Positions 1-39,185 of a DNA stretch of 39,185 nt are shown piece after piece (position 1 is the stretch's first letter; every line of letters begins with the position of its first letter). Made by a program: the position numbers and the translations under genes. The stretch is from Candidatus Parcubacteria bacterium. Lineage in GTDB: Bacteria > Patescibacteriota > Minisyncoccia > UBA6257 > 2-01-FULL-56-20. Location: positions 67,390 to 106,574 of the forward strand of contig DAIEHA010000001.1 in NCBI GenBank assembly GCA_027355945.1, in the 5' to 3' direction. The notes under the pieces were generated by a model. The model was not told where the DNA came from. It worked only from the letters and a program-made list of their open reading frames with translations, and made no database searches.

Positions 1-2
1 CC

Positions 3-1727
3 GAGCCCGATGCGAGGATCGTCATCGTGGTACCGCGCAGTTCGGCGATCGTGCGTTCGATGAGCAATTTCCGGCTTTTGAAGCGGGAGGCTGATGCGGC
101 GGGAAAGGATGTGGCGGTGGAATCGGTTGATGAAACGGTACTTGCGTTCGCCAAAGAGAACGCGATCCCTGCTTCGCATCCTCTGTGGCGGGGGGTGAGG
201 GCGGAAAATGATGATATGGATAAAGGGATGTCCGATATCGTTCCGAAATCGAGGAGCGTTGTCCCGGAGATTTTGAAAAAGAAGAGGCGCGGCCAGGAGG
301 CGGAGTTCGAAAATGAGGAGGAGGGAATGACGGAGGATTCTGACGAAGGGGAGGAGGAAAGGGAGGAAGAGGAAACGAACGAAAGGAAGCCTTCAAAGGG
401 ACGGCGTCCCGTCATGGCGATCCGCGAAGAGGAGGAAAAGGAGGAGGAATCGATGGAGGAAGAGGAGGAGGCGATGTTCTCGGCCCCCAAAGGCCGCAAT
501 TCTTTCGGCAGCGGGAACGGGTCCCGCGGAAGGCGGCCGTTCGGCGACGATGATGACAATGATGATGACAATGGTCCGCGAAAGGGCATTGGCGGAAAGG
601 TATGGAGCACCATTATTGTGGTCATCCTTCTTTTCCTCGGCGGCGCCTATGTGGCGGGCGCCTATTTCGATCGTGCGAACATCTCCATCACGTTTAAAAA
701 GACCCCATGGACATGGCAGGGAAACCTCACCGTCGATAAATCCGTACCGTCGGATGACCTTGCGAACGGCGTCGTTGCGGGACAGGTGTTCACGTCCGAT
801 AAGAACGTGACGGATACATTCAAGGCATCGGGCCAGCAGAACGTCTCTCTCAAGGCGAAGGGAACGATCACCATCTATAACGATTACAGCACGAAGCCGC
901 AGGATCTCATCGCCACTACGAGGTTCCTCACCCCTGACGGAAAGATATTCCGCATCACGAACAACGTCACCGTGCCCGGTGCGACGAAGACCGCGTCAGG
1001 CGCGCTCACCCCTTCGTCCATCACGGCACCGATCGTGGCAGATCAGGCGGGCCCAGCCTATGACATAGGTCCCGTGGCGAAGCTCACCATCCCGGGCTTC
1101 CAGGGTAAGCCGCAGGAGAGCGGGTTCTGGGGTGCGATCACGGCATCCACGACGGGAGGCTTCACCGGCATGCGCGCGGTACCGACCGCAGGGGACGTCG
1201 CCGCGGCGCAGGCGAGCACCACCGCCGATCTCCAGGCGAGCCTTCAAGGGGGATTCAGCGGAAGCTATCCTAACAATTTCAAGATCCTCGATGGGGCGAC
1301 GCAGATCAGCATGGGTAAGCTTATGGTGAACACGACGACGGATGCCCAAGGGAATTTCACGGTATTCGCAACCGCAACGCTCTCTGCGATAGGGTTCGAC
1401 GAAACGGCGCTCAAAACGGCGCTTCTTGGTGCAGCACAAGGGACCGAGCAGAGTTCGACGTTCGCGGATATCAGTCTCACGTATGGCGCGGTTTCGGCGA
1501 ATTTCCCGAAGGGCCAGGTATCATTCTCCCTTTCGGCCCAAGGCGATCTCGAGCCGGCGTTCTCCACGGTCACGTTCGAACAGCAGATACTCGGCAAGGA
1601 TACTGCGGTGGCGCGCACCGCCATTGCGGGACTTCCCCAGCTTTCGAACGCGGAAATCTCCGTATGGCCGGTATGGTTGAGCACCGTTCCCTCGGATCCC
1701 TCGAGGGTGCATATCACCGTGAACTAG
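3..1727 (+). CDS. Membrane-anchored hypothetical protein, 5' partial: acidic low-complexity N-terminal region, one TM helix, extracytoplasmic beta-rich region (Parcubacteria-type conserved hypothetical)
   Basis: The frame stays open upstream of the track's GTG at 27 (EPDARIVIVVPRSSAIVRSMSNF...), so the true start lies outside the window. Acidic stretch, then TM VWSTIIVVILLFLGGAYVAGAYF. Confidence 0.75.
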   Translation, partial: EPDARIVIVVPRSSAIVRSMSNFRLLKREADAAGKDVAVESVDETVLAFAKENAIPASHPLWRGVRAENDDMDKGMSDIVPKSRSVVPEILKKKRRGQEAEFENEEEGMTEDSDEGEEEREEEETNERKPSKGRRPVMAIREEEEKEEESMEEEEEAMFSAPKGRNSFGSGNGSRGRRPFGDDDDNDDDNGPRKGIGGKVWSTIIVVILLFLGGAYVAGAYFDRANISITFKKTPWTWQGNLTVDKSVPSDDLANGVVAGQVFTSDKNVTDTFKASGQQNVSLKAKGTITIYNDYSTKPQDLIATTRFLTPDGKIFRITNNVTVPGATKTASGALTPSSITAPIVADQAGPAYDIGPVAKLTIPGFQGKPQESGFWGAITASTTGGFTGMRAVPTAGDVAAAQASTTADLQASLQGGFSGSYPNNFKILDGATQISMGKLMVNTTTDAQGNFTVFATATLSAIGFDETALKTALLGAAQGTEQSSTFADISLTYGAVSANFPKGQVSFSLSAQGDLEPAFSTVTFEQQILGKDTAVARTAIAGLPQLSNAEISVWPVWLSTVPSDPSRVHITVN

Positions 1728-1730
1728 GGT

Positions 1731-1759
1731 TTGACAAGGTAAGCCTTGTCGTCTATACT
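1731..1759 (+). promoter_or_regulatory. Sigma70-type promoter for the infA/ribosomal protein operon: TTGACA (1731-1736), 17-bp spacer, TATACT (1754-1759)
   Basis: Consensus -35, ideal spacer and near-consensus -10 directly upstream of infA. Confidence 0.8.
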
Positions 1760-1839
1760 CTTCTCATTGGTTTTATGACAATACTCCTGCATCGGACTTC
1801 CCGTTCTATGAGAAATTGCGAGTTCTTCGTATATTGCTG

Positions 1840-2049
1840 ATGGAAAAAGGGAAAGCGGTTGAAGGAAAAGTGATCGAAGCCCTGCCGGGGCTTACCTTCC
1901 GGGTAAAGGTGAATGGCCTGCCCGAGGAGGTATTGTCCCATCTGGCGGGGAAGATGAAGATCCACAACATCAGGGTATTGCCGGGCGATTCGGTCCTTGT
2001 GGAGTTGAGTCCCGACGGTCATCGGGGAAGGATCGTGCGGAGACTCTAA
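1840..2049 (+). CDS. infA: Translation initiation factor IF-1
   Basis: [26 protein letters not shown]...GRIVRRL is an S1-like OB fold typical of IF-1. ATG at 1840 preferred over the track's TTG at 1816. Confidence 0.93.
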
Positions 2050-2100
2050 CCGCGAAACCAATTGGGGCCACGCGTCCCTCGTAATCCCAAATCACCATCC

Positions 2101-2214
2101 ATGAAAGTCCGGAGTTCCATAAAGAAGATATGCGCAAGCTGCCAGATCGTGAAACGCAATGGCAAGCTGTACGTGCGTTGCAAGAATCCCAAACATAAAC
2201 AACGGCAAGGCTAA
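2101..2214 (+). CDS. rpmJ: 50S ribosomal protein L36 (37 aa, below the ORF-track cut-off)
   Basis: Translation [38 protein letters not shown]36 zinc ribbon C-x2-C-x12-C-x4-H; canonical position between infA and rpsM. Confidence 0.96.
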
Positions 2215-2223
2215 TCCACCGAC

Positions 2224-2607
2224 ATGCGTATTTTCGGCGTAAACATTCCGGACAACAAGAGGATCGAGATCGCACTCACGTATCTTTACGGCGTAGGTCC
2301 TGCAGTGAGCAAGCGCGCGCTTGTGGCAGCGAAGATCACCGAAGGGAAGCGGGCGAAGGAACTTACCGCTGACGAGATCCTCCGCGTGCAGAACTTCCTC
2401 GAGAAGAACTATCCGGTGGAAGGAGAGCTGCGCCAGCTCGTACGCGGGAATATCGGCCGCCTCAAGGATTTGCAGACGTACCGTGGCATGCGCCATTCCC
2501 GGAAACTCCCGGTGAGAGGGCAGAGGACGCGCACCAATTCGAGAACCGTCCGCGGCAACGTCCGTAAGACCGCCGGAAGCGGTAAACGTAAAGTTGATCT
2601 GAAGTAA
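2224..2607 (+). CDS. rpsM: 30S ribosomal protein S13
   Basis: MRIFGVNIPDNKRIEIALTYLYGVG...YRGMRHSRKLPVRGQRTRTNSRTVRG. Confidence 0.97.
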   Translation: MRIFGVNIPDNKRIEIALTYLYGVGPAVSKRALVAAKITEGKRAKELTADEILRVQNFLEKNYPVEGELRQLVRGNIGRLKDLQTYRGMRHSRKLPVRGQRTRTNSRTVRGNVRKTAGSGKRKVDLK

Positions 2608-2612
2608 CGACC

Positions 2613-3065
2613 ATGGGAAAGAAGAAAGTGAGCACACAACCGGAAAACGCGGCAGTAAAAAAGAATGCCGCAGCAGGAGAGGTCGTCGCGAAGGCAGCGA
2701 CCGCCAAGAAGGCCAAGCGCATCGGCGCAGGGAAGGTGTTTGTGAACGCAACATATAACAATACTGTCGTGACGGTGACGGACGAGAAGGGTAATGTGAT
2801 CGCATGGGCGTCCGCAGGTTCCCTCGGGTTCGCCGGCCCCAAGAAAGCGACGCCGTTCGCATCGTCCAAAGTGATTGCGGCGATCGCCGAAAAGATCCAG
2901 AACAGCGGCCCTCAGGATATCGCGGTCATTGTGAAGGGGATCGGTTCCGGCCGGGACTCCGCCATCCGTTCGCTCATCAATCATGGATTCAACGTGACCT
3001 CGATCAAGGATGCGACCCCGATACCCCATAACGGCCCCCGGCCGGTAAAGGTAAGAAGGGTATAA
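2613..3065 (+). CDS. rpsK: 30S ribosomal protein S11
   Basis: GKVFVNATYNNTVVTVTDEKGNVIAWASAGSLGFAGPKKATPFA...GPRPVKVRRV. Confidence 0.97.
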   Translation: MGKKKVSTQPENAAVKKNAAAGEVVAKAATAKKAKRIGAGKVFVNATYNNTVVTVTDEKGNVIAWASAGSLGFAGPKKATPFASSKVIAAIAEKIQNSGPQDIAVIVKGIGSGRDSAIRSLINHGFNVTSIKDATPIPHNGPRPVKVRRV

Positions 3066-3105
3066 GGAGCCAAGCATTAATCCTCTATCATATCAATACA
3101 ACACC

Positions 3106-3729
3106 ATGAGCCTTCGCGGACCAAAAGAGAAGAAAGAACGTGCCTTGGGAACCCGTCTCGGCCTTAAAGGGGACCGTGCCCTTTCCCCTAAGGCGGCGGC
3201 CCTCAGAAAACCGTATCGCCCCGGCGTACACGGTCCGAATTCGCGTCCGAAGGCGCTTTCGGAGTTCGGCCTCCAGCTCCGCGAGAAGAACAAGTTCAAG
3301 ATCGCGTATGGCTTGAATGAGGAGAACCTCCGCAAGATCTTCACCCGGGCCCAGGCTGCAAAGGGAGCGTTGGGAGCGAAAATGCTCGAGATCATGGAGC
3401 GCCGTCTTGATAACGTGGTGTTCCAGCTCGGATGGACGCCGTCCCGCGCCGCAGCCCGCCAGCTCGTGTTCCATGGCCACATTTTCGTGAACAAGCGGAA
3501 GGTGAAGTCGCCTGGGTACGAGGTCGATAAGGGCGATATCATCACCCTCAATCCTGCGTCCTCGGATATCGTGGCGATCATGTCCCGCAAGGATGTCATC
3601 AAGAAATATGATGCGCCGTCCTGGCTCCGCATGGATGCGGAGAAGCTCGAGGGCGAAGTGCTTGGCGCCCCTGCGGACATCAATCCTCCGTTCGAGATCA
3701 ATCTTTTGGTCGATTCCTTCAGCAAATAA
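3106..3729 (+). CDS. rpsD: 30S ribosomal protein S4
   Basis: S4 N-terminal region plus S4 RNA-binding domain (RRLDNVVFQLGWTPSRAAARQLVFHGHIFVNKRKV). Confidence 0.96.
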   Translation: MSLRGPKEKKERALGTRLGLKGDRALSPKAAALRKPYRPGVHGPNSRPKALSEFGLQLREKNKFKIAYGLNEENLRKIFTRAQAAKGALGAKMLEIMERRLDNVVFQLGWTPSRAAARQLVFHGHIFVNKRKVKSPGYEVDKGDIITLNPASSDIVAIMSRKDVIKKYDAPSWLRMDAEKLEGEVLGAPADINPPFEINLLVDSFSK

Positions 3730-3751
3730 ACCCCCCATTATCAATATTCCC

Positions 3752-4507
3752 ATGGAGTTTTCCCATCTTAGTTCCGCGGTTTCCATAAAAACCATCTCCG
3801 AAGATGCCAAGGAGGGCGTATTCGAGATCGAAGGGCTTTACGCAGGCTACGCGCTCACGGTCGGCACGGCGCTTCGCCGGGCGCTTCTTTCATCGCTTCC
3901 GGGCGCTGCGGTAACGGAGATCAAGATCAAAGGCGTGCCGCATGAGTTCTCGACGCTCCCGGGCCTTCAGGAGGACATCGTCGAATTTTCGCTCAATTTC
4001 AAAAATCTGCATTTCCGCATGCACGTGGACGAGCCGCAGGTGCTTTCACTCAAGATGAAGGGGGAGGGGGAGATCACGGGTGGCGATATCGTGCTGAACG
4101 CCGACGTGGAGCTCGTGAATCCCGAAGAGGTGCTCGGTCATCTTACCGCAAAGGATGCGGAGATCGACATCGAGGTTCGCGTGGAGCGGGGGCTCGGGTA
4201 CGTGGCGTCCGAGAGCAGGCGCGCCGAAGGGCGCCTTCCGATCGGTACGATCGCGATCGATGCGATCTTCACTCCCGTCATCCGCGTCAACTATACCGTT
4301 GAGGATATGCGCGTGGGCGACCGTACGGACTATAACCGTCTCCGCCTCGAGATCGGCACGAACAGCACCATCAGCCCGTCATCGGCCCTTCATAAAGCCG
4401 CGAATATCTTGCGGGACCACTTCGAGAAGGTGTCGGTGGTGGAGGTGAAGGAGTTCGAAGCGCCGAAATCCGAGTCGGGGAAGAAAGCGTCGTCGAAGAA
4501 GAAGTAA
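3752..4507 (+). CDS. rpoA: DNA-directed RNA polymerase subunit alpha, N-terminal domain only
   Basis: MEFSHLSSAVSIKTI...LYAGYALTVGTALRRALLSSLPGAAVTEIKIKGV; ends after the NTD with a Lys/Ser tail. ATG at 3752 preferred over 3593, which is inside rpsD. Confidence 0.95.
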   Translation: MEFSHLSSAVSIKTISEDAKEGVFEIEGLYAGYALTVGTALRRALLSSLPGAAVTEIKIKGVPHEFSTLPGLQEDIVEFSLNFKNLHFRMHVDEPQVLSLKMKGEGEITGGDIVLNADVELVNPEEVLGHLTAKDAEIDIEVRVERGLGYVASESRRAEGRLPIGTIAIDAIFTPVIRVNYTVEDMRVGDRTDYNRLRLEIGTNSTISPSSALHKAANILRDHFEKVSVVEVKEFEAPKSESGKKASSKKK

Positions 4508-4518
4508 GCATCATAACC

Positions 4519-4875
4519 ATGTTCCACGGCAAGAAGAAAACCCATAAGTTCGGCAGGCTCCGCGGCGACAGGATCTCGTTCATGAGGAATCTCGGGAACG
4601 ATCTCATCCGCGTGGGCGGCATCGAGACCACCGAAGCGCGCGCCAAGGCTATCCGTCCCCGCGTGGAGCGTTTGGTCACTTTCGCGAAGCGTCAGACCGT
4701 GGCATCCCGCCGGGAGATCCTGAGCCGCGTGGGGAACGCCCGCATCACGAAGAAGCTCATGGAGGAATACGGACCGCGCTATGCGGAACGGAAGGGGGGA
4801 TATCTGCGCATCACGAAACTCGGCACGACGCGCAAGCGCGACGCCTCCCGGATGGTCCGCATCGAATTTGTATAA
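4519..4875 (+). CDS. rplQ: 50S ribosomal protein L17
   Basis: FGRLRGDRISFMRNLGNDLIRVGGIETTEARAKAIRPRVERLVTFAK; follows rpoA. Confidence 0.96.
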   Translation: MFHGKKKTHKFGRLRGDRISFMRNLGNDLIRVGGIETTEARAKAIRPRVERLVTFAKRQTVASRREILSRVGNARITKKLMEEYGPRYAERKGGYLRITKLGTTRKRDASRMVRIEFV

Positions 4876-4905
4876 AACGAAGAAATAGGATATACTCTGC
4901 GAGTC

Positions 4906-5250
4906 ATGGAATATCACATTGACGTAAAGAACAAGGTGTTGGGCCGCGTGGCCACCGATATCGCCCTCATCCTGCAGGGGAAGAAATCGGCGTCGTATCA
5001 GGCGAACCAGGTGAGCGATGACAAGGTCTACGTGAAGAACGTGGATGGGATCATCGTGACCGGCAACAAAATGGTGGATAAGATCTATTACAACCATACC
5101 GGGTACGTGGGGCATCTTAAGGAGAAACGCCTCGAAGAGAGGATGGAGAAGGATCCCCGCTGGGTGCTTCGCCATGCCGTGCGCAAGATGCTTCCGCGGA
5201 ACTTCCTCACGCAGCGCCGCATCAAGAACCTCATCTTCGTCGAGAAGTAA
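4906..5250 (+). CDS. rplM: 50S ribosomal protein L13
   Basis: LGRVATDIALILQGKKSASYQANQVSDDKVYVKNVDGIIVTGNKMVDKIYYNHTGYVGHLKE. Confidence 0.96.
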   Translation: MEYHIDVKNKVLGRVATDIALILQGKKSASYQANQVSDDKVYVKNVDGIIVTGNKMVDKIYYNHTGYVGHLKEKRLEERMEKDPRWVLRHAVRKMLPRNFLTQRRIKNLIFVEK

Positions 5251-5267
5251 TATCCATCATCCCGAAA

Positions 5268-5726
5268 ATGGCAACCACCGAAACAACCAAGAAGGAGAAC
5301 GCCCCGCGCCAGCATGCAGCCGCGCATCATACCGCCCATGCGGGCCGGTACACGGAGGCCGTCGGCCGTCGCAAGACCGCGATCGCGCGCGTGCGCATCG
5401 TTGCGGGAAAGGGGAAGGTGACCGTGAACGGAAAAGACCTTAAGAGCTATTTCACCATCCCGCGCCTCGTTGCCGCGGCGAAAGCACCGCTCGAACAGCT
5501 CCAGCTCGGCGACATTGACGTTTCCGTGAAGGTGGTCGGCGGAGGGATCAATGCCCAGGCGGAAGCCATCCGTCTCGGCCTTGCTCGGGCTATCATTGAG
5601 AAGAGCGCCGAATGGAAACCCCGCCTTCATGTGATGGGATTCCTTACTCGTGATTCCCGAATGGTGGAACGCAAGAAGTACGGCAAGAGGAAGGCTCGCA
5701 GATCTCCCCAGTGGGCGAAGCGTTAA
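5268..5726 (+). CDS. rpsI: 30S ribosomal protein S9
   Basis: YTEAVGRRKTAIARVRI...GGGINAQAEAIRLGLARAI...DSRMVERKKYGKRKARRSPQWAKR. Confidence 0.97.
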   Translation: MATTETTKKENAPRQHAAAHHTAHAGRYTEAVGRRKTAIARVRIVAGKGKVTVNGKDLKSYFTIPRLVAAAKAPLEQLQLGDIDVSVKVVGGGINAQAEAIRLGLARAIIEKSAEWKPRLHVMGFLTRDSRMVERKKYGKRKARRSPQWAKR

Positions 5727-5739
5727 ACGAGCGCCACAG
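5708..5739 (+). repeat. 32-bp direct repeat, copy 1 (rpsI 3' end plus downstream)
   Basis: ccagtgggcgaagcgttaaacgagcgccacag, identical to 7557-7588. Confidence 0.97.
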
Positions 5740-5750
5740 GAAAAGTTTTC

Positions 5751-5778
5751 AAAAACCCCCCAGAAATGCGGGGTTTTT
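5751..5778 (+). terminator. Rho-independent terminator after rpsI
   Basis: AAAAACCCC ... GGGGTTTTT hairpin with U-tract. Confidence 0.85.
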
Positions 5779-5820
5779 GGTTATTACTGAATCCGGCTTA
5801 TGGATTGCCAGCAAACGAAG

Positions 5821-5844
5821 ACCGCCTGAAAGGGCGGTTTTTGG
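5821..5844 (+). terminator. Second intrinsic terminator
   Basis: ACCGCC TGAAAG GGCGGT followed by TTTT. Confidence 0.75.
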
Positions 5845-5948
5845 TTTGGTGGATTATCCTCACAGAGAGTTGCTATAGTTAGCCTTCTATAGTTTAATGA
5901 AATCATAGTAAGCACTCCTTGGTCAGGAGTCTAAAAAATCGTTTATGT

Positions 5949-7085
5949 ATGAATACAAAAAATAAGATAGCGGCGATTTTGATGTCTGCCGTGTTTGTCG
6001 TGCCAGGCATCTCACTTGCCCAAACCCAAAGCGTCGCAAGCATGCAGGAGGAGCTCCAGCAGCTCCTTGCGGAGGTGAACGCGCTTGAGGCGCAGATCGC
6101 CGCCCAGGGCGTATCGGCGCCATCGTGGTGCTATACCTTCGATGCCAATCTTTCGATCGGCATGAGCGGGACGGCCGTAACCGCCCTGCAGACCGCACTC
6201 CAAAAGGATGGCGAGTCGGTGGCCGCAAACGGCACATTCGATGATCAAACCGCTGCTGCGGTGACGAGCTTCCAGGAGAAATATGCACGCGCCATCCTCG
6301 CGCCCTACAATCTTTCGAATGGTACGGGATATGCGGGCAAATCGACGAGGGCGGAGCTTAACTCCCTCTTCGGATGCGGCCGGACGAATGCACCTTTGAT
6401 TCCGGTTCAGCCGGTCGGCCCCGAACCGGTGCAGCCCCTGGTATACGGGACGTCTTCTACGGTCACTCCTCCCGTTCCCTGTCCCGCATCCGGCGGCTGC
6501 GGCAATGCCCCCATCATCATCGCGACAGGAACGCTACCCGTTCCCTGTCCCGCGTCCGGCGGCTGCGGTAATGGGCCGATCACCGCGACGGGAACCATGC
6601 CGGGCCCCTCGCTCACCATTACGCCAAGCAAGGTATCCGACGCGGCTTCGTCTCCGTTGATCCCGGGAGAAAACGACATCGATCTCTTCAATGTGGATCT
6701 TACGGCAGGAGTATCCTCGAACGTCACCGTGAATACGGTGAATGTAAGTTGCGGCGGTATGGCCTGCGCGAACGGGGTTACCAATCTTCGGCTTGAAGAG
6801 GTGGTGGCGAATGGGCAACCCATTTCCGTAAAAACATGGACGGGCTCCACAAACCCCCAATTGTTCACGCCCAATCTCGTGATCCCCGCAGGCACTACGG
6901 TGACCTTGGCACTTTACGCTGACATTGCATCGAATGCGCCCGTGGGACAGCAGATGCAGTGGTCGCTTACTCCCGGAGGCGGATTAGTAACGATTACTCC
7001 CGCAGGGAGTACCAGTGGAAGCGCCTATGGCAACATTCTTAGCATCGGGTCTGGTGCATCTATACAGCCTACAACGGCACCGTGA
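5949..7085 (+). CDS. Secreted surface protein with PG_binding_1-type domain, Pro/Gly/Cys repeat linker and beta-sandwich module; 5' part of a frameshifted ORF
   Basis: Signal peptide MNTKNKIAAILMSAVFVVPGISLAQ; NLSIGMSGTAVTALQTALQKDG...FQEKYARAILAPYNLSNGTGYAGKSTRAELNSLFGC is PG-binding-like. Confidence 0.8.
   Translation: MNTKNKIAAILMSAVFVVPGISLAQTQSVASMQEELQQLLAEVNALEAQIAAQGVSAPSWCYTFDANLSIGMSGTAVTALQTALQKDGESVAANGTFDDQTAAAVTSFQEKYARAILAPYNLSNGTGYAGKSTRAELNSLFGCGRTNAPLIPVQPVGPEPVQPLVYGTSSTVTPPVPCPASGGCGNAPIIIATGTLPVPCPASGGCGNGPITATGTMPGPSLTITPSKVSDAASSPLIPGENDIDLFNVDLTAGVSSNVTVNTVNVSCGGMACANGVTNLRLEEVVANGQPISVKTWTGSTNPQLFTPNLVIPAGTTVTLALYADIASNAPVGQQMQWSLTPGGGLVTITPAGSTSGSAYGNILSIGSGASIQPTTAP
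6471..6600 (+). repeat. Two-copy tandem repeat, period 66 bp, encoding (L/P)PVPCPASGGCGN(A/G)PI..ATGT
   Basis: cccgttccctgtcccgc(a/g)tccggcggctgcgg at 6471 and again at 6537. Confidence 0.9.
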
Positions 7086-7519
7086 ATGTGAGCCTTGATG
7101 CTTCCACGCCGGCATCGAAGGTTTTGGCTAACGGCCAAACTGGCGTAGACTTCGCCACAATCGATCTTTCTGCGGTCGGAGGTAACGCGATCATCCAGTC
7201 ATTGTCGATTGTCTCAGACAGTTCAAATGCGACGAGTGGTCTTGCTGACATATTTATCTATGACGGGTCTAAGTCGATCGGATTTGCTCCGGGTTTAGGG
7301 TCGCTTGCAAGCGCTCAAGGAGGCGATGCGGAGATTTCCCTCAGCTCCCCGATCACGCTTATGAGCGGACAAAGTGTCGCCTTGACGCTTGAGGCGGATC
7401 TCACCGCGCAAGCAACCGGATCATCGTTCGATCTTGGCATCGGTGGCGGCGGGGGAAACTTTGCCACAATGACCCCGAATCATTCAGTGTACGGCAACAG
7501 TATGACCGTTTCTCAATAG
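7082..7519 (+). CDS. 3' part of the interrupted surface protein: second beta-sandwich module in the +1-shifted frame
   Basis: TVNVSLDASTPASKVLANGQTGVDFATIDLSAVGGN...; the frame is open upstream as ...YNGTVNVSLDAS, immediately continuing the first ORF's GSGASIQ. Confidence 0.7.
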   Translation: MNVSLDASTPASKVLANGQTGVDFATIDLSAVGGNAIIQSLSIVSDSSNATSGLADIFIYDGSKSIGFAPGLGSLASAQGGDAEISLSSPITLMSGQSVALTLEADLTAQATGSSFDLGIGGGGGNFATMTPNHSVYGNSMTVSQ

Positions 7520-7556
7520 AAATTCTTTCCTAAAGTCCGCCACAGACCAAAGCGTG

Positions 7557-7588
7557 CCAGTGGGCGAAGCGTTAAACGAGCGCCACAG
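7557..7588 (+). repeat. 32-bp direct repeat, copy 2 (rpsI tail remnant QWAKR-stop)
   Basis: ccagtgggcgaagcgttaaacgagcgccacag, identical to 5708-5739. Confidence 0.97.
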
Positions 7589-7607
7589 ACCAATACGATA
7601 GAACAAG

Positions 7608-7632
7608 AAGCCTCGGTAAGCCGGGGCTTTTT
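7608..7632 (+). terminator. Intrinsic terminator
   Basis: AAGCCTCGG TAAG CCGGGGCTTTTT, one G-U wobble. Confidence 0.75.
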
Positions 7633-7661
7633 GGTAGATGTGATAGAATGGAACCGTATAA

Positions 7662-7985
7662 ATGGAAGAGATGAAAAAAACGGCAACTTCCGGCGGTGCG
7701 GCGCACGCCATACCTCAGGATCTGCGGCGGGCGCTCGCGTCCGATCCGGCGGCGAGAGCAAAATGGGAGGATATCACGCCGCTTGCGCGCAATGAATGGA
7801 TATGCTGGACGATCTCCGTCAAAACGCCGGAGGTGAGGAAGCAGCATGTTGAGCGGGTATGCACGGAATTGAAAGAGGGGATACGCCGTCCCTGTTGTTG
7901 GATAGGCTGCACCCATCGAAAGGACAAACCGATGAGCCGTTCGCAGAGATTCATATTGGGTAAAAGATCCAGCAAGAACGCGTGA
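7662..7985 (+). CDS. YdeI/OmpD-associated (OmdA) family protein
   Basis: IPQDLRRALASDPAARAKWEDITPLARNEWICWTISVKTPEVRKQHVERVCTELKEGIRRPCCW matches the family pattern. Confidence 0.75.
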   Translation: MEEMKKTATSGGAAHAIPQDLRRALASDPAARAKWEDITPLARNEWICWTISVKTPEVRKQHVERVCTELKEGIRRPCCWIGCTHRKDKPMSRSQRFILGKRSSKNA

Positions 7986-8257
7986 AACGGTCCCTCTGGA
8001 TCATCGTGATCGGCGCGGCGGTCGTGCTCGCCATCCTTGCCGCGTGGCAATTCGCAATCCTACAGAAGGCTCATCGTTCGTTCGCGGACTACGCCGCGTT
8101 CAGGGGTTGCGTGGCGATCACAAGCCGATCGGATGCATCGGGGACCTGCACGCTCGCGAACGGCGAGACCATCACCCTCGTAAAGTCCGACGGTCGCTGG
8201 TTTCTCGAAGGAGACCTTCCGTGGGGCTGTCTCGGCAATTTTTGCTATGGGCTCTAG
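7982..8257 (+). CDS. Small single-TM exported hypothetical protein
   Basis: MKRSLWIIVIGAAVVLAILAAWQFAIL..., GTG start overlapping the previous stop (GTGA). Confidence 0.6.
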   Translation: MKRSLWIIVIGAAVVLAILAAWQFAILQKAHRSFADYAAFRGCVAITSRSDASGTCTLANGETITLVKSDGRWFLEGDLPWGCLGNFCYGL

Positions 8258-8279
8258 TCGGTGTGTTAAAATAACTTCA

Positions 8280-11200
8280 ATGGAAAAAAAATATATCGGG
8301 GCGGTTCTCTTCGTTGTGGGAGCGATGATTCTCGATATACTTTCGGTGCATGCGGCGTCGGCGGCGAACATCTACGTCGCCCAAAATGCTGCGGGCGCGG
8401 GGAATGGGTCGAGCTGCGCCAACGCGGCTGCGTATGCGTTCTTCAATAATCCCTCGAATTGGGGGAGCGGCACGAACCAGATAGGGCCGGGGACGACGGT
8501 CCATGTCTGCGGCATCATTTCGGTCCCTGCGAACACGGAAGCATTCATCTTCCAAGGGAGCGGCGCGAGCGGGAACCCGATCACCCTCTATTTCGAGAGT
8601 GGGGCGGCATTGATGTCCCCGGAGTGGCCCGCACAAGGATCGGGAGGCGCGATCGACACCCGCGGAAACAGCTATCTCGTCATCAATGGGAACGGCGGTG
8701 CGAACGGAGCGGTCGAGGGGATCATCGAAGCCACGGCGACGGGGGATACGGGGGCGGTATGCCCCAGCGGATCGTGCACATATCACAATGACAGTAATGG
8801 TATCGAGGCTGACGGAACGACCAATTTCACCGTAGAGGGGCTTTCGATCATCGATATGTACGTCACCGCTCCCGGCGTGCCGTCTGGCGGCGGCGGCTCG
8901 TGCATGTGGGACCACGGCCAGGTCATCAACTGGAACATCACCGGCAATCTCATGCACGATGTGAGCTGGTGCATCAACCTGCAGTATGACAGCGGTCCGT
9001 CGTCGAATGTCACGATCTCGAACAACCAGATCTACAATATCGATCACGGCATAGCGATCGGAGGACCGCACGCCGGAGAATCTCTCACCAACGTCAATAT
9101 CTTCGGCAATTATATCCACGATTATTCGAATTGGGACACCGGTGTTGCCGATGTCTGGCATCATGACGGCGTCCATATCTGGGGCTATAACGATGATGGT
9201 TCGGATCCGATAAGCAACATCAATATCTATGACAATAGGTTTGGAGGGTGCATCGGTCAGAACGTGACCGCGCACGTTTTCATCGAAGGGAACAGCGGGA
9301 ATACGAGGAACGTCGATGTTTACAACAATTCATTCATCGATACCTGCAATGGGCAGGATAATGATGGATTGCTCAGCATCGATGATACGAACGAGTCGGT
9401 GTATAACAATACCTTCATAGGAGGTCCGAACGACGTATGCATGGGCATATCGAACGCGCAAAACGCGGCATTCAAGAATAACGTGGTGAGCGGGTGTAAT
9501 CAGCTGATCTACATCGCGTCCGGAGGGGCCACGTTCATACCGGGGGGATTGAACGATAATGTGTACGCCAATTGCTCCTCAGGCAATTGCTTTGCATTTC
9601 CGGGAGGATATACTTCATCGTTCCCAGCCTGGCAAAGTTACACCGGGCAAGATCAGAATTCCCACTACGTTGCGAATGCGGGCCTTTCTTCCGACGGCAT
9701 TCCCCAGTCCGGTTCGACTGCGATCGCGGCAGGCGCGAATCTTTCGTATCTCGGCATCTCGCTGCTTGATGCCGATATCGCAGGCGTTGTCCGTCCGTCA
9801 TCGGGTTCCTGGGATGCGGGCGCATATGAGGTGTCATCGGGTTCCGGAGGAGGCAGTTCCGGAGGCACCACACCTCCCCCTGCGGTTCCCATCCCCGCGA
9901 TCACAAGCGCTGCATCGGCGTCCGCGACCGTCGGTATGGGTTTTTCATACACGATCACGGCATCGAACAGTCCCACCGCATACAGTGCGAGCGGACTCCC
10001 ATCAGGACTCAGTGTGAACGGCAGTACGGGCATCATCACCGGTACGCCCGCATTGTCCGGGACCTATTCGGTCGTCCTCTTCGCATCGAACAGCGGCGGT
10101 ACGGGCAGCGCGCCACTCACCATCACCGTCGCGGCGGCATCGGTGACTCCGTCTTCCGGAAGCAATGGCGGCGGCAGTTCCTCCGTGGCTCTTGATGCCA
10201 AATCCACAACGCCCCTCGAATCGGCGAGCGGCGCAACCTCGCTTTCCGGTACGCCCATCATTGTCGGTACCGGTACGGACCGCGCTCTCGTCGTGAGCTT
10301 CTCGTGGGCGGGATGCACCCCGCTTCCGACGAATGTGGCAATCACCTGGGATGCGGGAGGTGCGAATCAGGCGATGACGTTGATCGCAAGCCGATCGGAC
10401 ACTTCCGATCCGGGGATGACCCAGCTCTGGGGTCTCGTGAATCCCGGGAGCGGCGCGAAGAAGCTCACGGCAACATGGACGAACGGCTGTGCGACGGGAT
10501 CGGCCGACATGGGCGCGCTTTCCGTGACGGGCGCGAATCAGGCCGGGGGAGCAGCGACGTTCGCGAACGGCATCGGCACCACCGGCAGCGCGACGACATG
10601 GTCGCAGTCGGTGACGAGCGCATCGGGAGATATGGCGGTGACGGGGGTGGGATCGGTGGCGACGGTCCCCACGCCCATCACCGAGACCCCGTGGTTCTCC
10701 TATCAAGGCGTGAATGCCGAGAACGCGGGCGCATCCTATGGCGCCGGTGCGTCCACGGTGACATTCAGCTACAACAGCGGCGGCTACAGCGCCGCGCCCT
10801 ATGAGATGGTCGGGATGGACATCGTTGCCGCGAGCGGAAGCGCCGACACCGTCCCTCCCGTGGTAGCAATCGCCTCGCCCCTGTCCGGCGCCACGGTCTC
10901 GAATACGGTCTCCGTCGCGGCAGCTGCTTCCGATAATGTCGGCGTCGTAAAAGTGGGATTTTATCTCGACGGCATCCTCCAGGTGACCGACATCTCTGCG
11001 CCCTACGTCTGGAATTGGAACACTGCAGGGGTGACGAACGGATCGCACGTGGTGAGTGCGAAGGCCTATGATGCGGCGGGGAACGTCGGTACGAGCGCAA
11101 ATGCGGTGATCACGGTGGCGAATGCCTCCGCGGTCACGACGACACCCCCCATCACTGCCAATCCTCAACCGGTAACCACGGCATCATCGAGCGCACCGTC

Positions 11201-11690
11201 GAATCCGACGCCTTCACCGACGAATGGACAGGCCGGGAGTGGATCGAGCGGCGGGTCGGTTTTCGGCGGCGGCGGAAGTGGTGGTGGTGGCGGCGGAGGC
11301 GGAGGCGGAGGCGGCATTCCTTCGGGAACCAATCCGTCAGTGAGCGGATCGGGAGGGGCGAGCGCTTCTGAGGGATCCATCGCGCTTCTCCAATCGCTCA
11401 CGGCGGAACTCGAGATGCTTATCGGAAAGCTCAATGCCCAATTGGTAGGCGCCTTCACAAGGAATCTTACCGTCGGGTCCATGGGGTCCGACGTGAAGGA
11501 TCTCCAGATGTTCCTGAATGATAACGGCTATCCGGTGAGTGCGGATGGTTCGGGTTCGGCGGGCCATGAATCCATGTATTTCGGCGGAAAGACCGCCGGT
11601 GCGCTTGCGGCGTGGCAGAAGGCGCATGGGCTTCCCGATACGGGATTCTTCGGTCCACTGACGCGCGAAAAGATGGATGCGCTTTACTGA
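8280..11690 (+). CDS. Large secreted modular surface protein: right-handed beta-helix, choice-of-anchor-like segment, Ig-like domains, poly-Gly linker, C-terminal PG_binding_1-like domain
   Basis: Signal peptide MEKKYIGAVLFVVGAMILDILSVHAASAA; NxIxxN beta-helix rungs; LLDADIAGVVRPSSGSWDAGAYE; PVVAIASPLSGATVSNTVSVAAAASDNVGVVKVGFYLDG; NLTVGSMGSDVKDLQMFLNDNGYPV...TREKMDALY. ATG 8280 preferred over 8247. Confidence 0.88.
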   Translation: MEKKYIGAVLFVVGAMILDILSVHAASAANIYVAQNAAGAGNGSSCANAAAYAFFNNPSNWGSGTNQIGPGTTVHVCGIISVPANTEAFIFQGSGASGNPITLYFESGAALMSPEWPAQGSGGAIDTRGNSYLVINGNGGANGAVEGIIEATATGDTGAVCPSGSCTYHNDSNGIEADGTTNFTVEGLSIIDMYVTAPGVPSGGGGSCMWDHGQVINWNITGNLMHDVSWCINLQYDSGPSSNVTISNNQIYNIDHGIAIGGPHAGESLTNVNIFGNYIHDYSNWDTGVADVWHHDGVHIWGYNDDGSDPISNINIYDNRFGGCIGQNVTAHVFIEGNSGNTRNVDVYNNSFIDTCNGQDNDGLLSIDDTNESVYNNTFIGGPNDVCMGISNAQNAAFKNNVVSGCNQLIYIASGGATFIPGGLNDNVYANCSSGNCFAFPGGYTSSFPAWQSYTGQDQNSHYVANAGLSSDGIPQSGSTAIAAGANLSYLGISLLDADIAGVVRPSSGSWDAGAYEVSSGSGGGSSGGTTPPPAVPIPAITSAASASATVGMGFSYTITASNSPTAYSASGLPSGLSVNGSTGIITGTPALSGTYSVVLFASNSGGTGSAPLTITVAAASVTPSSGSNGGGSSSVALDAKSTTPLESASGATSLSGTPIIVGTGTDRALVVSFSWAGCTPLPTNVAITWDAGGANQAMTLIASRSDTSDPGMTQLWGLVNPGSGAKKLTATWTNGCATGSADMGALSVTGANQAGGAATFANGIGTTGSATTWSQSVTSASGDMAVTGVGSVATVPTPITETPWFSYQGVNAENAGASYGAGASTVTFSYNSGGYSAAPYEMVGMDIVAASGSADTVPPVVAIASPLSGATVSNTVSVAAAASDNVGVVKVGFYLDGILQVTDISAPYVWNWNTAGVTNGSHVVSAKAYDAAGNVGTSANAVITVANASAVTTTPPITANPQPVTTASSSAPSNPTPSPTNGQAGSGSSGGSVFGGGGSGGGGGGGGGGGGIPSGTNPSVSGSGGASASEGSIALLQSLTAELEMLIGKLNAQLVGAFTRNLTVGSMGSDVKDLQMFLNDNGYPVSADGSGSAGHESMYFGGKTAGALAAWQKAHGLPDTGFFGPLTREKMDALY

Positions 11691-11846
11691 GGCATCACGG
11701 GGCGCCATCTCCTTCGGCGAATGCATGATACTGCCTCGTCTGCGGTGCGCAGCGATAGGAATAAATGCGGGACGTGTGTTGTTTTTTGGCCCATGGATTG
11801 TATATATAGGAGGAGCGAAAGGTCGAAAAACAAGCAAAATCAAAAA

Positions 11847-12656
11847 ATGAGGAAAATAATAGTATTCACCGTCATGGCGGGGCTATTGGCGGTGGGACCC
11901 GGTATGGTGTTCGCTGCGGCAACGAACCATCCTGGGGCGCAGACATACGGGTGGCATCTTTCCGGGGCGGTCATGCCTGTCCCTCCCTATGGTTCGATGG
12001 ATATCTCCGGATCCGATACGGCATCCAAGATGATCGTGAACCAGCCGAACGGCAAGATGGGAGCCGTCGTCACGGGGGTCATGAACGGCCTTCTTCCGAA
12101 TACGACCTACACGGTATACCCGTCGAATCCGTATCAGCCGTACATTGCGGCGAACGTTGCAGGATCGTATACGATGGATGTGCTCTATGCGGGCACACAC
12201 TTTACGTACCATCTCACGCTCACGCAAACGGGCAATACGCTTAGCGGTACGCTGAACGATCCCTATCTTCCGGGATCTCTTGCGGTCAGCGGGACGCTGG
12301 TGGGCAATGACGTGTCGTTCTCCGTAAACTATGGACCAGGATCGTCTCAGGGCGTGCGGACGTTCTCCGGAGTGATCGGGGTTTCGGGAGCTTTGAGCGG
12401 CACATGGAATGAGACGGGCACGGAAGGCGGCAGCGATACATGGTCGACCGTATCAGGAACCGCAGAGCGTGCACACGGCAGCACGGGATGGCCGGGTCTC
12501 TTGCCGGGAGTCGGATCATCCACCTTCGTCACGGATGGGACGGGATCGGGGAGCTGGCATTATAACTTTGCTGCTCCGGCACCGACCAGATTCTCCGTGT
12601 GGATCAATGCACCTGGCGGCACGGTGCTCATAAGCGATAATGTGGCGCTGAATTGA
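11847..12656 (+). CDS. Secreted hypothetical protein
   Basis: Signal peptide MRKIIVFTVMAGLLAVGPGMVFAAA; no recognised family. Confidence 0.75.
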   Translation: MRKIIVFTVMAGLLAVGPGMVFAAATNHPGAQTYGWHLSGAVMPVPPYGSMDISGSDTASKMIVNQPNGKMGAVVTGVMNGLLPNTTYTVYPSNPYQPYIAANVAGSYTMDVLYAGTHFTYHLTLTQTGNTLSGTLNDPYLPGSLAVSGTLVGNDVSFSVNYGPGSSQGVRTFSGVIGVSGALSGTWNETGTEGGSDTWSTVSGTAERAHGSTGWPGLLPGVGSSTFVTDGTGSGSWHYNFAAPAPTRFSVWINAPGGTVLISDNVALN

Positions 12657-12715
12657 TCCCTGTCTGAGCGTCGATAGGGGTTTTGCACGTACGCAAAACC
12701 TCTCGGAGGGTTCGC

Positions 12716-12742
12716 AAAAACAGCCCCAAGAGGACTGTTTTT
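12716..12742 (+). terminator. Intrinsic terminator, preceded by a second hairpin at 12679-12700 (GGTTTTGC ACGTAC GCAAAACC)
   Basis: AAAAACAG ... CTGTTTTT hairpin. Confidence 0.75.
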
Positions 12743-12779
12743 GTATCTATGTCCCCGCGTTCCACGTCCCATGCTTGAC

Positions 12780-12793
12780 TTAAAGTACTTTAA
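12780..12793 (+). promoter_or_regulatory. 14-bp perfect palindrome TTAAAGTACTTTAA in the promoter region of the dehydrogenase gene (candidate operator)
   Basis: Palindrome next to TTGACT (12775-12780) and TATACC (12795-12800); outer arms ATGCTT (12771-12776) / AAGCAT (12805-12810). Confidence 0.55.
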
Positions 12794-12935
12794 CTATACC
12801 CTTGAAGCATGGTGCATCCGCAACGACTGCGATGGCGCATAGCGCCGTTCAAGAGGACGGGGATGGCGAGGTGGTGAAGTGGAGGGAAAAGGTGGCGGAT
12901 GAGGAATATTTGAAATAACATAATCGACCAACAAC

Positions 12936-13976
12936 ATGAACGCGGCTATTTTTGAAGGAAAGGGGAAGATAGGGGTGAAGGAGGTCGCCGATCCTGTGAT
13001 CCAAAAACCGGACGATGCGATCGTGCGGATCACGCATACGTGCATCTGCGGTTCCGATCTCTGGTATTATCGCGGCCTCACGCCGTTTCCCGAGGGCGGC
13101 AGGATCGGCCATGAACCCATGGGTGTCGTCGAGGCGGTCGGTCCTGAAGTGACGCGCGCAAAGGTGGGGGATGTCGTGGTCATGCCGTTCTTCGTGCAGG
13201 ATGGCACGTGCCCGGAATGCCTCGCGGGCATGTCCGCAGCCTGCAGGAATCGGATGGGATGGGGCGGTGAAGGGAATGACGGCGGCCAGGGAGAGAAGGT
13301 GCGCGTGCCGTTCGCGAACGGCACGCTGTTCCCGGTCCCGGATGGCGCCTCGCTCGACGAGCATATGATGGTTGCGCTCCTGCCCCTTACCGACGTGCTG
13401 TGCACCGGACATCATGCGGCGGTATGCGCTGAGGTGGGGAAGGGGTCCACGGTGGCGGTCGTGGGCGACGGCGCGGTAGGATTGTGCGCGGTCGCGGCGA
13501 GCAAGAGGCTTGGCGCATCGCGGATTTTCCTCGTGAGCACGCATGAGGACCGTGCAGCGATCGGGAAGCAATTCGGCGCGACGGATATCATCGCTGCGCG
13601 CGGTGATGATGCGGTGCGCGCGATCAAGGAAGCCACCGATGGCCTTGGGGTGGATGGCGCCCTCGAGTGCGTGGGTACGCCGGAATCATGGGAGACGGCG
13701 TTCGGCGCGGTGCGCGCGGGAGGCAACATCGGCGCGGTCGGCGTACCGCACGGCGTCGCGCCCATCCCGGTCGAGAGGTTCTTCTGGAAGAATATCGGCG
13801 TGAAGGGAGGGCCGGCTCCTGCGGCACATTACATTCCTGAGCTTATGCCGGATATACTCTCCGGGAAGCTCGATGTATCGGCGATCTTCACAAAGACCGT
13901 TTCGCTGGCGGACATTGCGGAAGGGTATAAGGCGATGGATGAGCGCAAAGAGATCAAGGTACTCGTGAAGCCCTGA
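12936..13976 (+). CDS. Zinc-dependent medium-chain alcohol dehydrogenase family protein
   Basis: CICGSDLWYYRG, GHEPMGVVEAVG, VAVVGDGAVGLCAVAASKRLGA Rossmann motif. Confidence 0.92.
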   Translation: MNAAIFEGKGKIGVKEVADPVIQKPDDAIVRITHTCICGSDLWYYRGLTPFPEGGRIGHEPMGVVEAVGPEVTRAKVGDVVVMPFFVQDGTCPECLAGMSAACRNRMGWGGEGNDGGQGEKVRVPFANGTLFPVPDGASLDEHMMVALLPLTDVLCTGHHAAVCAEVGKGSTVAVVGDGAVGLCAVAASKRLGASRIFLVSTHEDRAAIGKQFGATDIIAARGDDAVRAIKEATDGLGVDGALECVGTPESWETAFGAVRAGGNIGAVGVPHGVAPIPVERFFWKNIGVKGGPAPAAHYIPELMPDILSGKLDVSAIFTKTVSLADIAEGYKAMDERKEIKVLVKP

Positions 13977-14112
13977 TCCGCCGCGATCCAGGGATCGCCA
14001 TGGTAGAATCAGGCTATAGGGTCGGGCCATGGAATCGAGCCATAAGGTCGGACGATACCGTCAGACTGCAACACGATATCCTTTGCGGGATTGCGGAAGC
14101 ACATCATTTTTC

Positions 14113-14721
14113 ATGAGAAGAAAGAAGAACAAGGGGAAAATCTGGTTCGTGCTCGGCAGCATCGTCCTTGTGGCGGCAGGCGTCATTGTGGGAAGAGGGA
14201 TATTCGTCCATGGACCTTCAGGGTCCGCGATGTCGGGAGTGAAAGGTGCCGTAGCATCCTCGACGGCCGTTGCGGCGCCCGTGAAGATCGGACGGATGTA
14301 TGTGGAAGGGAATACGGTGAGCGTCCAAGGAAAGGCATATGCATTGTTGCCGGCGAGCGCCCTTACGGCCCCGGGTTCGTTCGCGGTCGAAGGGAAGATC
14401 GTAAAAGTGATCACGGACCCCGGAACGAGATCGCAGACGCCGTATTATCTGCTCCTTGAGGACAACGGCAGTCCTGTGATCGTGGGGATCGTCGTTCCGG
14501 CGGGTGATGGAGCGGATTTCACCATGAGCGCGTTCCCGGTGGGGACCGATGTCCTTGTCGCGGGCGTCGTATTTCCCGCGGTCAACCCTTCGGTCGCCGT
14601 GTTCGATTATTCGGAACTCCTGAAGGGACTCCATGTTGCATCGGGAATACCGCAGCTTAACGTGCCGCTCGCGACGCCGTATATCGGTGCCAACTTCAAG
14701 AATATCGGACCGCTGGGATAA
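14113..14721 (+). CDS. Membrane-anchored hypothetical protein
   Basis: MRRKKNKGKIWFVLGSIVLVAAGVIVGRGIF N-terminal anchor; ATG 14113 preferred over 14029. Confidence 0.65.
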   Translation: MRRKKNKGKIWFVLGSIVLVAAGVIVGRGIFVHGPSGSAMSGVKGAVASSTAVAAPVKIGRMYVEGNTVSVQGKAYALLPASALTAPGSFAVEGKIVKVITDPGTRSQTPYYLLLEDNGSPVIVGIVVPAGDGADFTMSAFPVGTDVLVAGVVFPAVNPSVAVFDYSELLKGLHVASGIPQLNVPLATPYIGANFKNIGPLG

Positions 14722-14810
14722 AGGTCCCACGGGGATCGTCCGGAATGGTCCGGTATCGATCCCCGGCACATCGACCATGGATCGCCGATAAAGGTATACT
14801 TATAAGACTC

Positions 14811-16079
14811 ATGGCATTCCCGGTCCCAACTCGACATGCACGACGCGAGGGCCTGCGCGCATTCACCCTCATTGAGCTTCTCGTCGTGATCGCCATCATC
14901 GCGATCCTTGCGGTGGTCGTGGTGCTCACCCTCAACCCTTCTCAGCTTCTTGCACAGAGCCGCGACGTGAACCGTCTTCAGGATATGTCATCGCTCGTGT
15001 CGGCGGTGAATCTCTATGCGGCCGGTATGAGCGGGGCATCCTCCTTTTCGCTCGGGAATGCATCGTCCGTATATGTGTCCGTTCCCGATCCGCTCGCGAC
15101 GTCCACTGCAGGCGACGCGTGCCAGGGCCTCGGGATCCAGGCGCTTCCTTCGGGGTCCTATCATTGCGCATCATCGACATTCTTTCGGGGCGTCGGAGGG
15201 GCGGGATGGATGCCGATCGATTTCTCATCGATCAATTCGGGATCGCCTTTCGGCTCGCTCCCCATCGATCCCGTGAATCAGACCTCCTCGCATCTTTATT
15301 ACACGTATGCCACGAATGGATCGCAGTTCGAGGTGACGGCCGCGATGGAATCGCAGAAGTATCGACTGGGCGGTTCCGGGAACGTGGTGAGCACCGATGG
15401 AGGCATCCTCCCGAATACCTATGAAGCAGGCACGAACCTTTCCCTGATGCCGCTGGATTACGGTAGCGTATCTCAAGGGATAGCCCTCGTACAATCATCC
15501 ACGATAACCATCGATGGTACGAGCTCGACCTGTCCGCTCATATCCACGGGGGTGGGCGATTTCCTGGTCGTGATGTACAGGATCAATTTCCAGGGAATAT
15601 CCGGCATCACGTTTTCCGATACCAAAGGGGATTCGTTCATATCCGATGCGACATCCTCCGATTCGTATCTGGGTGTGGCATATGCGTATAATATCCAAGG
15701 TGGCAGCACCGCGATCACCATGTCCGGTTTCGCAAGCAATATCATCAGCATGTCGTGCTTCGAATATACGGGGATCCAGACCTCGGGAGATCCATTCGAC
15801 GGCGGCGCGGTCCTCGTCGGATCCGCATCATCGACCTATGGAACCGGTCCCATCACGACGACGGGGAGCAGCGATCTGATCCTGGGGCAGTTAAGTCCCG
15901 ATCTCCCATCGATAAGTCCCACCGCCCCATTCTCCCAATTGCTTCAGATCCCTTATGCGGTGCATGGATGGACGACGTACACTGTAGAGGCGGTCAATGC
16001 ACCTGCGGGAAGCTACAACAGCCAAGGTTCGTTGCCGACATCCACGTCATGGCATGCGAATATCGCAGCATTCAAATAA
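14811..16079 (+). CDS. Type IV prepilin-like protein with C-terminal beta-rich module
   Basis: RAFTLIELLVVIAIIAILAVVVVLTLNPSQLLAQSRDVNRLQDM class III signal; ATG 14811 next to TATACT. Confidence 0.88.
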   Translation: MAFPVPTRHARREGLRAFTLIELLVVIAIIAILAVVVVLTLNPSQLLAQSRDVNRLQDMSSLVSAVNLYAAGMSGASSFSLGNASSVYVSVPDPLATSTAGDACQGLGIQALPSGSYHCASSTFFRGVGGAGWMPIDFSSINSGSPFGSLPIDPVNQTSSHLYYTYATNGSQFEVTAAMESQKYRLGGSGNVVSTDGGILPNTYEAGTNLSLMPLDYGSVSQGIALVQSSTITIDGTSSTCPLISTGVGDFLVVMYRINFQGISGITFSDTKGDSFISDATSSDSYLGVAYAYNIQGGSTAITMSGFASNIISMSCFEYTGIQTSGDPFDGGAVLVGSASSTYGTGPITTTGSSDLILGQLSPDLPSISPTAPFSQLLQIPYAVHGWTTYTVEAVNAPAGSYNSQGSLPTSTSWHANIAAFK

Positions 16080-16160
16080 CGAGGTACGGCGGGCTTTCCC
16101 CAGATTGCGATTGGCGGCGGAGGAGGGAGTTGGTAATATGTAAAGACAATAGTACTAAAT

Positions 16161-16616
16161 ATGATCATCTATCTTGGGGCGGATCACCGGGGGTTCGCAT
16201 TAAAGGAAAGTATAAAGAAAATGCTCACGGACGAGGGATATGCCGTGGAGGATCTCGGCGCCCCCGCCATGGTTCCCGATGACGATTATCCGGATTACGC
16301 GGCTGCCGTGGCGGCGAAGGTGGCAAAAGGTCCCGCCGAGAGACGGGGCATCGTCGCATGCGGATCGGGTTTCGGCGTGGACGTCGTGGCGAACAAGTTC
16401 AAAGGTGTGCGTGCGGCGCTTGCGATGTCCCCGGATCATGTCTATGCGGGGCGCCATGATGACGATGTGAACGTGCTTGCACTCGCGGCGGAGTATATCG
16501 CACCGGAGGATGCGCTGAAGATGGTGCACGTGTTCCTCTCGACCCCGTTCGACGAGAAGGACGCCCGCTTTGCGCGGCGTCTCGGAAAGATCGGAGAGAT
16601 CGAGGAGCGGATATAG
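16161..16616 (+). CDS. rpiB: RpiB/LacA/LacB family sugar-phosphate isomerase (ribose-5-phosphate isomerase B)
   Basis: MIIYLGADHRGFALKESIKKML...DYPDYA...GIVACGSGFGVDVVANKFKGVRAAL. Confidence 0.93.
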   Translation: MIIYLGADHRGFALKESIKKMLTDEGYAVEDLGAPAMVPDDDYPDYAAAVAAKVAKGPAERRGIVACGSGFGVDVVANKFKGVRAALAMSPDHVYAGRHDDDVNVLALAAEYIAPEDALKMVHVFLSTPFDEKDARFARRLGKIGEIEERI

Positions 16617-16664
16617 GGGGATCTTCATGCGTGGCCTCGATGCGGCCCATGGTACAATCAGGGG

Positions 16665-17318
16665 ATGGAGGTCATTCCCGTCATCAATTGTCCCGATGAG
16701 GCGTGCGCGGCGGCGTCCTTCGCGACGTTGCGGACGTTCCTCGCGCCGGGATCGCGCGTGCATGCCGACGTCACGGATGGTGCGTTCGCCGCATATCCTG
16801 CGCTGAACGATCCTGCGGCATGGGGAAGGCTCGCGCCGCCATTCGCGCTCGAGGTGCATCTTATGATGGAACGGCCGGAGGAGGTTGCGGACGATTGGTT
16901 CACGGCGGGTGCAGTGAGGATCGTCGTGCATGCCGAGACCGTGGATGCGGCGGCCGTGTTCCGCATGCTCGATCTCGCAGAGCGGCATCATGCGGAACTG
17001 ATGATCGCCTTCGCGCCGGGGACCGATCTCGGTCTTGCGGAACGCCTGCATGCGCGGTTCGGCGAACGGATCCGCGCCTTCCAGGTGCTCACGGTGCATC
17101 CCGGCGCCGCAGGACAGCCGTTCGGCATGGATGCGATCGAGCGCATCATTTCTTTGAGGCGTCTTGCGCCGCATGCTACAATTGAGGTTGATGGGGGGAT
17201 CGACCCCCGGACCGCCGCCCTCGTGAAAGCTGCAGGGGCGGATACCGTCGTATCCGCGAGCTATATTTTCAAAAATAAGGATCCCCGGCGGGCATATGAA
17301 GAATTGAAAGCGATATAA
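16665..17318 (+). CDS. rpe: Ribulose-phosphate 3-epimerase (divergent)
   Basis: VHADVTDGAF, EVHLMMERP, IVVHAET, LTVHPGAAGQPFG, EVDGGI retain the His/Asp catalytic pattern; abuts the transketolase gene. Confidence 0.85.
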   Translation: MEVIPVINCPDEACAAASFATLRTFLAPGSRVHADVTDGAFAAYPALNDPAAWGRLAPPFALEVHLMMERPEEVADDWFTAGAVRIVVHAETVDAAAVFRMLDLAERHHAELMIAFAPGTDLGLAERLHARFGERIRAFQVLTVHPGAAGQPFGMDAIERIISLRRLAPHATIEVDGGIDPRTAALVKAAGADTVVSASYIFKNKDPRRAYEELKAI

Positions 17319-18179
17319 ATGGAATCATTGACCGAGAAGAAGCTTGAATCATTGGCGCTTATGGCGACCCGCCTTCGGGAGGACGTCATCCGGATGGTGT
17401 CGCGTGCAGGTTCGGGGCATATTGCGGGATCGCTCGACATGGCGGACATATTCACCGCTATGTATTTCCATATTTTGAATCACGATCCGAAGCACCCCGA
17501 CTGGCCCGACCGGGATCGCCTCGTGCTTTCGAACGGTCATATCTGCCCGATCCAGTACGCCGCACTCGCGCATGCGGGATATTTCCCGGTGAAGGAGCTC
17601 GATACGCTTCGAAAGCTCGGCACCCGTCTTCAGGGCCACCCTCATCGGGGCGTCCTTCCGGGAGTCGAGACGACGAGCGGTCCGCTGGGATCCGGACTTT
17701 CGCAGGCGGCGGGCATTGCGCTTGCGGCGCGCCTCGACAAGAAGAAGCATCGCGTCTATTGCCTTACCTCGGACGGGGAACATAACGAGGGGAATTACTG
17801 GGAGGCCGTGATGTTTGCGGGAAGGAATCGGCTTTCCAATCTCACCGCCATCGTGGACAGGAACAATATCCAGATCGACGGATTCACCGAGGAGGTGATG
17901 CCGCTCGAGCCGTTCGCGGATAAATATCGCGCCTTCAATTGGTACGTGCTTGAGATCGACGGGCATAATTTCGAGGAGATCGTGGCGGCCGTCGCGGAAG
18001 CGAAGGCGATCCACGAGCAGCCCACGGTGATCGTGGCGCATACGATCCCGGGCAAAGGGGTCGATTTCATGGAGAATGACTATCTCTGGCATTCGAAGCC
18101 ATTCAAGCCAGGCGAGGCCGAGCATGCGCTTGCCGAATTGCGCACGCTGCGGGGCAAGATAAAAAGCGAACATCAGTGA
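17319..18179 (+). CDS. Transketolase, N-terminal (TPP-binding) subunit
   Basis: GSGHIAGSLDMADIFTAMYF, GPLGSGLSQAAGIALAARL, TSDGEHNEGNYWEAVMFAGRNRLSNLTAIVDRNNIQIDG. Confidence 0.95.
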   Translation: MESLTEKKLESLALMATRLREDVIRMVSRAGSGHIAGSLDMADIFTAMYFHILNHDPKHPDWPDRDRLVLSNGHICPIQYAALAHAGYFPVKELDTLRKLGTRLQGHPHRGVLPGVETTSGPLGSGLSQAAGIALAARLDKKKHRVYCLTSDGEHNEGNYWEAVMFAGRNRLSNLTAIVDRNNIQIDGFTEEVMPLEPFADKYRAFNWYVLEIDGHNFEEIVAAVAEAKAIHEQPTVIVAHTIPGKGVDFMENDYLWHSKPFKPGEAEHALAELRTLRGKIKSEHQ

Positions 18180-18183
18180 TCCA

Positions 18184-18717
18184 ATGAAGACAGTGAACGT
18201 GATCCTCGGGGTTGCGACCGCCGTCATTCTGGGAGCGCTCATCAATCTCGGCATACGGGCGTTCTATCCCGAGCCTATTCATCCTGCGTCTCCCGCCTAT
18301 CCGGCGGCGCCCGTAGCCGCGCCTTGCACGCCAGGGGACGCAGCCTGCATCAAGGCGAATGAGGCCTTTCAGGCGCAGACGAATGCGGCACAGACGGAAT
18401 ATCAGGGCGAGTGGCAGGCATACGATCGCGAGATGGGCATTTATGACCGCAATGTGTTCATCATCGCGAACATCGCGGGGATCGCGATCTTCGCTGCGGG
18501 GTTCTTCGCCGTGCTGGCGGATGCGGCTGCGGCGGCGGGAGGGGCGCCTATCGGCGTCATGGCAGCGGGACTCTGGGGCATCATATACGGATATGTGAAG
18601 GGATGGGGAAGCGTGGATGACATCGCCAAGTTCTTCATCGGCCTCGCCGTTGCGGCCGCGGTGATAGGAGGGAGCATATGGCTCATCCAACATCATGCGA
18701 AGAAGCATCATGCGTGA
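18184..18717 (+). CDS. Multi-TM hypothetical protein with His-rich C-terminus
   Basis: Several hydrophobic segments; ends IQHHAKKHHA. Confidence 0.6.
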   Translation: MKTVNVILGVATAVILGALINLGIRAFYPEPIHPASPAYPAAPVAAPCTPGDAACIKANEAFQAQTNAAQTEYQGEWQAYDREMGIYDRNVFIIANIAGIAIFAAGFFAVLADAAAAAGGAPIGVMAAGLWGIIYGYVKGWGSVDDIAKFFIGLAVAAAVIGGSIWLIQHHAKKHHA

Positions 18718-19393
18718 TAAGAAGTTCCTGATCGTCTCGGGGGCGATCATCGTATCCGCCGCGTTCATCGGAGGATGGGGGGCCTATCTTTTTGCATACC
18801 CTGCGGGACCCGGAACGGAGAGCGGGACGCCCCCGGCGCCTCCGGGGGATATCGCATCCGCCGCGCCCATGGATACGGCGGGCTGGCACGCGTATGAGAG
18901 CAAGGCGTTCGGATTTTCGTTCGCATATCCTCCCGGCTGGCAGATTTCGGGAGAGCCGATGTCCGTGGCGAATCCCCATATGGCCCTCGGGAATCCTTTG
19001 AGTGGCATTGCGACATATCGCATGGATGTGTGGGCATACGACGATCCCGGCGATCTTTCGGCGGCGGAGTATGTGGCAGCGATGATCGCGAGCGACACGG
19101 CCGCAGATATGCGGTCGGGTGCGGCGAGCGGTACGGCCCCGCGCATCACCCCGCGCGTCTCGAAGGAATTCGCGAGTACCGTGAACGGCATTCCCGCATA
19201 CGAGCTTTACGACGTGTTCGAATTCGACCATCAAGGGGAGCGGGTCTATGTGAAGGATGGCTATCGCATGCTCGTGTTCGATTTCCCGGTATCAATGGCG
19301 AATCCGAACATCGCGGACCCCGGCGCGAACAATATCGTGGCGCACGCGATCCTCGGCACCCTGCGGATATCCTCTTCGTCTGTGGTAGAATAG
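18710..19393 (+). CDS. Exported/lipid-anchored hypothetical protein
   Basis: MRDKKFLIVSGAIIVSAAFIGGWGAYLFA; FGFSFAYPPGWQI (PsbP-like opening). ATG 18710 overlaps the upstream gene by 8 bp. Confidence 0.65.
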   Translation: MRDKKFLIVSGAIIVSAAFIGGWGAYLFAYPAGPGTESGTPPAPPGDIASAAPMDTAGWHAYESKAFGFSFAYPPGWQISGEPMSVANPHMALGNPLSGIATYRMDVWAYDDPGDLSAAEYVAAMIASDTAADMRSGAASGTAPRITPRVSKEFASTVNGIPAYELYDVFEFDHQGERVYVKDGYRMLVFDFPVSMANPNIADPGANNIVAHAILGTLRISSSSVVE

Positions 19394-19397
19394 AAAG

Positions 19398-20420
19398 ATG
19401 CTGAACCCCGACGCAAAACTGAATCCTCATCTCTTCGATGACGACGCCGCACAGGCGCCGACCCGCGATGGATACGGGACGGGGCTCGTGGCGGCGGGAG
19501 AGGCCGATCCGAATGTGGTGGCGTTGTGCGCCGATCTTACGGAATCCACGCGCGTCGATGCGTTCGCAAAGAAGTTTCCGGAGCGTTTCATCGAGCTGGG
19601 GGTCGCTGAGCAGAACATGGCGACCGTGGCGGCGGGGCTCGGGGTGTCCGGCAAGATCCCGTTCATATCCTCCTATGCCACATTCTCACCCGGCCGTAAT
19701 TGGGAGCAGATCCGTACGACGATCGCCTACAATGACGCGAACGTGAAAGTGGCGGGACATCACGCGGGAATTTCGGTGGGTCCCGACGGAGCCACGCATC
19801 AGGCCACCGAGGATATCGCGCTCATGAGGGCGATGCCGAACATGAAAGTGTTCGTGCCGTGCGACGCCATCGAGGCGCACAAGGCAACGCGTGCGGCAGC
19901 CCACATCTATGGGCCGATCTATCTGCGCTTCCAAAGGGAAAAGACCCCCGTCATCACGACGGAGGATACGCCCTATGTTCCTGGAAAAGCGGAGGTTTTT
20001 TGGGTTCCCGGGAAGGGGACGGGGGCCCGCGCCCCGAAGTCCGACGTGCTCATCGTGGCGTGCGGCGCGCTCGTGTACAATGCGCTCCATGCGGCGCGTG
20101 AGCTCGAGGAGGCGAAAGTGGGGGTCACCGTGCTCAACATGCACAGCGTGAAGCCGCTCGATGAGCGGAAACTCGCCGATCTCGCGAAGAAGGCGGGCGC
20201 GGTGGTCACCGTGGAGGAGCATCAGATCCTGGGAGGGCTCGGCGGCGCCGTGGCGGAGGCGCTCGCACGGCACGCTCCGGTACCCATCGAGTTCATCGGC
20301 ATGCATGACACGTTCGGGGAATCGGGGTCTCCTGACGAGCTCATCGTCCGGTATGGCATGACATCCAAGGATATCGTGGCGGCGGCCCGCCGGGCGATCC
20401 GCCGGAAGAAGCTGTTGTAG
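19398..20420 (+). CDS. Transketolase, C-terminal subunit
   Basis: ADLTESTRVDAFAKKFPERFIELGVAEQNMATVAAGL, ISVGPDGATHQATEDIALMRAMPNM. Confidence 0.95.
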   Translation: MLNPDAKLNPHLFDDDAAQAPTRDGYGTGLVAAGEADPNVVALCADLTESTRVDAFAKKFPERFIELGVAEQNMATVAAGLGVSGKIPFISSYATFSPGRNWEQIRTTIAYNDANVKVAGHHAGISVGPDGATHQATEDIALMRAMPNMKVFVPCDAIEAHKATRAAAHIYGPIYLRFQREKTPVITTEDTPYVPGKAEVFWVPGKGTGARAPKSDVLIVACGALVYNALHAARELEEAKVGVTVLNMHSVKPLDERKLADLAKKAGAVVTVEEHQILGGLGGAVAEALARHAPVPIEFIGMHDTFGESGSPDELIVRYGMTSKDIVAAARRAIRRKKLL

Positions 20421-20451
20421 GACTTCCGTTTTTCTGATATCATACCCGCGT

Positions 20452-21198
20452 ATGTTGAACATCTCGCTTCGCGCCGAGACGATATTTCATATAGGTACGT
20501 GGCCCATCACGAATGCCGTGCTGTTGGCGTTCATCGCCGTCCTCATCCTTGCCACCGTGGCGATCATACTGAGGCGGAAACTTGCGATGACGCCGGGAAT
20601 GCTCCAGAACGTCTCCGAGGTGATCGTCGAAGGGGCGCTTTCCCTTATGGATGATGTCTTGGGAACCCGTGAAAAGTCAGAGAGGTATTTCCCCCTTGTA
20701 TTCACGATATTCATCTTCGTGATCACGTCGAACTATCTCGGACTTCTGCCGGGAGTCTCCTCGATCATGGTCGGCCACGGCGCGAATGCGGTCCCGCTTC
20801 TGCGTTCTCCCGCGAGCGATCTCAATTTCACGCTTGCGGTGGCGCTCATCGCCGTCACGACGGTCAATATATTCGCGACGATCATCTTCGGCATCAAGGA
20901 CAGGATCTCGGTGTTTTTGAATTTCAAAGGCCCGATCCAGCTTTTTGTGGGCCTGCTTGAGCTTTTGTCTGAATTTGCTAGAATTATCTCGTTCACGTTC
21001 CGTCTTTTCGGCAACGTGTTCGCTGGCGAGGTTCTGCTCGCGATCATGGCGCTCCTCGCCCCATATCTCGTACCCCTCCCATTCATGTTCCTCGAGGTGT
21101 TCGTCGGGTTCATCCAGGCGTTCATCTTCGCAATGCTTACGCTTGTGTTCATTGAGCTTGCAGTCACCCCCCATGAAGGAGAAGAGGCGGGGCATTGA
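20452..21198 (+). CDS. atpB: F1Fo ATP synthase subunit a
   Basis: LSEFARIISFTFRLFGNVFAGEVLLAIMALL...FMFLEVFVGFIQAFIFAMLTLVFIELA. Confidence 0.95.
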   Translation: MLNISLRAETIFHIGTWPITNAVLLAFIAVLILATVAIILRRKLAMTPGMLQNVSEVIVEGALSLMDDVLGTREKSERYFPLVFTIFIFVITSNYLGLLPGVSSIMVGHGANAVPLLRSPASDLNFTLAVALIAVTTVNIFATIIFGIKDRISVFLNFKGPIQLFVGLLELLSEFARIISFTFRLFGNVFAGEVLLAIMALLAPYLVPLPFMFLEVFVGFIQAFIFAMLTLVFIELAVTPHEGEEAGH

Positions 21199-21501
<303 letters not shown>

Positions 21502-21525
21502 TCGGATCCGCGCCGCCGCGGCGGA

Positions 21526-22047
21526 ATGCCCGCGGCGGCACCACACGCAATGCAACAGCTTCTCGATCAATTGGGCATCAACTGGGAGCTCCTGATAAGC
21601 CAGGCGGTGAATTTTGCGCTGCTGCTCATCGTGCTTCGCATCTTCGTATATAAGCCGCTTCTCAAGCTCTTGCGGGATCGGAGAGCGAGAATAGCAGAGG
21701 GGCTCATGAAGGCGGATGAAGCGGACAGGCGTCTCCACGAGGTGGATATGATCGGCAAGGAGCGGATGAAAGAGGCCGAGAACAAGGCCGTCGCCATCCT
21801 TAAAAGGACCGAGCACGATGCCCGGGAGCTCGAAGAGCGTCTGCTCGGGGAGATCAAGCGGAAGGAGACCGAAGAATCGGCGCAGGCCGCCGCGCGCCTG
21901 AAGGTGCAGCAGGAGGAATCGCGGCGGGCCATGGAAAAGGAGGCTGCGGTGCTCGTGCGGGCCGCGATCGTGCGCACGGTCGAGCTCGCTCCGGAGGCGA
22001 TCGACGACGCGCTCATTGCGCGGGCCGTCAAGGAATCACGGACATGA
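21526..22047 (+). CDS. atpF: F1Fo ATP synthase subunit b (alternative start 21550)
   Basis: LLDQLGINWELLISQAVNFALLLIVLRIFVYKPLLKLLRDRRARIAEGL. Confidence 0.93.
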   Translation: MPAAAPHAMQQLLDQLGINWELLISQAVNFALLLIVLRIFVYKPLLKLLRDRRARIAEGLMKADEADRRLHEVDMIGKERMKEAENKAVAILKRTEHDARELEERLLGEIKRKETEESAQAAARLKVQQEESRRAMEKEAAVLVRAAIVRTVELAPEAIDDALIARAVKESRT

Positions 22048-22427
22048 AGTACCCCGCACATATCTATGCAAAAGCCCTCGTAGAGGTCCTCGGAGGACCC
22101 GACGCGGAGCGCGCCAAGGAGAGGATCGCGGAGAACTTCATCGCGCTCATACGGAAGAACGGCGATGAGATGCACCTCCGGAAGATCCTTGAAGAGGCGT
22201 CTCGGATGTCGCGAGGAAGGAGCGGATTGAGGGAGGTGGTGATCGATTCCGCAAGAACGCTGACCGAAGCCCAAAGGAAGGAGATCGGACGGGTGCTCGG
22301 AAAGGAGGATATCATCGTGGAAAGGGTCGATCCTTCGCTCGTGGCGGGGATAAGGATCACGGTGAACGAAGAGCTTCAATTCGACGGATCGCTTGCGAGG
22401 AAATTGACCGCGGTGCTCGGGATCTAA
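22044..22427 (+). CDS. atpH: F1Fo ATP synthase subunit delta, short (127 aa)
   Basis: YAKALVEVL N-terminus; VDPSLVAGIRITVNEELQFDGSLARKL C-terminus; ATGA overlap with atpF. Confidence 0.87.
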   Translation: MKYPAHIYAKALVEVLGGPDAERAKERIAENFIALIRKNGDEMHLRKILEEASRMSRGRSGLREVVIDSARTLTEAQRKEIGRVLGKEDIIVERVDPSLVAGIRITVNEELQFDGSLARKLTAVLGI

Positions 22428-22454
22428 TCATCGATATTTGGAAATTGAAACGAC

Positions 22455-23981
22455 ATGGCCTACGAAATAATCGAAAAACTTAAAAGGGACATCGAGGGAT
22501 ATAAAGAGAAGCCCGAATGGGCTGAGGTCGGCCGCATCATCGAGGTCGGTGACGGCATCGTGAAGATCCTTGGCCTGCGCAATGCGGTGAGCCAGGAGAT
22601 CCTTATCATAGAGACCCCGCATGGCGAACGCGCGGCGCTCGCGCTCAACCTCGAGGAGGAATCCATCGGCGCGCTCGTGCTCGGGGATTTCCTTGCGATC
22701 GAGATGGGCAACACCGTGCGCCGCACGGGCGAAGTGCTTTCCATCCCGGTAGGAGACGAGCTCATTGGCCGCGTGCTGGATCCGCTCGGCGAACCCCTCG
22801 ACGGACAGGGACCGGTGTTCAAGGATGCCACTAAGGCTAAGCGCAACAAGCTCGAGGAGCGCGCGCCGTCGGTCTTGGAGCGCGAATCGGTGAATACGCC
22901 GATCCATACGGGCATCAAGGCCATCGATGCGATGATCCCCATCGGCCGCGGCCAGCGCGAACTTATCATCGGCGACCGTTCCATCGGAAAGACCGCGATC
23001 GCGCTCGATACCATATTGAACCAGAAGAACGACAAAGGGCGCCGTACGCCGGTCTGCATCTATGTCGCGATCGGCCAGAAGGAGTCGAAGGTCGTGCGTA
23101 TCGCGGAGACGCTTCGCCAGTTCGGGGCGTTCCAATATTCGATCATCGTATCCGCATCCGCATCGTCGCCGGCGGCCATGTGGTATCTTGCGCCGTACGC
23201 CGGATGCGCCATAGGGGAATATTTCCGGGACAAGGGGATGGACGCGCTCATCGTCTATGACGACCTTTCGAAGCATGCATGGGCGTATCGCCAGATCTCC
23301 CTTTTGCTCCGCCGTCCGCCGGGCCGCGAGGCGTATCCGGGCGACGTATTCTATCTCCATTCGCGCCTCCTCGAGCGTGCCGCAAAACTTTCAAAGGAGA
23401 AGGGCGGGGGGTCCCTTACCGCGCTTCCGATCGTTGAAACGCAGCTCGGCGACGTGACGGCGTACATCCCGACGAACATCATCTCCATCACCGACGGACA
23501 GATCTTCCTCGAGACGGATCTCTTCAACCAGGGCCAGCGTCCGGCGCTCAACGTCGGCATCTCGGTGTCGCGCGTCGGTTCCGCCGCGCAGACGAAGGCG
23601 ATGAAGAAGGTGGCGAGCAAGTTGAAGCTTGCCCATGCCCAGTTCCGCGAACTCCAGGCGTTCGCCCAGTTCGCGACGGATATGGACGAAGCGACCCGCA
23701 AGCGCATCCTTCAGGGGCAGAAGATCAACGAGGTGCTCAAGCAGGATGATCTCGCGCCGATGCCCTTCGAGGAGCAGACATGCGTGTTCTATGCCATTCT
23801 CAACGATTGGTTCAAGGATGTCGCGGTCGATGATGTGAAGAGAACGGAGGGCGATCTTGTGGAGCACCTCCGCCGCGTGCACGAAGAGGATGTCTTGAAG
23901 CCGATCCGCGAGACGGGCGACTTCACTCCCGAGATGGAAGCAAAATTAAAGGCCGCGTTGGAGATATTCTTCACGAAGTGA
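22455..23981 (+). CDS. atpA: F1Fo ATP synthase subunit alpha
   Basis: GDRSIGKTAIALDTILNQ P-loop; ISITDGQIFLETDLFNQGQRPALNVGISVSRVGSAAQ. Confidence 0.97.
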   Translation: MAYEIIEKLKRDIEGYKEKPEWAEVGRIIEVGDGIVKILGLRNAVSQEILIIETPHGERAALALNLEEESIGALVLGDFLAIEMGNTVRRTGEVLSIPVGDELIGRVLDPLGEPLDGQGPVFKDATKAKRNKLEERAPSVLERESVNTPIHTGIKAIDAMIPIGRGQRELIIGDRSIGKTAIALDTILNQKNDKGRRTPVCIYVAIGQKESKVVRIAETLRQFGAFQYSIIVSASASSPAAMWYLAPYAGCAIGEYFRDKGMDALIVYDDLSKHAWAYRQISLLLRRPPGREAYPGDVFYLHSRLLERAAKLSKEKGGGSLTALPIVETQLGDVTAYIPTNIISITDGQIFLETDLFNQGQRPALNVGISVSRVGSAAQTKAMKKVASKLKLAHAQFRELQAFAQFATDMDEATRKRILQGQKINEVLKQDDLAPMPFEEQTCVFYAILNDWFKDVAVDDVKRTEGDLVEHLRRVHEEDVLKPIRETGDFTPEMEAKLKAALEIFFTK

Positions 23982-24049
23982 GCGCGGACCGGGGCGTGGC
24001 CCCCGGAGGACGGACCGGAATCATGAGTGCCGCAAACTAAGATATCCAT

Positions 24050-24988
24050 ATGGAATCAGGGCAGAACCTCAAGCGACGCATGAAGAGCGTCCAGAATATC
24101 GGGCAGATCACGAAGGCGATGGAGCTCGTGGAAGCGACGAAGATGCGCCGCTCCCAGGAGCTTGCGCTTCATTCCCGTCCGTATGCGTATGCCGCTCTCG
24201 AGCTTCTTGGGATCCTCTCCGATATAAAGGACGTGCCTGTGCCGCCGATCCTCCGCGAACGGCCGGTGGTGCGGACGGCGTTCCTTCTCATGACCTCCGA
24301 CCGCGGCCTTGCGGGATCTTTCAATAGTTCCGTGATCCGCAAGTTCGAACAGTTCGTGAAGGCGAACGGCATCGATCCCGCCGACGCGTCGAAATACTGC
24401 TTCATCGCCGTCGGACAGAAGGCGAAGACCTATCTCGAGCGGCGCAAGATGAACGTTGCTGCGTCGTTCATCCGGACGGGCGATCTCGCGAAGTTCAGCG
24501 AGGCGGAACCGATCGCGGACGCGCTGATCAAAGGGTATCTTTCGCACGAGTTCGACAAGGTGGTCGCATTCTTTACGACATTCGTGACCGCCCTCCGTCA
24601 GGACGCCGTCCAGCGCGACATCCTTCCCGTGACGTATGAGACGATCAGGCAGTCCATCGAGGAGACCATCCCGCGTGCGGGCCGATATGCCGATTATGCC
24701 CGGTCGGAATCGTTCCTCGACGGCCGCGAAAGGGAATACCTCATCGAACCATCGCCGCGCGAGGTGCTCGAGGAGCTCGCACCGGCGCTCCTCAGGACCC
24801 GTGTGTACCATGCCATCCTCGAGGCGAACGCATCCGAGCATTCCGCGCGCCGCGTCGCCATGAAGAATGCGTCCGACAATGCCGCCGACCTTTCGGATTC
24901 CCTTACGATGATCTACAACAAGTCACGCCAAGCTGCCATCACGAACCAGATCATCGAGGTGACCTCGGGCGCAAAGGCCTTGGAATAA
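24050..24988 (+). CDS. atpG: F1Fo ATP synthase subunit gamma
   Basis: LKRRMKSVQNIGQITKAMELVEATKMRR N-terminus; MKNASDNAADLSDSLTMIYNKSRQAAITNQIIEVTSGAKAL C-terminus. Confidence 0.96.
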   Translation: MESGQNLKRRMKSVQNIGQITKAMELVEATKMRRSQELALHSRPYAYAALELLGILSDIKDVPVPPILRERPVVRTAFLLMTSDRGLAGSFNSSVIRKFEQFVKANGIDPADASKYCFIAVGQKAKTYLERRKMNVAASFIRTGDLAKFSEAEPIADALIKGYLSHEFDKVVAFFTTFVTALRQDAVQRDILPVTYETIRQSIEETIPRAGRYADYARSESFLDGREREYLIEPSPREVLEELAPALLRTRVYHAILEANASEHSARRVAMKNASDNAADLSDSLTMIYNKSRQAAITNQIIEVTSGAKALE

Positions 24989-26386
<1,398 letters not shown>

Positions 26387-26426
26387 CCGCGCACGCCCCA
26401 GACGGGAAACCAAGAACCACATACCA

Positions 26427-26681
26427 ATGAAGCTCGGGGTCTATTCACTGCAAAAGGTCCTTTTCGAAGGAGAGGCGCGCTCGGTGACGTGCGTCACGAA
26501 GGCGGGCGAGATAACATTCCTCGATCATCACGAGCCGCTCATCTCCATCCTTGCAAAAGGGGTGATGAGGATCTCGGATAAGGACCGCCACGAGCATTAC
26601 ATCTCCGTCCGTTCGGGGTTCCTTGAGATCGATTCCAACAATACCGCGAAGCTTCTCATCGAAGAGGACGCTGCGCGATAG
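26427..26681 (+). CDS. atpC: F1Fo ATP synthase subunit epsilon, N-terminal beta-sandwich only (84 aa)
   Basis: LGVYSLQKVLFEGEARSVTCVTKAGEITFLDHHEPLISIL; stops before the usual C-terminal helical hairpin. Confidence 0.9.
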   Translation: MKLGVYSLQKVLFEGEARSVTCVTKAGEITFLDHHEPLISILAKGVMRISDKDRHEHYISVRSGFLEIDSNNTAKLLIEEDAAR

Positions 26682-26710
26682 CGGCCGTATAAATCAAATA
26701 TGATATAAGG

Positions 26711-27169
26711 ATGATATCCGAGACCGAGATGAAGCCGTTGGTGAAGTTCCGGACTGCGTCGGACCACTATGCTGCGGATGCGTGCGTCGTATGGTGCTAC
26801 GATGATCGATTTTATGGATTGCTCAAAGAGTTCGGGAAGAAGCAAAAATTCGGGAATATCGACCTCGTGAAGGTTGCAGGAGGCGCGAAGGGGCTCGCGC
26901 AGGGCACTACGCCGTCCGCGGAACGGGATTTTCTCATCGCGCAGATAAAGACATCCGTGCGGCTCCATCACACGAAGCGCATCGTGCTCATGCTCCACCG
27001 GGATTGCGGAGCGTATGGCGGAACGAAGGCGTTCCCGGATGCCATTACGGAAAAGGAGCGGTATGCCGCGGATTTGAGGGCTGCAAAGGAATATGTGAGG
27101 AGGGAAGCGCCTGCGGTTCCAGTGGAGGCGTATTTTGCGGATTTCGACGGACTCTATAGTCTGGAATAA
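26711..27169 (+). CDS. Putative carbonic-anhydrase-like protein (Pro_CA_2-like)
   Basis: CYDDR (C-x-D-x-R) and HRDCGAYGG (H-x2-C-G) motifs; immediately after atpC. Confidence 0.7.
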   Translation: MISETEMKPLVKFRTASDHYAADACVVWCYDDRFYGLLKEFGKKQKFGNIDLVKVAGGAKGLAQGTTPSAERDFLIAQIKTSVRLHHTKRIVLMLHRDCGAYGGTKAFPDAITEKERYAADLRAAKEYVRREAPAVPVEAYFADFDGLYSLE

Positions 27170-27213
27170 CGGGGCTTTGGAGAAGGGAGCTCGTGCTTCT
27201 TTGCGGGGATTCA

Positions 27214-27260
27214 TTGACCGCATTGTCCTGAGAGCGTATGATTTGGCAAGCAAAAGGAGG
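27214..27260 (+). promoter_or_regulatory. Sigma70-type promoter TTGACC (27214-27219), N17, TATGAT (27237-27242), plus Shine-Dalgarno AAGGAGG (27254-27260)
   Basis: Ideal spacer; Shine-Dalgarno 5 nt before ATG 27266. Confidence 0.75.
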
Positions 27261-27265
27261 GAAGC

Positions 27266-28336
27266 ATGAAAACCATTGAGACGGTGATACGCCGCAATAC
27301 CGCCTACTCCAATTTTTTCATCGAAAAGAAAGAATACCGCCACTGGTACCGCCGTCCTGATATCCATCCCACCGCGATAGGGGTGTGGATGTGCATGGAT
27401 GGACGCTGCAGCCCCGATGTGTTCGGAATGGTTCCCGGCATCCTCGAATTCTGGAGGAATGGAGGGTGCCTTTTCGATCTCGGATGGCTCGGGTTCCAGC
27501 CGAGCTTCAAGGACTGGTATCTGCATGCGAGAATGAATGGACGCCAATGCCTCGTGGTGCTGGTGGATCATTTTTCGGGAAGCGATCCAAGGAAGCTCGG
27601 ATGCGCCGCGCATGGATGCGATGATGCCGCCGCAAGGATGGCAACATGGTCCCAGGTGGAGGATCTCTGGAGCGATTTCGAGGAGGATGACGGGACCCGC
27701 AATCTGTATGCGATCGCATGCGGACTCGATACGGACACCCACACGCTCGTGTTTCGGAGACGGAAAGGAGGGGAGGTGTTCGATCTTGCAACGGCGTGGG
27801 ATCTCACCGAACGGGAACTTACGGAAGCGCTCACGGAGTTTTATGCCGGCGAGCTTCCGCAGGATATCGTGCGGGATATCGTGCCATGGGCCTCGGGAAA
27901 CATCCTGTATGGCAGGAACACCGGTGCAGCGGGACGTTCTCCGCAGGGTCACAGGGAGTCGGTGATTGCTGTGGGGCGCGGGCTCGACTGGTTCGGCATG
28001 AACGAAGCGCTCGTGATAGGGCCATTCTCCCCGGATTTCGAGGAGATGGTAGCCGTTGCGGCGAAGATCGTCATGCACAACATCGAATCGGAAGCGATCA
28101 GTCCGAGCAGGGGCGCGGTGCTGCTTGCCGCGGCACCGTTCCATCCGCACGAGGGCAAACCCGGAAGGCGTATGGCGGCACGAAAGGCCGAGCATCTTGC
28201 AAAGGGTGTCGAGAAGGTCATCCGAAGCACCGTTCCCGGTCTCGTGCCGTATCTGCATTGCGCGGTAGGGATTGTGGATAACGATACCCGCCGTCTGCGG
28301 ATCGAGCGTCGCAATGATCTGCAGACCCTCGTGTAA
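27266..28336 (+). CDS. Hypothetical protein with carbonic-anhydrase-like Cys/Asp/Arg and His/Cys motifs
   Basis: VWMCMDGRC (C-x-D-x-R) and LGCAAHGCDD; 356 aa; overall family not recognised. Confidence 0.6.
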   Translation: MKTIETVIRRNTAYSNFFIEKKEYRHWYRRPDIHPTAIGVWMCMDGRCSPDVFGMVPGILEFWRNGGCLFDLGWLGFQPSFKDWYLHARMNGRQCLVVLVDHFSGSDPRKLGCAAHGCDDAAARMATWSQVEDLWSDFEEDDGTRNLYAIACGLDTDTHTLVFRRRKGGEVFDLATAWDLTERELTEALTEFYAGELPQDIVRDIVPWASGNILYGRNTGAAGRSPQGHRESVIAVGRGLDWFGMNEALVIGPFSPDFEEMVAVAAKIVMHNIESEAISPSRGAVLLAAAPFHPHEGKPGRRMAARKAEHLAKGVEKVIRSTVPGLVPYLHCAVGIVDNDTRRLRIERRNDLQTLV

Positions 28337-28370
28337 GGTGCAGCAAAGGGCCGCGTGGCCCTCGATACAC

Positions 28371-28398
28371 GCCGGAAGCGCAACGCTTCCGGCTTTTT
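28371..28398 (+). terminator. Strong intrinsic terminator
   Basis: GCCGGAAGCG CAA CGCTTCCGGC TTTTT. Confidence 0.92.
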
Positions 28399-28437
28399 CA
28401 TTCCATCAGCTTCCGGATGAGGTATACTATGATGACC

Positions 28438-29193
28438 ATGGACCATATACGTACAACTCGCGGCAGGGCTCGCGGCAACGGACGCGCCGGAAGCCATCCG
28501 TTCCTCGGCAAGCGCATCGTGGTGCTCACCGCGCATCCCGATGATGAAGGAATTGCCGCCGGCACCATGTATGAGAACCATAAAACAGGAGGGAAGACAT
28601 TCCTCATCTGCGCCACATATGGAGAAAAGGGGAAATCGCATCTTGCGAGACCCGTATCCGACGCGGCACTGAAGCGCATACGAAAGGCAGAGTTGCGTGA
28701 AGCGGCAAAGGTGCTCAAGGTGGACGAGGTGCGTTTCCTTGGTCTTCCTGACGCTGGAGTCAAGGAGCGTTCCCGCGAGCTTTTTGAAAAGGTCATGCGG
28801 GCCGTGACGCGGATCAAGCCTGAATATATCCTGAGCTTCGGTCCCGACGGGATGAGCGGGCATCTGGATCATATCGCGGTCGGCGCAGCAGCACGGCGCG
28901 TCGCGAGGAAGCTCCGCATCCCGCTTGCGGCATTCACAAGGGCGGATACGGGGCCGCATTCCGATGAACGGAGGAAATTCTTTCTGGACCGTAGAAAGTT
29001 CGGGAAATATGCGCGTACGATGCCGGAATACCGGAAAGGCGATATAAAGGTGGCCATCGATCCTGCGATAAAGCGCCGCGCATTGAGGCGCCATGTTTCC
29101 CAATTCGGCACCGGAGATCCGTTCGCACAGCTGCCGAAAAAGGTCGCGGCGCAGTTCATGGGCAGCGAGCATTTCATACGGGAGGATGTCTGA
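28438..29193 (+). CDS. PIG-L/LmbE family deacetylase
   Basis: VVLTAHPDDEGIAAGTM; FLGLPDAG; GPDGMSGHLDHIAVG. ATG 28438 (or 28429/28432) chosen because the TATACT -10 at 28423-28428 makes the 28417 start unlikely. Confidence 0.9.
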   Translation: MDHIRTTRGRARGNGRAGSHPFLGKRIVVLTAHPDDEGIAAGTMYENHKTGGKTFLICATYGEKGKSHLARPVSDAALKRIRKAELREAAKVLKVDEVRFLGLPDAGVKERSRELFEKVMRAVTRIKPEYILSFGPDGMSGHLDHIAVGAAARRVARKLRIPLAAFTRADTGPHSDERRKFFLDRRKFGKYARTMPEYRKGDIKVAIDPAIKRRALRRHVSQFGTGDPFAQLPKKVAAQFMGSEHFIREDV

Positions 29194-29225
29194 GCGCCGC
29201 GCCGCGTGCATGATATAATGGGGAT

Positions 29226-29711
29226 ATGAAACCGATCACCATCCTCAAGGTACTGGTCTTCGTGCTTGCGGCCATCATCATCGTCCTTCTTGGCGCGCTC
29301 TTCTTCTATAATCCCGCAAAGGCGCCTTCGGGAGGGCCGAGCGGGTCCGCTGCACCCGTCACCATTGCTACGGGAGACGGCACGCTCGCGGTATCGCCCT
29401 CCTCTCTCCAGCCTGATATGGCCGTCACATCGCCCCTCTCCCTCGAGGGGGTGGTGAGGGGCGGCGGATGGTTCTTCGAGGGGACGTTCCCGATAGAGAT
29501 CGTCGATGCGAACGGTATGGTGATCGGATCGACGACCGCACGCGCCGAAGGCGATTGGATGACGACGGGCACTGTAGCCTGGACCGCCGTGCTCGCATTC
29601 ACACCGCCCGCTTACAGCACGTCGGGACTCCTGCTTTTCAAGAACGACAACCCATCCGGCAGCACGTCGACCGTGCGGCTTCTCCAGGTTCCGATACGAT
29701 TCCCGCAATAA
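29226..29711 (+). CDS. Anchored protein with Gmad2-like immunoglobulin domain
   Basis: N-terminal TM; SPLSLEGVVRGGGWFFEGTFPIEIVDANGMVIGSTTARAEGDWMT...FTPPAYSTSGLLLFKNDNPSG. Confidence 0.8.
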   Translation: MKPITILKVLVFVLAAIIIVLLGALFFYNPAKAPSGGPSGSAAPVTIATGDGTLAVSPSSLQPDMAVTSPLSLEGVVRGGGWFFEGTFPIEIVDANGMVIGSTTARAEGDWMTTGTVAWTAVLAFTPPAYSTSGLLLFKNDNPSGSTSTVRLLQVPIRFPQ

Positions 29712-29729
29712 CAGGAAGGATCAAGGATC

Positions 29730-30272
29730 ATGAGTTTTGAAAGGACCGCCCCGATCGAGGGCAACGATAAAGAGGATTCCGCCGGAGGATTCGACGTCGA
29801 TTTTTCATTTGAAAGCGATATTTCCGCACCGGTCGAGGCGATGGACAAAGTGGCTCGCTGCATGCGGGATCTTAATTGGCCCGAGGATGAGACGGATGCC
29901 TTTACGGGTGCCGTGAAAGAGGCTGTTACGAACGCAGTGGTGCACAGCAATCTCGACATCCGTCACGAGGAGGGAGAGGATGTTGAGACGTATACCCGTC
30001 GGATCCGTGAGGCGTCAGGAGGGGATTCGGGAAGGAAGAAGGTGGAGGTGACCGTTGAGGCGCGCATGAACGATATCGTGGTGAAGGTGAAGGATGAAGG
30101 AACCTATGTGATGGAGATCGATACGCACGACGATCCCACGTCGTCGGGCCGGCTCTATCTTCCCCACGGCAGGGAGCAGTTCCTCATATTCAGCGGATGC
30201 GACGAGGTCATGTCATACCCCGGGGAGGTCGTGCTTATCAAGCATCGCGGCGGCGCGCAGGAAGGAGCGTGA
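29730..30272 (+). CDS. RsbW/SpoIIAB-like HATPase (anti-sigma-factor kinase family)
   Basis: GAVKEAVTNAVVHSN N-box and VKVKDEGTYV G-box. Confidence 0.8.
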   Translation: MSFERTAPIEGNDKEDSAGGFDVDFSFESDISAPVEAMDKVARCMRDLNWPEDETDAFTGAVKEAVTNAVVHSNLDIRHEEGEDVETYTRRIREASGGDSGRKKVEVTVEARMNDIVVKVKDEGTYVMEIDTHDDPTSSGRLYLPHGREQFLIFSGCDEVMSYPGEVVLIKHRGGAQEGA

Positions 30273-30825
30273 AGTTGTATCGTCTGGCGCTCCATACGGG
30301 ACCGGCATACTCGACCCCTATCCGTTTTGATGCGACGATCCGCGGCGTTTCGCGCCCAGGAAGCAGGGGATGCGATTCAAACCAGACGCCGTTCTTTCTT
30401 TGTGCGGCAAGGCCGTTCATGCGGCCGGTGACGCCGAGATAGCGGGCGAGGAGTCCGGGGCCTTTGATGGCGTCCGTTGCTGCCGCATCGCGGGAGGGTC
30501 CTTGTTCAGGCATGCCGGCACGGAGGAGTACCGCAGCGGGATAATGTTCGGGCCCCGTGACGACGTTCACCATCCAGTGCATGCCGTATACGAGATAGAC
30601 GTAGAATGCGCCGGGAGGTCCGAACATGGGGCGATTGCGGGGCGTGAGGCCCCGGCTCGCATGCGATGCGCGGTCCTGCGGACCATCGTAGGCCTCCGTT
30701 TCGGTGATCATGAGCACGCGGCGGTCGCCGGGCAGGAGGTCGCTCACGATCAAGGCGCCAAGGAGTTCCCGGGCCACCTCCGTTGTTGGCCTATCGAAGA
30801 ATGAACGGGGCAATATCGTTCCCAT
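30238..30825 (-). CDS. mpg: 3-methyladenine DNA glycosylase (AAG/MPG family)
   Basis: FFDRPTTEVARELLGALIV...ITETEAYDGPQDRASHASRGLTPRNRPMFGPPGAFYVYLVYGMHWMVNVVTG; ATG (complement of CAT 30823-30825). Confidence 0.95.
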   Translation of the reverse strand: MGTILPRSFFDRPTTEVARELLGALIVSDLLPGDRRVLMITETEAYDGPQDRASHASRGLTPRNRPMFGPPGAFYVYLVYGMHWMVNVVTGPEHYPAAVLLRAGMPEQGPSRDAAATDAIKGPGLLARYLGVTGRMNGLAAQRKNGVWFESHPLLPGRETPRIVASKRIGVEYAGPVWSARRYNFTLLPARRRDA

Positions 30826-30835
30826 GGTATTTTTG

Positions 30836-30843
30836 ATTATAAT
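30836..30843. promoter_or_regulatory. Palindromic shared -10 element ATTATAAT between mpg and nth
   Basis: TATAAT on + at 30838-30843 and on - at 30841-30836; 9 nt to the nth ATG, 10 nt to the mpg ATG. Confidence 0.7.
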
Positions 30844-30852
30844 GGAAGCACC

Positions 30853-31509
30853 ATGATCAAGGAACAGGATCTTCCCCGTCTTCGCGCGCGTTGGCGCACG
30901 ATCGCGCGGGTGCTCGGCACGCTCTTTCCGCATGCCACGATCGCACTTCGATTTTCCAACGAGTGGGAGCTTCTCGTGGCGGTGCAGCTCTCCGCGCAAT
31001 GTACGGACAAGAAGGTGAATGAGATCACCCCCGCGCTGTTCGCGCGATATCCGGATCTCGAGGCCTATGTGCGTGCGGGCAAGACGCCCGCGGGGATCCG
31101 CGAGTTCGAGAGGATGATAAAGCCGAGCGGGTTCTATCGCGCGAAGGCGCACAATATCCTCGCGGCCGCGAAATACGTAAAGGAGGAATGCCACGGCAGG
31201 CTTCCACGCACGATGGAGGGGATGGTGGCGATCCCGGGGATCGGAAGGAAATCCGCAAACGTCATTCTCGGGAATGCGTACGGGATAGTGGAGGGTATCG
31301 CGGTGGATACCCACGTGATGCGTCTTGCCAGGGTGCTGGGACTTACGGACGAACGCACGCCGGAAAAAATCGAACGCGATCTTATGAGGATCGTTCCCCG
31401 CAAGGACTGGTTCAATGCCACCTATATGCTCATCGACTACGGAAGGAAGTATTGCCATGCCCGCCGGCACGATCACGCGCACTGCCCGCTCACGGCCGTG
31501 TGCGCATAG
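30853..31509 (+). CDS. nth: Endonuclease III family DNA glycosylase/AP lyase
   Basis: AVQLSAQCTDKKVNEITPALF; IPGIGRKSANVILGNAYG; VDTHVMRLARVLGL. Confidence 0.95.
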   Translation: MIKEQDLPRLRARWRTIARVLGTLFPHATIALRFSNEWELLVAVQLSAQCTDKKVNEITPALFARYPDLEAYVRAGKTPAGIREFERMIKPSGFYRAKAHNILAAAKYVKEECHGRLPRTMEGMVAIPGIGRKSANVILGNAYGIVEGIAVDTHVMRLARVLGLTDERTPEKIERDLMRIVPRKDWFNATYMLIDYGRKYCHARRHDHAHCPLTAVCA

Positions 31510-31593
31510 GGCGCCGCCGTCCTGCACGTCCCTGCACGTGCACTGTGGAAAAGACCTCCTTGCAACTTCGCGCGGGCATGAGAGAATGGAGAT

Positions 31594-33264
31594 ATGCTTT
31601 CTGATGAGATACGGACGTTCTTTCATGGAGACGTGGCGGATGATGATGCCACGCTCGGGAAATACAGCAGGGATTATTCCCTGTTCAAAGTGAGGCCCGA
31701 AGTGGTCGTGTTCCCGAAAGACGCGGATGACATAAAGGCGCTCGTGAAGTTCGTTGCCGAAAAGAAGGCCGCGGGGGAGGATATCTCCCTTACCGGACGA
31801 TCCGCGGGTACGGATATGACGGGGGGACCCCTTAACCGAAGCATCATTGTTTCGTTCACGAAATATTTCAATCATATCCTCGAGATAGACAAGGTGGGGA
31901 TGGAAGCCCGCGTGGAGCCAGGCGTGTATTTCCGTGATTTCGAGAAGGCGCTCACGGATCAAGGACTTCTCTATCCTGCATTTCCGGCATCAAAGGATCT
32001 CTGCGCGCTCGGCGGCATGGTGAACAACAATTCAGGCGGAGAAAAGACGCTCGCATACGGCAAGACCGAGGATTATGTGAAGGCGTTGAACATCGTGATG
32101 GCGGACGGGGAGCAGCACACGCTCTGGCCGCTTTCGGGAGAGGCGCTCGAAGCGAAGCTCCAGGAGGAGAATTTCGAGGGCGAGATCTTTCGCAAGCTGA
32201 AAAAGCTCATTGATGACAACTATGACGCGATCAAAGCAGCGAAGCCCAACGTATCAAAGAATTCCGCGGGATATTATCTTTGGAACGTGTGGGACCGTGC
32301 GACGGGCGTGTTCGACATCACGAAGGTGATCGTAGGGTCGCAGGGGACGTTCGGAATGCTTACCGAGGCGAAGTTGAAACTCGTGCCGCTCAAGAAACAT
32401 TCCCGCATGTGCGTCGTGTTCCTCAAGGACCTCGGACCCGTGGGCGATCTCGTGCAGGCGGTCCTGCCGTTCGGTCCGGAGAGCATCGAATCATATGACG
32501 ACCGCACCGTGGAGGTGGCAGTAAGGCTGTGGCGCCAGGTGATCCGTTCCATGAAAGGCAATGTGATATCGCTCGGATTCCAGTTCCTGCCGGAGATGTG
32601 GATGGTGCTTCGGGGCGGGATGCCGAAGATGATCATGCTGGTGGAGCTCACGGGCGACGATGAGAAGGAGCTCGTCGGGAAGCTCGACGCGCTTGCGGCC
32701 GTCGTGAGGAAGTTCGCGAGGACCCATCACGGCATTCAGGTGCTTCCGCTGCGCAACGAGAAGGATGAACAGAAATATTGGACCATCCGCCGCCAAAGTT
32801 TCGCGCTCCTCCATAACAACACGACCGGCCTCGATACCGCGCCGTTCATCGACGATTTCATCGTGAAGCCGGAGTACATGCCGGAGGTGCTCCCCAAAGT
32901 GAACGCGATACTCCAGAAGTACAAGGACGATCTCATCTATACCATCGCGGGCCATCCCGGGAACGGTAATTTCCATATCATCCCGCTCATGAATCTGAAA
33001 GAGGAGCGGGTTCGTGCGCTCATCCCGAAAATCTCAGAGGAGGTGTACAAGCTCGTATTCCAATACCACGGTTCGATCACCGCAGAACACAATGACGGCC
33101 TCATCAGGACGCCGTATCTCGAGAGTATGTACGGACCGGAGATCGAGCGGCTTTTCGTGGAGGTGAAGAGGATCTTCGATCCCGAAGGGATCTTCAATCC
33201 CGGGAAGAAGGTGGGAGGGGATCTTGCATATAGCGAGGCGCATATTGCCGCAACGGGTTCGTGA
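31594..33264 (+). CDS. FAD-binding oxidoreductase, GlcD/D-lactate dehydrogenase type
   Basis: VRPEVVVFPKDADDIKALVKF; TGRSAGTDMTGGPLN; LGGMVNNNSGGEKTLAYG; HPGNGNFHIIPL. Confidence 0.88.
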   Translation: MLSDEIRTFFHGDVADDDATLGKYSRDYSLFKVRPEVVVFPKDADDIKALVKFVAEKKAAGEDISLTGRSAGTDMTGGPLNRSIIVSFTKYFNHILEIDKVGMEARVEPGVYFRDFEKALTDQGLLYPAFPASKDLCALGGMVNNNSGGEKTLAYGKTEDYVKALNIVMADGEQHTLWPLSGEALEAKLQEENFEGEIFRKLKKLIDDNYDAIKAAKPNVSKNSAGYYLWNVWDRATGVFDITKVIVGSQGTFGMLTEAKLKLVPLKKHSRMCVVFLKDLGPVGDLVQAVLPFGPESIESYDDRTVEVAVRLWRQVIRSMKGNVISLGFQFLPEMWMVLRGGMPKMIMLVELTGDDEKELVGKLDALAAVVRKFARTHHGIQVLPLRNEKDEQKYWTIRRQSFALLHNNTTGLDTAPFIDDFIVKPEYMPEVLPKVNAILQKYKDDLIYTIAGHPGNGNFHIIPLMNLKEERVRALIPKISEEVYKLVFQYHGSITAEHNDGLIRTPYLESMYGPEIERLFVEVKRIFDPEGIFNPGKKVGGDLAYSEAHIAATGS

Positions 33265-33371
33265 GGTTTCTTTGAGGCAGAGGAAGGAGCCCTCTGCGCA
33301 CGAATGGCAATGCGCGCAGGGGTTTGAGATTTATGCCCGTTTTTTGTATACTGGGAACTATCAAAACACCC

Positions 33372-34181
33372 ATGGTGGAGTTTTCCCATCTTACGAAGGC
33401 ATATCGGAAACGCGTGGCGGTGGAGGATTTCACCCTTTCCGTCGATGCGCCCATATTCGGGTTCCTCGGCCAGAATGGCGCGGGCAAGACGACCATTATG
33501 AAGATGGTCGTAGGGCTTCTTGAGCCCACGAGCGGCACCATCACGATCGACGGGGCACTTTCCACGCATCCGATATTCAAGAAGAAGCTGGGGTACATGC
33601 CCGAGACGCCTTATTTCTATGAGCATATGACCGGCATGGAGTTCCTCCGATTTTGCGACGAACTTTTCGGCAATGGAGGCGGTGCGGAGGCGCACTACGA
33701 AGAGCTTCTGAAGCGGGTGGGCATCTACGGCGCACGCAATTATGAGATCAGGACCTATTCGAAAGGGATGCGCCAGCGCCTCGGGTTCGCACAGGCGCTC
33801 GTGAACGACCCCGAATATCTTTTTCTCGATGAACCGCTCGACGGTCTCGATCCCATCGGCCGGCGGGAAATGAAGGAGGTGATGCGCGAGCTCCGGCAGG
33901 AGGGGAGGAAGGTGTTCCTTAACACGCACATCCTTGCGGACGTCGAGGAGATCTGCGATGAAGTGGGCATCATCCACGAGGGAAGGCTTCTCTATGCGGG
34001 ATCGGTGCGGCAGTTCTGCGACGGTAAGCCGCTCGAAGAGCGGTTCATGGAGATCGTCGATGCGCATGAACGGACTCGCGCACAGGCGCACGGGCCGCAC
34101 GGGAAAGGGCGCGGCGAGGAACGCACGGAAGAAAAGGAGGGTTCCGGTGCGAAAAAGACCTCCTCTCATACAAAAGCATGA
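33372..34181 (+). CDS. ABC transporter ATP-binding protein
   Basis: FGFLGQNGAGKTTIMKMVVGLL Walker A; YSKGMRQRLGFAQAL signature; YLFLDEPLDGLDP Walker B. Confidence 0.95.
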   Translation: MVEFSHLTKAYRKRVAVEDFTLSVDAPIFGFLGQNGAGKTTIMKMVVGLLEPTSGTITIDGALSTHPIFKKKLGYMPETPYFYEHMTGMEFLRFCDELFGNGGGAEAHYEELLKRVGIYGARNYEIRTYSKGMRQRLGFAQALVNDPEYLFLDEPLDGLDPIGRREMKEVMRELRQEGRKVFLNTHILADVEEICDEVGIIHEGRLLYAGSVRQFCDGKPLEERFMEIVDAHERTRAQAHGPHGKGRGEERTEEKEGSGAKKTSSHTKA

Positions 34182-34942
34182 AGAACATCTGGGTGATCGC
34201 AAAGAACACGCTCAAGCTCGAGGTGCGGGACAAGATACTCTATGGCATCGTGGTGTTCGGCGTGCTCTACGTGCTTCTCATGCTCTTCATGGCCGATCTC
34301 GTGCTCCGTGAACTTCCCATGGTGAAAAGCTTCGGTCTCACGGGGATCTATTTTTTCAATGCCCTTGTGGCGATATTCCTCGGGACCACATCCTTCTTCA
34401 AGGACATCGATCGGAAGGTGGCGTATTTCATACTTTCCAAGCCGGTATCCCGGGCGCAGTTCCTGCTCGGGAAATTCCTCGGGCTTTGCCTCGTGCTCCT
34501 TCTTACGAGCGCCATCCTGGGCGTCGCATATGTCGGGCTCATCCTCTATGAGCATGGAGGCTTCGATTGGCTCGGCATCCTTGCAATCGGGATGCAGTAT
34601 CTCGAAATGGTGCTCTTCGTGGCGTTCGCCATCTTCGTATCCACATTCGCAAGCTCGCTCCTTTCCGTGGTGTACACCTCGGCGGTGTTCTTCCTCGGAC
34701 ATGTGGTGAGCCAGCTCGTGAGCGATGCGACGCAGATGGGACTCGGCGGCGCAAAGCTGTTTTTCGTGAAGGTGCTCTACTATGCATTCCCGAACCTCGA
34801 GAAGTTCGATGCGCGCAGCCTCGCGATCCATGCCGTGGGAATACCGCTCGAGGAATTCGGCCTCGCGCTCGCATATGCTGCGGCATATTGCGCCCTGCTT
34901 CTTTTTGCGGCGATCTGGGTGTTCGAAAAGAAAGAGCTGTGA
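34178..34942 (+). CDS. ABC-2 type transporter permease
   Basis: Six hydrophobic segments; ATGA overlap with the ATPase gene. Confidence 0.87.
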   Translation: MKNIWVIAKNTLKLEVRDKILYGIVVFGVLYVLLMLFMADLVLRELPMVKSFGLTGIYFFNALVAIFLGTTSFFKDIDRKVAYFILSKPVSRAQFLLGKFLGLCLVLLLTSAILGVAYVGLILYEHGGFDWLGILAIGMQYLEMVLFVAFAIFVSTFASSLLSVVYTSAVFFLGHVVSQLVSDATQMGLGGAKLFFVKVLYYAFPNLEKFDARSLAIHAVGIPLEEFGLALAYAAAYCALLLFAAIWVFEKKEL

Positions 34943-34953
34943 CGCCGCCGGCA

Positions 34954-35826
34954 ATGAAGACGCCCCTCGAGACACGGACCGCGCGCACGATCGTCATCGT
35001 TCTGCTCCTTGCGGTGGTGGCGCTCCTGCAATTCGAATATGATAGGGCTGCAGCGGCCGCACCTGCGGTGCCCGCGGGTCCCTCCGGCGTGTCGCCGTTC
35101 ATGGTCCGGATCGCGGACCTAGGATTCCATCCGGCGGCAGCATCGTTCCTCTGGGCGAACACAATGCCGGAGATCCTCGATCTCTTCAATCGGAAGACGG
35201 AATATATCGGTGACCGCGCATTCCTGAGCGCGGTGGATCCGGTGCTCAGCTATCCCTATGCGTTCTCGGTCCTCACCCTTCCCGCAGTCCCTGTGGCGGA
35301 CTATCCGGATGGACTTGCGGAATCGGTGGCGATCGGAAAAGAGGGGATCGCGAACGCGGACCCCGACTGGCGCATCCCGTACTATATGGCCCTCAATTAC
35401 TATTTGAGCTACCACGACGAGAAGGACGCGCTCGTATATTTCAACAAGGCTGCGACAACGCCGGGCGTGCCCCAGTTCGCCGAGCGTTTTGCGCTCAATT
35501 TCGGGATCGGGACGAACGAACGGGCGACGGCCGAAGAGCTCTGGGCGACCATCGCAAGTTCGACGAACGATATTTTCGAGAAGCAGCGTGCGGAGGCATA
35601 CATCGCGCATTTGAAGGATCTCGACTACCTTGATGCGGCATCCAAGGCATATAAGGCGCAATTCGGGACGTATCCCACCTCAACGGACGCGCTCGTTGCA
35701 CGGGGGATCATCCCTGCGGTGCCGCAGGACCCTTTCGGTTTCGCATTCATCATAAAGAAGGACGGCACCTCTGACGTGAATCTCAATCGACTTCCCGCAT
35801 ACATACTCAAAGAACCTGTGCAATAA
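34954..35826 (+). CDS. Exported TPR-like hypothetical protein, probable ABC-operon partner (alternative GTG start 34939)
   Basis: TM TARTIVIVLLLAVVALLQF; helical repeats; tail KAQFGTYPTSTDALVARGIIPAVPQDPFG. Track start 34567 is inside the permease gene. Confidence 0.75.
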   Translation: MKTPLETRTARTIVIVLLLAVVALLQFEYDRAAAAAPAVPAGPSGVSPFMVRIADLGFHPAAASFLWANTMPEILDLFNRKTEYIGDRAFLSAVDPVLSYPYAFSVLTLPAVPVADYPDGLAESVAIGKEGIANADPDWRIPYYMALNYYLSYHDEKDALVYFNKAATTPGVPQFAERFALNFGIGTNERATAEELWATIASSTNDIFEKQRAEAYIAHLKDLDYLDAASKAYKAQFGTYPTSTDALVARGIIPAVPQDPFGFAFIIKKDGTSDVNLNRLPAYILKEPVQ

Positions 35827-35852
35827 GCCCCTGACGGAGGTATAATCCCACC

Positions 35853-36683
35853 ATGCTTTCAAAAATACAGCGGACCAAGGACATCCTTCATATCGCCGCG
35901 CTCGCGCTTGCCGTCATCATTGCGGCGGTGGGGGGGAGCATCTGGCTCTCCTGGTACGACGCGCAGCAGCCCCCTAGCTGCAATGTCGCGGACCTCAAGC
36001 TTTATGGAACGCTCGTATATTATCCCAATGAGAACAGCGGTGCGCCGACGAGCGCGGCGGGCGACGGCACGTTCGATCAGACGGCGGCAGAGGATATCCG
36101 GCAGCAGATCGAGGCCGCGGATGCCGATCCGAGTATAAAGGCGATCCTTCTCCAGATCGATTCGCCGGGCGGCGATCCGGTGGCGGGCGAGGATATCGCG
36201 GATGCATTGAAACACGCCTCGAAACCCACAGTGGCGCTCGTGGCTGACCAGGGAACCTCGGCGGCATATTGGGCGGCGACCGGGGCGCAGACGATCTTCG
36301 CATCGGCGGATTCCGAGCTTGCGGACATCGGCGTCACGCAGTCCTATCTCCAGCAGGCGCAGCAGAATTCCCAGAACGGGCTTCAGTTCATTTCGCTTAC
36401 CGCGGGGAAGTACAAGGATATGGGAAACCCCGATTCACCGATCACTCCCGCGGAACAAGCGCTCTTCGAACGCGATCTGAATATCACATTCCAGAATTTC
36501 ATCGATCAGGTGGCGCAGAACAGGGGTCTTTCCGTGGCGAGCGTGACCACGGTGGCTGACGGTTCCTCGATGCTCGGCGATATGGCGCTGAAGGCGGGCC
36601 TCATCGATCACATCGGGAACATCTATGACGCGGAGGGATATATCGAGAAGAAGATAGGGGGCAGCGTGGCGCTTTGCGAGTGA
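35853..36683 (+). CDS. S49 family peptidase (SppA-like)
   Basis: LLQIDSPGGDPVAGEDIADAL; VADQGTSAAYWAATGA; TAGKYKDMGNPDSPITPAEQ. Confidence 0.87.
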   Translation: MLSKIQRTKDILHIAALALAVIIAAVGGSIWLSWYDAQQPPSCNVADLKLYGTLVYYPNENSGAPTSAAGDGTFDQTAAEDIRQQIEAADADPSIKAILLQIDSPGGDPVAGEDIADALKHASKPTVALVADQGTSAAYWAATGAQTIFASADSELADIGVTQSYLQQAQQNSQNGLQFISLTAGKYKDMGNPDSPITPAEQALFERDLNITFQNFIDQVAQNRGLSVASVTTVADGSSMLGDMALKAGLIDHIGNIYDAEGYIEKKIGGSVALCE

Positions 36684-36739
36684 TGCTCCGGGGTCGCATC
36701 CTTTGATTTGGCGCGGGGGTGTGATAGAGTTGCTCTCGT

Positions 36740-37771
36740 ATGGCAAAGATCTCGATCGGCATCGTGGGACTTCCGAACGTCGGCAAATCGACGCTTTTCA
36801 AAGCGCTTACGCGCCAGGATATCACGATCGCCAATTATCCCTTCGCAACGATCGATCCGAACGTGGGCGTGGTTCCGGTGCCCGATGAGCGCATCGATGC
36901 GCTCGCGAAACTCTCCGCCTCCAAGAAGAAGATCCCCGCGGTGGTGGAATTTTATGATATTGCGGGCCTTGTAAAGGGAGCGAACAAGGGCGAGGGGCTC
37001 GGCAATCAGTTCCTTTCGCATATCAAGGAGACGCAGGCAATCGCGATCGTGCTTCGTGCATTCATGGATCCCGGCATCATCCACGTGGAGAATTCGGTGG
37101 ATCCGGTGCGTGACCTCGAGATCATCAATACCGAGCTTATCCTGAAGGACATCGAAACGGTGGAGAAGCGGCTTGTGCGGCTGGAATCCGAGGTGCGCGG
37201 CGGCAGGAAGGAGGCGCTTGCGGACAAGGAGCTCGTCGCGCGGATCAAGACGGTGCTGGAAAAGGGAGATCTTCCGATTGCGGATGAGGCGCTTGCGCGG
37301 GAGGTTGCGGAGAATATCCGGCTTGCGGACCTCAATCTTCTCACGCTCAAACGGCAGCTCTATCTTGTGAACGGGACCCCCCAGGACGTATCTCCGGCGC
37401 TTGCCGCGCGGATCGCCGCGTCCGGCGCAGGAAGCATCGTGGTGGATCTTGCGGATGAGACATCCGCCGCCGCCGGACTCCCGGAACTCATCCGTAAAGC
37501 GTACGAAGTGCTGAGTCTCATCAGTTTCTTTACGACGGGAGAGGACGAGACGCGCGCCTGGACCATCGTGCGGGGCATGAAAGCACCGCAGGCGGCGGGC
37601 GTCATCCATACCGATTTCGAGCAGAAGTTCATCCGCCTCGAAGTCATCGAATCCGCAAAACTCCTTGAGGCGGGCGGGTGGAGCAAGGCGAAACAGAAAG
37701 GATGGCTACGGATCGAGGGCAAGGAATACGAGGTGAAGGATGGCGACGTGCTCGAGGTGCGGCATGGATGA
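36740..37771 (+). CDS. ychF: Obg-like ATPase YchF
   Basis: IGIVGLPNVGKSTLFKALT; NYPFATIDPNVGVVPVPDERID; C-terminal TGS (GVIHTDFEQKFIRLEVI...EYEVKDGDVLEVRHG). Confidence 0.97.
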   Translation: MAKISIGIVGLPNVGKSTLFKALTRQDITIANYPFATIDPNVGVVPVPDERIDALAKLSASKKKIPAVVEFYDIAGLVKGANKGEGLGNQFLSHIKETQAIAIVLRAFMDPGIIHVENSVDPVRDLEIINTELILKDIETVEKRLVRLESEVRGGRKEALADKELVARIKTVLEKGDLPIADEALAREVAENIRLADLNLLTLKRQLYLVNGTPQDVSPALAARIAASGAGSIVVDLADETSAAAGLPELIRKAYEVLSLISFFTTGEDETRAWTIVRGMKAPQAAGVIHTDFEQKFIRLEVIESAKLLEAGGWSKAKQKGWLRIEGKEYEVKDGDVLEVRHG

Positions 37772-37819
37772 TCGCCAGTTGATGGCAGGTCGTTTTTCCA
37801 GTAATATAATCAGGAATTT

Positions 37820-37892
37820 GCCCCCATAGCTCAGTTGGTAGAGCAGCTCCCTTTTAAGGAGATGGTCCCAGGTTCGAATCCTGGTGGGGGCA
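37820..37892 (+). tRNA. tRNA-Lys (anticodon TTT), CCA not encoded
   Basis: Acceptor GCCCCCA/TGGGGGC, D-arm GCTCAGTTGGTAGAGC, anticodon loop CTTTTAA, T-arm CCAGGTTCGAATCCTGG; TATAAT at 37805-37810. Confidence 0.96.
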
Positions 37893-37923
37893 CACTGTCG
37901 TTATTCTTTGCTATCATTGATAT

Positions 37924-39099
37924 ATGCATCCCTCGCATCCCCGCAGGGCCTTCACCCTCATCGAGCTTCTCGTCGTGATCGCGATCATCGCGATCCTCGC
38001 AGTCGTCGTGGTGCTTGTGCTGAACCCCGCCCAATTGCTTGCGCAATCACGGGATGCGAACCGGGTCTCCGACATGGCAACCCTGAACTCCGCGGTCTCC
38101 CTCTATCAGGCGGACGGAGGATCCCTTGGTGCTTCCACCTCCACCTTCCTCTCCCTCCCTGATACCTCGGTTTCCTGCACGAACATAGGGTTTCCCTCAG
38201 GATTCTCCTGTGTGAGCAGTACGGCATCCCGGAATACCGACGGTTCCGGCTGGATCCCCCTTGATTTCAAGACCATCTCCTCGGGAAGTCCTCTTGGATC
38301 CCTCCCCATGGACCCCGTGAACTCCTCCTCCTCGGGCCTCTATTACAGCTATGCGACGAATGGCACCCAGTATGAGCTCATCGCAGGGGCGGAATCGAAG
38401 AAATACAGGAATACTGTGGCGGCCCTCGGGGGAGGCGTCGATGTCCTGGGATCCATGCCTTCGAAGAACCTCGTGGGCTGGTGGCCTCTCAACGAGGGAT
38501 CGGGGAACATCGCCTATGACCTTTCTGGGAACGGGGACAATGGGATGTGGAACGGCTCGACCACCAATGGAAGCTATTATGCGCAATGGAAGACGGGTAC
38601 GTGGGCGGGAACCTTTGATGGGAACACCGATTACATACAAATTCCGTTCAACGCCGCGACGCAACTCACGAAGTTCAGTGTGGCGACATGGGCGAATCCA
38701 AGCGGATCGCAGGCAGCAGGGGACACGGCGATTTTCACGGATATGTATGCCGGCGGTCCCGTGAATTATGCGCTTTATTTCCCCAATGGGAGTTTTGCGG
38801 TCGTGGGCGGCACATATAATCCCGGATGGTTCAATACTCCTTCATATAATTTGACGCTGGGTACCTGGGCATTCCTTGTCTATACCTATGACGGCGCAGA
38901 GCAGGACCTTTATGTGAATGGATCTCTTTACGCAACGAATTCCGCAGTGATAAATGTCGAAAATAGCGGAGCAGGGTTGCGGATCGGCAGGAGATGGGAT
39001 CTGTCGAACGATTTTCTCGGATCGATCGCCGATGTCCGCATCTATAATCAAGCTCTTTCTCCCGCGGAGATAATGGCATTGTACAATGCAGAAAAATAG
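37924..39099 (+). CDS. Type IV prepilin-like protein with C-terminal LamG/concanavalin-A-like lectin domain
   Basis: RAFTLIELLVVIAIIAILAVVVVLVLNPAQLLAQSRDANR; NLVGWWPLNEGSGNIAYDLSGNGDNGMWNG...GTWAFLVYTYDGAEQDLYVNGSL...IADVRIYNQALSPAEIMALYNAE. Confidence 0.92.
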   Translation: MHPSHPRRAFTLIELLVVIAIIAILAVVVVLVLNPAQLLAQSRDANRVSDMATLNSAVSLYQADGGSLGASTSTFLSLPDTSVSCTNIGFPSGFSCVSSTASRNTDGSGWIPLDFKTISSGSPLGSLPMDPVNSSSSGLYYSYATNGTQYELIAGAESKKYRNTVAALGGGVDVLGSMPSKNLVGWWPLNEGSGNIAYDLSGNGDNGMWNGSTTNGSYYAQWKTGTWAGTFDGNTDYIQIPFNAATQLTKFSVATWANPSGSQAAGDTAIFTDMYAGGPVNYALYFPNGSFAVVGGTYNPGWFNTPSYNLTLGTWAFLVYTYDGAEQDLYVNGSLYATNSAVINVENSGAGLRIGRRWDLSNDFLGSIADVRIYNQALSPAEIMALYNAEK

Positions 39100-39109
39100 G
39101 AGAATATTC

Positions 39110-39185
39110 ATGCATCCCCGCAGGGCCTTCACCCTCATCGAGCTTCTCGTCGTGATCGCGATCATCGCGATCCTCGCGGTCGTCG
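39110..39185 (+). CDS. Next prepilin-like gene in tandem, 3' truncated by window edge
   Basis: MHPRRAFTLIELLVVIAIIAILAVV; 73/74 nt identical to the previous gene's N-terminal coding segment. Confidence 0.88.
   Translation, partial: MHPRRAFTLIELLVVIAIIAILAVV

Follow-up and report, generated by a model that had tools for sequence, protein, structure and literature searches.

Bidirectional promoters of the kind described by Warman and Grainger are built around shared, near-symmetric -10 elements, and the class is defined by divergent transcription start sites (TSSs) lying 7-25 bp apart (PMC10268837, PMC12825309), with a T at -18 as a further feature (PMC10268837). In E. coli, the preferred distances between the two TSSs are 18, 10, and 23 bp, and five such promoters exhibit no competition at basal strength (PMC12825309). 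The class has so far been defined from TSS maps of relatively few cultured organisms, and our literature search returned no TSS studies of the lineage considered here.

The divergent DNA glycosylase genes mpg and nth analyzed below are separated by a spacer whose core looks like a compact, doubly leaderless form of this known class. As in the Warman/Grainger promoters, the two -10s overlap, with -11A and -7T present on both strands within ATTATAAT; the predicted TSSs are separated by 21-22 bp, within the 7-25 bp range; and, counting from those predicted starts, there is a T at -18 in both directions (T at 30832 on the plus strand; A at 30846-30847, i.e., a minus-strand T), all of this between divergent mRNA genes. 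Unlike that class, both mRNAs are predicted to be leaderless, the core and its discriminators fill the entire 27-bp spacer, there is no -35 element in either direction, and the perfect dyad adopts a 21-bp register rather than the common 18-bp one. This register is outside the distances preferred in E. coli, which argues against a bidirectional reading. On balance, we favor, with a probability of roughly 0.8, the interpretation that ATTATAAT serves as a sigma-70-type bidirectional housekeeping promoter core for two leaderless or nearly leaderless mRNAs.

The second point of comparison is leaderless expression, which is common in Deinococcus-Thermus (PMC12340547) and in mycobacteria (PMC3898074). 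Leaderless genes in these groups have a -10 close to the start codon, as at mpg/nth, where leaderless mRNAs are predicted, and the M. tuberculosis genes likewise have no conserved -35 (PMC12340547, PMC3898074). The mpg/nth arrangement differs in that one -10 would serve two opposite ORFs, and in that the consensus elsewhere in its genome is a full TATAAT, often with a TGn extension. The M. tuberculosis pair prpD/Rv1129c also consists of adjacent divergent genes that are both leaderless (a prediction in the case of mpg/nth); its starts have been mapped by TSS data, and the available part of the report describes no shared palindromic -10 for it (PMC3898074).

The mpg-nth Locus and Its Shared -10 Core

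The window, i.e., the whole stretch of 39,185 nt that was analyzed (G000, contig C11, positions 67390-106574), comes from a 735-kb genome. The features of the locus are collected in Table 1.

Table 1. Features of the mpg-nth spacer and flanking genes, in window coordinates.
Feature	Position	Strand	Basis or remark
mpg, 3-methyladenine (methylpurine) DNA glycosylase, 195 aa	30238..30825	-	PF02245 and relatives
mpg start codon, CAT (minus-strand ATG, A at 30825)	30823..30825	-	
Whole mpg-nth intergenic spacer, 27 bp start codon to start codon	30826..30852		
Predicted mpg TSS: A, 8 nt past -10; leader ACC-AUG or leaderless	30828	-	Predicted from spacing
mpg -10 box TATAAT, 10 nt before ATG	30836..30841	-	Sequence and relatives
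Perfect dyad ATTATAAT, shared -10 core	30836..30843		Kept as ATTATAAT or ATTATATAAT in relatives
nth -10 box TATAAT, 9 nt before ATG	30838..30843	+	Genome-wide TATAAT peak
Predicted nth TSS: A, 7 nt past -10; leader ACC-AUG or leaderless	30850	+	Predicted from spacing
nth start codon, ATG	30853..30855	+	
nth, endonuclease III-like DNA glycosylase, 218 aa	30853..31509	+	PF00730 and Endonuclease III structures

On re-reading the sequence, the gene coordinates, gap, palindrome position, and two spacers given in an earlier note on this DNA all proved exact, and its naming of both genes as glycosylases is borne out by Pfam: the mpg product matches PF02245 (Pur_DNA_glyco, E=3.8e-49) and the nth product PF00730 (HhH-GPD, E=9.9e-19), with Endonuclease III as the best solved relative of the latter (E=3e-37). 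Both starts are anchored by relatives, among which the Mpg N-terminus MGTILPRSFF is kept from Met1 on and Met1 of Nth is conserved. Our gene caller gives only plus-strand genes (2224-39099 listed), in agreement with the note's description of mpg as the sole clear minus-strand gene; mpg itself received no call and rests on Pfam and relatives.

The dyad occurs once in the window, as compared with 0.14 occurrences expected from dinucleotide shuffles (at least one in 12 of 100), and at 8 sites across the genome. When the 27-bp spacer is itself shuffled, ATTATAAT arises in 0.18% of cases, and 0.025% of the shuffles place a TATAAT on each strand at 6-10 nt from its start codon. A chance origin of the symmetric core is unlikely. 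A consensus scan found no -35 match for the core in either direction, and the TGn extension is absent beside the -10 both ways. A GGAAG ahead of nth falls inside the discriminator and is absent in two relatives (G015 and G028), and no Shine-Dalgarno sequence is conserved in the leader.

Leaderless Promoter Geometry across the Genome

Genome background was taken from 368 kb in stretches of the same genome (313 genes, GC 58%), with genes called by a home-made, simple coding-potential caller whose start positions are imperfect. In this set, TATAAT and variants with one mismatch are concentrated 6-9 nt upstream of start codons, and Shine-Dalgarno-like sites are found upstream of ~10% of genes. Because the TATAAT peak is so close to the ATG and Shine-Dalgarno sites are so rare, leaderless starts are, as judged from sequence, the general rule and the ordinary mode in this genome. 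The nth spacing falls within the 6-9 nt mode, and that of mpg is at its edge. When 103 leaderless promoters are aligned, TATAAT stands out strongly and is preceded by a TGn extension (T 56%, G 62%), whereas hardly any -35 signal is visible; the joint TGn is seen in 45 of 91 promoters whose spacing is 6-10 nt. Opposing boxes that match 5/6 or better are present in 27/90 leaderless promoters of the genome, and a perfect dyad in 2/90 others.

Against this background, the leaderless expression proposed in the earlier note is sound, and the sequence geometry supports its symmetric -10 as placed for divergent transcripts that are leaderless or carry a ~3-nt leader. The refinement that we would add is that a 6-7 nt discriminator puts the predicted starts at ~30850 and ~30828, each with a 3-nt ACC leader, a mpg start at 30829 or 30830 also being possible.

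A frequent promoter form in this genome, TGA-TATAAT, comes close to symmetry as well, with TATCAT as its opposing box in the 23-bp register, and for this reason many of its leaderless promoters may also fire backwards. The genome also holds a second very compact divergent pair (L076; contig C11, 37806-38831). Its 29-bp spacer carries separate -10s, TAAAAT and TATAGT, which stand back to back without overlapping, 7 nt from the respective ATGs; in contrast to the mpg/nth layout, neither box is shared.

Conservation of the Core among Relatives

Separate searches for Mpg and for Nth covered 244 genomes of the order, and pairs were found by intersecting coordinates. Compact divergent mpg/nth pairs, with 25-27 bp between start codons, occur only in the window's family: in G000, G003, and G006, which belong to one genus, and in G015 and G028, from two further genera. 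A further Mpg search of the genome contigs returned only the known adjacent pairs and one distant one. Overlapping -10 boxes are present in every one of the five compact pairs, and perfect dyads in four of them. The 21-bp register of ATTATAAT is found in G000, G003, and G015; the 23-bp register is represented by ATTATATAAT in G006 and, in degenerate form, by TATATT/TACAAT sharing TA in G028. The mpg box stands 8-9 nt from its ATG in G003, G006, and G015, and the flanks of the dyad are not symmetric between relatives. Conservation of the core is far above that of neutral sites: between G000 and G003, identity is complete over 20 bp around the core, as compared with 60-63% at the fourfold-degenerate sites of both genes, and between G000 and G015 the 8-bp dyad is intact, with 31-33% identity at such sites. 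The earlier note stated that divergent relatives lacking the palindrome would refute its proposal; the alignment across relatives finds the symmetry conserved where the pair is kept.

Partnered nth genes were compared with the 16 nth genes of the family that have a good -10 and no adjacent mpg. An opposing box with a match of 5/6 or better accompanies 5/5 partnered as against 2/16 unpartnered nth genes (Fisher 0.001), and a perfect one 4/5 as against 0/16 (Fisher 0.0008), values that overstate independence because the partnered set comprises only five genomes from three genera, uncorrected for phylogeny. Within the genus of G000, one genome (G001) has no mpg and retains the order Gmad2-like, HATPase-like, nth, FAD-oxidase seen in the window, with nth directly after the HATPase gene (52 bp gap). 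Its core reads GTTATAAT, in which the nth box is intact, still 9 nt before nth, and the critical -7T of the mpg box is gone. G001 is one natural case, and it fits what selection acting on each half separately predicts.

Elsewhere, mpg/nth spacing is looser (~105 bp in G012; ~0.7-1.1 kb in G014, G024, and G032). The G012 spacer (L184) holds a long inverted repeat, AGGATTAGAT...ATCTAATCCT, separating the two starts; TATAAT is kept there for nth, and no clear box is seen for mpg.

Recurrence at Unrelated Gene Pairs

The 244 genomes were also searched for CAT-7..10-ATTATAAT-7..10-ATG, which yielded 55 sites in 43 of them. Within the family, the corresponding pattern matches 11/38 genomes, as compared with none for a backward control. 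Bare counts of this pattern were dropped as evidence, as most matches are one-sided gene starts (dnaB, grpE, ftsQ-like), and it is for this reason that ORFs of at least 70 aa were demanded on both sides. Among the matches listed, at least 11 sites are two-sided in this sense, three of them mpg/nth pairs. The others include pgk/NDH-like, secD/unknown, rnhB/dnaE, pth/gatB, lepA/parB, and ppsA-like/unknown, together with a pilB-like/transglycosylase (mrc/pilB) pair in two genomes. Pfam matches were obtained for 9/10 scanned members of recurrent pairs; gatB, lepA, and ppsA were identified by eye from their sequences. The reversed palindrome TAATATTA gave 21 matches in 19 genomes, 4 of them two-sided, a control that embeds -10s in other registers and is therefore not neutral, so that the excess of ATTATAAT over it is suggestive only; we claim recurrence, and not a measured enrichment. 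In the two genomes with the transglycosylase/pilB-like pair (L236 in G044, L238 in G161), ATTATAAT is kept although the flanking spacer differs.

The earlier note had presented the element as a regulatory device of a repair gene pair. With identical geometry at unrelated housekeeping pairs in the order, the repair-specific part of that idea is not borne out, and we rejected repair-specific co-regulation as a general explanation. Because the same core recurs between such unrelated genes, the shared core most likely reflects genome compaction, and not a repair switch.

Alternative Explanations

One competing account is that TATAAT acts as a promoter for nth alone, the opposing half being the ordinary near-symmetry of a -10 and mpg being transcribed from a promoter inside nth. 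Strong opposing boxes do arise by chance or inherent symmetry, as the 27/90 figure above attests, and the 10-nt mpg spacing is long for this genome. Perfect symmetry, however, separates the partnered nth genes from both the unpartnered ones and the genome's other leaderless promoters (4/5 vs. 0/16 and 2/90); the mpg box precedes its ATG by 8-10 nt in four genomes and is lost in G001, where mpg is absent; and a consensus scan of 29700-31700 found no promoter-like site. We regard a one-way promoter as unlikely. A perfect dyad in the middle of a divergent spacer is also a classic position for an operator, and the palindrome could bind a dimeric repressor or activator of both genes. The dyad, however, alternates between ATTATAAT and ATTATATAAT, shifting its half-sites by 2 bp and yet preserving both -10s, and it has asymmetric flanks among relatives and turns up at unrelated gene pairs, which makes an operator extremely improbable.

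The remaining alternative concerns nth, which might be expressed mainly from transcripts of the upstream plus-strand operon (Gmad2-HATPase) that read on across mpg in the antisense direction, with the shared -10 playing a secondary role. Plus-strand genes do flank the pair, the G001 nth directly follows the HATPase gene, and the sole plus-strand terminator-like match within 30272-30853 is weak (30807-30822, 5 pairs). Against a main role for read-through, G001 retains its TATAAT, and about a dozen nth genes of the family have TATAAT 6-12 nt upstream whatever the neighbor; we consider it very unlikely. Some read-through into nth may occur, and the earlier note's suggestion of the core as the pair's only promoter is not supported.

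Proposed Mechanism and Implications

In the bidirectional reading that we prefer, a sigma-70-type RNA polymerase could bind the 8-bp dyad in either orientation, reading TATAAT on the facing strand. RNA would start on opposite strands, ~21-22 bp apart, either at the start codon or no more than ~3 nt from it, so that both mRNAs would be leaderless or nearly so, and the symmetry of the core would be kept because both genes need it. We infer the TSSs, the activity in both directions, and the promoter strength from the sequence. The core is predicted to be weak since it has neither a -35 match nor an extended -10 in either direction. In the 21-bp register, moreover, TGn is barred, because its G would have to take the place of the A paired with the -7T of the other direction, and sharing the core should therefore cost strength. 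The expected output of this minimal spacer would be low, unregulated expression, about equal for the two base-excision-repair glycosylases.

The earlier note's "mutually exclusive" transcription holds up in the steric sense, as opposing polymerases would physically exclude one another. As working regulation it is not supported, given the E. coli promoters without competition at basal strength and the predicted weakness of this core: little mutual repression would be expected, and weak expression without a toggle seems likelier than a mutual-exclusion switch.

More broadly, it is about an even bet that compaction and leaderless translation have repeatedly given rise, in this order of Patescibacteria, to "zero-leader" divergent pairs, in which a single palindromic -10 would be the entire intergenic regulation, selected as a shared element (hence one-sided decay upon loss of a partner) and setting coupled low-level expression. 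Here, conservation alone gives evidence of selection on -10 symmetry on both sides, including the natural partner loss in G001. The locus suggests that a divergent promoter can shrink to 25-27 bp between start codons when its mRNAs need no leader, exposes a trade-off in that a 21-bp shared core forbids TGn extension, and offers a simple signature by which reduced genomes of uncultured organisms can be searched.

Additional Features of the Region

The 3' ends of mpg and the HATPase-domain gene (29730-30272) overlap tail-to-tail by 35 bp (30238-30272). In this Nth family, the Fe-S ligands are degenerate: the second of endonuclease III's four Cys is a His (conserved C-x4-H-x-H-x2-C), and the fourth cysteine is missing in relatives, so that the 4Fe-4S cluster has probably been lost or altered. 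Farther upstream, a predicted protein at 27266-28336 matches the catalytic domain of carboxysome shell carbonic anhydrase (PF20686, E=4.4e-9), an odd match for such a genome; relatives carry a PF20686-type protein too.
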